From the NCBI RefSeq assembly GCF_016906995.1, contig NZ_JAFBBD010000005.1, forward strand, positions 124,001-188,000: DNA of 64,000 bases, in the 5' to 3' direction. This document shows, piece by piece, positions 1 through 64,000 of this stretch. This DNA is from Spongiibacter marinus. GTDB taxonomy: Bacteria; Pseudomonadota; Gammaproteobacteria; Pseudomonadales; Spongiibacteraceae. How positions within the stretch are numbered: position 1 is the stretch's first letter; every line of letters starts with the position of its first letter. The notes beneath the pieces were generated by a model. The model was not told the DNA's origin, did not search any database, and saw nothing but the letters and a program-made list of their open reading frames with translations. The position numbers were made by a program, and so were the translations under genes.

Positions 1-129
1 CATTGCCATTTCGCAATCCTCTTGTGACATGGCAAAAGTATATGACGGCACCGCGGTGTAAGCGCTTCGTAATTACACGTATGGGGCATTCTGCGGGAAT
101 GCTGAACATTTGAGGAACTGGCTAAATCT

Positions 130-2391
130 ATGTCTGACAATATCGTGATCGGCGCCGATGGCGTTGAGCAGATCCCATTAAAATCTTATACCGAGAAGGC
201 GTATTTGGATTACTCCATGTACGTTATTCTTGATCGCGCGCTGCCGAATATTGCCGATGGCTTAAAGCCTGTTCAGCGCCGAATTGTCTATGCGATGAGT
301 GAGCTGGGATTAAAGGCCAGCGCAAAATACAAGAAGTCGGCGCGCACCGTTGGCGATGTTATCGGTAAGTTCCACCCCCATGGCGATAGTGCGGTCTATG
401 AGGCCATGGTGCTCATGTCTCAGGACTTCTCTTACCGTTATCCGCTGATTGACGGTCAGGGGAACTGGGGTTCTCCCGATGACCCCAAATCGTTTGCGGC
501 GATGCGCTATACCGAATCCAAGTTAACGCGCTACGCCGAAGTCATGCTGAGCGAGTTGGGGCAGGGAACGGTAGATTGGGTGCCGAATTTTGACGGTGCG
601 CTTGATGAGCCTGCCATGCTGCCCGCGCGGGTGCCCAATATTTTGCTGAACGGTACCACAGGTATCGCGGTGGGAATGGCCACCGATATCCCCCCTCATA
701 ATCTTCGGGAAGTGGTGAGTGCCTGCATTCATCTTCTCGATGCGCCCAAGGCCACCGTTGCCGAACTCTGTGAGCACGTGAAGGGCCCGGATTTTCCTAC
801 CGATGCCGAGCTGATTACCCCCGCTGACGAAATTCGAAAAATCTATGAGACCGGGCGCGGCTCCTTGAGAATGCGGGCGGTGTGGCAGGAGGAGCACGAC
901 GACATCGTTATTACGGCGTTGCCTCACCAGACATCAGGCTCCAAGGTGTTGGAGCAAATTGCCCAGCAAATGCAGGCCAAGAAATTGCCAATGGTGGTCG
1001 ACTTGCGCGATGAGTCCGACCACGAAAATCCGACCCGGCTGGTGATCGTGCCGCGCTCTAACCGAGTGAATACCGAAGCGCTAATGAACCATCTGTTCGC
1101 CACCACGGACCTGGAGCGCAGTTATCGGGTCAATATGAATATGATCGGCATTGATGGCCGGCCGCAGGTAAAGAGCCTGGATCGTATTCTCGGAGAGTGG
1201 CTGGAGTTTCGTACCAACACCACTCGCCGGCGTTTGGAATTCCGTCTCGATAAAGTTCTCAAGCGTTTGCATATTCTCGATGGTTTATTGGTCGCGTTCC
1301 TCAATATCGATGAGGTCATTGCCATTATCCGTGAAGAGGATAAACCGAAGCCTGTGCTTATGGAGCGCTTCGGTTTAAGCGACACGCAAGCCGAAGCCAT
1401 CCTAGAGCTGAAACTGCGTCATTTGGCCAAGCTCGAGGAGATGAAAATTCGCGGCGAGCAGGAAGAGCTGTCGGCCGAGCGGGACCAGCTCGAGCAGACG
1501 CTTGGCTCCACCCGTCGAATGAAAACGCTGGTGCGCAAAGAGCTATTGGCCGCGGCAGAAGAATATGGCGACGAGCGCCGTTCACCGCTGGTGGCGCGTA
1601 ACGAGGCGAAGGCCTTTGCGGAAGAGGATATCGTCTCCGCTGATCCAGTAACCATTGTTTTGTCGGAAATGGGTTGGATTCGCGCGGCCAAAGGCCACGA
1701 TATTGACCCTGTTGCTCTTAGCTATAAGTCGGGCGACCGTTTCAATTTGGCGGCGAGGGGGCGCAGTAACCAGTCCGTATTGATCTTGGACAGCACCGGC
1801 CGCAGTTACAGCGTCGCCGCTCACACACTGCCATCGGCTCGAGGACAGGGGGAGCCCCTGACTGGGCGCATTAACCCGCCGTCGGGCGTGAGCTTTTGCG
1901 GAATGATGATGGGGGGCGACGACAGTTATTACCTGCTGGCCTCCGATGCGGGTTATGGCTTCGTTGCCAAGCTGGGTGATTTACACAGTAAAAACAAAGC
2001 CGGTAAAGCGACCCTGACCCTGCCTAAGGGTGGTCAGGTAATGTCGCCGGTTGCGGTTGCCGGGCTTGAAGAGCATTTTGTCGTGGTGATCAGTAGCGAG
2101 GGCCGTATGTTGGTTTTCCCCGTCACTGATTTGCCGATTATGGCGCGTGGCAAAGGCAACAAGCTGATTGGTATTCCCGGCGCACGCGTCGCCAGCCGAG
2201 AAGAGTATGTGGTGGCAACGGTGGTAATGGGCAGTCGCGACAGCATTAAGGTGCTCTCTGGCAAGCGCCACCTGTCTTTAAAACTCTCGGAACTTGAGCA
2301 CTATTTGGGTGAGCGCGGTCGCCGTGGCCACAAATTGCCGCGTGGCTTCCAGAAAGTTGATGGCGTTGAGCTGATTAGTGCTGAGCAGTAG
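130..2391 (+). CDS. parC: DNA topoisomerase IV subunit A
   Basis: ParC is the breakage-reunion subunit of topoisomerase IV. With ParE it decatenates daughter chromosomes and relaxes supercoils in the cytoplasm. The 753-residue protein has the usual family length. The active-site tyrosine is Tyr127 in AAMRYTES. The quinolone-determining loop [11 protein letters not shown] carries Ser87 and Glu91, the residues of quinolone-susceptible P. aeruginosa ParC. The C-terminal half has the beta-pinwheel repeats of the GyrA/ParC family. The ATG follows a GAGGAA-like Shine-Dalgarno near 112. The last 17 bases overlap the convergent gene on the minus strand. parE is not in the window and would be expected upstream. 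Confidence 0.98.
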
Positions 2392-3583
2392 CGCCGCCAT
2401 TGGGGCGACGCTGCAGTTGCTCCAGGTCGAGCGACTTCAGCTGGCTGTGCTGGCGCTCCAGTAACTCATTGTAGGGCGACTTGAGGCTTCCCACGCGGTT
2501 GCCTCGACAGCTTGCCCAGGCATCGAGGCGCTCGTGGTTGCAGCAGTTGTTGTCCAGCCAGATTCCTTCGCCTTCGGCGGTGGTGATATGCAGCCGGTCA
2601 ATAGCCGCACATTCGTCAGCCTGGCAGTGCCAGTCACTGCCCTCGCTGCAGACGCGGGCGATACCCGGGCGAATTTTTAAACTGCGGTCCAGCTTGTGGA
2701 GTAGCTCTGCGGCGCACAATGCGCGAAACAGTGGGGCGTCGCAGCCGTCCAATTGGAAGAAGCGCAGCGTGACGGCGTTGTGCCGAGTCAGTATGAGTTC
2801 GCCGTGGTAGAGGCGAGCAATGGCCTCGCTGCGGGCAAACGCCGTCTGCAGCTGCTGCTCAAAGCGTTCCGCGGTCATTTTTTCTTTCAGGTCGTCATAG
2901 GCCTGCCAATGGCAGTGCAGTATGTAGTAGTCGCGGTAACGTTTTTCACCGGCCTGCATCAGCCGAATCTGGGGATTATGTATTTCATTTAGCAGCTCGC
3001 CGAGTGCATCTTGGCCGGGGTAGAGGCTCTCATCGTCTTTGATTGGTTGGGCAAGGCGCGCGCGGGCCCTATCCAAATGGCGCTCGATGCCGAGCATGGG
3101 TACGGCGATCAGCGCATAGCTCAGGCAGCAGAGGATGGCGGTGAGCAATAACAGCGTTTTACCGAGATCGCGTATTTCATTGCCAATTAGCTCGCTGCTC
3201 AACGACAGTTTGACTTGCCCGAGACGCCCGTCTGCAGCGACGGCTGACTGGTAGTTCAGGTGGTCGTCCCGCCAGGTTCCGGCTTCCGCGACGGCTTCGC
3301 CGCGCGCATTTTGAATGCTGCCGTACACGATGAGCGGGCTTTCGATATAGTCCTGCAATATGGCCTGCAGGCTGACACGGTCATTGCGCAACAGCGCTTG
3401 CTGGCTCTGGGAGGCAAGCTGATTGGTCCACTGCTGGCCGATCAAGCGGGTGGTTTCTAGCAGGATCTGCTTGCTGGCGGTCATGCTGGTAATTAGCAGG
3501 GTAAGGCCGGCAATACCGCATATCAGCGCGGCGATAAGGCCGCATTTCGACGCTAGAGGTAGGCGCAGAAGCTGTTTTAGCAT
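2375..3583 (-). CDS. AhpA/YtjB (SMP_2)-like inner-membrane protein
   Basis: A 402-residue protein with an N-terminal membrane segment around residues 12-34 and a second around 142-165. Between them lies a sensor-like periplasmic segment ([20 protein letters not shown] onward), followed by a cytoplasmic domain. The topology and its place divergent to serB match the YtjB/Smp family of gammaproteobacteria, called AhpA in Pseudomonas. The molecular function of that family is poorly known; a role in membrane haemolysin or virulence phenotypes has been proposed. No catalytic motif is visible. It converges on parC with a 17-base overlap. The family assignment rests on context and topology more than on a diagnostic motif. 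Confidence 0.7.
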
Positions 3584-3711
3584 GTTTGTTTATCCGCTGA
3601 GAGAGTGGTTGCCTGGCAGGAGTATAACAAGGCTGTTAGCGGGTAAAGTGCATTTTCCTCAGATCTCGTGCAAAAGCGCTGGCAGAAAGTCACCTCCACT
3701 GTCAGCAGTGC

Positions 3712-3740
3712 TTGGGCAGGCGCGGCACTCCCGCTACAAT
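3712..3740 (+). promoter_or_regulatory. sigma70-type promoter of serB
   Basis: TTGGGC at 3712-3717 and TACAAT at 3735-3740 are separated by 17 bases. This predicts a transcript start near 3747 and a leader of about 16 bases before the GTG at 3763. It argues against using the in-frame ATG at 3712, which would lie in the -35 element. Confidence 0.6.
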
Positions 3741-3762
3741 AGCGCCAAACCAAGGGGGCAGT

Positions 3763-5004
3763 GTGAACGAAATTATCATGATCAATATTGCTGGTGACGA
3801 CCGTCCCGGCGTAACCAGTTCCATTACCGGTATTCTGGCTGACCACGATGTGGCGGTGTTGGATATTGGTCAGGCAGTGATCCACGACACGCTGTCACTG
3901 GGCCTGCTGGTGTCCCTGCCCTCGGGAACGGAAGCGGCGAGTATTCTCAAGGATGTATTATTCCGCTGCCATGAAATGGGGCTGCAAGTGCGATTCTTGC
4001 CGGTGAGTGCCGACAGTTATCAGCAGTGGGTAGCCGGACAGGGCAAGCAGCGCCACATTGTGACCTTGCTGGCGCGTAAAATCAGCGCCCAGCATATCGC
4101 CCACGTCACTGAGATCGTTTCACGCTATGGTTTGAATATCGACCGCATTGACCGCTTGTCTGGACGGGTGCCGCTGGAGGGTGTGGACGAGCAGTCGAAG
4201 GCGTCGGTGGAGCTCTCTGTGCGAGGCAATTTGGCTGATGCATCCGATTTTCGCGGCGAGCTACTTACGCTCGCCAGCGAGATGGATATTGATATCGCCT
4301 ACCAGGAAGACAGCATGTTCCGCCGCACGCGTCGCCTGGTCGCCTTTGATATGGATTCGACGCTGATCGAAGCTGAGGTGATTGATGAGCTGGCCAGCGC
4401 AGCCGGCGTTGGTGAAAAAGTGGCGGAGATCACCGAGCGCGCGATGCGCGGAGAGATCGACTTTAAAGAAAGCTTTGCTGCCCGGGTCGCGCTTTTGAAA
4501 GGCTTGGATGAATCGGTGTTGGAGGGTATTGCTGAGAGTTTACCAATCACCGAGGGTGCCGAACGTCTGGTATCCACCTTGAAGAAACTGGGCTATAAAA
4601 CCGCCATTTTGTCCGGTGGTTTTACCTACTTCGGTCACTACCTACAAAAGCGTCTTGGCATTGACTATGTCTATGCCAACGAGCTGGCAATTGAAGAGGG
4701 GCGTGTTACCGGCGAGGTCAGCGGGGTAGTGGTTGATGGCCAACGCAAGGCCGAACTGCTGCGCGAAATTGCCCAGCGAGAAGGTATCGACATGGAGCAG
4801 GTGATCGCGGTGGGGGACGGTGCCAATGACCTGCCTATGCTGAGCATTGCGGGCCTGGGGATCGCATTCCGCGCCAAGCCGATTGTGCGCGAGAACGCTA
4901 AACAGTCGATTTCTACCCTCGGCTTAGACAGCATATTGTACCTGCTGGGAATCAGTGACCGCCTAAGCAGCCCTTCCGCTCAACCGAAGGCAGCAAATTC
5001 GTAA
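3763..5004 (+). CDS. serB: phosphoserine phosphatase
   Basis: SerB dephosphorylates O-phosphoserine in the last step of serine synthesis. The protein has 413 residues from a GTG start. An N-terminal ACT-like regulatory region (IIMINIAGDDRPGV onward, roughly 1-180) precedes a HAD phosphatase domain. The HAD nucleophile motif is FDMDSTLI and the late acidic motif is GDGANDLPM. The GTG at 3763 is preferred because AAGGGGG lies 6-11 bases upstream, the promoter fits it, and the ACT-like fold starts exactly here. An upstream ATG at 3712 would add 17 residues without family support. The gene is convergent with the FimX-like gene, overlapping its 3' end by 25 bases. Confidence 0.95.
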   Translation: MNEIIMINIAGDDRPGVTSSITGILADHDVAVLDIGQAVIHDTLSLGLLVSLPSGTEAASILKDVLFRCHEMGLQVRFLPVSADSYQQWVAGQGKQRHIVTLLARKISAQHIAHVTEIVSRYGLNIDRIDRLSGRVPLEGVDEQSKASVELSVRGNLADASDFRGELLTLASEMDIDIAYQEDSMFRRTRRLVAFDMDSTLIEAEVIDELASAAGVGEKVAEITERAMRGEIDFKESFAARVALLKGLDESVLEGIAESLPITEGAERLVSTLKKLGYKTAILSGGFTYFGHYLQKRLGIDYVYANELAIEEGRVTGEVSGVVVDGQRKAELLREIAQREGIDMEQVIAVGDGANDLPMLSIAGLGIAFRAKPIVRENAKQSISTLGLDSILYLLGISDRLSSPSAQPKAANS

Positions 5005-6986
5005 GACATCTCCGTGGATGGGTCTTGCACATAACTGCCCTGAATAAAGTCAGGGCCGAGTTGCCACAGCACGGCCAGGCTGGCGGCGCTGCTGACGTTG
5101 GGAATCAGTACGCGGCTATTCAGTTGGCGACCACCCTGAATGATCTCTCTGATTTCATCGGCGCTCAGGCTGTCGGTTTTACGCACGCCGGGTTTAATCA
5201 GCGCGGGCTTAATGTGTTCCAGGAATTTATTGCCGTCTTGGCTGCGGCCGAAGTTGCGTACGGCTAGCCCAATTCCCAGCGACTCCAACTGGCGACAGCA
5301 ATCCAGAGCAGGCTTCAGCGAGCTGGCAATGCTCTCTTCGCTAAACTGCAGTATCAGCGCACTACCGGGAAGGCCGGCGGCTTTCATGGCGACGCTCAGC
5401 CATGAGCAAAACTCGCTATCGTGAAAGACATTGCCGCTGAGGTTGATGGTTAATTTTGTATCCTCGCCAGCGGCGCGCTTTTTCGCCAAGACCTTGGTTG
5501 TTTCAACCACAATCCATCGATCGAGCTTATTGTTGTTCGGCTCCTTCTCTACAACGCGCAGCATTTCCCCTGCGGTCACTTCGCCTTCTTGCCAATCTCT
5601 AATATCCAGCGAAGCTTCGTAGTAATCCCCCTCGGCATCGCTGAGATTAATAATGGGTTGAAACAGAATTTGCAGGCGCTGGTCGGCGAAAGCCTCTTCA
5701 ATAAGTGTGCTTATCTCATCACTGCGCTGCAGCTGCTGGCGGTCGCGGTGATAAATTTCGGCAGCGTTACCACCGTCGGCTGCGATGCTTTGCACCGTCT
5801 CAAAACACTGGTCAAGCAACGTCGCAGCGTGGGGCGTGGTGAGGTGATTAATGGGCATAATCGCTGCGCTAAAGTGACATTGCAGCGACTGTTTTTTTAC
5901 CTCAATAATCTCAGACTCGATGGCCTTTAGTGCTTCTTGGCTGGTTTCTAAGGCTCGTTGACTGGGAACATGGTGGGCTATCACTGCGAACAGATCGTCG
6001 GCGATGCGACCGTAGTACTGCGCCGGGATTAATGCTTGAAGACGCTCGCTCAAGGCCTGAATTAGTGTTTCGGTATTGTGCAGATTTAAGTCGCGCCGGA
6101 ACTTGTCGAAGTTATCGAGTTGCAGCACGATGAGTGAGCTATTGCTGTTTCGCTGCGCGTCGACGAAGTCTTGCAGCAGTTGTGCAAAGTGCTTGCGATT
6201 TGCCAGCCCGGTTGTCGCGTCGAGGTGGCCGGTGGCGGCGCCGCTGCCAGCTTCGTGCAGGGTTAGCTGTACACAGGCCTCACCGTCGTAGCTGGCGTTA
6301 TTGCAGGTGACCGAGCTTTTTAGCTCTTGCTCGTCGCTACTTAAGAAACTAATTTCCAGCGTGTGGCCGTCACTGTTGCCCGGCTGCTTTTTTAGGGCGT
6401 TTTTAAAGCGATCTTGATCTTTGTTGCAAATCAAATCGACGATAGGAAAGCCGTCCAGGTCGTCGTGGCCGACTTGCTGACAGAACAGCGCATTGGCATA
6501 AATAATCATGCCGTCAGTGATATAGCAAACCGCATCTTGGTGCGAATCCAGTAGCAGTGCATTGCGTTGCTGCTCTTCAAGCAACGCCGCTTTGGTGGCA
6601 TCGAGCTCTCTGCGGCTTGCCAGTGCTTCAAGTTCTCGCTGCGCAAAAAACAGCAGGCGTGCGCGGTTTTGGTTGCTCAACACCAAACTGACTGAAGTGT
6701 CGGGCAGTGGGATGTTTTCGTCGTCACTGAGGTAGATAAATGGCAGATCGACGTTGGCGTGTCTGAGTATCTGGCCGCACTGCGCAATCGATAATTTGGA
6801 GTGCACGGCATCGAAGAATGCTAAGTCCCAGTGGCTATCACTGAGTTGCTCCTGCAGCTCTTTGCCGTCGTTAATCAGCTTGCTATGGGCGACCTTGCCG
6901 GCGCGGCGAAATGTGCTGATGATGTCTTCAGCATTGTCGTCATTGAAGCCGATAAGCAGCAATTTTATCGCGGAGGTGCGGGCCAT
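4980..6986 (-). CDS. fimX: FimX-like degenerate GGDEF/EAL protein
   Basis: A 668-residue multidomain protein. A receiver-like domain (about 5-120) is followed by a PAS segment (about 140-245, with CYITDGMIIYANALFCQQVG), a GGDEF-family domain opening with DATTGLANRKHF (about 255-410) and an EAL-family domain (about 425-668). The GGDEF signature is replaced by IADDLF and the EAL site reads YEASLDI, so catalysis is doubtful. This order, the degeneracy and the position beside serB match P. aeruginosa FimX, a c-di-GMP-binding effector for type IV pilus assembly and twitching. FimX binds c-di-GMP through its EAL domain. The next gene on the same strand upstream is a PilZ-like protein, which supports a c-di-GMP effector role. 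No pilus genes are in the window. Confidence 0.85.
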   Translation of the reverse strand: MARTSAIKLLLIGFNDDNAEDIISTFRRAGKVAHSKLINDGKELQEQLSDSHWDLAFFDAVHSKLSIAQCGQILRHANVDLPFIYLSDDENIPLPDTSVSLVLSNQNRARLLFFAQRELEALASRRELDATKAALLEEQQRNALLLDSHQDAVCYITDGMIIYANALFCQQVGHDDLDGFPIVDLICNKDQDRFKNALKKQPGNSDGHTLEISFLSSDEQELKSSVTCNNASYDGEACVQLTLHEAGSGAATGHLDATTGLANRKHFAQLLQDFVDAQRNSNSSLIVLQLDNFDKFRRDLNLHNTETLIQALSERLQALIPAQYYGRIADDLFAVIAHHVPSQRALETSQEALKAIESEIIEVKKQSLQCHFSAAIMPINHLTTPHAATLLDQCFETVQSIAADGGNAAEIYHRDRQQLQRSDEISTLIEEAFADQRLQILFQPIINLSDAEGDYYEASLDIRDWQEGEVTAGEMLRVVEKEPNNNKLDRWIVVETTKVLAKKRAAGEDTKLTINLSGNVFHDSEFCSWLSVAMKAAGLPGSALILQFSEESIASSLKPALDCCRQLESLGIGLAVRNFGRSQDGNKFLEHIKPALIKPGVRKTDSLSADEIREIIQGGRQLNSRVLIPNVSSAASLAVLWQLGPDFIQGSYVQDPSTEMSYEFAAFG

Positions 6987-7020
6987 AATTCCTCAACATT
7001 GACGTCGCCGGGTACGGCGC

Positions 7021-8820
7021 TTACAAAATATCCCAGAGCTTGTTGAAGTCGCCTTCATTGTCATCGTCGTCACCGCGTTTTGCCACAATACGATCGACAC
7101 TGCTGGTTTGTTGCCGGTTGGTGTCTGTGTACGCGAACAGCTTGTATGCCGTTGAGCTGTCGACGATCTCATCGAGTTTTATACGCATAACGTGACCGGG
7201 GCGAATCAGCTCTACCGTCTGCCCCGTTGCGAAGCCAGTGATGTTGGTTAACATCACCAGGGGGCCGCTGTCCCGACCGGGAATGAGCAGGGCTCGCTGG
7301 AAGTCTCCTGAAGCCAGGCCAGAATGCATCGCTCTGGCACTGTAGGCCGTTGCCGCGCTCGCAATCACTTCAACGCCCATTTGATGGCTTTCGTCGCTTC
7401 TGAGCCAGCGAACAACGGCTATTCGCCAGTTTTCATAGTCGTCAGTTTTTACACCGATAACTTCTCCAGTACGAATCCGGGTCTCAATAGTGTCCGGCCA
7501 CTCAATACGGTATCCGGAGGTGCTGCTGTCCATTAGGCGAGCGCGCTGGTAGTGATAGTGGCTCTCGCTCTTGCCGGGGCCATTTTGGGTCTGGGGCAAG
7601 GTATAGGAAATGTCTTCGACCGCGGCCCGCTCGCTGCGCCCCTCCTGCCAGTGGTCATTGATATCGTAGTCGCGCGTGTCGCGGCCGCCGCTGCCTGCCC
7701 ACGGGTCGGAGTTTTGGGGTTTGTTGTTATACGGGTCTGCTCTCGAACTGGCGTCACTGCCCTCAAGTTCGAACAGCTCAAAATCTGACTGATTTGCCGC
7801 GAAGTAGTGGGTTGGGTTCATTCCCACGGTAATGAGCGCCGTCTCATCGCAGGGAATACGCTCTGCGGCTCGCAGGGTCGCGGCGCTCCAGGCCATGCTC
7901 AACTGGCTGAGCACGTGCTCAGGTAGCTTAAATTCAACGCTGAGTTTGCTGCCAGGGATTTTGCTGAGCAACTTGGCGCTGCCGCCTTGCAGGGCGGAGG
8001 TGTCGATGCCCAGCCAACCTGGGCTGGGCGCTTTGTCGGCCAGCTCGCGATAGACCGGGGGAGCGTCTTGCTCGGGGTCGAGTAAGAAAACGCAGCTTTC
8101 AAGGCGTTTACTGCGCAGTTCAATCTCGCTGCTCCAGTATCGCAAACCGAAAAACACTTGTTCGATATAGCGCTGGGAAAGCTGCGAGCAGCGGCTGCAG
8201 GCCAAAATGAGTGGTCGTAAATAGGCCTGCTCGACGGTGCCGCCGCCTTGGCTGCGATCATCAATGCGCTGCTTGGTGAGCTTTTGCAGTTGTGCGCTGT
8301 GGTAGATGTGGTGGAGGTTTTGCCAAAACCGCCGTGGTGGTGTGCGGTATAGCTGGTAGCTGCGAACCAACACACAGCTGTACTCGGTTAACGCGCGATG
8401 CAGGCAGGTTGCCAGCGTCTCTTTAGGTTTGAGCAGTCTGGATTCAAGTTCCAAATTTACAAAGGCTTGGCAGTAGCCGAGTGCCAGCAAGGTGTTTAGG
8501 GTGTCTGCCAACTGAACGATTTTTTCAGACTTCTCGGGCAGAACAATGGGCTTGTTTAAATAGTGTTGCGAGAGGCCGCGGGTAATGTAATGCACATGGG
8601 GGCGAATTTTTTCGAGCACTTCAAAGCGGTCACGACCCTTGCAGCGAACATGGCTGAGCTCACTCAGCGCTTGATACAAACGGCGAGTGGTTTCGCCAAG
8701 GTTGGCGCGCGGCAGAGTCTCCAGCCACTTTCCGGCTGCCGATGCCGCCAGGCTGAAGAGGCTGTGTTGGTGCCGGTTAATTTCCGGCAGCGGTACCAGC
8801 AGGCTTGGTGTGCTGTTCAT
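7021..8820 (-). CDS. PilZ-like domain protein adjacent to fimX
   Basis: A 599-residue soluble protein with no signal peptide. The N-terminal 300 residues are helical and unrecognised. An acidic, low-complexity linker (about 375-400) precedes a C-terminal segment with YHYQRARLMDSSTSGYRIEW near residue 430. Its basic residues followed by DxSxxG resemble the c-di-GMP-binding PilZ signature. It lies 34 bases upstream of the FimX-like gene on the same strand, as its homologue does in P. aeruginosa, so co-transcription is likely. I infer a partner or parallel effector in c-di-GMP control of surface motility. The first basic PilZ motif is not a perfect RxxxR, so binding is not certain. Confidence 0.6.
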   Translation of the reverse strand: MNSTPSLLVPLPEINRHQHSLFSLAASAAGKWLETLPRANLGETTRRLYQALSELSHVRCKGRDRFEVLEKIRPHVHYITRGLSQHYLNKPIVLPEKSEKIVQLADTLNTLLALGYCQAFVNLELESRLLKPKETLATCLHRALTEYSCVLVRSYQLYRTPPRRFWQNLHHIYHSAQLQKLTKQRIDDRSQGGGTVEQAYLRPLILACSRCSQLSQRYIEQVFFGLRYWSSEIELRSKRLESCVFLLDPEQDAPPVYRELADKAPSPGWLGIDTSALQGGSAKLLSKIPGSKLSVEFKLPEHVLSQLSMAWSAATLRAAERIPCDETALITVGMNPTHYFAANQSDFELFELEGSDASSRADPYNNKPQNSDPWAGSGGRDTRDYDINDHWQEGRSERAAVEDISYTLPQTQNGPGKSESHYHYQRARLMDSSTSGYRIEWPDTIETRIRTGEVIGVKTDDYENWRIAVVRWLRSDESHQMGVEVIASAATAYSARAMHSGLASGDFQRALLIPGRDSGPLVMLTNITGFATGQTVELIRPGHVMRIKLDEIVDSSTAYKLFAYTDTNRQQTSSVDRIVAKRGDDDDNEGDFNKLWDIL

Positions 8821-8890
8821 GGCATTCCGTTATCAATCGCGATACATCACTTCTGCGATGGTAAATAAGTATATGTTTTTACGCGTTTAA

Positions 8891-9904
8891 TTAGCGTAGC
8901 GCAAGTGGCGTCTTGCTGCGCTGGCCGGGCTCCTCGCGAACCAGTCGCGGCACTAAGTAGCCGGGCAGCGAGGCCAATAACTGCTGCATAATTTGTTGCG
9001 CTTTGGCATCGTCAACGTGAAAGTGTCCTGCGCCGTTAACCTTGTCCAACACATGCAGATAGTAGGGGAGAACCCCGCAGTCGAACAATTGTTTGCTCAG
9101 GCTAGTCAGTGTTTTTGCGCAGTCGTTCACTCCTTTAAGCAGCACGCTCTGGTTGAGAAGCGTGAATCCGGCCCGCTTTAATTCTAGCAGTGCGGTGACA
9201 GTGTCGCTGTCGACCTCATTGGGATGATTGGCGTGCACAACGATGACGGTGTGTAATTGCGGCCGCGTCAGGGCATCAATCAGCCCGTGGGTTATTCTCG
9301 CTGGTAAAACCAGTGGCAGGCGTGTGTGCAGCCGCAGGGTATTGATTTGTGGCAGGGCCGCCAGGCGGTCAACAAGCTGGTGAAGGTAGTCATCCGGCGC
9401 CGACAGGGGGTCGCCGCCGCTTAGAATAACTTCATTTATCTCAGGGTGAGCGCTGATATAGTCCAGCGCCGCGCGCCAGTCGTCCTGACTTGCGCGATTG
9501 TCGTTGTAGGGAAAGGCGCGGCGAAAGCAGTAGCGACAGTGAACGGCGCAGGCGGGGGTGGTCACCATCAGGACGCGGCCGCGGTATTTGTGGATAAGCC
9601 CGGGTACTGGATTGCTGGCCGCTTCCTGCAAGGGGTCATTGCTGTAGCCGGGCTGATCGTTCAGCTCTTGTGCTTGTGGCAATATTTGCAGCAGCAGAGG
9701 GTCGTTCCAGTCGCCTGGCTGCATTTTTGCGACAAAGGCCTCGGTGACGCGCAATGGAAAGTCGGCAAGCGCAGTCTGAATATCCGGGCGGTCACCGGGG
9801 TCGAGTGCTAACCGCTGCCAGAGCTGTTCCGGGCTGCGGATCATGTCGCGGTATTGCTGTTGCCAATCTGTAGTCTGCCAATGTGGCGCGTTAAGAGGTA
9901 TCAT
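8891..9904 (-). CDS. epmB: EF-P beta-lysylation lysine 2,3-aminomutase
   Basis: EpmB is a radical-SAM, PLP-dependent enzyme that converts (S)-alpha-lysine to (R)-beta-lysine, the substrate EpmA attaches to EF-P. The 337-residue length is typical. The cluster motif is CAVHCRYCFRRAF (CxxxCxxC), and LSGGDPLSAPD follows as the SAM-binding glycine motif. The gene is divergent from efp with 46 bases between the start codons, and epmA follows efp, so all three parts of the EF-P modification pathway sit together. Confidence 0.95.
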   Translation of the reverse strand: MIPLNAPHWQTTDWQQQYRDMIRSPEQLWQRLALDPGDRPDIQTALADFPLRVTEAFVAKMQPGDWNDPLLLQILPQAQELNDQPGYSNDPLQEAASNPVPGLIHKYRGRVLMVTTPACAVHCRYCFRRAFPYNDNRASQDDWRAALDYISAHPEINEVILSGGDPLSAPDDYLHQLVDRLAALPQINTLRLHTRLPLVLPARITHGLIDALTRPQLHTVIVVHANHPNEVDSDTVTALLELKRAGFTLLNQSVLLKGVNDCAKTLTSLSKQLFDCGVLPYYLHVLDKVNGAGHFHVDDAKAQQIMQQLLASLPGYLVPRLVREEPGQRSKTPLALR

Positions 9905-9950
9905 GTCGCCCTTTTAAAAATACGCTAAAGCCCAGTCGCTGAGGATAATC

Positions 9951-10520
9951 ATGGCCAGCTATTCTACCAATGAATTTCGTTCTGGATTGAAAGTGATGCT
10001 CGACGGTGAGCCCTGTTCAATTCTAGACAATGAATTTGTAAAACCCGGAAAGGGGCAGGCGTTCAATCGCGTGAAGCTGCGCAACCTTAACACCGGACGG
10101 GTGTGGGAGCGTACGTTTAAATCGGGTGAGTCCCTTGAGGGCGCCGACGTGATGGATCATGAAATGGAATACCTCTACAGCGATGGTGAGTTTTTCCACT
10201 TTATGGACCCCACCAATTTCGAGCAGGTACAAGCCGATGAGAAGGCTGTTGGCGATGCCGCTCAATGGTTGAAAGAGCAGGACGTTTGCACCGTGACCCT
10301 GTACAACGGCGCGCCCCTGTCGGTGACTCCGCCAAACTTCGTGGAATTGGAAATTGTCGAAACCGATCCCGGCCTGAAAGGTGATACCGCGCAGGGTGGT
10401 ACCAAGCCGGCCCACCTGAGCACAGGAGCCGTGGTAAAGGTTCCGCTGTTCATCAGCCAGGGTGAAGTGATTCGCGTTGACACCCGCAGCGGTGAATACG
10501 TTAGCCGGGTGAAAAGCTAA
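9951..10520 (+). CDS. efp: translation elongation factor P
   Basis: EF-P enters the ribosomal E site and rescues stalling at consecutive prolines. The 189-residue protein has the KOW-like N-terminal domain and two OB domains. The modified lysine is Lys34 in VKPGKGQAF, the lysine type that is beta-lysylated by EpmA/EpmB. The ATG is preceded by GAGGAT at 9941-9946. The stop codon abuts the TTG start of epmA, so the two are translationally linked. Confidence 0.98.
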
Positions 10521-11480
10521 TTGAGAGACTGGCGCCCCAGTGCGTCGATGGTGGCCCTGCGCAGCAGGGCCGCGCTATACGCCGCGCTACGCACCCGCTT
10601 TGCCGAGCGCGGGGTGATGGAAGTTGAAACGCCACTGTTGGCCTCTTCGCCGGTAACCGACCCCCATATTGACGCCATTGCCACAGCAAATCCGCTGTCG
10701 GGCGACCATCCTTTCTACTTACAGACCTCCCCCGAATATGCCATGAAGCGCCTGCTTGCTGCTGGCAGCGGCGCGATTTTTCAAATCTGTAAGGCGTTTC
10801 GTGGCAGCGAGCATGGCGCTCGTCACAACCCTGAGTTCACGATGCTCGAGTGGTACGAGCCGGGCGTAGCGCTCGAATCACTGATGGATGAGGTCGCTGC
10901 GGTTATTCGCTTGGCCGTTGGCGATAAAGCCGTGGAGCACATGACTTACCGGTCGGCGTTCTTAACCGCGGTAGGCCTGGACCCCCATACCGCCAGCCTC
11001 GATGCGTTGCGAGACTGTGCCTCACAGCATATGGATATCAACTTCGAGAGCGATGAGCGTGATACCTGGCTGCAGTTGATCATGTCGGCGGTTGTCGAGC
11101 CGAGCTTTGACGGCGAGGCTATTACCTTCGTGGTGGATTTTCCCGAGTCGCAAGCCGCACTGGCCAATATCGCCATTGATGCTCAGGGGCAATCGGTCGC
11201 GCGGCGCTTTGAGGCGTTCTGTGGCGGTTTAGAGTTGGCGAATGGTTACGACGAGTTGCGCGACGCCGGTGAGTTGCTGCGGCGCATACGTCGCGATCAC
11301 CAGCAGCGTAAGGCAAGCGGTCAAACATTGCCGCCGATTGACCGCAACCTGCTGTCAGCGATGCAGGCCGGTTTGCCCGACTGTTGTGGTGTTGCCGTGG
11401 GGCTGGACCGCTTATTAATGCTGGCGACAAGCAGCTCGCGCATCGACGAGGTTGTGGCTTTTCCGCTGGACCGGGTGTGA
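10521..11480 (+). CDS. epmA: EF-P--(R)-beta-lysine ligase
   Basis: EpmA is a paralogue of class II lysyl-tRNA synthetase without the anticodon-binding domain, and it attaches beta-lysine to EF-P Lys34. The 319-residue protein shows class II motifs: FRGSEHGARHNPEFTMLEWY (motif 2) and GVAVGLDRLLML (motif 3). The start is TTG directly after the efp stop. It is favoured because the N-terminus DWRPSAS aligns with the family's usual beginning; the next ATG (10548) would remove conserved residues. No separate ribosome-binding site is needed if translation is coupled to efp. Confidence 0.94.
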   Translation: MRDWRPSASMVALRSRAALYAALRTRFAERGVMEVETPLLASSPVTDPHIDAIATANPLSGDHPFYLQTSPEYAMKRLLAAGSGAIFQICKAFRGSEHGARHNPEFTMLEWYEPGVALESLMDEVAAVIRLAVGDKAVEHMTYRSAFLTAVGLDPHTASLDALRDCASQHMDINFESDERDTWLQLIMSAVVEPSFDGEAITFVVDFPESQAALANIAIDAQGQSVARRFEAFCGGLELANGYDELRDAGELLRRIRRDHQQRKASGQTLPPIDRNLLSAMQAGLPDCCGVAVGLDRLLMLATSSSRIDEVVAFPLDRV

Positions 11481-11536
11481 TCCAGCGGGGCTTTACACGG
11501 GCTCGAAAGCCGACTCGTTGGTTGGGGGCGGGTTTT

Positions 11537-12388
11537 CTAGCGTCGACGCGCCAGGGCCTCGCCAAGTCGCGTTGGGGTTAGGGCTTCATACTGCTCCAGC
11601 CAATCCACTTGGTCTTTGCCGAATAGCAAAATCACCGTTGACCCCAGTTTAAAGCGCCCCATTTCTTCGCCTTTTTGCAGTACGGGTGCGGCTTCAGTTT
11701 CCTGGTACTGGCGGGTGGTAATTTCCCGTGGAGGTGGTGCAACCTGGCCCGCCCATACCGTCTCAATGCCCGCGACAATCATGGCGCCCACCAAAATCAT
11801 TGCCATCGGGCCGGCCTCGGTATCAAAAATACACACCGCCCGCTCGTTACGAGCGAAAAGGCTGCGCACGTTTTCAGCGGTAGTGGTGTTTACTGAAAAC
11901 AGCTTGCCGGGGATGTAAGTCATGCTGCGCAGGGTGCCGGTGATCGGCATGTGAACACGGTGGTAGTCGCGGGGAGACAGATAAATAGTTGCAAAGCTAC
12001 CATCGCGAAAGGTTTCGCTGAGCGCCTCGTCGCCACCGAGCAGGGTATTCAGGCTGTAGTCCTGGCCCTTGGCCTGAAAAATACGGCCGTCGTGAATGCG
12101 ACCTAACTGGCTGATGGCACCGTCCGCTGGGCAGCACAGGGTTTCCGCTTTGTCGTCGATTGGGCGCGCGCCATCGCGCAGCGCGCGGGTAAAAAAGTCA
12201 TTGAAGTTGGCGTAGTCCTGCGGGCTGTCCGCTGCGGCTTCCTCCATGTTGACCTTGTACTGCCGGATGAATTGGCTGATCAAGATGTTTTTTAGCCAAG
12301 GGCTGCGACACTCCGCCAGCCGCCCGACAAGGCGCGACAATAAATGCTGGGGAAGCAGGTGTTGCAGAATAATAAAAACAGTGTTCAC
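11537..12388 (-). CDS. psd: phosphatidylserine decarboxylase proenzyme
   Basis: Psd converts phosphatidylserine to phosphatidylethanolamine at the inner membrane. The 283-residue proenzyme carries the self-cleavage motif LGST, with Ser250 predicted to become the pyruvoyl group of the small alpha chain. The conserved segment [15 protein letters not shown] near residue 140 contains the catalytic His of the family. It is preceded on the same strand, 38 bases away, by the sulfurtransferase gene, as in Pseudomonas. Confidence 0.96.
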
Positions 12389-12426
12389 GATGTCGCCTCT
12401 ACATTGGCAGTGTATAAAAGAATGTT

Positions 12427-13251
12427 CTAGGGAGCGTCGCCGGTGTTGATAGGCGTGTCGTCGCGATTACCCCACTCTCCCCACGAGCCGTCATAGGCCT
12501 TGATATGGGGGTAGCCAAGTATCTTCATCAATAGATAGCTCAGGCCCGAGCGGTGATGGGTTTGGCAGTGGGTGATAACGGTGCGGTCACGGGTAATGCC
12601 CAGTGACTGCAACTGGGCTTCCAGTTCGCCAAGGTCTTTCAGGCGGAAGTCATTGTCTTTGTCCATGAGTGCCAGCCAGTCTAGGTTGACGGCACCGGGA
12701 ATGTGGCCGCCCCGCGCAGCCAGTACTTTTTCACCGCGATACTCCTCGGCGCTGCGAGCATCCCATATGGCGAGCTGGCTATTGCCAAGAAGGTTGATAA
12801 AGCCTTCGATCTCAGCGATTGGCGTGCTGTCAATATGGATGCTGATGTCGCTGCGGGGCACGTCGTGTTCGCCGTTTTCGGTTGGGTGGCCACCGGCTAG
12901 CCAGGCGTGCAAACCGCCATTGAGGTAGGAGTAGTTGTGATGCCCAATGGCATCCAGGGTCCAGATCAGGCGTCCAGCCCAGCCGCCGCCTTCGTCGTCG
13001 TAGGCAACAACGTGGTGTTCGGGGCGCAGCCCGATGCGCGAGAACAGCGCCTGTAGGTCCGCTTCGCGAGGAATTTTGCCAACTGCTGGTTTTTCGCCGC
13101 GCTGCAGTTCCGAGGGGGCAATATGCACGGCGCCGGGGATATGGTGGCGGAGGTAGTTGTCGCGGCTACTGGTATCGACAATCAGCAAATCTGGCTGGTC
13201 AAGCGCGGATACAAGCGCTTCGGTCTCAATAAGTAGTGGTAAGTCACTCAT
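12427..13251 (-). CDS. rhdA: RhdA-type thiosulfate sulfurtransferase
   Basis: A tandem-rhodanese protein of 274 residues. The N-terminal inactive rhodanese domain (about 1-130) and the C-terminal catalytic domain (about 150-270) are both complete. The active-site loop is CQTHHRSG with Cys229, the loop described for Azotobacter and Pseudomonas RhdA rather than for 3-mercaptopyruvate sulfurtransferases. It transfers sulfane sulfur from thiosulfate to cyanide or other thiophilic acceptors; the physiological substrate is uncertain. The start has a GGAGGGA Shine-Dalgarno just upstream on the minus strand. Confidence 0.92.
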
Positions 13252-13342
13252 AGCGTTCCCTCCTGTTTCGGCGGATTGTAACAGCTAGCGCGGCGGTGCT
13301 GCGATGCCTCTGTCGCAGCAGTTCCTGAGCTCACCGCTGCCA

Positions 13343-14353
13343 TTAATCGCCGCTTATGCTGGCAATAATTTGTTGGTAGCTGGCGAAGCGCTGCGCAGTG
13401 ATGTCACCGCCCTCGACAGCCTCGCGAAGCGCGCAGCCCGGTTCCTGTTGGTGCTGGCAATCTCGAAAACGGCACAGGCCGATAAACGGCCGGAATTCTT
13501 TAAACCCTTGCAGAACCTGCTCTGGCTCAAGGTTCCACAGCGCAAACTCACGAATTCCCGGTGAGTCGATCAAGCTGCCGCCGCCGGGGAAGTGGTAAAG
13601 CCGCGCGGTGGTGGTGGTGTGGCGACCCTTGGCTGTGGCCTCTGAGAGTGCGCCGACTCGGCTGTCAGTGCCGGGTAATAAGGCGTTGACGAGCGAGGAT
13701 TTGCCGACACCAGATTGGCCGACAAAGGCACTGATATGGCCGTCCAGCAGGGCTTTTAAGTCGCTGAGGCCGCCTTCACTGGCGCAGGATGCGGTGAGCA
13801 CGTCGTAGCCGATGTCGCGATAGCGCTGCACCATGTTGAGCAAACTGGCGTTGCCCTCCGGGTCGATGAGATCTGACTTATTAAGCAGCAGTACCGGCGT
13901 AATATCACTGTGTTCCGCCGCGACAAGGTAGCGATCGATCAGATTGGCGTGGGCCAGCGGCTCGGGCGCAATTACGATAACAATACGGTCAATATTGGCG
14001 GCGACAGGCTTTAAACGATTGAAGTTATCGGGGCGGGACAGTAGTGACCGGCGAGGTTCGCGAGCAACCACCACGCCAGTGGGCTTGCCCGGCCGCCAGA
14101 TGACCTGGTCACCAGTGACCAAACCGTCGATGTTGCTGCGGACGTGACAGCGCTGCTGTTCGCCGGTTTGTCCTTCAACATCCAGCTGTTGGCCGAAGTG
14201 ACTGACAACAATGCCGGTTTGTTCGTCACCCAGCTCGCCCTCGCTCAACGCTGCCTCAGTATCGGCGGCCCTGCGGCGTGCGCGTTCGCTGCGTTCAGAT
14301 TGAATTTTTTCTATGCGCCATCTCTGCTGGCGGCTTATTCGGCGTTTACTCAT
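13343..14353 (-). CDS. rsgA: ribosome small-subunit-dependent GTPase A
   Basis: RsgA is a late 30S assembly factor. The protein has the circularly permuted G-motif order typical of the family. An N-terminal OB domain comes first, then G4 (LLNKSDLIDPE), G1 (GQSGVGKSSLVN) and G3 (DSPGIREF), and finally a zinc knuckle (CRFRDCQHQQEPGC). The ATG at 14353 gives 336 residues starting MSKRRISRQQ, the conserved N-terminus. The open frame extends 34 codons further to 14455 but that part lacks similarity to the family and would run into the orn start. Divergent from orn, as in Pseudomonas. Confidence 0.95.
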   Translation of the reverse strand: MSKRRISRQQRWRIEKIQSERSERARRRAADTEAALSEGELGDEQTGIVVSHFGQQLDVEGQTGEQQRCHVRSNIDGLVTGDQVIWRPGKPTGVVVAREPRRSLLSRPDNFNRLKPVAANIDRIVIVIAPEPLAHANLIDRYLVAAEHSDITPVLLLNKSDLIDPEGNASLLNMVQRYRDIGYDVLTASCASEGGLSDLKALLDGHISAFVGQSGVGKSSLVNALLPGTDSRVGALSEATAKGRHTTTTARLYHFPGGGSLIDSPGIREFALWNLEPEQVLQGFKEFRPFIGLCRFRDCQHQQEPGCALREAVEGGDITAQRFASYQQIIASISGD

Positions 14354-14454
14354 GCCCGACCCTGCGTGAACAGCGCTCATATTAACGTATGAGCTGTTAC
14401 AATCCAGCAGATACTGCCCGGTAAGGGAGATTTCTGTTCTGTGGAGGTGAGGCA

Positions 14455-15000
14455 ATGTCCAAGGCGATGAATTTAATCTGGATTGATCTGGAAATGACCG
14501 GTCTGGATACTCAGAACGATCACATTATTGAAATTGCCACAATCGTGACCGACCCGGAGCTGAATACGCTGGCCGAAGGGCCGGTATTGGCGATCCATCA
14601 AAGCGATGAAGTGCTGGCGGGTATGGATGAGTGGAACACGACTCAGCACGGGCAGTCAGGGCTTATCAAGCGCGTGAAGGAAACCTGCATGACGGTGGCG
14701 GAGGCCGAGCGGCTGACGCTGGAGTTCCTCGATAAGCATGTCGATAAGGGCGCCTCGCCGATGTGTGGCAACAGCATCTGCCAGGACCGGCGCTTTCTGG
14801 CGCGTGAAATGCCCAAGCTGGAGGCGTATTTCCACTACCGCAATCTCGATGTCAGTACGCTCAAAGAGTTGGCGCGGCGCTGGCGCCCCGAGCTGATGAG
14901 TGGCCTCAGCAAAAAAGCCAGCCACTTGGCGCTGGATGATATTCGCGACTCAATTGCCGAGCTGAAATACTACCGGGAGCATTTTCTTCGTCTTCAGTAA
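14455..15000 (+). CDS. orn: oligoribonuclease
   Basis: Orn degrades short RNA oligonucleotides to mononucleotides and hydrolyses pGpG, the product of c-di-GMP breakdown, which is relevant given the c-di-GMP effectors upstream. The 181-residue protein has DEDDh exonuclease motifs: [10 protein letters not shown] (Exo I), [11 protein letters not shown] (Exo II region) and [11 protein letters not shown] (Exo III). A GGAGGTGAGG Shine-Dalgarno precedes the ATG. After the stop, GCTGG/CCAGC makes a weak short hairpin with no T run. Confidence 0.97.
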
Positions 15001-15204
15001 TTGCTGGAAAATCCCAGCTTCTCAATACTATTTCGAAGCTTTTCGAACCCGTTTAAGTAAAACCACGTATTAAATAATGTATGTCAGTCGCGTTGACTGG
15101 CAACAGAACCAAGCATCGTTGAAAAGCTCTGCTATGTTGCTATTAGTGCAGCGAATTGTCGGGCGCAACAGTGTTGGTGAAAACAATAATACGTGGGGAC
15201 CACA

Positions 15205-17049
15205 ATGAAAAAACTCCTTCCTTTAAGCATAGCGGCTGCGCTGGCGTTGCCGGTGCATGCTGACGTCAGCTACAGCAATTTATACATCTTCGGCGACAGC
15301 CTGTTAGATAGCGGCAACCTCCGGTTGCGGTTTACCAACCGCGTAGGCGATGGCAATGGCGACTTCACCGTCGGAGACTATGCGCGTATTGCGCCGCAAT
15401 ATCTGGGCGAAGCCTTAACGCTGCTCAGTGCGCCGGCCGCTGCGGATGGCACAAACTGGGCGGTCGGCGGCTATGAAACCGCAGATATACTCAACTCAAT
15501 TAACGGCACGGGTCTGGCGCTACCGGCCGGCGGTCCGGTTGCACGTCAGGCTTTTCTCAATGAGACCCCGCGTATCGACCCCGATGCATTGGTGCTAATT
15601 GATGGCGGTGGTAACGACTTTTTAAACGGCACGGCCACTGATCAGGCGTCTATTATTAATTCAGCGCGCACGCTGCTTGCGGCTGCACAAGCGCTGAGTG
15701 ACGCCGGGGCGAACTATATCCTGTTTGCTAACTTGCCAGACCTCGGTCAGACGGCGGCATTGCAGGCGCAGGATCTCGGTGCGCCGGGCAGTGCGGCGGC
15801 CGCCTCGGCAGGTGCTGCCGGCTATAACAGTGCGCTGGAGGCATTTTCTGCTTTTGGCAGCGCGAACCTCGTTCCCGTCGATCTGGCGGGATTGATCAGC
15901 TACGTTTCCGATAATGCCGAGGCCTTTGGCTTCGTCAGCGGCACCAACCCCGCGTTTGGGCCGCTTGCTGGCTTCGATCAGCGCTATATGTGCTTTGACG
16001 ATTCGGGCAATGATTGTGTTGAGCACCCGATATTCGGCATTGATGGCAGCACCCCCAACCCGGATGTGCTGATCTTCAATGACGGTGTGCACCCCACGGC
16101 GCAGATGGGGGCAATTACGGGTGACTACCTCATTAGCGTAGTGAATGGCCCGCAAGATGTTGGCCTTATTCCGGAACTCGGTTTGGACATTGTGCGCAGT
16201 CAGCGCGGTGCAACAACAGAATTGCGACGCCAGCAACAGGCCTCTCCGGGCGAATCACGGTGGACGATCAGCGGTGTTGGCCTGGACGCAGAGCGCGTTG
16301 CTGAAAATGATAGCCGCAGCTTGAATATCGGTTTTAGCAGCCCCTTGAGTGAGCAGCTCGACTCTGCGGTGGTGCTCAGTTTTGGCGATCACGAGTCAGA
16401 ATCCGCGCGCACGGATTTTTCGGCGACGAGTGTTGGGCTTAGCGGCCTGTTGAGCTATCGCGATGGCGGTTGGTTGTTGCAAGGTGCCGCGGGCTTGAGC
16501 GTGGTGGATTACGACAGCCTCGACCGGGACGTCAAGCTGGGGCCGCAGACCTTAACGGCCAAAGGTGGCACGAATGGTTTCGGCTGGCATCTCGATGGCC
16601 TGCTTAGCTACGAAGTTCTTGGCGACAGTAGTATCTCACTGCGGCCAGCTGTTGGCTGGCGTTGGATGAAAGCTGAAGTTGATAGCTATCGTGAATCGGG
16701 TGCGGCGGTGGCCAATACCGAGTGGGGTGAGCAGCGCCGCGACAGCCAGGTATTCCGAGCTGGGCTGTTGGCAGGGGTGGCACTGGGCGACGGTGTGCGC
16801 GGCTTTGCTGAAGTGTTTGCAGCGACGGAAATGGAAGATCATGACGAGACGGTAACCGGGCGCAATCGCAATCTCGGTTTCGGTGATTATCAAATGCCGT
16901 CGTATCGTGAGGATGGCGAAGATTACGTCGAGGCCAGTGTCGGCATCAGCGCGGCACTGGGTAGCTCCCGTATTGCGGCCAGTGTTGAGTACAGTGACGA
17001 GGCAGAAGGTCGGGAAGCACTGATCTTCAGTTTCTCGCGCCCGCTATAA
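15205..17049 (+). CDS. estA: EstA-like GDSL esterase autotransporter
   Basis: A 614-residue type Va autotransporter. The signal peptide is residues 1-19, ending VHA. The passenger is a GDSL-family esterase with the nucleophile Ser32 in YIFGDSLLDSGN. Later blocks are IDGGGNDFLNG (block III, catalytic Asn) and NDGVHPTAQMG (Asp/His of the triad). The last 270 residues are the beta-barrel translocator, ending in an aromatic-rich strand (FSFSRPL). The arrangement matches P. aeruginosa EstA, an outer-membrane esterase linked to rhamnolipid production and motility. The ATG at 15205 is preferred over the in-frame GTG at 15193 because the signal peptide begins MKKLLP and GGGGA precedes it. A weak promoter TTGAAA-16-TATTAG lies at 15119-15146. 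Confidence 0.92.
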   Translation: MKKLLPLSIAAALALPVHADVSYSNLYIFGDSLLDSGNLRLRFTNRVGDGNGDFTVGDYARIAPQYLGEALTLLSAPAAADGTNWAVGGYETADILNSINGTGLALPAGGPVARQAFLNETPRIDPDALVLIDGGGNDFLNGTATDQASIINSARTLLAAAQALSDAGANYILFANLPDLGQTAALQAQDLGAPGSAAAASAGAAGYNSALEAFSAFGSANLVPVDLAGLISYVSDNAEAFGFVSGTNPAFGPLAGFDQRYMCFDDSGNDCVEHPIFGIDGSTPNPDVLIFNDGVHPTAQMGAITGDYLISVVNGPQDVGLIPELGLDIVRSQRGATTELRRQQQASPGESRWTISGVGLDAERVAENDSRSLNIGFSSPLSEQLDSAVVLSFGDHESESARTDFSATSVGLSGLLSYRDGGWLLQGAAGLSVVDYDSLDRDVKLGPQTLTAKGGTNGFGWHLDGLLSYEVLGDSSISLRPAVGWRWMKAEVDSYRESGAAVANTEWGEQRRDSQVFRAGLLAGVALGDGVRGFAEVFAATEMEDHDETVTGRNRNLGFGDYQMPSYREDGEDYVEASVGISAALGSSRIAASVEYSDEAEGREALIFSFSRPL

Positions 17050-17051
17050 AC

Positions 17052-18131
17052 TCAGTGTGAGTGGGCCAGGGTGTCGGTGTGTTGTTGCCGCGCCAGGGCC
17101 CAGTCGATATGTTCAGCGGCCATGGGTTCTGCCTGTGGCCGCTGTTTTTTTAGGCCGGCAACAATGTCAGGGTTGAACGGTGCATTGCCAAGACCGACAG
17201 CGAGGTTGCGCAGCCAGCGTTGGTAGCCGATGCGCCGTATCGGCGAGCCCGCTGTGCGGCTCAGAAATTCCTCTTCGGTCCAAAGAAACAGGTCGAGCAG
17301 CTCGCGGTCATCTAATTGATGGCGAGGGGCGAAGTCCGGCTCGCTGGTTGGCTGGGAAAATTTATTCCACGGGCATACCAATTGGCAGTCGTCGCAGCCG
17401 AAGACGCGGTTGCCCATCGCGGGTCGCAAGTCCTCTGGAATGGCGCCCTTTAGCTCGATAGTTAAGTAGGAAATACAGCGTCTGGCATCGACTTGATAAG
17501 GGGCGACGATGGCCTGTGTTGGGCAGTCGTCCAAGCAAGCTTGGCAGCTGCCGCAGTGGCCGCTTTCCTGCGGCGGATCGATGGGAAGGGCGAGATCTGT
17601 GTAGATTTCTCCCAGAAAGAACCACGAACCTGCCCGCGAATTAATAAGCATTGTGTTCTTGCCGATCCACCCCAGGCCGGCCTGCTCAGCGAAGCCGCGT
17701 TCCAACACCGGCGCACTATCGACGAAGGCCCGCTGTTGCTGGCCTCCTAAGCGGTCAGCGAGCTGTGCCAGTCGTTTGCGAATCAGCTTGTGATAGTCGC
17801 GGCCCAGCGCGTAGCGAGAAATATAGGCCTTGTCAGCTTGCTTGAGTATTTGCAGTGCATCGCTGGCCTCCGGCCGGTAATCCATGCGTGCACTGATGAC
17901 GCGCAGTGTACCGGGGAGCAGGGATTCAGGGGCGCGGCGCAGGGACTCCCGCTCTGCCATGTAGTGCATCTCTCCGTGAAAGCCCTTTGCAAGCCACTGC
18001 GTCAGCCGTTCAGCGTGGTGTGAAGGCTCCGCCGGGCCAATGCCGATGTGGGCAAACCCCAGCTCCTTCCCCCACTGTTTTAGCTGTGTGGCGAGGTCGG
18101 CCAGGGCCTCTGGGCTGAGTACTTTGCTCAT
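17052..18131 (-). CDS. queG: epoxyqueuosine reductase
   Basis: QueG reduces epoxyqueuosine to queuosine in the wobble position of GUN tRNAs, using cobalamin and two [4Fe-4S] clusters. The ferredoxin-like motifs CGSCQACLDDCP and CDDCQLVCPWNK are present, as is the ARMDYRPEA segment of the family. The ATG at 18131 gives 359 residues; the open frame continues 37 codons upstream, overlapping the divergent gene, without similarity. Divergent from nnr with 64 bases between. Confidence 0.95.
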   Translation of the reverse strand: MSKVLSPEALADLATQLKQWGKELGFAHIGIGPAEPSHHAERLTQWLAKGFHGEMHYMAERESLRRAPESLLPGTLRVISARMDYRPEASDALQILKQADKAYISRYALGRDYHKLIRKRLAQLADRLGGQQQRAFVDSAPVLERGFAEQAGLGWIGKNTMLINSRAGSWFFLGEIYTDLALPIDPPQESGHCGSCQACLDDCPTQAIVAPYQVDARRCISYLTIELKGAIPEDLRPAMGNRVFGCDDCQLVCPWNKFSQPTSEPDFAPRHQLDDRELLDLFLWTEEEFLSRTAGSPIRRIGYQRWLRNLAVGLGNAPFNPDIVAGLKKQRPQAEPMAAEHIDWALARQQHTDTLAHSH

Positions 18132-18195
18132 GGGCTGCCTGCAAAATGGATGCGCGCTATCATGGAAGGATATTCTACACGCCTGGGAGCGGGAA

Positions 18196-19710
18196 ATGGA
18201 TCGATCAATGCGTGCGGCGGCTGGGTCTTTGGCTCTGTACACAGCGGAGCAGGTGCAGGAGTTTGACCGAAAAGCGATCGCTGCCGGTACGCCGGGCTTT
18301 GAATTGATGCATCGAGCCGGGGCGGCAGCATTCGCCTGTTTGCAGCAGCGCTGGCCTCAGCATAGTCCTATCGATATTTTTTGCGGTGGCGGTAATAACG
18401 GTGGCGATGGCTATATCGTGGCCGCGTTGGCGGCCCAGTCGGGGATGGCGGTGCGCTGCTGGGCCTTCAGCGAAACCTCTTGGGGAGACGCCAATATTGC
18501 GAGGGAGTTGGCTTGCGACGCCGGGGTGAATGTACAGCTGTGGGACGGGCAGTCGCCGGCAGCCGGTGCGGTGGTTGTGGACGCCTTGTTCGGTACTGGA
18601 TTTTCAGGGCCGCTGCGGGGGCAGTACCGGCACGCAATCGAGGCGATTAATGCCGCTGGCTGCCCCGTGCTGGCAATCGACGCGCCCTCGGGCCTGAATT
18701 GCGATACCGGGATGCACGAAGGTTTAGCGATCAAGGCGTCGCTAACGCTGAGTTTTATCGCCTGGAAGCAGGGCTTGTTTACCGGGCTGGCCAGTCAGCA
18801 TTGCGGCGCGTTGCGTCTCGATGGACTCGGCATTGAGGCGCGTATATTTGAGCACACTGAGCCGTCAGCCTGGCGCACAGATGTGGATGCCGAATTGCGC
18901 CAGTGGGGGCAGCGCCCCGTCGCCGCGCACAAGGGGATGTATGGCCACGTCTTGGTTGCGGGTGGCGACTACGGCACAGCCGGGGCAGTGGTGTTGGCTG
19001 CCTCGGCGGCGGCGCGCTGCGGCGCGGGGCTGGTCTCTTGTGTAACGCGACCAGAGCACGTGGCGCCGCTGTTGTCGCAGCGCCCGGAGGTCATGGCATA
19101 CCCGGGGGCGGATGCACAAGCATGGGCGGAGGCATTGGGGCGAGCTTCGGTGCTCGCTGTTGGGCCCGGCCTTGGGCAGCAGGTGTGGGGCAAGACCTTG
19201 CTCGATGATTGTCTGCAAGCGCAGGCCCCCTTATTGCTTGATGCCGATGCACTCAATATTCTCGCTGCTGATGCTACCCGCTTCGACGAGCAATGCGCCC
19301 AGCAGCCAGATAGAATTCGCGTCATGACGCCTCACCCAGGAGAGGCGGCGCGCCTGTTGAAATGTTCTGTTGCTGAGGTGCAAGCAGACCGGTTTAGCAG
19401 TTGCAAGGCCCTGGCCAAGCGCTATCGGGCGGTGGTGTTGTTGAAGGGGGCAGGCACGGTTATTAGCGACGGCGTGACCTGCTGGGTGAATGAAGGGGGA
19501 AATCCCGGAATGGCCAGCGGTGGAATGGGGGATGTGTTGAGCGGTATGATCGCGGCTCTGCTCGCCCAGCACCTCGACGCCGTTACTGCTTGCCGGCTTG
19601 CGGCGGCGTTGCATTGCCGCGCTGCCGATAGAGCGGCACAACACGGTGAGCGAGGCTTACTGGCGATGGACTTAGTGGCGCAATTGCGCGGAGTGATGAA
19701 TGGACATTGA
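18196..19710 (+). CDS. nnr: bifunctional NAD(P)H-hydrate epimerase / ADP-dependent dehydratase
   Basis: This two-domain enzyme repairs hydrated NAD(P)H. The N-terminal YjeF_N epimerase domain (about 10-215) has GGGNNGGDGY and DALFGTGFSGPL. The C-terminal YjeF_C/ribokinase-like dehydratase (about 230-500) has AVGPGLG, LDADALN, MTPHPGEAARLL and GGMGDVLSG. The ATG at 18196 gives 504 residues with GGGAGCGGG just upstream; a longer open frame from 18040 runs into queG and is not supported. The next gene, tsaE, starts 11 bases inside the 3' end, so the genes are coupled. Confidence 0.95.
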   Translation: MDRSMRAAAGSLALYTAEQVQEFDRKAIAAGTPGFELMHRAGAAAFACLQQRWPQHSPIDIFCGGGNNGGDGYIVAALAAQSGMAVRCWAFSETSWGDANIARELACDAGVNVQLWDGQSPAAGAVVVDALFGTGFSGPLRGQYRHAIEAINAAGCPVLAIDAPSGLNCDTGMHEGLAIKASLTLSFIAWKQGLFTGLASQHCGALRLDGLGIEARIFEHTEPSAWRTDVDAELRQWGQRPVAAHKGMYGHVLVAGGDYGTAGAVVLAASAAARCGAGLVSCVTRPEHVAPLLSQRPEVMAYPGADAQAWAEALGRASVLAVGPGLGQQVWGKTLLDDCLQAQAPLLLDADALNILAADATRFDEQCAQQPDRIRVMTPHPGEAARLLKCSVAEVQADRFSSCKALAKRYRAVVLLKGAGTVISDGVTCWVNEGGNPGMASGGMGDVLSGMIAALLAQHLDAVTACRLAAALHCRAADRAAQHGERGLLAMDLVAQLRGVMNGH

Positions 19711-20161
19711 AATTCAGCTGGCAAACGAAGCTGAAACCGTTGCCGCGGGTGAGCGTTTGGGTCGCTGCCTGGAAATGGCAACGGTGGTTTATCTCGACGG
19801 CGATCTCGGTGCGGGTAAAACCACCTTTTGCCGGGGTGTCCTACATGCCTATGGGCACACCGGGGCCGTGAAGAGCCCAACATATACACTGGTTGAGCCC
19901 TATGAGCTTGCCGCGGTCACGGTTTATCACTTTGATTTATACCGTTTAGGCGACCCGGAAGAGCTCGAGTATATGGGGCTTCGAGACTATTTTTCCGACG
20001 ACAGCATCGCGTTAATTGAATGGCCGGAGCGCGGCGCCGGTGTTTTGCCAAGCCCGGATATACAGGTTAACATCGAACAACAGGGAGTCGGTCGCCGCCT
20101 TGTTGTGCAAGCTCTCAGTGAGCGTGGCCGTCGCATCGTTACGCAGATAAAAGCGCTATGA
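19700..20161 (+). CDS. tsaE: tRNA threonylcarbamoyladenosine biosynthesis ATPase
   Basis: TsaE is the P-loop ATPase of the TsaBDE complex that makes t6A37 in ANN-decoding tRNAs. The 153-residue length is typical. The Walker A motif is DGDLGAGKTTF, followed by VKSPTYTLVEPY and IEWPERG, both family signatures. It overlaps nnr by 11 bases and the following amidase gene by 4 bases (ATGA), so it is part of one co-translated series. Confidence 0.96.
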   Translation: MDIEIQLANEAETVAAGERLGRCLEMATVVYLDGDLGAGKTTFCRGVLHAYGHTGAVKSPTYTLVEPYELAAVTVYHFDLYRLGDPEELEYMGLRDYFSDDSIALIEWPERGAGVLPSPDIQVNIEQQGVGRRLVVQALSERGRRIVTQIKAL

Positions 20162-21483
20162 AACCCATCCATATTGTTGTTCTGTTCTGGACTATGCTGG
20201 TCGCCACGCTGAGCAGTGCAGCAGAGGTGCGCGACGTTCGCTTTTGGCGGGCGCCGGACCATAGTCGAGTGGTCTTCGACCTGTCTGCTCCCGTTAGTCA
20301 TGAAGTCATTACCCTCGATAAGCCCGACAGACTGGTTGTTGACCTCTCTAAAGCGCGGTTCAATGTGGGCGGCGCCATTCCCGAATTTGAAAACAGCCCC
20401 ATCGTGCGCTTGCGTCACGCGGAGAAGCCGGACGGCAAGCTGCGGGTGGTGTTCGATCTGAGTAAAAGTGTGCAGGTCCGCAGTTTTCTGCTGCCCGCCA
20501 GCGCCGGCCAAAGTGACCGCTTGGTCGTCGATTTTCTCGACCAGCAACGCGGCACTGAGCCCACGGTAGTCAAAAGTGTTGAGCAAAGCTCCCAGCGCGA
20601 TGTAGTCATTGCCATTGATGCCGGGCACGGCGGCGAAGACCCGGGCGCCATTGGGCCAGGTAGGCTGCAGGAAAAAGATGTGGTTTTCCGCATCGCCAAG
20701 AAGCTTGAAGCCAAGTTTAAAAGCAAGCGCGGTTATCGCGTCGTGATGATTCGCGACGGCGACTACTATGTGGGCTTGGCGAAGCGGCGGCAGCTTGCGC
20801 GCAAGGCGCAGGCGGATTTCTTTGTATCGATTCACGCCGATGCGTTTACCCATTCCAGCGCCAATGGCAGTTCGGTGTATGCCCTGTCCAAGCGCGGGGC
20901 TACCAGTGCGTCGGCGCGAATTCTCGCCAAGCGCGAGAACCAGGCTGACTTGGTGGGTGGTGTCAGTTTGTCTGACAAAGATCATGTGCTGGCCGGTGTG
21001 CTGACCGACTTGTCGATGACCGCGACCCTTGATGCGAGCCTGAGTGTTGGCGCGCAACTATTGGGCGAAATGGGCAAAATTTCCCGGCTGCATAGCAAGC
21101 GCGTTGAACAGGCGGGTTTCGCGGTGTTGAAGTCCCCCGATATTCCATCTCTGCTCGTTGAAACCGGGTTTATTTCCAACCCCGGTGAGGCCCGCAAGCT
21201 CAAGACCAGCCGCTACCAGAATCAAATGGCGCAAGCGATATTCGAAGGTATCGACCGCTATTTTCGCGAGAGCCCGCCGCCCGATACTTACTTTGCTGCG
21301 GTGAAGCGTGGCGATGCCGCCAAGCCTAAAGGGGCGAGAGAATACGTGATTGCCAGCGGCGACACACTGTCGGCCATTGGCGCACGTCACAACATCAGCG
21401 TTGCTGACCTCCAGCGTCACAACGGTTTATCCGGCAGCAGTATTCGCGTCGGTCAAAAAATCCAAATACCAGCGACAAAATGA
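20158..21483 (+). CDS. amiB: N-acetylmuramoyl-L-alanine amidase (AmiB/AmiC type) with AMIN and LysM domains
   Basis: A periplasmic zinc amidase that splits septal peptidoglycan during cell separation. The 441-residue protein has a signal peptide (about 1-22) and an AMIN domain (about 25-130) for targeting. An Amidase_3 domain follows (about 150-375; zinc ligands in [11 protein letters not shown] and VSIHADAF, catalytic Glu in [10 protein letters not shown]). A C-terminal LysM (about 395-440, [19 protein letters not shown]) binds peptidoglycan. AmiB-type enzymes are activated by EnvC-like LytM factors; none is encoded here. The 4-base overlaps on both sides fix its place in the tsaE-ami-mutL string. 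Confidence 0.94.
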
Positions 21484-23315
21484 CCCATATCAGATTGCTC
21501 GACCCTCGCCTGGCAAACCAAATTGCCGCCGGCGAGGTGGTGGAACGCCCAGCCTCTGTTGTAAAAGAATTGGTGGAAAACAGCCTCGACGCTGGTGCGC
21601 GCCGTATCGATCTTGAGGTTGAAGATGGCGGCGTTAAGCTTATCCGCGTTCGCGATGACGGTAGCGGCATCGCGAAAGACGATCTGCCGTTGGCGCTAAG
21701 TCGCCATGCCACCAGTAAAATAGCGGAATTAAGCGACCTGGAATCTGTGGCGAGTTTGGGGTTTCGCGGCGAGGCCTTGGCGAGTATCAGCTCGGTGTCG
21801 CGGCTATGCCTTAGCAGTGCCACCGAAGATGCAGAGAGCGCGTGGGCGGCGCGATCGGAAGGGCGTGATATGAGCGCGGTGCTTGAGCCAGTGGCCCACC
21901 CGCGCGGTACCACCGTTGAAGTGCGCGACTTATTTTTCAACACGCCCGCACGGCGTAAATTCCTGCGCACCGAAAAGACGGAGTTCGGGCACCTGGATGA
22001 GGTGATGAAGCGGCAGGCGCTGGGGCGCTTTGACGTGGGCTTTTCGCTGCGCCATAACGGCAGGGCCGTGCACAGTTTAAAGCCAGCTGCCAGTCAGCTG
22101 GAACAAGAGCGCCGTTTGGCGGCAGTCTGTGGCCCGGCATTTATGGAAAATGCGCTGTTCATCGACCGCTCTGCGATCGGTTTGCGCCTGTGGGGCTGGG
22201 TCGCCTTGCCGGGATTTTCGCGAAGTCAGGCGGACTTGCAACATTTCTATGTGAATGGTCGCTATATTCGCGATCGCCTTGTCGCCCACGCGGTGCGCCA
22301 GGCCTACCGCGACGTGTTGTTTCATGGTCGTCACCCTGCTTTTGTGCTCTACCTGGAGCTCGATCCCGCGTTGGTCGATGTCAACGTGCACCCCACCAAG
22401 CACGAAGTGCGCTTTCGCGACGGGCGCAGTGTTCACGACTTTATTTTCCGCACCTTACATAAAACCCTTGCCGATGTGCGCCCGGATACCGTGGCACAAA
22501 ATGCCGCGCTGCCTGGCAATACAGCCGAACCCCTGCGGGATATGCCCCAACAGCAGTCGGCGATGCCCTTGCGCGAAGCGGAGGGTGGTGCGCCGTCAAC
22601 CGCGCCGACCCCGCCAATGCACAGCGGCGGCTATCAAAGCCAAAATGCCTTCGCGCCGGGCAGGGTTGCCGATCAGGTACCGGCCTACCAGCGCTTGCAA
22701 GAGCCGATGGGGGGGAGCTCGGATGCGGAAATTCCGCCCCTGGGCTACGCCTTGGCTCAGTTAAAAGGGGTGTATATCCTGGCCGAAAACGCCGAGGGCA
22801 TGGTGTTGGTGGACATGCATGCAGCGCATGAGCGCATTACCTACGAGCGCATGAAAGCAGCCCGAGAGGGCGAGGGTCTGCGTAGTCAGCCACTGTTGGT
22901 GCCGCAGAGCCTGGCGGTCAGTGAGCGCGAGGCCGACTGCGCAGAACAGCACGCGGCGGTTTTCTCCGAGCTTGGTTTGTCGGTGGAACGGGCGTCGACA
23001 GAGTCCCTGGTGGTCAGGGAGTTGCCGGTTATGCTGGCAAACAGTCAGGTGGAACAGCTGGTGAGAGATGTGATTGCGGACCTGTTGGAATATGGCAGCT
23101 CTGACCGCATTGCCGCCCATATCAATGAGATCCTCTCCACGATGGCCTGTCACGGCTCGGTGCGCGCAAATCGCCGCCTGACTATCCCGGAAATGAACGC
23201 TCTGCTTCGCGACATGGAAGCCACCGAGCGCAGTGGCCAGTGTAACCATGGGCGTCCCACTTGGGTGCAAGTGGGATTGGCTGAACTCGATAAGTGGTTT
23301 CTGCGTGGCCGTTGA
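21480..23315 (+). CDS. mutL: DNA mismatch repair protein MutL
   Basis: MutL couples MutS mismatch recognition to strand excision. The 611-residue protein has the GHKL ATPase motifs ([20 protein letters not shown] and GFRGEAL) in the first 100 residues, then a transducer domain, a linker rich in Pro and Gln (about 340-415) and a C-terminal dimerisation domain. The C-terminal domain contains [12 protein letters not shown], which fits the DxHA(x)2E(x)4E metal-binding endonuclease motif of non-MutH organisms. I therefore expect latent nicking activity and no MutH/Dam-directed system. Overlaps ami by 4 bases and miaA by 11. Confidence 0.97.
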
Positions 23316-24255
23316 TCATTTACCGCCGGCCCTGTGTTTGATGGGGCCGACCGCCTCCGGCAAAACCGATCTTGCAATGGCGCTGTGCGACGAGTTGCCC
23401 TGTGAGTTGATCAGTGTGGACTCGGCATTGGTTTATCGCGGCTTGGACATTGGCAGCGCTAAGCCTAGTGCCGATGAGTTGGCCAGATACCCCCATGCCC
23501 TTATTGATATCTGCGAGCCCAGTCACGCCTATTCGGCGGCGGAGTTTCGTCGCGATGCGTTGCGCGAAATGCAGCGAATACAGGATAGCGGGCGCATCCC
23601 CCTGCTGGTTGGGGGAACCATGTTGTACTTCAAGGCCTTGCTCGAAGGGCTCGCCGATATGCCCGCCGCTGACGCTGCAGTGCGCGCCGAGATAGCGCTG
23701 ATGGCCGAAGAGGGAGGCTGGCCGGCTGTGCACGCCGAATTGGCGAGAATCGACCCGGAAAGCGCGGCCCTTATTCACCCCAATCACAGTCAGCGCCTAA
23801 GTCGAGCTCTGGAGGTTTATCGCGTCAGCGGGGTTACGATGACTGAGTGGCGCGCGCGCCAGCAGGCGGTCGCCCTGCCTTGGCATTGTCATCAGTTTGC
23901 CATCGCACCGTCCGATCGGCTCGAGCTGCACCGCCGTATAGAGCTGAGGTTGCAGCACATGTTCGAGCACGGTTTTGTCGATGAGGTGCGGGCCTTAATG
24001 GCGCGCGGTGACCTGACAGATGACTTGCCAGCCATGCGCGCGGTGGGTTATCGGCAGGTTTGGCAGTACCTGCGCGGTGATTTCGACCTTGATACGGCCT
24101 TTGAAAAAGCGTTGATCGCGACCCGGCAGTTGGCAAAACGTCAAATGACCTGGTTGCGCGCGTGGCCGGAGCTGTGTTGGCTCGACACAAATGCCAGCAG
24201 AGACCAGCAATTAAAAACGGTTATAAGGGCGCTCGGCAATGCTATAAGCGATTGA
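23305..24255 (+). CDS. miaA: tRNA dimethylallyltransferase
   Basis: MiaA transfers dimethylallyl groups to A37 of tRNAs reading UNN codons. The P-loop is [16 protein letters not shown] near the N-terminus, followed by [18 protein letters not shown] and [12 protein letters not shown], all family signatures. The GTG at 23305 gives 316 residues and lies 11 bases inside mutL. An upstream ATG at 23233 would add 24 unrelated residues. Translation is probably coupled to mutL. hfq follows after 118 bases. Confidence 0.95.
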
Positions 24256-24373
24256 CTTGCGGTATACTGCCAACTAATTACTTTGATGCGCGAACTTGTT
24301 CTATCCTAAGTAGTCAACAACTTGCATCTTTTCTCGATTTTTTGGCCCACGTTGGGCGACAAGGAGGCTTACC

Positions 24374-24628
24374 ATGTCAAAAGGGCATAGCTTACAAGAC
24401 CCTTATCTGAATATTCTTCGCAAGGAACGGATTCCCGTATCCATTTACCTCGTAAATGGTATTAAACTGCAGGGACAGATTGAGTCCTTCGATCAGTTTG
24501 TTGTCTTGCTGAAGAATACCGTAAGCCAGATGGTCTACAAGCACGCGATTTCCACCGTCGTGCCCTCTCGTGTTGTTCGCCTGCCGATGGCTCATCCGCC
24601 AGAAGACGACGAGCAAGAAAGCGAATAA
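24374..24628 (+). CDS. hfq: RNA chaperone Hfq
   Basis: Hfq forms a hexameric ring that pairs small RNAs with mRNAs. The 84-residue protein has both Sm motifs, including [17 protein letters not shown] and the hallmark [11 protein letters not shown]. Its proximal-face uridine pocket (Gln8-like residue in HSLQDPYLN) is intact. The acidic tail ([10 protein letters not shown]) is short, as in pseudomonads. A strong AAGGAGG Shine-Dalgarno lies at 24360-24366. A TATACT -10-like sequence at 24263-24268 has no convincing -35 partner. Confidence 0.98.
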
Positions 24629-24655
24629 TTCGCGCGGTATTATTGAGGTTCATTC

Positions 24656-25975
24656 TTGCTTTTTGAACGACCCAACTCAGGTGAGCGGGCAATACTTGTT
24701 CACCTGAACCTTAATAGTGAGGATGAGCGCGAAGACGCCGACGAATTTGTTCAGCTCGTTACCTCGGCGGGCGGTGACCCCGTTGCGTTCATTACAGGGC
24801 AGCGTCAGCATCCCGACCCCCGATCTTTCGTGGGGTCGGGAAAGCTCGCGGAAATTCGTCAAGCCCTGCAAGACCACGACGGCGAGCTGGTACTGTTTAA
24901 TCATGCGCTGTCGCCAAGCCAAGAGCGAAATATTGAGCGCGAACTTCAGTGTCGCGTTCTTGACCGCACCGGTCTGATTCTGGATATTTTTGCCCAGCGA
25001 GCCCGTACCCACGAAGGGAAACTCCAAGTCGAGCTCGCTCAGCTCGAGCACATGTCTACCCGCCTGATTCGTGGCTGGACTCACCTTGAGCGGCAGAAGG
25101 GCGGTATCGGCCTGCGTGGCCCGGGCGAAACCCAGCTCGAAACCGACCGACGCCTACTGCGTGCACGTATCAAAAGCATTCAATCGCGCTTATCGAAGGT
25201 TCGGCGTCAGCGAGACCAGGCGCGCCGGGCGCGGCAGCGCGCCGATATTCCTGCGGTATCCCTGGTCGGCTACACCAATGCGGGCAAGTCCACTTTGTTC
25301 AATGTGCTCACTGAGTCAAAGGTCTACGCCGCGGATCAATTGTTCGCCACCCTGGATCCTACGCTGCGTCGCATTCAAGTCGACGATGTGGGGCCGGTCG
25401 TGCTGGCAGATACGGTGGGTTTTATCCGCCACTTGCCGCATAAGCTGGTGGAGGCTTTTCGTGCAACGCTGGAAGAGGCGACGCTCGCGGATTTGTTGGT
25501 TCATGTAGTCGACTGTGCAGACCCGGAGCGCAGTGACAATGTCCGGCAAGTAAAGAATGTATTGGAAGAGATTGGTGCCGATAGCATTCCTGTGCTGGAG
25601 GTGTATAACAAAACCGATCTATTGGGTACAACGCCGCGTATCGAAAGAAACGAGCACGGTGATGTGACACGGGTGTGGTTGTCGGCGCAGCGCCAGCAAG
25701 GACTGGAGCTGTTGGGTGACGCGCTGGCAGAAATTCTCAGTGGCGATATCGTGGAGCCCGAGCTTGTGCTCAATGCCAGCGACGGCCGCTTGCGCGCCAG
25801 GCTCTATCAACTCAATGCGATTCAGTCTGAGCAGCTCGACGAAGCGGGGCGCTTTCACCTGAAATTGCGCTTACCGTCGGTCGATTGGCAACGTTTTTTA
25901 GCCGCTGAGTCGCTGAGCGAGGCGTCGCTAAACATCCAGCAAAGCAGTGACGAAATGTCGCCTACACGGCGTTAG
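24656..25975 (+). CDS. hflX: ribosome-associated GTPase HflX
   Basis: HflX splits stalled or hibernating 70S ribosomes under stress. The 439-residue protein has the N-terminal HflX domain (about 1-190, with the glycine-rich GGIGLRGPGETQLETDRR) and a G domain (about 195-365). The G domain carries GYTNAGKSTLFN (G1), DTVGFIRHLPH (G3) and NKTDLL (G4). The start is TTG at 24656 because LFERPNSGERAILVHL aligns with the family N-terminus and no ATG is available; TGAGGT precedes it. The gene lies 27 bases after hfq, in the widespread hfq-hflX-hflK-hflC order. Confidence 0.95.
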   Translation: MLFERPNSGERAILVHLNLNSEDEREDADEFVQLVTSAGGDPVAFITGQRQHPDPRSFVGSGKLAEIRQALQDHDGELVLFNHALSPSQERNIERELQCRVLDRTGLILDIFAQRARTHEGKLQVELAQLEHMSTRLIRGWTHLERQKGGIGLRGPGETQLETDRRLLRARIKSIQSRLSKVRRQRDQARRARQRADIPAVSLVGYTNAGKSTLFNVLTESKVYAADQLFATLDPTLRRIQVDDVGPVVLADTVGFIRHLPHKLVEAFRATLEEATLADLLVHVVDCADPERSDNVRQVKNVLEEIGADSIPVLEVYNKTDLLGTTPRIERNEHGDVTRVWLSAQRQQGLELLGDALAEILSGDIVEPELVLNASDGRLRARLYQLNAIQSEQLDEAGRFHLKLRLPSVDWQRFLAAESLSEASLNIQQSSDEMSPTRR

Positions 25976-26085
25976 CAGGGCAGGGTAAATCTGCTAGACT
26001 GCCCCTCTAATCAACAGCTTGGCGTCTTAATCTGCCATTGGCTTTCTTCGGAAAGCGGGCAATGACATACGGACAGGAGAAAACT

Positions 26086-27225
26086 ATGGCCTGGAATGAA
26101 CCGGGTGGTGGTCGCGATAACGACCCTTGGGGTGGCAAAAATCAAGGGCCGCCGGACTTAGACGAGGCGCTGAAAAAGTTGCAAGAGCGGCTCAATAGCC
26201 TCTTCGGTGGTGGCAGTGGCGGCCAAGGTGGAAATGGCGGCGGCGTAAAACTGGGAATGGGCAGCATTGGTGCCCTCGCGGTGTTGGCCGTTGCAGTGTG
26301 GGCGCTATTTGGTTTTTATCAGGTAGACCAGCAAGAGCGCGCGGTGGTGTTGCGCTTGGGTGTCTATCAACAAACGGTGATGCCGGGTTTGCGTTGGGCG
26401 CCGCCGATTATCGACGATGTGAATATTATTAACGTCACCAAGGTTCGTGCGGCCGCGAGTCGCGGGCAAATGCTGACTGAGGACGAAAATATTGTCGATA
26501 TTTCAGTCTCTGTGCAGTACACCGTTTCGGATCCCGCTAACTTTTTGCTGAAAGTGAAGCGTCCTGAATTGAGCTTGGAGCACGCGCTGGAAAGTGCGCT
26601 CCGCCACGTGGTGGGTAGCTCGAAAATGGATCAGGTGATCACTGAAGGGCGTGAGCAGGTCGCTGTTGAAACGCAGGCTCGTATGCAGAACTACCTCACT
26701 GCCTACCAGAGCGGCATCCAGGTGGCGAAAGTGAATATCGAAGACGCTCAACCGCCGTCGCAAGTACAGGACGCGTTTGATGATGTAACGCGGGCGAAGG
26801 AAGACCGTGAGCGACTCAAGAACGAGGCCGAGGCCTATGCCAACGGCATCATTCCCGAGGCGCGCGGTGCGGCACAACGTCAACTCGAAGAAGCTCAGGC
26901 ATATAAAGAGCAAGTCATTGCCAAGGCGGAAGGTGAGGCGCAGCGCTTTAGCGAGTTGGTGGCAGAGTACAAGAAGTCACCAAAGGTAACTCGTGAGCGC
27001 TTGTACATTGATGCTTTGCAGGCGCTCTACGCAGATTCAAGCAAGGTGATGGTCGACGTAGAGGGTGGCAACAATATGATGTATCTGCCCTTAGACAAGT
27101 TGGCCAACCAGCGTGCGGCCTCTCGTCCGATGCGTGACCAAGAGGTGGATATTCGCCAGCTGACCGACAAGGTTGTAGAGCAGTTGCGCCGGGACAGTCA
27201 GTTTAGCCGCCGGGAGGGACGTTGA
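26086..27225 (+). CDS. hflK: FtsH protease regulator HflK
   Basis: HflK pairs with HflC to form a membrane cage around the FtsH protease. The 379-residue protein begins with a Gly/Asn-rich cytoplasmic segment (MAWNEPGGGRDNDPWG). One membrane helix follows near residues 62-82 and then a periplasmic SPFH/band-7 domain (about 85-260) with a long coiled coil. The ATG at 26086 has AGGAGA upstream at 26075-26080; an in-frame ATG at 26038 would add 16 residues and lacks support. The last four bases overlap the TTG preceding hflC. Confidence 0.95.
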   Translation: MAWNEPGGGRDNDPWGGKNQGPPDLDEALKKLQERLNSLFGGGSGGQGGNGGGVKLGMGSIGALAVLAVAVWALFGFYQVDQQERAVVLRLGVYQQTVMPGLRWAPPIIDDVNIINVTKVRAAASRGQMLTEDENIVDISVSVQYTVSDPANFLLKVKRPELSLEHALESALRHVVGSSKMDQVITEGREQVAVETQARMQNYLTAYQSGIQVAKVNIEDAQPPSQVQDAFDDVTRAKEDRERLKNEAEAYANGIIPEARGAAQRQLEEAQAYKEQVIAKAEGEAQRFSELVAEYKKSPKVTRERLYIDALQALYADSSKVMVDVEGGNNMMYLPLDKLANQRAASRPMRDQEVDIRQLTDKVVEQLRRDSQFSRREGR

Positions 27226-27227
27226 TC

Positions 27228-28100
27228 ATGGCAAATCGTCAATTTACGGTATTACTGTTAGCGCTGGCGGTATTGGTCGTTGGCTATAACTCCCTGTTTA
27301 TTGTCAAGGAAACCGAGCGAGCGGTAATGCTTAAGTTCGGTGAGATTGTCGACCCCGATGTGGCGGTCGGTTTAGGTGTTAAAACCCCGTTTGTGCACGT
27401 GGTGCGCAAATTTGAGCGTCGGATCTTAACCCTGGATGCGCCAACTCAGCGTTTTCTCACGAATGAGAAGAAGCCCTTGGACGTAGACTTCTATGCCAAG
27501 TGGCGTGTTGCCGACACGGAAACGTTTTACACCGCCACCAACGGCGAGGAAATTCGCGCCGAGGGCCTGCTGGCTCAGCGTATTAACACCGGCCTGCGGA
27601 ATAAATTCGGTGAGCGCACCTTCCACGAGGTGGTATCCGGTGAACGCGACATGCTGATGACGGATTTGACCAGTGAGCTGAACAAGATCACGATGGCGGA
27701 ATTCGGGATCGAGTTGGTCGATGTCAGGGTGAAGCGTATCGACCTGCCTTCGCAGGTAAGTCAGTCGGTATTTGACCGGATGAAGTCAGAGCGCGAGCGC
27801 GAGGCACGCGAGCAGCGCTCAACAGGGCGCGAGCTGGCTGAGAAAATTCGCGCCACAGCGGACCGCGAGCGCACCATCATTGCAGCCAACGCCTACCGCG
27901 ATGCGGAAGTCATTCGCGGTGAGGGTGACGCCCAGGCGGCACAAATTTACTCGTCTGCCTACAATGCCGACCCCGAGTTTTATGCCTTCGTCCGCAGCCT
28001 TACTGCGTACAAAGCGTCATTCTCTGGTGATGGCGACCTGCTGGTACTGGACAGTGACAGCGAATTCTTCCGCTATCTGAGAAAGGGCAGCGTAAAGTAA
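27228..28100 (+). CDS. hflC: FtsH protease regulator HflC
   Basis: The partner of HflK, 290 residues. An N-terminal signal anchor (about 5-25) precedes an SPFH/band-7 domain and the C-terminal helix with repeated REREAREQRSTGRELAEKI charge. The ATG at 27228 is two codons downstream of a possible TTG and is well placed after GGGAGGGA at 27212-27219. It follows hflK after two bases, so the subunits are made in step. Confidence 0.95.
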   Translation: MANRQFTVLLLALAVLVVGYNSLFIVKETERAVMLKFGEIVDPDVAVGLGVKTPFVHVVRKFERRILTLDAPTQRFLTNEKKPLDVDFYAKWRVADTETFYTATNGEEIRAEGLLAQRINTGLRNKFGERTFHEVVSGERDMLMTDLTSELNKITMAEFGIELVDVRVKRIDLPSQVSQSVFDRMKSEREREAREQRSTGRELAEKIRATADRERTIIAANAYRDAEVIRGEGDAQAAQIYSSAYNADPEFYAFVRSLTAYKASFSGDGDLLVLDSDSEFFRYLRKGSVK

Positions 28101-28246
28101 TGTGACTAGTTGGCAGCGGCGCGTCGAAACCGCCCTGCCAATGCCGCCATTGGCGGCGATTGTGGTATCATCCGCGAATCCGGGCAGGGGACATGCAAGC
28201 AGCACGTTCCCTGGCGCGGATTTTTTGTTTTTAGCGGGTGGGATCA

Positions 28247-28432
28247 ATGTGGCAGGAATTGGCAGTGGCCCTCAGCTTAGTGCTGATCATTGAAGGCATT
28301 TTGCCCTTTCTGAGTCCTGACCGCTGGCGCATGCTGGCCTATCGCATGGCTGATTTAGACAGCCGTTCTGTTAGGTGGGTGGGCCTGCTGAGTATGGTGA
28401 CCGGCCTGCTAATGCTGAGCGTCTTGCGCTGA
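28247..28432 (+). CDS. DUF2065 small membrane protein
   Basis: A 61-residue protein with two predicted membrane helices (about 5-22 and 40-58) joined by PDRWRMLAYRMADLDSR. This is the DUF2065 (YjeT) family, which regularly sits between hflC and hisZ or purA. Its function is unknown; context suggests a link to the HflKC-FtsH complex. The ATG at 28247 is preferred to the in-frame GTG at 28238. The 146-base gap before it contains a perfect inverted repeat GCCAATG-N4-CATTGGC at 28137-28154. Confidence 0.85.
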   Translation: MWQELAVALSLVLIIEGILPFLSPDRWRMLAYRMADLDSRSVRWVGLLSMVTGLLMLSVLR

Positions 28433-28452
28433 CTTCAAGAGATTGTGGATTT

Positions 28453-30944
<2,492 letters not shown>

Positions 30945-30988
30945 GTAAGCGGCGGCGATCTCAGGCTTTGCTGCCAAGATCGAGTGAT

Positions 30989-31023
30989 AAAAAAAGGCCA
31001 TGCATTGCTGCATGGCCTTTTTT
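30989..31023. terminator. bidirectional intrinsic terminator between purA and the porin gene
   Basis: AAAAAAAGGCCATGCA and TGCATGGCCTTTTTT form a long perfect stem with a tight TTGC-type loop. A tracts and T tracts flank both sides, so it can stop transcription from both purA and the convergent porin gene. Confidence 0.9.
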
Positions 31024-31041
31024 GTTTCCGGGGTCGTTAGC

Positions 31042-32388
31042 TTAGAACGCCCACTGTGTGCGGATAGCAAAGCTGTCGATGTTGTCAGCAACCTCGCCTT
31101 TATCGTTCTGGATCGCGCCGCCGTCCAGGTCGTAGCTGCGGCTGTAATCAAACAGCACGCGCATGTTGCGGCTCAGATACCAGTTCAAGCCCAGGGTAAA
31201 GCGCTTGGCTTCGCCGCCACTGATATTGTCATCTTCCAGATCAATTTGATCAAAGCGTGCAGCGACTTCCAATGCGCCCCAATCGCCGGTGCTGGCATTG
31301 AATGGCGTGTTCACATTGAAGTACTTAAATTCGCCTTCAGACGCTTTGTAGCGGCGTTGACCACCAAAGATACTGTAGCCGAGTTGCACGTAGTGCGCGG
31401 AAAAGCTCAGGTCGTCGCCACTGTCACGGCTAACATTGTTCGCTGCAATCTCGCTTTGCACCGACCAGGCACCGTGCATGGCGGCAAATTCCAGAACGCC
31501 TACTTCGACCTTGTCCATATCCGCAACGCTGGCGTTAACGGGCTTGAGGTCAGAGAAGTTCGTGGTTTTATATGAGAATGACGGGCTCTTGCCATTCGCT
31601 AAACCGTCGTCGCTGGTTTTGCGCAGGCCATAAGATGCACCCACGTGGACAACGGTATTGTCATTCAGAACCGGGGCGAAGCTGGCGCGCGCGCCAAAAC
31701 CGTGGCCTTCATCGGCATCATTATTAGAAATGCCGTCGCCGAACAAACCGGCCTTAGCGTGCCAGTTGCTGCCACCGCTGGCTGCTGTGATGCCAATGGC
31801 GCGGTCAAAGTAGGGCGTGGTGAGCGCAGCAACCAGTGAACGCTCGGTGAACATAATGTCATTAGAGCTTTCTTCTACTTCCATGCTGACCGCATGTTTT
31901 TGGTTACCGACCGTCAGTGTGATGGGGGCAGAGGTCAGCTTGTAGCTCAGGTTGGCGTCTTTAACGCTGACCTTGTTGCCGGCGAAGTCACTTTCCAGCA
32001 CGTACTTCCAGCGACCGTTCAGTTTGCCTTTAGCGTAGAGGCGGGCGCGGCGGATTTGTGTGCCGTCAATTGCATCTTCTTGGTTGGCAAACGCTTCGTG
32101 GTCGTGTGTGGCGTAGTCGGCGTGCAGGCGACCGCCAATTTGTATGCTGGCTTGCTTGTCCGCACTTTCAATTTTTAAGCCTTTGCTGCCCATGCTGACG
32201 GTCGCTTGTTGTTGTGCACGTTGCGCTTGTTCGGCCTGCAGTGATTGCGCTTCTTCGGCACTGATAATGCCTTTTTCTTGTAGAAGCTTCAGTAGAGCGG
32301 CGTCCTGCAGGTTATCGGCGAAGGCGTGGCTGGTTGCAAGGCAGGCGGCAATTGATGCGCTGCATGCTAAAGAAGAGATCGTTTTCAT
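31042..32388 (-). CDS. OprP/OprO-like phosphate-selective porin
   Basis: A 448-residue outer-membrane protein with a signal peptide (cleavage after SHAFA, residue 24). A short coiled segment (LLKLLQEKGIISAEEAQSLQ) precedes a 16-strand-type barrel ending WAF, the aromatic C-terminus used by the Bam machinery. The N-terminal pattern and IQIGGRLHADYA, TQIRRARLYAKGKL and WKYVLESDF are typical of the phosphate-selective porin O/P family. A Pho box and spaced -10 lie upstream on this strand, so induction under phosphate starvation is likely. Whether the substrate is phosphate or polyphosphate cannot be told from sequence. Confidence 0.88.
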   Translation of the reverse strand: MKTISSLACSASIAACLATSHAFADNLQDAALLKLLQEKGIISAEEAQSLQAEQAQRAQQQATVSMGSKGLKIESADKQASIQIGGRLHADYATHDHEAFANQEDAIDGTQIRRARLYAKGKLNGRWKYVLESDFAGNKVSVKDANLSYKLTSAPITLTVGNQKHAVSMEVEESSNDIMFTERSLVAALTTPYFDRAIGITAASGGSNWHAKAGLFGDGISNNDADEGHGFGARASFAPVLNDNTVVHVGASYGLRKTSDDGLANGKSPSFSYKTTNFSDLKPVNASVADMDKVEVGVLEFAAMHGAWSVQSEIAANNVSRDSGDDLSFSAHYVQLGYSIFGGQRRYKASEGEFKYFNVNTPFNASTGDWGALEVAARFDQIDLEDDNISGGEAKRFTLGLNWYLSRNMRVLFDYSRSYDLDGGAIQNDKGEVADNIDSFAIRTQWAF

Positions 32389-32441
32389 TGTTTAGGCACC
32401 CAAAATGAAAGAAGTGGCACTTATGTTACAAACCGGCGACA

Positions 32442-32475
32442 AGTGTATTTCCGTTTTATGACATTTTTATGACCA
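32442..32475 (-). promoter_or_regulatory. Pho box and -10 element of the porin gene
   Basis: On the minus strand two PhoB heptamers, TGGTCAT (32475-32469) and ATGTCAT (32464-32458), are separated by AAAA. This gives the 11-base PhoB repeat and agrees with the 18-base E. coli Pho consensus at about 15 positions. TACACT (32447-32442) follows after 10 bases, the spacing seen in E. coli phoA, where the Pho box replaces the -35. Confidence 0.75.
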
Positions 32476-32620
32476 ACAGGCGGCATTACTCCCTGTTTTT
32501 ACCAGACGGGGTCTCGCTGAGCCCCTGCGTTGTTCTCTAAGGCCTTGTTATTCAAATACAAATTAGCTTCTTATGGCGGCTTTGTCTAAAAAATAAGCAA
32601 AAAACACCGGCTGAAACATT

Positions 32621-32666
32621 TTCGTCATAGTTTATTCACTGAGTTGTCACTTTGCCTGCCTAACAT
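32621..32666 (+). promoter_or_regulatory. tandem Pho half-sites and -10 element of the lipoprotein/TonB receptor unit
   Basis: Three heptamers at exact 11-base steps, TTCGTCA (32621-32627), TTATTCA (32632-32638) and GTTGTCA (32643-32649), resemble successive PhoB half-sites. TAACAT at 32661-32666 lies 11 bases after the last one and can act as the -10. The middle half-site is the weakest. The rest of the 334-base gap (32389-32722) holds the porin Pho box and a small GGGG/CCCC hairpin near 32509-32526; I see no gene in it. Confidence 0.65.
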
Positions 32667-32722
32667 ACGCCTCAACGACAACAAGCTATGCCCTATTTAA
32701 AAGGTTCCGGAGATAAGTTCCC

Positions 32723-34399
32723 ATGAAAAAGCTTTTCGCAATGACAGCAATGGCCTCAGCGATGGCGCTGGTAGGCTGTGGTGGCGGCGGTGATATTAAT
32801 ATCAATGCCCAAAACAACTCTGTAGACAACAGCACCGGCAATGACGGTGGTACGCCTTCCAATGCTTGTGCGGCATACAGCGATAACGGCGTAACCCAGC
32901 AAGGCAGCCTGGACGGTGTGAACTGCATCTACGGTCCTGACTTCGTTAGCTTGACCAACCCGATCGAAACGCCTGCCGGCAACCCGGTTGTATTCGAAAA
33001 GCTGAGCAACGGCGGTGTGCACATCTTCCGCGATAGCCTGGTCGTGGGTAAAAACTATGACAACGATGCAGACCTGAATGCAGCAGGCATCACCAAAGGT
33101 GGTGACGGTGCAAGCATTCAAATCGAAGCGGGCACGACCTTGGCCTTTCAGTCTAGCGACGATTACATGGTAATTAACCGCGGTTCGCAAATCATCGCCG
33201 AAGGCGAGATGAACGCGCCCATCACTATCACTTCAGTGTCAGATGCTGTGGAAAATTCTGTTGACCCTGAGGACGTACAGCAGTGGGGCGGCTTGATCAT
33301 TAACGGCTTCGGTGTCACCAATAAGTGTTCTTACACCGGTTCTTTTGCGAACAACAACTTGGCCACTAGTGACTGTCACGTTGCTGCAGAAGGTAAAGCG
33401 GGCGCCGGCCAAACGCATTACGGCGGTGATAACAACGAAGATAGCTCAGGTACGCTGAAATACTTCATTGTTAAGCACACCGGCTTTGAAGTTGAGGAAG
33501 ACAACGAGCTGAACGGAATTTCTTTCAACGCTGTTGGATCGGGCACCACGGTTGATTACCTGCAAGCCTACTCAACTTACGACGACGGCATCGAGTTCTT
33601 CGGTGGTGCGGTAAACGTGGGGCACTACATCGGCATGTACGTGCGTGACGACTCTATCGATATCGATGAAGGCTACCGCGGCACGATCGACTACGCACTG
33701 GTTATCCAGTCTGAGAACGACGGCAACCGCTGTGTAGAGTCTGACGGTATCGGCAGCTACTCGAGCAAAGACCAAGCGACCATTGATGACTTCATCGCTC
33801 GCGGCTTGAACTCGCAAGCGACCATCAAGAACCTGACTTGTATTGTGTCAGCGACAGAGGTGAGTGGTCAGCCAAACGGTACTGGTACCCACGATCCCGG
33901 CCAGGGCATGCGTATTCGTGAAGCGCATTTCCCAACCATCCAAAATGCCTTGATCACCACGGCTTACAAAGGCGATGTGAAACTGGCCGATGACGACTAC
34001 AACTACTGTGTGCGCATCGATAACGAGGGCCTGCAAGCGGCTCAGGATGGCGATCTGAAAATTGAGAGCAGCATCATTGCTTGTCAGGACCTGACTGATG
34101 GCAACGATCTGCCCAACGGCACCACTCAGCTGCAGTTCTTGCAGGCCAGCAACGACACTTACCAGTCGCTGGAAGCGGGTGAAGATCCCACTGCCGATGC
34201 GAATGCCAATCTGGAAATCCTGAAAGGCTTCTACTCGCTGCCACTGGCCGACATGAAAGTGAATGGTGCTGCCCCAACAGTAACACCCGCTGATGGTCGT
34301 GCCTTCATCGGCGCAGTCACCGAAGACGATGACTGGACTGCGGGTTGGGCCTACGGCTTGGAGCCCGCTAACCGCGGCCAAGGCCTGTGGTTCGAATAA
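32723..34399 (+). CDS. secreted lipoprotein with right-handed beta-helix-like repeats
   Basis: A 558-residue lipoprotein: signal peptide with lipobox LVGC (Cys19), then a Gly/Asn-rich tether. The body has beta-helix-like blocks such as IQIEAGTTLAFQSSDDYMVI, GSQIIAEGEMNAPITITS and WGGLIINGFG, followed by DYLQAYSTYDDGIEFFGG. Eight further cysteines fall in four close pairs, suggesting disulfides and an exported location. Similar proteins in other proteobacteria and Bacteroidetes are annotated only as hypothetical lipoproteins. It lies directly upstream of a TonB-dependent receptor and downstream of Pho half-sites. I infer a surface-exposed partner that binds or processes a phosphorus-containing ligand; no hydrolase motif is evident. 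Confidence 0.75.
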   Translation: MKKLFAMTAMASAMALVGCGGGGDININAQNNSVDNSTGNDGGTPSNACAAYSDNGVTQQGSLDGVNCIYGPDFVSLTNPIETPAGNPVVFEKLSNGGVHIFRDSLVVGKNYDNDADLNAAGITKGGDGASIQIEAGTTLAFQSSDDYMVINRGSQIIAEGEMNAPITITSVSDAVENSVDPEDVQQWGGLIINGFGVTNKCSYTGSFANNNLATSDCHVAAEGKAGAGQTHYGGDNNEDSSGTLKYFIVKHTGFEVEEDNELNGISFNAVGSGTTVDYLQAYSTYDDGIEFFGGAVNVGHYIGMYVRDDSIDIDEGYRGTIDYALVIQSENDGNRCVESDGIGSYSSKDQATIDDFIARGLNSQATIKNLTCIVSATEVSGQPNGTGTHDPGQGMRIREAHFPTIQNALITTAYKGDVKLADDDYNYCVRIDNEGLQAAQDGDLKIESSIIACQDLTDGNDLPNGTTQLQFLQASNDTYQSLEAGEDPTADANANLEILKGFYSLPLADMKVNGAAPTVTPADGRAFIGAVTEDDDWTAGWAYGLEPANRGQGLWFE

Positions 34400-34435
34400 G
34401 CGAACGCAGAGTCTAACGCCAGAGCCGTAAAACAG

Positions 34436-34459
34436 AGGGCGCCTTACGGCGCCCTTTCT
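34436..34459 (+). terminator. intercistronic stem-loop between the lipoprotein and the TonB receptor
   Basis: AGGGCGCC-TTAC-GGCGCCCT is a perfect 8-base stem followed by a weak T-rich stretch (TTCTGTT). It could partly terminate or protect the lipoprotein mRNA end, giving more lipoprotein than receptor. Confidence 0.5.
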
Positions 34460-34495
34460 GTTGAAGACAGGTCAAATACGAGTAGGTCTTTACTG

Positions 34496-37204
34496 ATGAA
34501 AAAGCAGATGATTAAAAAAGGGTTGCTGCCGGCATTTAGCCTGAGCGCTCTTAGCCTCGCCGTTTCGGCGGTGGCGCAAGAGGCCGACAGCGACCTCAGT
34601 TTTAACAAGCCACTGGAAGAAGTGGTTGTTGTTGGCCGCCTGAAGAGCACCGCCGAAAACCTGGTGATTGAACGGCTGGAACAAGAAGTCGCGGTGGATT
34701 TTCTCGGGGCTGAGGCGATTGGTCGTATCGGTGATTCAACCGTTGCTGCCGCGCTGCGCCGCGTGCCCGGTGTTACCCTAATTGATGACAAGTTTGTTTT
34801 TGTCCGCGGTTTGGGTGAGCGCTACTCAAGCACCTTGTTAAACGGTGCAGTGGTTCCCTCTCCAGACCTGACGCGCAGTGTTATTCCGCTGGATATTTTC
34901 CCAACGTCCATCGTTGAGAGCCTGGCGGTTCAGAAGGTGCATTCCTCTGATATGCCGGCTGCTTTTGGTGGTGGTAATGTGGATATCCGCACCAAAGGTA
35001 TTCCCAGTGATCTGGTGTTTAGCCTTGAGATTGGCACGGACTACAATAGCGCCTCTGACGGCCGGCTGCTGACCTACAAAGGCGGCAGTGACGATATTTA
35101 TGGCAACGACGATGGCACGCGAGCGCTTTCTTACAAGCTCAAGCAAGCGCTGCGTCAATACGGCGGTAGCCTTGATCGCAACGATATTCTCGCCGATATG
35201 CGCCAGTCAAACCCCAATGCAACACTGGCCGATGCCGAACAGCTCAACCGTGAGTTGGCGTTGAACCTGTATCGCAATATCGATATTTACGAAACTGATG
35301 ACGACGATAACTTCTCTGCTGAAGTTAACGCCGGTAACCGTTTCTATCTTGGCGATGCTGAAGAGATTGAGTTTGGCGTGTTGGCTGGGCTGTCCTATGA
35401 CCGCAGCTGGCGCAATAAGTCGTCGGAAGTGCGTTCGGTATCTGACGAGGACGAAGCCGAGTTCAAAAACGAGACGACGCAGAACACATCGATTGCTGCC
35501 AACCTGAATTTTGGTTTGCGCTTGAACGAAGATCACTCGCTGGAAACAACCAGCCTTTATCTTCGCAACACCGATGACAAAACTTCAGTCACCGATAGTT
35601 ATGACAACGATCAGCCTGTGGGCGGGGACATCTCGGACCGTCAGTTCAGAATTCGTTTTGAACAGCGCGAGCTGGTGGTGAATCAAATTCGCGGTGAACA
35701 TACTTTCGGTGAGTTGAGCCGCGAGCAGTTGGGCTGGGATCAGTTGGCCTTTGCCGAAGGCTTGAGCTTTAACTGGTTCTACTCCGACAGTGAATCGACG
35801 ACTGAGATCCCCAACGAAGTTGCGGTGCAGACACGTCATGTAGAGGGCCCGAATGGCAGCACCACTGTTGCCGCAAACGCGACGGCTGCCGACTACCGTT
35901 TTACCGATCTCCAGGATGAAGTTGAGAGCTACGGTTGGGAAGTGAAAATGCCGTTCTCCAGCATGGATTGGAAAGTTGAGCTGAGCGGTGGTAACGAGTA
36001 TTGGGAAAAGGCGCGTACCTATCGCCAGACCCAGTTCGGCCTGGGCTCAGTGGACGCATCGGATGCAGTGCGCAGCGGCCCACTGGATCGCGTCTACAGT
36101 GACGCTAATATTCTCGACCCCAACAATGGCTATCAAATCCAGGTGGCTGGCAGTAACTCCGAAAGTTACATTGCCGCCAACCGCGTTGATGCCTACTACG
36201 GTAAGCTCGACGTTACCTGGCAGGATACCTGGCGCGTTGTTGCTGGTTTGCGCTACGAAGACTATCAGCAAGTGGGTTTGACCTGGGATCCGCTCGACTT
36301 TGATGGTATTCCTGTCGTGAGCAATGAGTCCGGTGGTCAGCAGGCGATCATCGACGAGCTCGAAAATGCCGTCTTCACCGACGACGATACCTTCGCTTCG
36401 CTCGCGGCAACGTACATGCTGCCCGGCTTCTGGGCCGAGGACTTTCAGCTGCGCTTTGGCTACAGTGAAACGACGGTTCGCCCGGACCTGCGTGAGATTG
36501 CTGACTCCAGCTACGTGGACCCAGTGACTGGCGCGCTGGTGTTCGGTAACCCCGATGTTCGCCCGGCGCAGTTTAAAAACTACGACCTGCGTGCAGAGTG
36601 GTTCTTCAGCAACAGCGACAGCTTCACCGCATCGTTGTTCTACAAGGACATTAGTGACCCGATTGAGCTGTTCCAGGCTGCGGCGGGTGACACCAACACC
36701 GCTGTTGAAATCGTCAATGCCGAAAGCGCGACGATTATGGGTGCAGAAGTGGAGTTTATGAAGAGCCTCGGTGACTTTTCCGATGCGCTTATCCCCTTCT
36801 TCCTTCAGGGTAACTTGACTCTGCTGGATACCGAGCTGGTTGCTGGCAGCAATGCCGATGCGCCCACCAACGCTAAGCGCGACCTGGTTGGTGCCTCAGA
36901 CTATGCGGCGAACTTGATTCTCGGGTTTGACTCGGCAGACGAAATGCACGCGGCAACACTGTCTTACAATGTGTTCGGCGAGCGCCTTTACTTTGCCGGC
37001 CGCAATGGTGAGCCCGACGCTTTTGAGCAGCCTTTCCACTCATTGGATGCCACCTATTCTTTCTACCCGAACCAGTCCGTTATTGTGAAGGTGAAGGTGA
37101 AAAATATTCTGGATGAAGAGCTGGAAATCGAGCGCGACGGTAAGACCACGTTCCGCGAGGAAGTGGGTACGACCTTTAGCGCTAGCATTGAATATGAATT
37201 CTAA
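34496..37204 (+). CDS. TonB-dependent outer-membrane receptor
   Basis: A 902-residue receptor with a signal peptide ending AVAQ near residue 29 and a TonB-box-like segment (LEEVVVVGR, about 41-49). The plug domain (about 60-170) includes GDSTVAAALRRVPGV and FVFVRGLGERYSSTLLNG. A 22-strand-type barrel ends FSASIEYEF with the terminal Phe. The plug resembles the large TonB-receptor subgroup that travels with beta-helix lipoproteins, not siderophore receptors with known ligands. It follows the lipoprotein by 96 bases and likely shares its Pho-controlled promoter. The substrate is unknown; a phosphorus-containing compound is an inference from regulation and the OprP-like porin. Confidence 0.88.
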   Translation: MKKQMIKKGLLPAFSLSALSLAVSAVAQEADSDLSFNKPLEEVVVVGRLKSTAENLVIERLEQEVAVDFLGAEAIGRIGDSTVAAALRRVPGVTLIDDKFVFVRGLGERYSSTLLNGAVVPSPDLTRSVIPLDIFPTSIVESLAVQKVHSSDMPAAFGGGNVDIRTKGIPSDLVFSLEIGTDYNSASDGRLLTYKGGSDDIYGNDDGTRALSYKLKQALRQYGGSLDRNDILADMRQSNPNATLADAEQLNRELALNLYRNIDIYETDDDDNFSAEVNAGNRFYLGDAEEIEFGVLAGLSYDRSWRNKSSEVRSVSDEDEAEFKNETTQNTSIAANLNFGLRLNEDHSLETTSLYLRNTDDKTSVTDSYDNDQPVGGDISDRQFRIRFEQRELVVNQIRGEHTFGELSREQLGWDQLAFAEGLSFNWFYSDSESTTEIPNEVAVQTRHVEGPNGSTTVAANATAADYRFTDLQDEVESYGWEVKMPFSSMDWKVELSGGNEYWEKARTYRQTQFGLGSVDASDAVRSGPLDRVYSDANILDPNNGYQIQVAGSNSESYIAANRVDAYYGKLDVTWQDTWRVVAGLRYEDYQQVGLTWDPLDFDGIPVVSNESGGQQAIIDELENAVFTDDDTFASLAATYMLPGFWAEDFQLRFGYSETTVRPDLREIADSSYVDPVTGALVFGNPDVRPAQFKNYDLRAEWFFSNSDSFTASLFYKDISDPIELFQAAAGDTNTAVEIVNAESATIMGAEVEFMKSLGDFSDALIPFFLQGNLTLLDTELVAGSNADAPTNAKRDLVGASDYAANLILGFDSADEMHAATLSYNVFGERLYFAGRNGEPDAFEQPFHSLDATYSFYPNQSVIVKVKVKNILDEELEIERDGKTTFREEVGTTFSASIEYEF

Positions 37205-37224
37205 ATAAAGTCAGTAACCTTACT

Positions 37225-37249
37225 AAGGCGCCCCTGAGGCGCCTTTTTT
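37225..37249 (+). terminator. intrinsic terminator after the TonB receptor
   Basis: AAGGCGCC-CCTGA-GGCGCC followed by six T residues, 20 bases after the receptor stop codon. A strong rho-independent terminator, in position also for the convergent TPR lipoprotein gene. Confidence 0.9.
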
Positions 37250-37299
37250 ATGCCCGGAATTGCTATACGGTATTAATACGCGACATCGCCGATGCCCGA

Positions 37300-38427
37300 C
37301 TATTTGCCCTGCTTGAGTTTGGCGTGAGCAGCCTTTAGGCCGTATTCGTGGTACTTGTCGGTATTGCCCTGGCTGCGAAAAATAACGGCCGCAAACTGAT
37401 AAAAACGATACTCGTTTTTGTCCAGTCGAATGGCGCGTTTGATGGAATTCAAGGCTTGGGGATAGTCGCCTCTTTCAAAGGCTGCGCGGGAGCGGCTGTA
37501 GTGCCAGAAAGGGTTGTCGCGCTGTCGAGATTCAATGACTTGCTCAAGTTGCTTAGCGCGATCTTTGCGGCCACTGCTGCGGTACAGCCGGGCCAAGTTG
37601 GAGAGTGATGCGGACTCCTCCGGGTCCAGACTCAGCGCCTTTAGAAAGGCAAGCTCGGCTTCGTCGTTGTGCCCTTCTCGGCGGAACAGAACGCCTAAGT
37701 TACCCCAAATATAGGCTTCGTCAGGGCCGAGGTACAGCGCCCGGCGCAGGTAGAGATAGGCATCGCCGTAATTTTTGCTGTTCAGTGCGCCAACGCCCAG
37801 GTTGCTGTAATACTGCGCGGCGGCGATATCGTCGCTGACTCGTTTTTGCGGATAGCGATAGTCGTAAATATCTACGCTGAAGTCGATAACTTCGCGTTGG
37901 CCATTGCCGAGGTCGACAACGGCATTGATGTGTTTATAAATCGCTGAACTGCTGTTGCTCAGCATTTCCCAGCTAGGCGGCACGCTGACTTCATTAAAAT
38001 AGACATCCAGCTTTGCTTCTCGCGCCAGCGCTATAAACAATAAACTCAGCGACAAGCAGTCGCCTTGTGGGTCTTCAAAGGTGTCCGCGGCACTTTGGGT
38101 AATACCCGGTTGGTAGCGAATGCCCAATTGCCGGGGCCGCACCATGGCATCGACTAAGTAGCGGAGTCTGGCGCGCGGGGTGAGTACCGGCGGCACATGC
38201 TCGTTGACGAAGTAACGCATCTCTGCGGTCACCGCGAGAATGTGTTGGTCCGGGGTGTTGAGGGGCGCGGGTTGCCGGTTGAACAGCGCCTCCTGGTGCA
38301 GCAGTTGTGCAACCGCATCGCTATCCGGGGCAGCGATAAATTGCTCGAGTTGCGTGGGCTGTGTGCTGCAGGCGCTGCTCAAGAGCAATGTGGCGCTCAG
38401 TATTATTGTTTTTGCCGGGTGCTTCAT
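37300..38427 (-). CDS. lipoprotein with transglutaminase-like and TPR domains
   Basis: A 375-residue lipoprotein (lipobox SSAC, Cys20). Residues about 60-185 look like a transglutaminase-type cysteine domain with Cys124 in QGDCLSLSLLF, His166 in YKHINAVVDL and Asp182 in VIDFSVDIYD forming a plausible triad. Residues about 205-365 are TPR helices (YLYLRRALYLGPDEAYIWGN, AFLKALSLDPEESASLSNLA, ALNSIKRAIRLDKNEYRFYQ). Such proteins occur as periplasmic or outer-membrane-associated factors; their substrate is unknown. It converges on the TonB receptor, so it is transcribed separately and its link to that locus is only positional. Confidence 0.75.
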   Translation of the reverse strand: MKHPAKTIILSATLLLSSACSTQPTQLEQFIAAPDSDAVAQLLHQEALFNRQPAPLNTPDQHILAVTAEMRYFVNEHVPPVLTPRARLRYLVDAMVRPRQLGIRYQPGITQSAADTFEDPQGDCLSLSLLFIALAREAKLDVYFNEVSVPPSWEMLSNSSSAIYKHINAVVDLGNGQREVIDFSVDIYDYRYPQKRVSDDIAAAQYYSNLGVGALNSKNYGDAYLYLRRALYLGPDEAYIWGNLGVLFRREGHNDEAELAFLKALSLDPEESASLSNLARLYRSSGRKDRAKQLEQVIESRQRDNPFWHYSRSRAAFERGDYPQALNSIKRAIRLDKNEYRFYQFAAVIFRSQGNTDKYHEYGLKAAHAKLKQGK

Positions 38428-38513
38428 TCCAGGGGCTTGCCTATACCACTAAAGGCCGCGTCGGCGGCTGTTACGTTTCACAGTAACGCCGATCGCGGCA
38501 GTCAGCAAGGCGC

Positions 38514-38834
38514 TTAGTATTGCGAGGCGGGCAGGCGTACTTCCATCCCTTCTAGGTCGTCGCGCACCTCAATTTGGCAGCTTAAGCGGCTGCCCTCTTC
38601 GGGCTCGAGTACCCCGTCGAGAATGCCTTGTTCCATATCATCGGCTGCGGGCAGTTTGCTGCGCCAGGGTTCGTCAATGTAACAGTGGCAGGTTGCGCAG
38701 CTGCACGAGCCGCCGCACTCGGCCAGAATGTCATCGATACCGCCGTCGAGTGCGGCTTGCATCAGGCTGTGACCGCTCTCGGCCTCGACTTCGCGGGCCT
38801 CGCCGTTGTGAGAGATAAAAGTGATTAGCGGCAT
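38514..38834 (-). CDS. adrenodoxin-type [2Fe-2S] ferredoxin
   Basis: A 106-residue electron carrier with cluster ligands Cys40, Cys46, Cys49 and Cys86 (Cx5Cx2Cx36C), the pattern of adrenodoxin/putidaredoxin-class ferredoxins that feed electrons to cytochromes P450 or take part in Fe-S assembly. No isc genes are nearby, which favours the monooxygenase-partner type, but no P450 or reductase is in the window. The ATG at 38834 begins MPLITF, the normal N-terminus; 18 further upstream codons are unsupported. Confidence 0.9.
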   Translation of the reverse strand: MPLITFISHNGEAREVEAESGHSLMQAALDGGIDDILAECGGSCSCATCHCYIDEPWRSKLPAADDMEQGILDGVLEPEEGSRLSCQIEVRDDLEGMEVRLPASQY

Positions 38835-39018
38835 AAAATGCTCCAGTGGGTTATTTGTGTCGTCTGCTGCTGGGTGCAGGTGGCGCAATTTTACCCTCTA
38901 GAAGGGGCGATGCCAGTCTTGAATGGAAATGTTGTCAATTGTGATGCTATTGGGCGATGTGTGTCGCTTGCAGCATGGCTATATTGCCTGTTGCATGAGC
39001 TGGGAGTGGGGAAATACG

Positions 39019-39459
39019 GTGACTACAGACAAACACGAGCTAAGCCTGGCTGACCGACTGGCGCTACATGAACTGCCAGGGCGGTACGGCGACGCAGTGG
39101 ACGATCGGGATTGGGCGCAAATGGATTCCATCTTCACCGAAGACGCGGTTTTTGAAGTGCGCGGCCTGGTGACGTTGCGAGGTGTTGCAGAGATAAAGCG
39201 TTATATGGCGGAGGAGGGGCAGCACCCACTCGCCCACTTGATGTGTAACATCCATGCACGGGAAGACGGTGATGGCGCGCGGCTATTTTTTCGCATTATT
39301 GCGCCGGTGCCGCGCGAGGATAAAAGTCGCGATGGCTACTGTATGCACTTCGGCTCTTATTATGACTGGCTGGTGAAAACCGCACAGGGTTGGCGGGTAA
39401 GGCACCGAATTTTCTCGGCGAAACGACTAACAGAGTATGAGGAGGCCCGAGGTGAGTGA
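39019..39459 (+). CDS. NTF2-like (SnoaL-type) protein
   Basis: A 146-residue protein of the NTF2/SnoaL fold. Its N-terminal helix pair reads LADRLALHELPGRYGDAVDDRDW, split here as LADRLALHELPGRYG and DAVDDRDW, and then comes the typical strand FTEDAVFEVRG. A His/Asp pair in the pocket (HLMCNIHAREDGDGARL region) is compatible with isomerase, hydratase or ligand-binding roles, but no substrate can be named. The start is uncertain: the GTG at 39019 has GGGAGTGGGG at 39002-39011, while in-frame ATGs at 38995 and 38923 would lengthen the N-terminus. The stop overlaps the start of the SDR gene, so the two are coupled. Confidence 0.75.
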   Translation: MTTDKHELSLADRLALHELPGRYGDAVDDRDWAQMDSIFTEDAVFEVRGLVTLRGVAEIKRYMAEEGQHPLAHLMCNIHAREDGDGARLFFRIIAPVPREDKSRDGYCMHFGSYYDWLVKTAQGWRVRHRIFSAKRLTEYEEARGE

Positions 39460-40324
39460 GATAAAAGTAGCGCTGGTCACGGGGGCGAGTCGCGGTGCTG
39501 GTGCGGGCATCGCTCGTGCGCTGGGTGCTCACGGTATGACGGTTTATGTTACCGGTCGCACCGTTGAGCCCGGCGATGCGAAAGCCTGGGATGGTTCGGT
39601 ATTGCCCGGCACCGTTGCGGAAACTGCTGCTGCGGTAACGGCTGCGGGTGGCAAAGGTATTGCTGTGTTATGCGATCACAGTGACGACGAACGCGTGGCC
39701 GCGGTGTTTGAACAAATTCGCCGTGAGCAAGGTCGGCTTGACCTACTGGTCAATAACGCGACCTATATGCACCCGCAGCTCATTGAGCAGAAACCCTTTT
39801 GGCAAAAAGACATCTCGGCCTGCGAGATACTCAACGTAGGATTGCGCTCGGCCTATATCGCCAGCTGGCATGCAGCGCAGATGATGGTGGAGCAGGGGCG
39901 AGGCCTTATCGTTTTTGGCTCATCATTTGGTGCCTCCTGTTATATGCACGGCCCCGCCTATGGCGCGCAGAAAGCCGGGCTGGATAAGTTTGCCCACGAT
40001 ATGGCCGTAGACTTGCGGGGTTCGGGAGTGAATACCCTGTCGGTGTGGATGGGGCCGCTCAAAACTGAGCGCGCCGCTGTTGCCAGCAAGGTCAATCCAG
40101 CGCAATACGAAGCCTTCAGCAAAACTGCCGAGAGCCCGGAGTTTACCGGTCACATTCTCTATGCCTTGGCCACCAGCAACCAAGCAGAGGCCTTGAGTGG
40201 CCATACCGTGATCGGAGCAGAGTTGGCGCGGGAACTTGGCGTAACCGACGAGGGCAACGTCCGCCCCTCCTACCGGGAGACTTTAGGCGAGCCGCCGAAA
40301 CCCAATCCGGCGGTGGTGTATTAA
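39452..40324 (+). CDS. short-chain dehydrogenase/reductase
   Basis: A 290-residue classical-type SDR. The nucleotide-binding motif is TGASRGAG, the structural NNA is in LLVNNATYM, and the active site has Ser in FGSSFGAS and YGAQK (YxxxK). The sequence resembles the DHRS1-like group. The GTG at 39452 overlaps the end of the NTF2-like gene by 8 bases and has GGAGG at 39440-39444. Together the two genes look like an oxidoreductase plus isomerase or hydratase pair from an aromatic, terpenoid or steroid catabolic setting; this is inference. Confidence 0.88.
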   Translation: MSEIKVALVTGASRGAGAGIARALGAHGMTVYVTGRTVEPGDAKAWDGSVLPGTVAETAAAVTAAGGKGIAVLCDHSDDERVAAVFEQIRREQGRLDLLVNNATYMHPQLIEQKPFWQKDISACEILNVGLRSAYIASWHAAQMMVEQGRGLIVFGSSFGASCYMHGPAYGAQKAGLDKFAHDMAVDLRGSGVNTLSVWMGPLKTERAAVASKVNPAQYEAFSKTAESPEFTGHILYALATSNQAEALSGHTVIGAELARELGVTDEGNVRPSYRETLGEPPKPNPAVVY

Positions 40325-40364
40325 AGCAAAGCTCAAGTTGCCGCTTAATGGCGAGCACTCTGGT

Positions 40365-40397
40365 AAGTGGGGCTTTTCGCGGTGAAAAATCCCACTT
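40365..40397. repeat. stem-loop after the SDR gene
   Basis: AAGTGGG (40365-40371) pairs with CCCACTT (40391-40397), and inside it TTTTC pairs with GAAAA. An outer repeat GCGAGC (40351-40356) and GCTCGC (40409-40414) brackets it. There is no long T run, so termination is possible but not assured. The rest of the 264-base gap to 40588 shows no gene. Confidence 0.5.
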
Positions 40398-40588
40398 TCC
40401 TACGGTTGGCTCGCTAAGCCAGCGACAAGCATAGTGGCACATGCCTATAATCCGGCGGCATGTTGCCGTTGCCCACGGTGGATGAGTGGGGGCAGCAACT
40501 GTTCAATATGGTATCGACCCAAGCGTCATGGATGAGCTGGCAGGTCTGATGACGGGACGCTATAGCAGGCATTACGTAAGTACTTGGG

Positions 40589-41701
40589 ATGCAATCACTA
40601 CCATTAAGCAACGAGCCAGCGTTGATTCAGCACCTTTACGGTGCCCTGATTGATCCGGCGGGTTTTCATCACTTTCTCGAGACGTTGACGCTGTCTATTG
40701 GTGGTGAAGCCGCTGAGCTTTTGGTGATCCGCCGCACCCCTCTGCGGGTGGAGAATGTTTGGTACTACGGTCTTTCTGAGGAGTTGTTGCAGTGGTACAT
40801 AGGCAGCGACATGATTGCCGTGGATATCGTCATCAATACGGCAATTCGTCAGGCGCCAGGCGCTTTTCAGACCGCGCTTACCTATGTCGAAGAGACCAAC
40901 CCCGATGAGGGCTCTGTGCGCTGGGAAGAAGAGCAGGGCATGCTCGATGCCGCTTGGCTGGTTGTTGAAAGCTCGGCGGATGAATGTGTGCTGCTGACAA
41001 TTCAAAGAACTGTGGGACAGGGTGCATTTCAGCCGCATGAAATTGGCGCTCTGAACCGACTTGCTCCTTATATTCGTCAGGCTGTGGGCCTCAATCGGCA
41101 GTTAGCATCGCGTAGCGACGCGTCGTCATCGCTGGCTGCGGTTATCGATGTATTGCCCGATGCGACGTTAGTGCTGGACAGCTATTCCACGGTGTTGCAC
41201 TCCAATAAGGCCGCGCGAGCATTGCTTGATCGCGAGCGCAGTCTGGCGATACGCGATGAGCGCCTGAGTTTTTCAGAGACGGCGCTGCAGTCCGCGTTTT
41301 TTCTCGCCTCGACACAGGTTGTGCGCGCCAGTATTGGTCGCGAGGGGCATTACACCGAGACCTTATTCTTAAAACGTGCCGGTCGCCAGCCGCTGATATT
41401 TGTATTGCGGCCGATAGAGAGCAGCGAGTTATTGGCGGGCGGAGCGCTGCTTACCATTTATGAGCCCGGTCACCGGCAGTTGCCAAATGCCGAGCAAATT
41501 GCCGGCTATTTTGAACTTACGGTGGCGGAGTCACAGGTGTGCGAGCACTTGGTAGCGGGCATGGATTTGCAGGCGATTGCCGACCACTTGGGGCGCAAGA
41601 TAAGCACTGTGCGTTACCAGTTAAAGCAGGTTTTTCAGAAGACGGCATGCACCCGGCAGGGAGAGTTGGTGAGCAGTATTTTGGCGGCGCTATTGCGATA
41701 G
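40589..41701 (+). CDS. LuxR-family transcriptional regulator with N-terminal sensor region
   Basis: A 370-residue protein. The C-terminal 61 residues are a LuxR/GerE-type helix-turn-helix (LTVAESQVCEHLVAGMDLQA, with RKISTVRYQLKQVF as recognition helix). The first 300 residues are an unassigned sensor; the segment around 185-290 (VIDVLPDATLVLDSYSTVLH) is PAS-like. Proteins of this layout are common beside catabolic genes in marine gammaproteobacteria. It may regulate the SDR/NTF2 pair upstream or act elsewhere; no operator was recognised. No autoinducer-binding domain is evident. Confidence 0.8.
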   Translation: MQSLPLSNEPALIQHLYGALIDPAGFHHFLETLTLSIGGEAAELLVIRRTPLRVENVWYYGLSEELLQWYIGSDMIAVDIVINTAIRQAPGAFQTALTYVEETNPDEGSVRWEEEQGMLDAAWLVVESSADECVLLTIQRTVGQGAFQPHEIGALNRLAPYIRQAVGLNRQLASRSDASSSLAAVIDVLPDATLVLDSYSTVLHSNKAARALLDRERSLAIRDERLSFSETALQSAFFLASTQVVRASIGREGHYTETLFLKRAGRQPLIFVLRPIESSELLAGGALLTIYEPGHRQLPNAEQIAGYFELTVAESQVCEHLVAGMDLQAIADHLGRKISTVRYQLKQVFQKTACTRQGELVSSILAALLR

Positions 41702-41753
41702 CGCCTGTTGCAATGGGTGTCTGCGGGCAGTTTATGCCCGCAGGAGATTGAGC

Positions 41754-43403
41754 TTATTTTGCAACGACCTCTCCGACCAGCTCGCTGATAAAAAAGGCAC
41801 TTTCATGGGAGGTGGTGCCGTCCTTATGCGAAAAGCTAATCAGCGCCATGTCACGTCCGCGGCTGTCTTTGATCGGCGCAAAGAGCCAATAGCCTGTTGA
41901 GTCGTCGTCCATGGTTTCGTAGTAATCGAGGCTGCCCGCCGCATTGACCTTCCAGCTGTGTTCGATCGTGCTTGACTCATCGGGGCCAAAATCCACCCTG
42001 CCTGAGCCGTTTTCGTAGAGCCTGACCGAAATTTTATCGGCCTCATCTGGGAAGGCGTATGTAAAGGCTTTGCTCTGGTTCTCGACAAACAGGCGCTCTG
42101 CGCTGCGTTCAACGGTAGCGGTTTTTCTATAGATGGCGCTGCCGTTGTCATCTTCTACCCGCAATTTTACCGTGAAGCGGCCCACGCGCATGAAGCTGAA
42201 TGCATCCTCGGCGTCGCTTTCGCAGTTGAAATCGCCCCATTTAGTGGTGGTGCATACATCGTCACCGTCGGATAAGCCGCCGTCTCCGTCGGTTTCTGAA
42301 ACGATGTCAGTCACGCTGAACTGTTTGCCATCAATGCTGTAATTTCCCCATTCTGAGGTAGGTGCGTCAGCGGGGAGGGAGGCGTCACCCTCGTCGCGAT
42401 AGCTGTGGGCTACGTTGTAGCTGCCATCCTCAAGTACCGTAAGAACGTGGAATTCGTCAGCCTGATCTTCAATCAGCCAGCTACCTACAAAAGCATTGCT
42501 GCTGCTTTTGACGCTTTTAAATGCTGCGGCGGCATCGGCCTCGCTACCAAAATGTAGCTCATCGTTAACTAAGCGAACCGTTTCCTGGCCGCAGCCTTCG
42601 CCCAGCGTTTCACAGAAACCGCCATCGGTGTTGGACTGAGCCTGGGCGCTGAACGTGATTACGCCATCGCTAGGGTTCCACTCGTAGTAGCCCCATTCTG
42701 CGGTGGCGGTACCCTGATCATCGTTGCCGTATTTGTGGCTGACAATGTAGCGATTCCCGCTCAGGAAAGTCAGTACGCTGACTTCTTCGCCATTTGGCCC
42801 TTTACCGTTACTGCTCTCGCCCGCCGGCTCGACAAATAACCAGCTGCCGCGCAGGTCGGCCTGTTGTGAACGGCCAAAATGGGCTTCGGCCTTGTCCGCG
42901 CTGACTAAGCTTTTGCCGGTGGGGGTCGCAATTTCGGTATCGAATTGCGTTTCAAACTCTGGTTGCGGCAAGCCGAGATTGAGCTGTGCATCGGCAAGAA
43001 GGCCGTGAATCTCGCCGTCAATGGTAATGCCATTGTCAGGATTGCCGTCATCGTCCAGTGACTGCAGTAAGCGCAGAATATTGGTGACCTGGTTGGGCGT
43101 GCCGCCGTCCATGTCGGCTGGGGTGACTCGGCCGCTGGCGGGAACCTCTGGCAGTGTGATTCCACCAATACTGAAGGTGACGCTATCGCCCTCAACAAAT
43201 TCGTACTCACCCAGCTCAGTCGTGCTGCCTGATTGGCCGCTGGGCGCGCTTTGGTAGCGGATGCCGGCAACGGCGCTGTCGGTAAAAATGCCTCGCTGGA
43301 CCTCCGGCTCGGAACTATTGCTTCCGCCAGACGAGGAGCCACCGCCACCACAGGCGGTGAGTGTAAAGGCTAGGGCGAGCGGCCCCCAATGAGCTGATTT
43401 CAT
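41754..43403 (-). CDS. lipoprotein with a duplicated WGxY-type module
   Basis: A 549-residue lipoprotein (lipobox LTAC, Cys18, then a Gly/Ser tether). After an N-terminal region common in large surface lipoproteins (GIRYQSAPSGQSGSTTELGE, about 45-70) two related modules follow. One starts at LRGSWLFVEPA and contains VLTFLSGNRYIVSHKYG and EWGYYEW. The other starts at FVGSWLIEDQA and contains VLTVLEDGSYNVAHSYR and EWGNYSI. A third beta-rich region ends the protein. The function is unknown; the export signal and repeats suggest a surface or adhesion-like structural role. No neighbouring gene explains it. Confidence 0.75.
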   Translation of the reverse strand: MKSAHWGPLALAFTLTACGGGGSSSGGSNSSEPEVQRGIFTDSAVAGIRYQSAPSGQSGSTTELGEYEFVEGDSVTFSIGGITLPEVPASGRVTPADMDGGTPNQVTNILRLLQSLDDDGNPDNGITIDGEIHGLLADAQLNLGLPQPEFETQFDTEIATPTGKSLVSADKAEAHFGRSQQADLRGSWLFVEPAGESSNGKGPNGEEVSVLTFLSGNRYIVSHKYGNDDQGTATAEWGYYEWNPSDGVITFSAQAQSNTDGGFCETLGEGCGQETVRLVNDELHFGSEADAAAAFKSVKSSSNAFVGSWLIEDQADEFHVLTVLEDGSYNVAHSYRDEGDASLPADAPTSEWGNYSIDGKQFSVTDIVSETDGDGGLSDGDDVCTTTKWGDFNCESDAEDAFSFMRVGRFTVKLRVEDDNGSAIYRKTATVERSAERLFVENQSKAFTYAFPDEADKISVRLYENGSGRVDFGPDESSTIEHSWKVNAAGSLDYYETMDDDSTGYWLFAPIKDSRGRDMALISFSHKDGTTSHESAFFISELVGEVVAK

Positions 43404-43589
43404 GGTATCTCCGATTTTTGTACCGAATGTCTAAAGTCGCTAGAGGACCATAGAGCCAGGTACAGCTCATCTCCCAAATTGGGTATGCGTTACTGGGTAG
43501 CGGCGGAAATCGGCAATATTTCTATAATTACCGGGAGCGCGTCTTATTGTTTGCCTGTTTGGGGGGGAGGGCGTAAGTGAAATGGTGGG

Positions 43590-43664
43590 GTGGACTGCCC
43601 CGAGGCCTTTGAAGCAGTCTCAAAATGAGGGTCAGGCGTGCCATGAAAACCCGGGGTAGTCCAC
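43590..43664. repeat. 13-base inverted repeat pair, possible IS remnant
   Basis: GTGGACTGCCCCG (43590-43602) and CGGGGTAGTCCAC (43652-43664) are inverted repeats with one mismatch, 49 bases apart. The inner part reads like an IS3-family left end running to an ATGAAAACC start, but no transposase follows. I therefore list it as a repeat, perhaps a decayed or internally deleted insertion sequence. The surrounding gap 43404-43678 has no gene. Confidence 0.45.
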
Positions 43665-43678
43665 ATTTGTGGCTCAGG

Positions 43679-44707
43679 CTATTTGAAAGAAATGATGCTT
43701 AGCGCTCTAAGTCGGCTCTCTAGTAGTTTTGATGCTCGTTTTTTCATCTGTTCGGGCATGAAGCTGTGTTGAATCAAGTTCAGCATATTGCTTTGGTTAC
43801 GATGCAGTTGGTCGATGAATTTCTGTATAGGCTTTTCGGGGATTCCCAGTCGGGCAGCCAATTCAATGAAATCAATGCCGGTGTAGTAGCCGTAGTGTTG
43901 CTGGGCATCTGAAAATTGCTCGTCGCCTTCCTCTGGATCAAGCAGTAAACCCAGTGCCAGTTGTCCCAGTCCTCTCTCATTGCCGTCAGTATTGAAGGCT
44001 TCGCAAAACAGGCAGTCGTAGTTAGGGGTGAGTTTGTTGTAGTAGAGCCCGGTATTGTCGGGCAGACGCTGCACACTGAAGTTTTTGAGGTGCAGGTCGT
44101 CGTTTCCTATCAAGTAGGCAAAGATTACCCGGCGCACGAAATCCAATACGACAGCCTGCTTGCCCCCGCTGACTTCCTGAATCAGTTTGCCTGCTTCTTC
44201 GTAGGTTTTACTGTATTTGCCCTCGCTAGGCATATTGAAGCACTGCAACAGGTCTTCCTGGTGGACTTTGCCACCCCCGCCCTTTTTTTCGGTAATGCGG
44301 TCAAAACGCTTGGTAATGTAGGCCAGTTCGCCGTCTGCAAAGTCCACCAATCCGCACTGAGCAGTTTCGATGCCCAGTAGCTCACTGAGGCGCATGGCCG
44401 CATGTTCGTTCTCGGCGGCGTTGGGGTAGGTTTCCGGGCTGGGTTTGAGGATGTATTCGCCACCCCCGGATGTGGGTGCCAGCTGCCGTTCTTCATTGAT
44501 CTTGAGGGACAGCTTTTGCTGTACCCCAGAAATGGAGATGCCTCGGCTGTGTTGGCGGCTGTTTTGGAAGAACTCGCTTCGGCTAAATGGTAAGTGAGGG
44601 CTTACCTTGGTGCTGCCCAGGAGGTTTCTCAGCGCAGCAGCCTTGTAACCTGCTTCAGTCTCCCTCGCGCTCAAGGGTTTCAAACTGATTTTGCAATATT
44701 GGGTCAT
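43679..44707 (-). CDS. hipT: HipT-like serine/threonine kinase toxin
   Basis: A 342-residue HipA-family kinase that lacks the N-subdomain-1 of classical HipA; that part is encoded by the separate gene upstream. This is the HipBST arrangement. The Gly-rich loop is GISISGVQQKLSL with Ser58 and Ser60, matching the paired autophosphorylated serines described for HipT of E. coli O127. The catalytic segment is IGNDDLHLKNFSV (Asp204) and the metal-binding Asp is Asp231 in LTPNYDCLF. HipT of O127 phosphorylates tryptophanyl-tRNA synthetase; whether this one shares the target is unknown. It starts 10 bases after hipS with AAGGA overlapping the hipS stop. Confidence 0.88.
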   Translation of the reverse strand: MTQYCKISLKPLSARETEAGYKAAALRNLLGSTKVSPHLPFSRSEFFQNSRQHSRGISISGVQQKLSLKINEERQLAPTSGGGEYILKPSPETYPNAAENEHAAMRLSELLGIETAQCGLVDFADGELAYITKRFDRITEKKGGGGKVHQEDLLQCFNMPSEGKYSKTYEEAGKLIQEVSGGKQAVVLDFVRRVIFAYLIGNDDLHLKNFSVQRLPDNTGLYYNKLTPNYDCLFCEAFNTDGNERGLGQLALGLLLDPEEGDEQFSDAQQHYGYYTGIDFIELAARLGIPEKPIQKFIDQLHRNQSNMLNLIQHSFMPEQMKKRASKLLESRLRALSIISFK

Positions 44708-44716
44708 GCTGTTCCT

Positions 44717-45061
44717 TCACTCTCTGGCTTTGCTTTGTGTCTGAGCAGCTGGCTGTATTGTAACGGCACCAACTAAGTCGCGCCCGTTAGCCAGCAGCAA
44801 GCCAAACCGGTCGGACTCATCAATTCTCTGTTCCTGTGTCTGCAGCTTTCGCAGCCAGCCCTCAGAGACCAGGTTTTCAAAAAAACCATGTAGCTGAGAG
44901 CTGTCAAAGGCGTCCTCCTGTAACGGAAGGTTAAAGCTGATGGGGGTGCCGCCTGCCAGATAATTGTGGTCGTACTGGAAGCGAAAGCCCGGCTCGGTCT
45001 CAGACAGGGTGCCCGCCAGTCGCCCGTTGTAGAAAACCTGCGCTACGCGCTTGCTCATCAT
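44717..45061 (-). CDS. hipS: HipS-like antitoxin (HipA N-subdomain-1 protein)
   Basis: A 114-residue protein that corresponds to the Couple_hipA N-subdomain of HipA: VFYNGRLAGTLSETEPGFRF, ISFNLPLQ, FFENLVSEGW and GLLLANGRDLVGAV. In HipBST systems HipS, not HipB, is the main antitoxin. From memory, a conserved Trp of HipS reaches the kinase active site; Trp69 in SEGWLRKL is the candidate here. It sits between hipB and hipT with gaps of 16 and 9 bases, so a single transcript is expected. AGGTGA precedes the ATG. Confidence 0.88.
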   Translation of the reverse strand: MMSKRVAQVFYNGRLAGTLSETEPGFRFQYDHNYLAGGTPISFNLPLQEDAFDSSQLHGFFENLVSEGWLRKLQTQEQRIDESDRFGLLLANGRDLVGAVTIQPAAQTQSKARE

Positions 45062-45077
45062 TGTTCACCTGATGTGA

Positions 45078-45383
45078 TTAGCCTATCCATAGTTTCATGC
45101 CCAGTGCATTGGCGACGCTCATTAGGCTTTCCAGCCGAATATTGGCTGTGCCCTTTTCAATTTTCACTAGGGTGACATAGGCGATGTTCGACAAATCGCA
45201 AAGCTCATTCAGGGTGAGCCCCTGCTTTTTTCGCTCAGCACGAATGCGCTGACCGGCTTTTTCTATAGGAGAAAGGTTTTGAGTTTGTTTGGCTATAGAT
45301 GCGGTTCTCTGCAGCTCCGTTACCTGCTGGTGCAAGGTGTTGAGCAGTTCGTCGATGTCGGTCTTGCTTTCTGATAAGTTCAT
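45078..45383 (-). CDS. hipB: HipB-like XRE-family DNA-binding protein
   Basis: A 101-residue protein with a coiled N-terminal segment (about 1-38) and an XRE helix-turn-helix (about 42-98: AGQRIRAERKKQGLTLNELC, IAYVTLVKIEKGTANIRLES). It ends LGMKLWIG in the style of HipB. It is the first gene of the HipBST operon and should autorepress it; an inverted repeat in the AT-rich upstream region is a candidate operator. The N-terminal extension is longer than in a minimal XRE antitoxin. Confidence 0.88.
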   Translation of the reverse strand: MNLSESKTDIDELLNTLHQQVTELQRTASIAKQTQNLSPIEKAGQRIRAERKKQGLTLNELCDLSNIAYVTLVKIEKGTANIRLESLMSVANALGMKLWIG

Positions 45384-45425
45384 TTTTGTGTGTCATTTTT
45401 GGGGTTTTTCTAATATTTATTCATT

Positions 45426-45458
45426 AAAGCATATTTTTTATATTTTTAGATATGCTTT
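45426..45458. promoter_or_regulatory. candidate HipB operator
   Basis: AAAGCATAT (45426-45434) and ATATGCTTT (45450-45458) form a perfect 9-base inverted repeat with 15 bases between, 43 bases upstream of hipB in strongly AT-rich DNA. Its position suits an autoregulatory operator. The remaining part of the 425-base gap (45384-45808) holds another perfect repeat, AGTTTTCA-GACT-TGAAAACT, at 45704-45723 and the tRNA terminator. I see no gene there. Confidence 0.5.
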
Positions 45459-45764
45459 TACGATTAATAAGATATTTTTTCTGTATTTTGTGTGTTTTTA
45501 TGTATCTATACTGCTGCTAGGCTCTTGTGCTTAGGGATGCAGCATCTCAATAGATGGCTGTGGGAAGGGTGTCTGGCATTGAGGGGGCCAGTATTCAGGA
45601 TGTTAGCCCTACATTAACTATAGGAGTGTTGGGTTGCCTGGGCTGACGCTTACGCTGCGTGCTGGGGGTAGGATTTAAGGGGCTTGATGTGCCAAGGTTA
45701 GTGAGTTTTCAGACTTGAAAACTGCTACACAGTTTATGCAATTCAGTGCTATACATCAGAAAAT

Positions 45765-45801
45765 AAAAAAGGCCCTAACTCTTTGAAAGTTAGGGCCTTT
45801 T
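45765..45801. terminator. terminator of tRNA-Leu
   Basis: AAAAAAGGCCCTAACT and AGTTAGGGCCTTTT form a long stem around CTTTGAA. It lies 7 bases after the encoded CCA of the minus-strand tRNA and can work in both directions. Confidence 0.9.
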
Positions 45802-45808
45802 CAGAATA

Positions 45809-45895
45809 TGGTGCCCAGGAGAGGACTTGAACCTCCACGGCCGTGAGGCCACTAGCACCTGAAGCTAGCGTGTCTACCAATTTCACCACCTGGGC
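45809..45895 (-). tRNA. tRNA-Leu (anticodon CAG)
   Basis: Read on the minus strand, 87 bases begin GCCCAGGTGGTGAAATTGG and end with an encoded CCA. The 7-base acceptor stem GCCCAGG/CCTGGGC, the TTCAAGTCC T loop and the long class II variable arm (GGCCTCACGGCC) are all present. The anticodon loop CTTCAGG-type gives CAG. It precedes rnr divergently, as in Pseudomonas. Confidence 0.95.
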
Positions 45896-45931
45896 AGGGG
45901 GTAAAACGAGGCAATTGCTGCCGAGGCGCGC

Positions 45932-45960
45932 AATTTACTGATATCGCGCTTTTTTGTCAA
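45932..45960 (-). promoter_or_regulatory. sigma70 promoter of tRNA-Leu
   Basis: On the minus strand TTGACA (45960-45955) is followed by exactly 17 bases and TAAATT (45937-45932), then a GC-rich discriminator GCGCGCC typical of stringently controlled stable RNA promoters. Confidence 0.8.
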
Positions 45961-46017
45961 CGCTTTGCGTTACACTAGGCGCAAATTTTCTAGCTATTCA
46001 AGAGGAACTGCCACTGC

Positions 46018-48429
46018 ATGCCTAAAGGCCGCAAGCAACATAACGACCCCCATGCCGCTCGTGAAGCCGAGCGCTATGAAAATCCTGTACCTAGCCGCGA
46101 GTACATCCTCGACCAGTTGAGGTCTTCAGAGCAGGGTATGACGGCAGCGGCGCTGCGCAAGCGTCTTGATGTTGTCGGGGAGGAGCTGGAGGAGGGCTTG
46201 CGACGCCGCATCAAGGCGATGTTGCGTGACGGCCAGTTGATTGAGGGCCGCCGCGGTAAGCTGATGGCACCTGTTGTGGGTGACGCGATTAAAGGGCGCG
46301 TGCAGGGGCATCGCGACGGCTACGGTTTTGTACTGGTCGACGATGAAGAGGATGTATACCTGCACAGCCGGCAGATGCAGCAGGTCTTTGACGGTGACAC
46401 GGTTGCAGTAGAGGTTACGGGCAGTGATCACCGTGGGCGGCGGGAAGGCATTATTGTCGATGTGCTTGAGCGCAATACCCAGCAATTAGTGGGTAAGCTG
46501 GTTGATCACCGCGGCCGCTGGGTTGTGGTGCCGGATAATAGTCGAATCCAAAATTGGGTCGCGCTTGAGGATGATGATACGGCGGGTGCCAGCGAAAATG
46601 ACTTTGTGATGGTGTCGATCACACGTCAGCCCGGGCTGCGCCAGCAGGCGCGGGGCAAAATAGTAGACGTGCTGGGTGACCGAGCGACAGTGGGCGTTGC
46701 CACCGAGCTGGCACTGCGCAGCCATGAAATCCCCTTCGAGTGGCCCGAGGCGGTAGAGGAGCAGGCTCGGCAGTTTGGTACTGCGCCCGCGGAGGTGGAT
46801 AAGACGCGCCGCGTCGACTTGCGCAAGCTGCCGCTAGTGACGATTGATGGCGAAGACGCGCGGGATTTCGACGATGCCGTCTACTGTGAGAAAAAGCGTT
46901 TCGGTGGTTGGCGGCTGTGGGTGGCCATTGCCGATGTCTCGCACTATGTGACGCTGGGCTCCGCGCTGGATGAAGAGGCCCAGCGCCGCGGGACCTCAGT
47001 GTATTTTCCCGATCGAGTGGTGCCGATGCTGCCGGAGGCACTGTCCAATGGCCTGTGCTCGCTAAACCCGGATGTCGACCGCCTGTGCATGGTGTGTGAA
47101 ATGACCATCAGTGCGCGGGGGCGGCTGAGTGGTTACCAGTTTTATGAGGCGGTAATGCGTTCACATGCCCGCCTCACATACAACGAAGTGGGCGCCATGC
47201 TCGGCGTGGAAGGCGCTGACCCCGCTAAAGACACCGGCAAACACCGCGACCTGCTTCCTCAGTTAAGCGAGCTTCACAATTTGTACACAGCGCTGCGTGA
47301 GGCGCGCTCTAAGCGTGGTGCTATCGACTTTGAAACGGTTGAGACACGCATCGTCTTTGACGACGAGAAACGTATCGATGCGATCGTGCCCGTACACCGC
47401 CACGATGCTCACCGAATGATTGAGGAGTGCATGCTGATCGCCAATGTGGCGACGGCAAAAACGCTGGAAAAGTCAGGGCTTGAAGCGCTGTTCCGCGTGC
47501 ACAATGGCCCATCCGAGCAAAAGCTGAGTAACTTGCGAGAGTTTTTGGCGGAGATCGGGCTGGGGTTAAAAGGTGGCGACGACCCCTCGCCCACCGATTA
47601 CCAAAAATTATTGGCGAGTTTGAAAGACCGGCCCGACGGCCAGATGATTCAAACGATGATGTTGCGCTCGCTGAGCCAAGCCGTGTATCAGCCGGACAAC
47701 GATGGCCACTTTGGCTTGAACTACACCGGCTACACCCACTTTACCTCGCCGATACGGCGCTACCCGGATTTGATGGTTCATCGGGCGCTGCGGTATTTGT
47801 TGCGCAACGGTGGCGGGAAAGCCCCCAAATGCTTCCGGCCTGTGAAAGGCGCACCTGATCTGCCGCGCGAAAAGATCTATCCCTATGATATGGCGGCGCT
47901 GCTGGGTCTGGGTGAGCACTGCTCGATGGCCGAGCGTCGCGCCGATGATGCCAGCCGCGATGTAATGGCGTTTTTGAAATGCGAATTCCTGCAGGAGCAT
48001 GTGGGCAGTGAATTCGACGGCATGATCGCTGCGGTGACGGGCTTTGGTTTGTTTGTTGAGCTGCAGGACCTCTACATAGAAGGGCTGGTGCATATTTCAG
48101 CGCTGCCACAGGACTACTATCAGTTTGACCCGGCCCATCAGCGCTTGGTGGGTGAGCGCAGTCGCCGGGTATACCAGTTGGGTGATTCGCTAAAAGTGCA
48201 GGTGCTCAGTGTCGACCTAGACGAGCGCAAGGTCGATCTCGGCTTGGTGCAAGGCGAGACCAAGCGCCGCCGTAAACCGTCGCTGCGCGAAGCGCTTGCC
48301 AAGGGACAGGTGCCAAAGTCCAAGCCCGGTAAAGCCCCTAAGGCAAAGCGCGGTGCTGCTGGCAAGAAGTCGGGCGCAAAGAACAGCTCTGCCAAAAAGG
48401 GAGTGGCCAGTAAGAAGCGCCGCCGCTAA
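46018..48429 (+). CDS. rnr: ribonuclease R
   Basis: RNase R is a processive 3'-5' exoribonuclease that degrades structured RNA and takes part in rRNA quality control and trans-translation. The 803-residue protein has an N-terminal helix-turn-helix (about 25-85) and two cold-shock domains (about 85-240). The RNB catalytic domain (about 265-590) has IDGEDARDFDDAVYCE supplying the metal-binding Asp residues. An S1 domain (about 650-735) and a long Lys-rich tail follow. The length and order are those of the family. Confidence 0.97.
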   Translation: MPKGRKQHNDPHAAREAERYENPVPSREYILDQLRSSEQGMTAAALRKRLDVVGEELEEGLRRRIKAMLRDGQLIEGRRGKLMAPVVGDAIKGRVQGHRDGYGFVLVDDEEDVYLHSRQMQQVFDGDTVAVEVTGSDHRGRREGIIVDVLERNTQQLVGKLVDHRGRWVVVPDNSRIQNWVALEDDDTAGASENDFVMVSITRQPGLRQQARGKIVDVLGDRATVGVATELALRSHEIPFEWPEAVEEQARQFGTAPAEVDKTRRVDLRKLPLVTIDGEDARDFDDAVYCEKKRFGGWRLWVAIADVSHYVTLGSALDEEAQRRGTSVYFPDRVVPMLPEALSNGLCSLNPDVDRLCMVCEMTISARGRLSGYQFYEAVMRSHARLTYNEVGAMLGVEGADPAKDTGKHRDLLPQLSELHNLYTALREARSKRGAIDFETVETRIVFDDEKRIDAIVPVHRHDAHRMIEECMLIANVATAKTLEKSGLEALFRVHNGPSEQKLSNLREFLAEIGLGLKGGDDPSPTDYQKLLASLKDRPDGQMIQTMMLRSLSQAVYQPDNDGHFGLNYTGYTHFTSPIRRYPDLMVHRALRYLLRNGGGKAPKCFRPVKGAPDLPREKIYPYDMAALLGLGEHCSMAERRADDASRDVMAFLKCEFLQEHVGSEFDGMIAAVTGFGLFVELQDLYIEGLVHISALPQDYYQFDPAHQRLVGERSRRVYQLGDSLKVQVLSVDLDERKVDLGLVQGETKRRRKPSLREALAKGQVPKSKPGKAPKAKRGAAGKKSGAKNSSAKKGVASKKRRR

Positions 48430-48484
48430 CGCAGTGATGAACCCCGCCCGTGAGGAATACGGGATGCTTACAAAAGGTTAAAGA

Positions 48485-49216
48485 GTGAAAGAGCAGATTT
48501 TTGGCTTGCACGCCGTTACCACTGCGCTGCAACGCCGCCCGGAAAGTATTCGTGAAATGTGGGTGCTGGAGGGGCGTCGAGACAAGCGACTACATACCGT
48601 GCTTGAGCTGGCGCAGCGACATGGCATTACTCTGCATGAATGTTCTCGAAAGGTGCTGGATGAGCTCGTCGACGGACGGCATCAGGGGGTGGTTGCCAGT
48701 GCCAAAGCGCCGACGCAAACCCATGAAAAGCGCTTGCCCGAGCTGGTTGCTGAAGCGGGCAAGCGCGCTTTGGTATTGGTCCTTGACGGCGTGACTGACC
48801 CCCATAATCTCGGCGCTTGCTTGCGCAGCGCCGATGCGGCGGGGGCCACGGTAGTGATCGCGCCCAAGGATAATTCTGCGAGCTTAAACGCGACCGTACG
48901 CAAGGTGGCCTGCGGGGCTGCCGAAGCAGTGCCATTTGTGCAGGTAACCAACCTGGCGCGCAGCCTGCGCCAACTCCAAGAGGCGGGGGTGTGGATTATT
49001 GGCTTGGCGGGAGAGGCGTCGCAGTCGCTGTATGAATGTGACCTGGCGGGGCCTGTTGCGCTGGTGATGGGCGCCGAAGGGGCAGGTATGCGGCGCCTAA
49101 CCCGAGAGCAGTGTGATTACTTAGCGCACCTGCCAATGGCCGGGGAGGTCAGCAGTCTCAATGTATCGGTTGCCACCGGGGTGTGCTTGTTTGAAGCGGT
49201 GCGCCAGCGTCTTTAA
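48485..49216 (+). CDS. rlmB: 23S rRNA (guanosine(2251)-2'-O)-methyltransferase
   Basis: RlmB is a SPOUT-family enzyme that methylates G2251 in the ribosomal P loop. The 243-residue protein has the L30e-like substrate-binding domain first and SPOUT motifs LVLDGVTDPHNLGACLRSAD, VMGAEGAGMRRL and SSLNVSVATG. The GTG start has AAAGGTTAAAG upstream. It is 55 bases after rnr, the usual gammaproteobacterial arrangement. Confidence 0.96.
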   Translation: MKEQIFGLHAVTTALQRRPESIREMWVLEGRRDKRLHTVLELAQRHGITLHECSRKVLDELVDGRHQGVVASAKAPTQTHEKRLPELVAEAGKRALVLVLDGVTDPHNLGACLRSADAAGATVVIAPKDNSASLNATVRKVACGAAEAVPFVQVTNLARSLRQLQEAGVWIIGLAGEASQSLYECDLAGPVALVMGAEGAGMRRLTREQCDYLAHLPMAGEVSSLNVSVATGVCLFEAVRQRL

Positions 49217-49249
49217 TACCCGAATTTGATTAAAAAATGCACGAATTGC

Positions 49250-49278
49250 TTGCATCTGTCAGGGTGCTTGCCTAGAAT
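49250..49278 (+). promoter_or_regulatory. sigma70 promoter of the rpsF operon
   Basis: TTGCAT (49250-49255), a 17-base spacer and TAGAAT (49273-49278) lie about 95 bases before rpsF, with a GC-rich discriminator (TCGCGCTC). Confidence 0.65.
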
Positions 49279-49326
49279 TCGCGCTCTTGTTTTAACGGTA
49301 AGCTCGCCCATAGCGGCTGGTTTGCC

Positions 49327-49367
49327 CTCCTTGCCACACCATAAAGGGTGGCTTAACCCGTAAGGAG
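49327..49367 (+). promoter_or_regulatory. S6:S18 ribosomal-protein leader
   Basis: The outer stem CTCCTT (49327-49332) pairs with AAGGAG (49362-49367), which is the Shine-Dalgarno of rpsF. An inner hairpin GCCAC (49333-49337) pairs with GTGGC (49348-49352), and the bulge between them carries CCG (49358-49360). This is the consensus of the S6:S18 leader, where the S6-S18 complex binds the CCG bulge that mimics its 16S rRNA site and shuts off translation. The match is by eye. Confidence 0.8.
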
Positions 49368-49373
49368 CATACA

Positions 49374-49817
49374 ATGCGTCACTACGAAATCGTGTTCCTG
49401 GTCCACCCGGATCAGAGCGAGCAGGTACCTGGTATGGTCGAGCGTTATACCCAGGCTATCGAAAAAGACGGCGGTAAAGTTCACCGCTTGGAAGACTGGG
49501 GCCGCCGTCAACTGGCTTACCCCATCAACAAAATCCACAAGGCTCACTACGTGCTGATCAATGCTGAAGCAAGCGCTGATGCGATCGACGAGCTGACCAC
49601 AAACTTCCGCTACAACGACGCTGTTCTGCGTAACCTCATCATCCGTCAGGATGAAGCGGTTACTGAAGAATCTCCGATCATGAAGGCGGAAAAAGAAAGC
49701 CGTGAGCGTCGCAGCCGCAGTGAACAGCGCAGCGAGCGCCGTGACAGCGAGCAGCCTACCGAGAAGCGTGAAGAAGCATCAGAAGCCGCTCCGGCTGCTG
49801 AGCAGAACGCTGAATAA
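49374..49817 (+). CDS. rpsF: 30S ribosomal protein S6
   Basis: S6 binds S18 and helix 22-23 of 16S rRNA in the platform of the small subunit. The 147-residue protein begins [18 protein letters not shown], which is canonical. Its C-terminal tail is extended by a charged Arg/Glu/Ser-rich region (about 108-147), longer than in E. coli; glutamate-type tails are common in the family. Its start codon follows the leader whose Shine-Dalgarno is in the S6:S18-responsive stem. Confidence 0.98.
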
Positions 49818-49843
49818 TTGCGGACAGAGTGAGGATTTAAAAG

Positions 49844-50071
49844 ATGGCACGTTTTTTCCGTCGTCGTAAGTTTTGCCGCTTCACCGCGGAAGGTGTTAAG
49901 CAGATCGACTACAAAGATCTGGACACTTTGAAAGCCTATGTTTCAGAAACTGGCAAGATTGTTCCCAGCCGTATTACTGGAACCAACGCCAAGTACCAGC
50001 GCCAGCTGTCTACCGCGATTAAACGCGCGCGTTTTCTGGCTCTGCTGCCTTACACCGACAGCCATAAATAA
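49844..50071 (+). CDS. rpsR: 30S ribosomal protein S18
   Basis: S18 is the partner of S6 in the 30S platform. The 75-residue protein [20 protein letters not shown] is close to the Pseudomonas and E. coli sequence throughout, including [12 protein letters not shown]. It follows rpsF by 26 bases in one operon, with GAGGA at 49830-49834. Confidence 0.98.
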
Positions 50072-50086
50072 GCTGAGCGGATAGTC

Positions 50087-50926
50087 ATGCGCCCCCTTGC
50101 AGAATTTATTATGAAAGGGCGCCTCCAGGCGGTGGCAGTTGCCGGTCTGGGGATAGGCAGTTTGATGTTTGCCTGGGTAGGGGCCTCAGCCGCTGCCTTG
50201 GTTACCCTGAGAAAGGGAATGACCGAGGGCGCCTTTGTTGTATTTTGGGCGCTTTTACCGGCCATCGCCGTTGCGTTATACGGCCAGGATGTCGGCCCGC
50301 TTTGCATGCTGTTAACTACAGCCGCAGCAGCCGAAGTACTGCGTAGCAGTCGATCCTGGCCTTTAGCACTTGCCAGTGCTGTGCTGGGTGGAATGCTCAG
50401 CGCCTTTGCCCTGTATCACGGGGCACAGGAATACCTGGCGGGAATTTTGGCTACCGTGCAGCCGATGTTGGATCAGCTTCAAGCGCAGTCCAGCAATGCG
50501 TTGCCCCAGATACTGACCGGCGATATTGCGGCAGTGATTGGCGGCAGCACAGTGTTGTGGAGCGTGTTAGCGCTTATGCTGGCGCGCTGGTGGCAAGCAC
50601 TTTTGTACAACCCGGGTGGGTTTCGCGAAGAGATGTGGTCTTTGCGCCTGCCAGCGGTACTGACCGTTGTGTTCGTGGCAGTGATGCTACTGGTGAGCCA
50701 ACTGGGCGAAGTGTACCGCTTCTGGGGCGTTATGTGTTTGCTGCCACTGATTGCTGCGGGGCTGTCACTGGTGCACGGGGTGGTGGGTCGTCTTGCCTTA
50801 GGGCGTGTATGGCTAGTGGTGTTTTATATCGCGCTGTTGTTGTTAGGCCCGCTGTGGGCGGTGCTGATTTTGGCAGCGATTGTAGATAGTTGGATTGATA
50901 TCAGACGGCGTTTGCCGACGGCCTAA
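50087..50926 (+). CDS. DUF2232-like integral membrane protein
   Basis: A 279-residue protein with about seven predicted membrane segments, hydrophobic over nearly all its length (for example [16 protein letters not shown] and [18 protein letters not shown]). Genes for proteins of this type lie between rpsR and rplI in Pseudomonas and relatives. The DUF2232 assignment is by context and general character. Function is unknown. It starts 15 bases after rpsR, so it belongs to the ribosomal-protein operon. Confidence 0.75.
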
Positions 50927-50964
50927 TAGGCCTCGAGACAGACGCGCAGAAGAGGGTTAGAACC

Positions 50965-51411
50965 ATGCAAGTGATTCTGCTTGAGAAAATTGGCAAGTTG
51001 GGTGACCTGGGCGACCAGGTAAATGTGAAATCCGGTTACGGCCGTAATTTCCTGATTCCCTTCGGTAAAGCAGTTCCTGCCACCGAAGACAATGTAGCGA
51101 CATTCGAAGCGCGCCGCGCCGAGCTGGAAGCCGCTGCTGCTGAAAAGCGTGCAGAAGCTGAAGCACGCGCAGCGAAACTGGCTGAAGTGGCTGTTAACAT
51201 CGAAGCGAATGCGGGCGAGGGCGGCAAACTGTTCGGCTCTATCGGTACTCGCGATTTGGCTGAGGCGATCACTGCTGCTGGCGTTGAAGTAAGCAAAAGT
51301 GAAGTGCGTATGCCTGAAGGTCCCATCCGTGAGATTGGTAGCTACGAAATCGCTATCCAGGTTCACAGTGATGTGATTCAAAACGTTGCCGTAACGGTTG
51401 TTGCTGAGTAA
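50965..51411 (+). CDS. rplI: 50S ribosomal protein L9
   Basis: L9 is an elongated protein that spans from the L1 stalk base and helps maintain reading frame. The 148-residue sequence has the conserved N-terminal domain [19 protein letters not shown] with GYGRNFLIP, the long connecting helix rich in Ala/Glu/Arg (about 40-75) and the C-terminal RNA-binding domain. AGAGGG lies 12 bases before the ATG. Confidence 0.98.
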
Positions 51412-51486
51412 TAACTCGCCAATCAATGGTAGCAGCGGGCGGTGAGCACTGCCCGCAATGCTGTGTCCTGTTAATGGGGTGCGGTG

Positions 51487-51529
51487 AAAAAAGCGCGCGT
51501 GGCCTTGCTGGTCGGCGCGTTTTTTTTTT
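51487..51529 (+). terminator. intrinsic terminator of the rpsF-rplI operon
   Basis: CGCGC and GCGCG arms enclose GTGGCC-TTGCT-GGTC, with an A run before and nine T residues after. The stem has a mismatch in the middle, but the T run is strong. It separates rplI from dnaB. Confidence 0.75.
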
Positions 51530-51555
51530 GCCACAATGGCCAACCAACCTGAGCA

Positions 51556-52980
51556 GTGAGTGTGGCTGTGCAAGCTGACGCCTATCCAGAATCTGAATCG
51601 CCGCCGGAATTTGATGACGGTGACTTCGCGAAATTGAAATTGCCTCCGCACTCTCTGGAAGCGGAGCAATCGGTGCTGGGCGGCTTAATGATTGCCGGTG
51701 AAGCTTGGGACTCGGTTGCCGATATGGTTGGCGAGGGCGATTTCTTTCGCCCCGAGCACCGTCTGATTTACGCCTGTATGAGTCAGCTGGTCGAGCAAGA
51801 GCAGCCGATTGATGTTGTCACCTTGGCGGAAACCCTGGCGCGCAACGGGCAGCTCAAAGAGGTGGGTGGCACCGCCTACCTTGCCGAAATCGCCACCGGA
51901 ACGCCGTCGGTTGCGAATATTCGTGCCTACGCGCAAGCCGTGCGCGAGCGTTCGATCTTTCGCTCGCTGATCTCTGCGGCCAACTCCATTGCCGATACGA
52001 GCTTTAACCCTGAGGGGCGAAGCAGCGACGAGGTGCTGGACGAGGCCGAGCGTCGCATTATGCAGATCGCTGAGGAGCGCCCGAAAGCGGGCGGTCTGGA
52101 GCCGATCAATCCGCTGTTGAAGGAAGCCGTTGATAAAATTGACGAGCTGTTCAACAACGACGATGCCATTACCGGTTTAAGCACAGGCTTTGAAAAACTC
52201 GATGAGATGACCTCTGGCTTGCAGAAGTCGGACCTGGTCATCGTCGCTGCGCGACCATCGATGGGTAAGACGACGTTCGCCATGAACCTGGTGGAAAACG
52301 TCCTGTTGCGATACGAGCAACCGGTACTGGTGTTCAGTATGGAAATGCCAGCCAGCCAGCTAATGATGAGGATGTTGTCGTCAGTGGGTAAGATCGACCA
52401 GGGTCGGGTGCGCAGCGGCAAACTGGAAGAGGAAGATTGGCCGAAGCTGAGCGCAGCGGTAAGTAAGTTGAAAGATCGGCCGCTGTTTATCGATGATACC
52501 GCCGCATTGACCCCCACCGAGGTGCGCTCACGGGCGCGCAAAGTGCTCCGCGAGCATGGCAGTATCGGCATGATCATGCTTGATTACCTGCAGCTGATGC
52601 AGGTGGCTGGCAAGGGAAGCGAGGGGCGAACTGCGGAAATCTCCGAAATATCACGCTCGCTCAAGGGGATAGCAAAAGAATTCGACTGCCCGGTCATCGC
52701 GCTGTCACAGCTTAACCGGGCACTGGAGCAGCGGCCCAATAAGCGCCCGGTGAATTCCGACTTGCGGGAATCCGGTGCGATCGAGCAGGATGCCGACGTC
52801 ATCATGTTTATCTATCGTGATGAGGTCTACAACGAAGAAACGCAAGATAAAGGCGTTGCGGAAATTATTATCGGCAAGCAGCGTAACGGCCCCATCGGAA
52901 CCGCGAGATTGAGCTTTATTGGTAAATTTACGCGCTTCGAAAATCTCGCCTTTGGCGATTACGACGACCCCGGTTACTAA
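51556..52980 (+). CDS. dnaB: replicative DNA helicase
   Basis: DnaB is the hexameric 5'-3' helicase that unwinds DNA at the replication fork. The 474-residue protein has the N-terminal primase-interacting domain (about 25-130), a linker helix and the RecA-like domain. The Walker A motif is ARPSMGKTTFAMN and the Walker B region is IGMIMLDYLQLMQ. No intein is present. The GTG at 51556 is the furthest upstream plausible start and gives the usual length. The gene converges on tatC across a 34-base gap. A candidate helicase-loading pair is encoded 6 kb to the right. Confidence 0.97.
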   Translation: MSVAVQADAYPESESPPEFDDGDFAKLKLPPHSLEAEQSVLGGLMIAGEAWDSVADMVGEGDFFRPEHRLIYACMSQLVEQEQPIDVVTLAETLARNGQLKEVGGTAYLAEIATGTPSVANIRAYAQAVRERSIFRSLISAANSIADTSFNPEGRSSDEVLDEAERRIMQIAEERPKAGGLEPINPLLKEAVDKIDELFNNDDAITGLSTGFEKLDEMTSGLQKSDLVIVAARPSMGKTTFAMNLVENVLLRYEQPVLVFSMEMPASQLMMRMLSSVGKIDQGRVRSGKLEEEDWPKLSAAVSKLKDRPLFIDDTAALTPTEVRSRARKVLREHGSIGMIMLDYLQLMQVAGKGSEGRTAEISEISRSLKGIAKEFDCPVIALSQLNRALEQRPNKRPVNSDLRESGAIEQDADVIMFIYRDEVYNEETQDKGVAEIIIGKQRNGPIGTARLSFIGKFTRFENLAFGDYDDPGY

Positions 52981-52997
52981 TATCAGATGACACGGAG

Positions 52998-53033
52998 CCA
53001 GCGCCGGTCTCCGTTCATAGAGACGGGCGCTGG
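52998..53033. repeat. strong hairpin between convergent dnaB and tatC
   Basis: CCAGCGCC (52998-53005) pairs with GGCGCTGG (53026-53033) and GTCTC pairs with GAGAC inside. The loop contains the tatC stop codon. There is no T run on either strand, so it is not a textbook intrinsic terminator, but it may block readthrough or protect both 3' ends. Confidence 0.6.
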
Positions 53034-53782
53034 TCTTCCTCGTTCGCCGCAGGCCGCGACTGAATGAAACGGCCAAAGAATATTCCCACTTCAAACAGTA
53101 GCCACATTGGCAGCGCCAGTAGCATCTGCGAGATAACGTCTGGCGGTGTTAGCAGCATACCCACGACAAAACAGGCCACCACCACGTACGCACGCTTGGC
53201 TGCGAGCTTTTCAGCGCTGGTTACGCCGGCGCTAATCAGTAAGACCGTGGCGATGGGGATTTCAAAGGCAATGCCGAAGGCCATAAAGAGCTTCAGCGCG
53301 GTGTCGAGAAAGCGAGAAATATCGGGTGTATAGGACACGCCCTCCGGTGTGATACTGCTGAAAAAGCCAAACACCAGTGGGAATACCACAACATAGGCAA
53401 AGGCCAGCCCGAGATAGAAGAGCAGCACGCTGGAAAACAACAGCGGCGCGGCAATACGCTTTTCGTGGCGATACATGCCGGGGGAGATAAAGGCCCATAT
53501 CTGGTGAAGAATCACCGGGATGGCCAGACAGACAGCCGACACAAGTACCAGTTTAAATGGGGCGAGGAAGGTGGAGGCAACCTCGGTGGCGATCATGCCG
53601 CTGCCTTCTGGCAGGTACTGTTGCAATGGCTGCGAGACGAAGGCATAGATCTCTGAGGAAAAGGGCATAAGCCCCAGTGCGCAAATCAGTACTGCCAATA
53701 CGATTCGCAATAAGCGGTCGCGCAGTTCAGTGAGGTGGGCAATCAGGGGTTGGCCTTGATCTTGGTCAGCGTCGATACTCAT
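53015..53782 (-). CDS. tatC: Sec-independent translocase subunit TatC
   Basis: TatC is the receptor for twin-arginine signal peptides. The 255-residue protein has six membrane helices and the conserved N-terminal [12 protein letters not shown] and cytoplasmic-loop motif [20 protein letters not shown]. It follows tatB with a 4-base overlap as the last gene of the ubiE-to-tatC group. Confidence 0.97.
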
Positions 53783-54231
53783 GGCGCGGGGTCGCTGCCT
53801 TTTTCTTTAGTGGGGGTGTTATTACTGGCGTCGGGGGCTGCTACGGGGCCGGCTTCTATCGCTTCCGGGGCAATGGAGTGCTCGTCCAGCGCGGGCTCGG
53901 GCGTGTCGTCCTCGGCGTCCTGCTTCGCATTGGCGCGGCTTAGCGAGCGCTCAACAGAGCGGATGTCGTCGGCGGCACTTTCAAGGCCGTCTCGCAGGGA
54001 TTGTTTGCTGTCTTCCAGCGAAGCCATTATCGACTCATTGTGGAGCTGCCGGCGGATTTCATCGGCGCCGACCTCTCGTTCGATTTCCTGGCGAATGCTG
54101 GTAAAGCTTCTGCGCAGCCGTCCTAGCCATAAGCTGATTGTTCTCACTGCGGTTGGCAGGCGCTCGGGCCCTAATACCAGCAGACCGAGTACAGCGATCA
54201 GCAGCAGTTCGGCAAAGCCGATGTCAAACAT
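53779..54231 (-). CDS. tatB: Sec-independent translocase subunit TatB
   Basis: TatB forms the substrate-receptor complex with TatC. The 150-residue protein has one N-terminal membrane helix ([20 protein letters not shown]), an amphipathic helix ([18 protein letters not shown]) and a long acidic tail. It is 3 bases after tatA and overlaps tatC by 4. Confidence 0.95.
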
Positions 54232-54234
54232 GGT

Positions 54235-54474
54235 TTATTTTGACTCGCTTTTTTGTTCGCTTTGCTCGGCTTGAGCACTGTTTGCTTCGCCGTCGGCCTC
54301 TTTTTGCTCAATGTTTTTGGCCTTGTCGTCTTCGCCATCAAGGCTGTCTTTAAAGCCTTTTACGGCGCCGCCGAGGTCGCTGCCGATATTTTTAAGCTTC
54401 TTGGTACCAAACAACAGCACCACAATTGCCAGAATGATCAACAGTTGCCAGATACTAATACCACCAAGTCCCAT
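54235..54474 (-). CDS. tatA: Sec-independent translocase subunit TatA
   Basis: TatA is the pore- or patch-forming subunit of the Tat system. The 79-residue protein has one membrane helix ([19 protein letters not shown]), the hinge and amphipathic helix ([15 protein letters not shown]) and an acidic, Gln-rich tail. Its position after hisE is the Pseudomonas order. Confidence 0.96.
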
Positions 54475-54489
54475 TGCTACTTACCTCAC

Positions 54490-54852
54490 TTATTGTTTGT
54501 TGTTGCCGCGCTGTGCTTTTTCATCATGGCCGGAAAGCCCAAAGCGCCGCGCAAGTTCATGTAAAACATCGCTGTGGTCGATGCCCAAGTGTTGAAGCAT
54601 AACCATCGTGTGGAACCACAGGTCTGCGGTCTCATAGATTACGTCTTGATGGTTGCCACTGTGCTCGGCATCCTTGGCGGCGATGATCGTTTCCACGGAT
54701 TCTTCGCCGACCTTTTCCAGAATTTTATTGAGCCCCTTGTGGTACAGGCTGGCTACATACGAGCTGTCGGCGTCAGCGTTTTTGCGCTCGGCGAGCACCG
54801 CATCTAACTCACTGAGTATCGATGTATCCGCGGCATCAGAATTACTTGTCAT
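54490..54852 (-). CDS. hisE: phosphoribosyl-ATP pyrophosphatase
   Basis: HisE hydrolyses PR-ATP to PR-AMP in histidine synthesis. The 120-residue protein has the MazG-like metal-binding helices [15 protein letters not shown] and [14 protein letters not shown]. In enterobacteria it is fused to HisI; here the two are separate genes overlapping by 11 bases, as in pseudomonads. Confidence 0.95.
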
Positions 54853-55249
54853 AGATCTCTTCCGGGTTCTTTAGTACCGCTTCCTGGGTTTGCCACTGCG
54901 CCTCTTTCAGGCTGCGATAGAAGCAGCTCTGGCGCCCTGTATGGCAAGCGATGCCGCCTATTTGTTCAACCTGCATAAGAATTGCGTCGCCGTCGCAGTC
55001 TAGCGCGATGTCATGAAGCGTTTGTGTATGGCCGGAACTCTCACCCTTGCGCCACAAAGCGTTGCGCGAGCGCGACCAATAAACGGCGCGTTGCTCGCTC
55101 ACGGTCAGTTCAAGCGCTTCGCGATTCATCCATGCCATCATCAGCACGCGACCGCTGTGCACGTCTTGTGCAATGGCAGCGACCAAGCCAGCGTCATTCC
55201 ATTTGACCTGGTCTAACCACTGTTTACTGTCTTGCCGCTGCATAAACAT
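54842..55249 (-). CDS. hisI: phosphoribosyl-AMP cyclohydrolase
   Basis: HisI opens the purine ring of PR-AMP. The 135-residue protein has [28 protein letters not shown] and the zinc and metal residues of [22 protein letters not shown] with its Cys and His. It is followed directly by hisE, with the start of hisE inside its 3' end. Confidence 0.96.
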
Positions 55250-55283
55250 ACTGCCTTCGTTTTCTGCGTGCGCCTACTTTACA

Positions 55284-56915
55284 TTAGCGCGAGCGAATTA
55301 AGAAATATAAACCGGCGCCTAGCAAGGCGAGGCTCGCGGTGGGTAGTGACTGCAAGCCAAGGCTGATTTCCGGATTGGCGATCAATGCGGCGGCCAGCAG
55401 GGCGACGATACCCAGTCGTTGGTTTCGCGCGCGCCTATCGCGTTGCTCAGCCTGTTTTTCCGCCTGTTGTAATTGCAGGCGCAGTGCGTCGTTTTGCGCT
55501 TGCTGCGGCGGTTGGCCGCGCTCAAGCAGCGTCTCGGGTAATTGCGGAAGTTGCTCCAGCCAGCCGGGCAGTCGGTGGCCGACGCGCTTCAGCATACTCT
55601 GGGGCGAATAGCGGTCGCGGATCCAGCGCTCCAAAAAAGGCATGGCGGTTGCCCACAGGTCGAGCTGCGGATACAGCTGGCGCCCCAGGCCCTCTACATT
55701 CAGCAAGGTCTTTTGCAACAGCACCAGCGAGGGTTGTACTTCCATATCGAAGCGGCGAGCAGTTTGAAACAGGTATACTAGCAACTGGCCGAAGGAAATT
55801 TCTGACAACGGTTTTTCAAAAATCGGTTCGCTGACGCTGCGGATGGCTGCTTCAAATTCGTGAACTTTGGTGTGCGGAGGCACCCAGCCGCACTCGACAT
55901 GGAGCTCTGCGACTTCGCGGTAGTTGCGCTGGAAGATCGCCAGTAGGTTGCGCGCTAAATAGTACTGATCGAAGTCGCTCAGGCTGCCGATAATTGCGCA
56001 ATCAATAGCGATGTACTGCGGTGACTGGGGGCGGCCTTCGGCAACGAAAATATTGCCGGGGTGCATGTCCGCGTGGAAAAAGCTGTCGCGAAAAACCTGG
56101 GTGAAGAAAATTTCCACGCCGCGCTCGGCGAGCTTCTTCATATCCGTGCCCTGTGCGTTCAGGGTCTCCACATCGGTAACGGGGATGCCGTGAATGCGCT
56201 CAATGACCAGCACGTTGCGGCGGGTATAGTCCCAGTAGACCTCGGGCACATAAAGAATATCTGAGGCGGCGAAATTGCGGCGCAGCTGCGAGGTATTGGC
56301 GCCTTCGCGCTGTAGGTCCAGCTCGTCGTAGATGGTGTGACGATAGTCTTCAACGACCTCCTCGGGGCGAAGGCGGCGGCCATCGGGGAGGTGGCGGCGG
56401 ACAATGCGAGCAATGCTCTGCATTAACTGGATGTCTTTGCCAATCGTGGTTTCAATGCCGGGGCGAACGACTTTAACGACGACCTGCTCGCCCGTCTTCA
56501 GCGTTGCGCAGTGCACCTGGGCAATGGAGGCCGAGGCCAGCGCGTTGCGATCGAAAGAGGCAAACACGTCATCGACGCTCTGGCCCAGCGCTTTTTCAAT
56601 TACGGCGACCGCCTGGTCGCTGGGAAAAGGCGGTACGCGGTCTTGCAGTAATGCGAGTTCTTCGGCGATGTCGTCGGGCAGCAGGTCCCGCCGGGTAGAG
56701 AGCAGTTGGCCGAATTTGATAAAAATCGGCCCCAGCGACTCAAGGGCTAAGCGCAGTCGCTGCCCTCGGCTCAACGCCGGTGCCGGGCACAGGCGCCAGG
56801 GGCCACAGCGCAGAAGTAGGCGCAATCGCAGTGGCAGTTTGTCCTGGGGAAGCAGCAAGTCGATGCGATAGCGACAGACGATAATGAGTATGGCAAGCAA
56901 CCGGCGCAGGCCCAT
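55284..56915 (-). CDS. ubiB: ubiquinone biosynthesis kinase-like protein UbiB
   Basis: UbiB is an atypical kinase (ADCK family) needed for ubiquinone synthesis, probably as an ATPase that handles lipid intermediates at the membrane. The 543-residue protein has the KxGQ signature in [11 protein letters not shown], the nucleotide lysine region [22 protein letters not shown] and two C-terminal membrane helices. It lies 14 bases after ubiJ. Confidence 0.96.
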
Positions 56916-56929
56916 TCGGTATTCCTTTG

Positions 56930-57556
56930 TTACTGAGTTTTCAGGCGCTGCTGTAGGCGACGAAGTTTCGCTTCGAGACGCTCACTGCGGGCGTTCAGGT
57001 CGTCGATATCTTTGAACATCGCTTCTGCCTGCAGGGGGTGGGGCAAGAGTCGACTCTCTTCTAGTAAAAAGTCTTCAAGCTGGCGGCGCAGGTTTTTCCC
57101 GGTCCCGCTCAGCCAGCGATGCCCGGCGCGCAAGCCCCGGCCAATTTGGTGTGCGGCAACGTCGCCAAAGGCCTCGGCCAGTGGGTGTTCCCAGTCTAGT
57201 TGCAATTCGGCCAGTAGCTTGCGCAATGCCAGCAGGGGGGCGGTGTCGCCGCTGACTTGAATATTGCCGTTAATCAACGCTGCTGCCGGATCGTCAGCGG
57301 AGGCGACGGCGGCGAAGTCTCGCCAGTGCCCTCTCAGTGCGGTGCTCGGTGATTGTGGTGCGTGCAGCCCCAGTTTTAGTCGCTTGCCGTTAATGCTGAG
57401 CCCGATATTCAAGTCGGGCTCGCGCAGCTCCAGGGCAAAGCTTTCGCCATCGAGCTCGGCGAGTTTGGCGGCGCTACTCGGGTCGAGCTGCAGTGCTCGG
57501 TTGACCGCGTCCTCCAGCCCTGAGAGGGCTGCAGTGCTGATCATGGGGGGAATCAC
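56930..57556 (-). CDS. ubiJ: ubiquinone biosynthesis accessory factor UbiJ
   Basis: UbiJ is an SCP2-domain protein that binds the lipid intermediates of the soluble Ubi metabolon together with UbiK. The 208-residue protein has the SCP2 fold in residues about 1-120 and a helical C-terminus ([17 protein letters not shown]) able to form a coiled coil. Its place between ubiE and ubiB with a 4-base overlap to ubiE is diagnostic. Confidence 0.9.
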
Positions 57557-58302
57557 GGCTTGACGCCCCGGTGAACGGCAACCACGCCGGCCGTCATATT
57601 GTGGTAGCGGACCTCGGCAAAACCGGCTTCGGCCATCATTTCCTTAAGGGTTTCCTGGTCCGGGTGCATGCGAATGCTCTCGGCGAGATAGCGGTAGCTG
57701 TCTTCGTCATTGGTGATGAGCTTGCCCATGCGAGGCAGAATGTCGAAGGAGTAGCGGTCGTAGACCTTGCTCATTAATTCATTGGTCGGCTTGGAGAATT
57801 CCAACACCAGCAAGCGCCCGCCTGGCTTCAGTACGCGCAGCATAGAGCGCAGCGCGGCGTCTTTGTCGGTGACATTACGCAGGCCAAAGGCGATGGTAAT
57901 GCAGTCGAAGCTATTGTCCGGGAAGGGCAGGCACTCGGCGTTGGCCTGCACATACTCAATATTACCGACAATGCCGCGATTGGTTAGTTTTTCACGGCCC
58001 ACCTGGAGCATTGAGTCGTTGATATCGGCAAGCACAACCTTGCCTTCACTGCCAACTAAACGGCTGAATTTGGCCGCCAAGTCGCCGGTGCCGCCCGCGA
58101 TGTCGAGCACGCTATTGCCGCGTCGGACGCCGGAAAGTTCAATGGTGAAACGCTTCCAAAGTCGGTGAATGCCCCCGGACATGAGGTCGTTCATTAAGTC
58201 GTATTTGCCGGCTACCGAGTGAAAGACACCGGCTACCATGTTTACTTTTTCACCGCGGTTGACGGTTTTAAAACCGAAGTGGGTTGTTTTGTCGTCTGCC
58301 AT
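57553..58302 (-). CDS. ubiE: ubiquinone/menaquinone C-methyltransferase
   Basis: UbiE methylates the quinone ring at C2 in ubiquinone synthesis (and demethylmenaquinone where present). The 249-residue protein has the SAM motif [11 protein letters not shown], family signature [17 protein letters not shown] and [11 protein letters not shown]. The ATG at 58302 begins [11 protein letters not shown]; an open frame of 26 more codons upstream is unsupported. First gene of the ubiE-ubiJ-ubiB-hisI-hisE-tatABC group. Confidence 0.96.
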
Positions 58303-58388
58303 AGTCTTTGTCCCGAGGGGCGTGGGGCGCTGATCGCGCGCGTGCGGCGATATTGTATCCGCTGCGACGGCGGCCTGCACGGCCGTTG

Positions 58389-59057
58389 TTAGATATTCAA
58401 TTTACTGCGCATTTCCCGCATACGACGGCGCTGTTCTTCCGGTTCCAGAGGCTTTGCCTCCGGTGCGGGGAGCGCCTCTGGATGCGGGGGTTCTAGTGTG
58501 TGACCGCTGCGCACCTGCTCGCACAGCGCGTGGTAGTGGCGCTTGTAGACCGGGAAGGCCTGCTGCTCGGTATTGTTTGCCAGAAAATACCAATCGCTTT
58601 TGCGTCCAGCGTGGTAAACCGCAGGGTGGGACCAGCGGTATTCATTTTTGGGTGAGGGCGCTCTGCAAGCCTCTACATAGGCGCTGTGGGGGTCTGGCAG
58701 GCCCAGTGCTTGGTCGTCGGGTTCGCAGTATTTCAAAATGCCTTTGATCGTCGGCAGGAATTCAGACTCGCGAATGGCGCGATGACAGGCTGCGGTAATT
58801 TGCTCTGGTGGAATATGGCAAAGGTTGCTGAACCAAAGCTTCTTGGCATAAGAGAGCTTTTCGGCGTTTGCGAAGGCTTTGTTGTATTGGTTGTGATAGA
58901 CGAGCTCAAACTCCGCAAACATGCGGTTGATGGCGTCGATAACAGCGCTCTTATCCGGCAGTGGCTTAGAGGCCGTCGGCCCAGCTTCGGTCGGTGTGTT
59001 TGTCGATGAAGCCAGTTGCCGCTTGGCTTGATCCAGAAGCTTTTTGCTGTCGTGCAT
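58389..59057 (-). CDS. phage lambda P-like replication protein
   Basis: A 222-residue protein whose core (about 38-130) resembles replication protein P of lambda-type phages: [39 protein letters not shown] and [14 protein letters not shown]. Lambda P loads DnaB. The C-terminal tail is Pro/Glu-rich and ends [13 protein letters not shown], also reminiscent of P. No other phage genes are nearby, and the gene sits between core genes, so it is probably a resident chromosomal copy. The start must be upstream of the core and no alternative start codon exists downstream of 59057, so it overlaps the preceding DnaT-like gene by 92 bases. Confidence 0.75.
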
Positions 59058-60108
59058 CGTATTTGTCCAGTTGGTGACTGTGTGCCCAGCGATATTTTAC
59101 ATGCTGTAGAAACTTTGTATTCCAGGAGCGTTGGGTCTGGCCGCTGTCACGCCAGAACAGTATAAACTCGGGAATCTGCTCGCGGGCAAAGTCGGCATCG
59201 ATCCTCGCCATGCGCAAAATTTCAAAGACTTCCGGGCTGGGCTGCCAGTCGTTGCGAATCGGCACATGGGCTTGTTCGTGGCTGACGGCATTCGTGTATC
59301 GCGCCCACTGCAATCGAATATGTTGTAGGAATCGAGAGTTCCAGTTGCTATCTTGCGTGCCGCGCTCGCGCCAGTAAAGAATGAACTCGGGAATGGCGTC
59401 TTCAATGAAGTGCTCACTGATGCCGTCGCGCAGCAGGATGTCGAGAGCGTCTCGGCTGGGGCGCCAGTGATTGTCGATGACTTGGTGCCGGGCTTGCTCT
59501 ATTTCAGCGTATTGCTGTTTTTTCCAGCGGCGGCTGACGTACTGGCTAAATGTGCTGCTCCAGGAGCTTCTTGCTTCGCCGCTTTCGCGGTAGTGGGCGA
59601 TGAACTCGGGTATACACGCTTCGATAAAGTGGTTGCTCACCCGGTTGAAGCGGGTGAGGTATTCCACGGCGGCGGGGTCGGGGCGCCAATCGGCACTAAT
59701 AAGCTGGCGTCCGGGAACGGCCTGGGTGGGTGCGCTGCTGCGCACTGCCGGTTCGGGCTGTGTTGATGCCGGCCGAGCTGGGGCGTTTTGGGGCGCGCCG
59801 GTTTGCTGAGCGGGCATGGCAAAGCGAATGTTGCGGGCATTGCTGATCAGCGCGCCGCCGATAATAATGAGTCCCTGGTCGTGGAGTTGTTGAAGCAGGC
59901 GGTCAATATCGGCGCTTTGCCAGAATGGCAGTTGTTCTTCGAGCCGCTGGCGGTCAATAAGCAACCAGTCTTGACCCTGGCGTGGGCGGACTTCCAGCAG
60001 GGGCTGCCAGTCGGCGAGCAACTGGTATAGCAGAGCGCACTCCAGGCCAATGGTTGCTGCCAGAGTGGGCGATACCAGTAGGGGTCTTTCCAGTAGTGGC
60101 GCCGACAT
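58966..60108 (-). CDS. DnaT-like primosomal protein with three DnaT repeats
   Basis: A 380-residue protein. The N-terminal domain (about 1-95) resembles the trimerisation domain of DnaT. After a Pro/Ala-rich linker (100-136) the DnaT C-terminal module occurs three times (about 140-197, 214-271 and 288-342). Each has the pattern W[RQ]P, IPEFI with Y/F-W/R, W..[KR]F.Q. E. coli DnaT has one such module and works with PriA, PriB and DnaC in replication restart. Three modules could offer more DNA or helicase contacts. It is divergent from radA and overlaps the P-like gene, which suggests a joint role in DnaB loading. The function is inferred. Confidence 0.8.
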   Translation of the reverse strand: MSAPLLERPLLVSPTLAATIGLECALLYQLLADWQPLLEVRPRQGQDWLLIDRQRLEEQLPFWQSADIDRLLQQLHDQGLIIIGGALISNARNIRFAMPAQQTGAPQNAPARPASTQPEPAVRSSAPTQAVPGRQLISADWRPDPAAVEYLTRFNRVSNHFIEACIPEFIAHYRESGEARSSWSSTFSQYVSRRWKKQQYAEIEQARHQVIDNHWRPSRDALDILLRDGISEHFIEDAIPEFILYWRERGTQDSNWNSRFLQHIRLQWARYTNAVSHEQAHVPIRNDWQPSPEVFEILRMARIDADFAREQIPEFILFWRDSGQTQRSWNTKFLQHVKYRWAHSHQLDKYDARQQKASGSSQAATGFIDKHTDRSWADGL

Positions 60109-60185
60109 GAATCATTATCCTCGCTTGGCAGAGTATTGTACGGGCTAGTCGCCTGTTCTGTCAGCACAGCAGCGGAGCACAAAGT

Positions 60186-61547
60186 ATGGCGAAGGCCAAA
60201 ACAGCCTATGTTTGTAGTGATTGCGGTTCCGACCATCGCAAGTGGCAAGGGCAGTGTCAGGACTGTGGCGCCTGGAATACGCTTACCGAGGTGCGCTTGG
60301 CTGCGGCAGGTGCCGCCTCGGCGCCTGCTGGGCGCCAGGGCTATGCCGGCGCTGTTGGCGAACTGCAAAGTCTGTCGAGCGTTCAAATAGAGGATTTACC
60401 GCGAATTGCCAGCGGTTTTGAAGAGCTGGACCGGGTGCTCGGCGGTGGTTTTGTACCGGGTTCGGCGGTGCTGCTTGGCGGTCACCCTGGGGCGGGGAAG
60501 AGCACCATGTTGTTACAGGTGCTGTGCCGCTTGGCGACGCGCAGCCGCTGTTTGTACGTCACCGGGGAGGAGTCACTGCAGCAAGTGGCCTTACGTGCAC
60601 GCCGCCTTGGTTTGTCGGCAGAGGAGTTGCAGCTGTACTCCGAAACCAGTCTGGAGGCGGTATTGGCGCAGGCGAATCAGCACCGGCCGTCGGTGTTGGT
60701 GGTCGACTCGATTCAGGTATTACATAGCGAGCAGGTGAGTTCGGCGCCCGGCAGTGTTTCCCAGGTTCGAGAGTGCGCCGCGGCGTTAACGCGCTTTGCC
60801 AAGCAGACCAATACGGTGTTGATTATGGTCGGCCATGTGACCAAAGACGGTGCGCTGGCTGGCCCGAAGGTGTTGGAGCACATCATTGATTGCTCGATTA
60901 TGTTTGAGGGCGGCAGTGACAGCCGTTATCGCACCCTGCGCGGCCATAAAAACCGCTTTGGCGCGGTGAATGAGCTGGGCGTGTTTGCCATGACCGAGCA
61001 GGGCCTGAAAGAGGTTAAGAACCCGTCGGCGATTTTCCTGAATCGCGGTGATGTGCAGGCGGCGGGCAGCGTGGTGATGGTGGTGTGGGAGGGCACTCGC
61101 CCTCTGTTGGTAGAGATCCAGGCGCTGGTTGATGAAAGTAATTACGGCAATCCCCGTCGTGTTGCGGTGGGGTTAGAGCAGAACCGCTTGGCGATGTTGC
61201 TGGCGGTGCTCCACCGCCATGGAGGATTGCAGCTCGGCGATCAGGACGTATTCGTCAATGTGGTTGGTGGCGTCAAGGTGCTGGAAACCGGGGCTGACTT
61301 GGCGCTGTTGTTCGCCATCGTATCGAGTTTTCGCGACCGCGCCTTGCCCGAAGACTTGGTCGTTTTTGGCGAGGTGGGCTTGTCGGGGGAAATTCGCCCT
61401 GTGCCCAGTGGGCAAGAGCGCCTTCAAGAAGCGAAAAAGCACGGCTTTAGCCGCGCTATCGTGCCTAAGGCGAATGCTCCCCGCGGCGATATCGCAATGG
61501 ATGTCGTCGCGGTCAGCACGCTTGCCGAGGCTATCGAGGCAATGTAA
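60186..61547 (+). CDS. radA: DNA repair protein RadA
   Basis: RadA (Sms) is a RecA-like branch-migration helicase in recombinational repair. The 453-residue protein has a C4 zinc finger (CSDCGSDHRKWQGQCQDCG), a RecA core with Walker A GGHPGAGKSTML, the RadA-specific KNRFG motif, and a Lon-protease-like C-terminal domain without the catalytic dyad. Divergent from the DnaT-like gene with 77 bases between. Confidence 0.97.
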   Translation: MAKAKTAYVCSDCGSDHRKWQGQCQDCGAWNTLTEVRLAAAGAASAPAGRQGYAGAVGELQSLSSVQIEDLPRIASGFEELDRVLGGGFVPGSAVLLGGHPGAGKSTMLLQVLCRLATRSRCLYVTGEESLQQVALRARRLGLSAEELQLYSETSLEAVLAQANQHRPSVLVVDSIQVLHSEQVSSAPGSVSQVRECAAALTRFAKQTNTVLIMVGHVTKDGALAGPKVLEHIIDCSIMFEGGSDSRYRTLRGHKNRFGAVNELGVFAMTEQGLKEVKNPSAIFLNRGDVQAAGSVVMVVWEGTRPLLVEIQALVDESNYGNPRRVAVGLEQNRLAMLLAVLHRHGGLQLGDQDVFVNVVGGVKVLETGADLALLFAIVSSFRDRALPEDLVVFGEVGLSGEIRPVPSGQERLQEAKKHGFSRAIVPKANAPRGDIAMDVVAVSTLAEAIEAM

Positions 61548-61568
61548 CGCTGCCTCGCTGTGGCGCCT

Positions 61569-64000
61569 TTAGAACAGCTCTATCGGCTCGCCGCTGTCTT
61601 CTCCATAAGGGCTGCTGCCACCGCTGCTTGTGTTCACGGTAGTGGGCGCATTCTCTGCCCGGAAGTATTCAAAGATTGCATTGCTCTGCCCCGGCGCGGC
61701 CAGGGTGCCGGTTTCCGGGTCAATACGCACCGACACGATACCCTCGGGCTGTTTTAGGTAGCGCTCCTGGCGGCCCTGCAGTGCGACTTTCATATAGTCG
61801 ATCCAGATTGGCAGGGCAACAGAGCCACCGTACTCGCGGCGGCCCAGCTTCTGGTTTTGGTCGAAGCCGACCCATGTGGAGGTGACCACGCCGCTGCTGT
61901 AGCCAGAGAACCAGGCGTCGGTTGGCCCGTTTGTGGTTCCCGTCTTGCCGGCAGCATCGCCGCGTTTTAGGACTCGGGCTTTGCGCCCGGTGCCGCGTGA
62001 TATAACGTCCTTGAGAATGCTGTCGATAAGGAAGACAACTTCCTCGTCGATCACTCTCTCTGCCAAGTCCTGCTGGCCGGCAGCGGTGTCGGCATGGAGG
62101 TCATCCAAAGAATCTGCTTCCACCATGCTATCGATGTCGTCGAGCCTGTCCAGGCCGGCTTCGCAGTTGCGGCAGGCGACTTTCGGTTCAGCGCGGTAAA
62201 GGGTGTTGCCATCGCGGTCGATGATTTGTTCTATCAGCCACGGCGACACCTTATAGCCGCCGTTGGCAAACGTGGCGTAGCCGGTAACCACGTCGAGAGG
62301 CGTCAGTGAGTGGCTGCCCAGCGCAAGAGAAAGGTCTCTTGGGAGGGTGCGGCCGTCGAAGCCAAAGCGGGAGACGTAGTCGATGGCGGTATTGATTCCC
62401 AGCTCTCGTAAAAGTCGAATCGATACCAGGTTCCTAGACAGGTACAAGGCTTTGCGCAGTCGCATTGGGCCGTTAAATTTGCCGTTGGAGTTGCTCGGGC
62501 GCCACGTTCCCCCCAGTGAGGCGTCATCGAATACGATGGGGGCATCATTGATGATGCTCGCTGGTGTAAAGCCATTGGCCAGTGCGGCGGTGTAAATAAA
62601 GGGTTTAAACGCTGAGCCTGGTTGCCGGGCAGCCTGAGTGACGCGGTTGAATGAGCTTCGCTGATAGCTATAGCCGCCGACCAAACTGAGAATGGCGCCG
62701 GTGTCTGCGTCCAGTGAAACCAACGCTCCCTGAATGGCGGGTAGCTGTGAAAAAATCCAGCGCTTGGGGAGTGATGAGCTCATGCGCAGCCTGACAACGT
62801 CGCCAGGGGCGATAAGTTCATCTACGGATTCCACTTCGTAGCTATTTCGGTCTTCATTAATATACCGAACGCTGCCGGCAAAACCCTGTTCCCAGTCGAG
62901 GGTGGTTTGCTCGCCGGTGGCGAGTAAGAATGTTGCGCTCTGGCTCTCTATGTGGAGAACAAGGGCTGGGTGCCAGGGGCCGATGGCGCCAATGTCGCGA
63001 AGCTTGTCGCTAAAGTGCTCGCGCTGTTGCTCGTTGAAATCGGCGGGGAGCGGCCATTGTTGTTCAGGGCCTCGATAACCGTGGCGACGATCGTATTCGA
63101 TAACGCCGTTTATAACGGCCTGGTTTGCGGCAGTTTGTAGGGTGCTGTCGACGCTGGTGATAACGCTGTAGCCGTTTTCATAGGCATCGCGGCCATAGCG
63201 TTTCAGCATTTCGACGCGGACCATTTCGGCGGCGTAGGCGGCACTGACGTCGAGTTGTGTACCGTGTCGGCGGGCGGTGATGTTTTGCTGTTTAGCCGCT
63301 TGGTAATCGGCTTGGTTGATATAGCCCAGCGCAAACATTCGGCCGAGTATCCAGTTTCGGCGAATCCGGGCTCGCTCTGGGTTGGCAACAGGGTTGTAGG
63401 CCGATGGGGCTTTGGGTAGTCCGGCGATCATTGCCATTTGGGCAAGGCTGAGTTCCTTAATGGACTTGCCGTAATAAGTTTGCGCGGCGGCCTCGATGCC
63501 ATAGGAGTGGTTGCCGAGAAAGATTTTGTTGAGGTAGAGCTCGAGGATGTCGCCTTTGCTGAGTTTGCGCTCTATTTCGATGGCGAGAAAAATTTCGGTG
63601 AATTTACGTGTGAAGGTGCGCTCTTGGCTCAAAAAGTAGTTCTTTGCGACTTGCATGGTAATGGTCGAGCCGCCGGTTTGAATGCTGCCGCTGGTGATCA
63701 ACTGCGATGCCGCGCGCAGCAAACTGGTGAGGTCGACGCCGCGGTGTTGGTAGAAGCGGTCGTCCTCGGCGGCCAGAAACGCCTTGATGAATGTGTCGGG
63801 GACTTCTTGAATGCTGACCGGTGAGCGACGTTTTTCGCCGAATTCACCGATAACCTGGCCGTCTCTGCTATATATTCGCAGAGGTGTTTGCAGCTCGACA
63901 TCGCGTAATTTTTCCGCCTCGGGGAGCCGTGGCGCTATGTACAGGAAGGCGGCGCAGAACACCATGACAGCGCCACAGGCACCAAGGAGTGCCAGAAGGC
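61569..64000 (-). CDS. mrcA: penicillin-binding protein 1A (5' end beyond the window)
   Basis: PBP1A is a bifunctional peptidoglycan glycosyltransferase/transpeptidase. The visible 809 or so residues run from within the N-terminal membrane anchor (LLALLGACGAVMVFCAAFLY) through the GT51 domain (EDDRFYQHRGVD, about residue 67 of the internal ATG frame), an OB-like insert and the transpeptidase domain. The transpeptidase has SAFK in PGSAFKPFIY, SRN and GKTGTTNGPTDAW. The frame stays open to the window edge, so the start lies outside; the ATG at 63965 is inside the membrane helix and is not the true start. Convergent with radA, 21 bases apart. Confidence 0.95.
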   Translation of the reverse strand, partial: LLALLGACGAVMVFCAAFLYIAPRLPEAEKLRDVELQTPLRIYSRDGQVIGEFGEKRRSPVSIQEVPDTFIKAFLAAEDDRFYQHRGVDLTSLLRAASQLITSGSIQTGGSTITMQVAKNYFLSQERTFTRKFTEIFLAIEIERKLSKGDILELYLNKIFLGNHSYGIEAAAQTYYGKSIKELSLAQMAMIAGLPKAPSAYNPVANPERARIRRNWILGRMFALGYINQADYQAAKQQNITARRHGTQLDVSAAYAAEMVRVEMLKRYGRDAYENGYSVITSVDSTLQTAANQAVINGVIEYDRRHGYRGPEQQWPLPADFNEQQREHFSDKLRDIGAIGPWHPALVLHIESQSATFLLATGEQTTLDWEQGFAGSVRYINEDRNSYEVESVDELIAPGDVVRLRMSSSLPKRWIFSQLPAIQGALVSLDADTGAILSLVGGYSYQRSSFNRVTQAARQPGSAFKPFIYTAALANGFTPASIINDAPIVFDDASLGGTWRPSNSNGKFNGPMRLRKALYLSRNLVSIRLLRELGINTAIDYVSRFGFDGRTLPRDLSLALGSHSLTPLDVVTGYATFANGGYKVSPWLIEQIIDRDGNTLYRAEPKVACRNCEAGLDRLDDIDSMVEADSLDDLHADTAAGQQDLAERVIDEEVVFLIDSILKDVISRGTGRKARVLKRGDAAGKTGTTNGPTDAWFSGYSSGVVTSTWVGFDQNQKLGRREYGGSVALPIWIDYMKVALQGRQERYLKQPEGIVSVRIDPETGTLAAPGQSNAIFEYFRAENAPTTVNTSSGGSSPYGEDSGEPIELF

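Follow-up and report, generated by a model that had tools for sequence, protein, structure and literature searches.

Candidate PhoB promoters on both arms of a divergent gap between an OprP/OprO-like porin gene and an ElpS-like lipoprotein-receptor gene pair in Spongiibacter marinus

The 334-bp gap at positions 32389-32722 of a 64,000-nucleotide stretch of the Spongiibacter marinus genome (GCF_016906995.1, NZ_JAFBBD010000005.1, positions 124,001-188,000 of the forward strand; in the following the window) is a divergent intergenic region, which separates a porin gene on the minus strand from a lipoprotein gene and the receptor gene behind it on the plus strand. Judged from sequence comparison, both arms of this gap are probably under the control of PhoB, a reading to which we assign a probability of about 0.88. 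An earlier note, made from the letters of this DNA, had proposed PhoB-type control of both arms, and this proposal is supported by the match of the sites to those of the genome's own phoB, pstS and pstC, by their recurrence in relatives and by the pst/pho genes found near the lipoprotein gene and its receptor gene at 14 of 59 named loci. Systems of this kind are already known from two other bacterial groups; what is new is the direct and conserved PhoB promoter architecture in Gammaproteobacteria.

Architecture of the gap and scoring of its sites

It is established for E. coli that phosphorylated PhoB binds to tandem 11-bp half-sites replacing the -35 element, and in the E. coli phoA promoter the distance between the box and the -10 element is 10 bases, as it is on both arms here. 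On the minus strand, the heptamers TGGTCAT (32475-32469) and ATGTCAT (32464-32458) follow each other in an 11-bp step and form the box TGGTCATAAAAATGTCAT (32458..32475, matrix score 20.97), and after 10 further bases the -10-like element TACACT (32447-32442) can be read directly, exactly as the earlier note had described it. A second box-like pair, TTGTAACATAAGTGCCAC (32431-32414, minus strand, matrix score 18.4), was absent from that description; it lies in 11-bp register with the first box, downstream of the predicted -10 element of the porin promoter, and is also present in the near-identical genome G013, while in G007 it is not among the best-scoring sites. On the plus strand, TCGTCAT (32622-32628), TATTCAC (32633-32639) and TTGTCAC (32644-32650) are followed by the -10-like element TAACAT (32661-32666, by direct reading). 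The 11-base steps and the TAACAT element that had been proposed for this arm were borne out, the number of three heptamers was not: a fourth half-site, CTGAAAC (32611-32617), stands in the same register, completing the array CTGAAAC-TCGTCAT-TATTCAC-TTGTCAC (32611..32650, plus strand). Moreover, the distance to TAACAT had been given as 11 bases and has to be corrected to 10 (32651-32660), making the spacing identical on both arms. The half-site pair closest to the plus-strand -10 element is a poor box when taken alone (matrix score 3.4), and no sigma-70 consensus promoter was found in 32300-32800.

A plain consensus scan allowing 3 mismatches showed no enrichment in the window (4 matches versus 3.83 expected), and across the whole genome it returned 213 matches versus 166 for the reversed pattern. 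As a scan of this kind is without power, a weight matrix was trained instead. For this, 18 genomes were used that belong to the same genus or family, the own genome among them, and the best box was taken from the upstream regions of phoB and pstS. The resulting 34 training sites, 22 of them distinct, were chosen by resemblance to the PhoB consensus; they include the boxes of the genome's own phoB and pstS, and all porin and lipoprotein sites were excluded. The phoB loci L125 and L134 did not enter the training, nor did the second pstS copies (L116-L118); the PstS-like gene of G010 was kept although it falls below its family cut-off. In a held-out check, 12 of the 18 loci had a box scoring at least 17 no more than 400 bp downstream of the pstS match, and in the own genome the gene behind this box is pstC (NCBIfam). 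The array at pstC contains CTGAAACATTATCGTCAT, which is identical in 17 of 18 bases to CTGAAACATTTTCGTCAT, the pair that opens the lipoprotein array.

Scoring the gap with a PhoB weight matrix, which had been suggested as a check, placed both arms above the entire background, i.e., 19 stretches of 20 kb from the same genome together with the part of the window outside 32301-32800, read on both strands: none of these 886,286 positions reached the score of the plus arm (15.06) or the minus arm (20.97), and the three- and four-half-site scores of both arms were likewise unmatched. The lipoprotein array has the top four-half-site score across the 464 kb scanned. Among the best sites listed, scores of at least 14.95 occurred solely in the stretch carrying phoB, pstS and pstC (L159) or in this gap, and the best listed site outside the gap and the pho locus reached 14.1. 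A multi-site consensus match elsewhere (L003/L004) was discarded; no phosphate gene was recognised by eye among the open reading frames of L003.

Recurrence of the sites and of phosphate genes in relatives

For the lipoprotein promoter, a close set of 57 genomes, own included, was searched; the lipoprotein was matched in 27 and the best 20 of the 26 relatives were taken (among the remaining 6 matched relatives, G003 has a paralogue only). The four-half-site array is recognisable in 20/20 of these relatives, being weakest in a second genus (L078-L080), and the lipoprotein and receptor genes adjoin in all 20; the porin gene lies within the studied stretch in 2 of them, and among the 21 loci it is the window, G013 and G007 that show the divergent arrangement. 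As the array persists without a neighbouring porin, it belongs to the lipoprotein gene independently of the shared gap. With the window included, all 21 close-set promoters outscored at least 99% of 200 dinucleotide-shuffled sequences in one of two scores, and in 17 of 21 a TANNAT hexamer follows exactly 10 bases past the array.

A profile search of named genomes, of which the best 80 loci were kept, extended the comparison to Zhongshania, Spongiibacter, Porticoccaceae, Woeseiaceae, Microbulbifer, Pseudohongiella and Gilvimarinus as well as Idiomarina, Colwellia, Rheinheimera, Salinimonas, Glaciecola and Pseudoalteromonas. The named Zhongshania and Spongiibacter loci have promoters identical to those of two genus-set genomes. 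The promoter test could use 56 of the 80 loci: L160 and L187 repeat genus-set genomes, L194 is without a usable start, and 21 further loci were excluded, their matches being internal only or lying in tandem-repeat proteins. In the shuffle test, 50 of the 56 pass at 1% and 54 at 5%, with about one expected to pass at 1% by chance as two scores were used; the six failures at 1% are four Microbulbifer loci, L168 and L180. A control with real genes points in the same direction, since at the middle threshold 15/464 other upstream regions pass versus 55/77 lipoprotein regions (39/56 in the distant set). The pho/pst genes themselves exceed this threshold in 5/45 cases, probably because most of them sit inside operons.

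The porin was sought in 22 close-set genomes and matched in 16, with 17 matches in total. A box scoring at least 16 is located upstream of all 12 closer homologues (46-100% identity, the own gene and a near-identical one counted), which are mostly unlinked to the lipoprotein gene; the 5 distant matches have no upstream box of at least 12. The hexamer 10 bases past the box reads TACACT, TAAAAT, TATTAT, CAGAAT, CACAAT or CAAACT, and in G013 it follows the lower-scoring of two box pairs. In G010 the porin gene has a pstS-like gene on one side and phoB on the other, all inside 9.1 kb. As the boxes recur whether or not the porin and lipoprotein genes adjoin, each arm has its own site and the divergence is a local arrangement. 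Conservation of the heptamers, named earlier as a check on the idea, is found on both arms: on that of the lipoprotein by the array in all 20 close relatives and the significant site in 50 of 56 distant loci, and on that of the porin by the box in 12/12 closer homologues.

Genes of the pst/pho group lie inside the flanks of the lipoprotein-receptor pair in the 14 of 59 named loci mentioned above, where flanks of up to 7 kb were covered; within the approximately 3-4 kb flanks of the genus-set loci no pst/pho cluster member was found. NCBIfam assignments above cut-off were obtained for one representative per pst/pho cluster, the other members being assigned by sequence clustering. A phoB gene is a neighbour in 9 loci (at least 52% identity to a confirmed PhoB), and 7 of the 16 neighbours that clustered as PhoB were rejected as other OmpR-type regulators. 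Neighbouring phoU, pstB and pstC/pstA genes occur in four loci, three from Porticoccaceae and one from elsewhere in the Pseudomonadales; a further locus has pstB, and L201, L204 and L219 show the order phoB, phoR, pstS, lipoprotein gene. The phoB gene of the own genome is on a different contig from the gap.

Two further observations concern the neighbourhood. In L171 (6180-6872), and also in L178, L183, L197 and L176, the lipoprotein gene is immediately preceded by a gene for a PhoB-like response regulator; the regulator of L171, the sole one tested, scores 210.6 and thus stays below the PhoB cut-off of 296.2. ExbB- and ExbD-like genes are found near the pair in L201, L204, L210, L216 and L227, with a TonB-like gene in four of the five, and these might perhaps act as a dedicated energiser for the pair.

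Two other origins of the repeats have to be weighed against PhoB. OmpR-family regulators have the repeat architecture in common, and in some loci, e.g., L171, the regulator gene beside the lipoprotein gene is PhoB-like but below cut-off, so that another member of the family might use the 11-bp repeats. However, the matrix was built from the phoB and pstS promoters of these very genomes and finds pstC, and phoB genes neighbour the pair in the 9 loci described, rendering another regulator very improbable. The heptamers might also have arisen by chance in an AT-rich gap, for which the missing excess in the plain consensus scan could be taken; this is contradicted by the matrix, the shuffles, the real-gene controls and the conservation across genera, and its probability is close to negligible.

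The lipoprotein-receptor pair and its possible role

The lipoprotein gene (32723..34399, plus strand) encodes 558 aa with a signal peptide and the lipobox LVGC at residues 16-19. The protein is homologous to Caulobacterales proteins encoded in the elpS position, and it is for this reason called ElpS-like. Searches of its sequence against Pfam, NCBIfam and PDB gave no match, and a SusD domain is absent, with 0/20 members of the lipoprotein family reaching E<=1 against any Pfam family. An AlphaFold2 model (mean pLDDT 87.9) predicts a right-handed beta-helix, the fold of many polysaccharide lyases, epimerases and tailspikes; the prediction corresponds to this fold in general, with no specific structural relative. 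Six acidic residues (D287, D288, E291, D309, D310 and D313) are invariant, and one may speculate that they make a metal or ligand site.

The gene for the TonB-dependent receptor (34496..37204, plus strand; 902 aa, PF00593 and PF07715) begins 96 bp downstream of the lipoprotein gene, and against TIGR01782 its product scores 204 bits, under the cut-off of 310. Clustering of the neighbours in 79 fetched loci plus the window placed 76 of the 80 in the lipoprotein cluster (L179, L183, L194 and L211 fall outside), and in 73 of these 76 a receptor gene comes next after that of the lipoprotein, in the same orientation. Between the two genes lies the hairpin AGAGGGCGCC-TTAC-GGCGCCCTTT (34434..34457, plus strand), which recurs in relatives with altered sequence. 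A strong hairpin after the lipoprotein stop codon is present in 49/76 loci versus 1.4 expected, an expectation derived from mononucleotide shuffles only, and it is possibly a partial terminator or an mRNA stabiliser. Beyond the receptor gene and convergent with it, a gene for a TPR lipoprotein (37300-38427) is located, which stands beside the pair in 18 clustered loci, the window and two repeated genomes counted.

The own genome also encodes a beta-helix-like paralogue on contig 9 (L240:2757-4370), which is without an evident signal peptide and approximately 32% identical to the lipoprotein core; by eye, its gene lies between argH-like and hemC-like genes, and a receptor of the type found in the window was not matched nearby. 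In several relatives (L249, L253, L254 and L255) the paralogue has upstream PhoB-like boxes scoring up to 29.1, and at those inspected the box is followed after 10 bases by the hexamer CATACT or CATAAT. The receptor-less paralogue (L240-L257) was dropped as a negative control because it scored at least 15 itself in 5 of 18 genomes.

Under phosphate starvation, phosphorylated PhoB would bind to the tandem 11-bp half-sites taking the place of the -35 element and, positioned 10 bases upstream of each -10 element, would recruit RNA polymerase. Leftward transcription would yield an anion porin of the OprP/OprO type, and rightward transcription an ElpS-type beta-helix lipoprotein expected at the surface or in the outer membrane. 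The partner TonB-dependent receptor would probably be encoded on the lipoprotein transcript; its level might be reduced by the intervening hairpin, which could allow the lipoprotein to be made in excess over the receptor. Most likely, at the cell surface the pair would capture or mobilise a substrate containing phosphorus, which it would then import.

PhoB might bind to the sites of the gap, and the pair might nevertheless serve general or glycan-related uptake that is merely starvation-responsive, the substrate not being a phosphorus compound. Receptors of the TIGR01782 type are often linked to carbohydrates, and the predicted fold is shared with many polysaccharide lyases and epimerases as well as tailspikes, both of which would fit this role. 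Moreover, glycan binding or hydrolysis is suggested for the Flavobacterium proteins FI-FIII; however, related lipoproteins and transporters of Flavobacterium are reported to be strongly induced by phosphate depletion (PMC8115612). Together with the pst/pho genes near the pair, this makes an unrelated substrate unlikely, without being far-fetched. Alternatively, the lipoprotein might activate a secreted phosphatase, a role put forward for ElpS, and the receptor might be functionally separate and perhaps constitutive. Overproduction of ElpS (cc0170) is reported to raise extracellular alkaline phosphatase activity, purified ElpS to have no such activity itself and the receptor cc0171 to be constitutive, and yet deletion of elpS is reported to leave phosphatase activity unchanged (PMC2996285). 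The hairpin between the two genes would agree with separate functions, but the genes adjoin in the same orientation in 73 of 76 loci, and the neighbouring transporter is reported to be induced too in Flavobacterium (PMC8115612), both of which speak against them; a phosphatase activator is in our judgement a fairly unlikely role.

Returning to capture and import of a phosphorus-containing substrate, one may tentatively go further, although we hold this to be a possibility rather than an expectation: the beta-helix lipoprotein and the receptor may constitute a widespread, directly PhoB-run phosphate-starvation module of marine Gammaproteobacteria. This dedicated surface system, mechanistically distinct from SusCD, would capture or process a polymer or ester of phosphorus and bring it in intact; in some lineages it would be integrated in the pst-pho locus or accompanied by an ExbB-ExbD-TonB set of its own. 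If true, phosphorus compounds would cross the outer membrane via an energised receptor in addition to porins, which bears on the competition for phosphorus in the sea. The lipoprotein itself is without a Pfam or NCBIfam match, yet its homologues with PhoB-type sites, partly near pst/pho genes, occur across many marine Gammaproteobacteria, and ElpS of Caulobacter and FI-FIII of Flavobacterium are hereby tied to a family with a clear and testable regulatory signature.

Comparison with known systems

Phosphate selectivity of OprP involves Arg59/Arg60, Lys121 and an arginine ladder. The porin of the window (31042..32388, minus strand; 448 aa) belongs, like OprP and OprO of P. aeruginosa, to the Porin_O_P family with a full-length match (PF07396, E 4.9e-64, whole profile), and in a PDB search Porin P (2o4v, E 2.2e-24) and Porin O were the sole matches at E 0.01. 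The similarity is remote, and unlike in the P. aeruginosa porins the selectivity residues appear only partly present and mostly fail to align, as far as a single weak pairwise alignment indicates, in which Arg59-Arg60 align and Lys121 and the RIRPRMGMR stretch do not. The promoters share with those of the E. coli Pho regulon such as phoA the 11-bp steps and the 10 bases to the -10 element, but differ in the four half-sites of the lipoprotein arm and in the divergent layout. Similar to SusCD and PusCD of Bacteroidetes, a lipoprotein is partnered with a TonB-dependent transporter; however, the lipoprotein here is a predicted beta-helix without Pfam match.

In the open-access literature, judged mostly by listings, no report of a gammaproteobacterial lipoprotein-receptor pair was found, and the passages of a paper on phosphate-limited Pseudoalteromonas do not mention TonB (PMC11170926). 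For other groups more is known. In F. johnsoniae, a phoBR operon (PUSIV) is reported to comprise OprP (Fjoh_0542), PhoR, PhoB, a TonB transporter (Fjoh_0545) and the lipoprotein FII (Fjoh_0546), of which the transporter and the lipoprotein are strongly induced by Pi depletion and the OprP gene is not, and FI-FIII are given 31-36% identity with the Caulobacter lipoprotein (PMC8115612). The same three kinds of outer-membrane part are thus found at a phosphate-linked locus, Fjoh_0546 and the lipoprotein of the window being compared by description only. Unlike here, PUSIV as described belongs to another phylum, its transporter gene is numbered before that of the lipoprotein and phoBR lies within the operon. 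A Bacteroidetes locus (L234) among the fetched ones encodes a homologue (37% identity over 342 residues) followed by a TonB-dependent receptor.

A further parallel comes from Caulobacter crescentus, in which various TonB-dependent receptors are placed in the PhoB regulon according to PMC11208175. The surface lipoprotein ElpS is described as produced on phosphate starvation, and the published order is elpS (cc0170), cc0171 and then T2SS genes (PMC2996285). Among ten fetched Caulobacterales loci, six have the homologue of the lipoprotein followed by a receptor gene, gspC and gspD in this order, cc0170 itself not being part of the comparison, and Eilatimonas L224 shows the same order of homologue, receptor gene, gspC and gspD. 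One Caulobacterales protein in the elpS position is 39% identical to the lipoprotein over 262 aa. No box of at least 12 was found at the ten Caulobacterales homologues (best 10.1) with the matrix, which is gammaproteobacterial; a tandem-repeat homologue of L233 has a box of 17.1. Unlike the Caulobacter locus with its downstream T2SS genes, a locus type also published for some others, the window has no gspC or gspD match, and the gspC of this genome lies on contig 8. As with ElpS and cc0171, of which ElpS is itself reported to be induced by phosphate starvation (PMC2996285), the lipoprotein gene adjoins that of its receptor, but it differs from this pair in that its promoter carries a four-half-site PhoB-type array.
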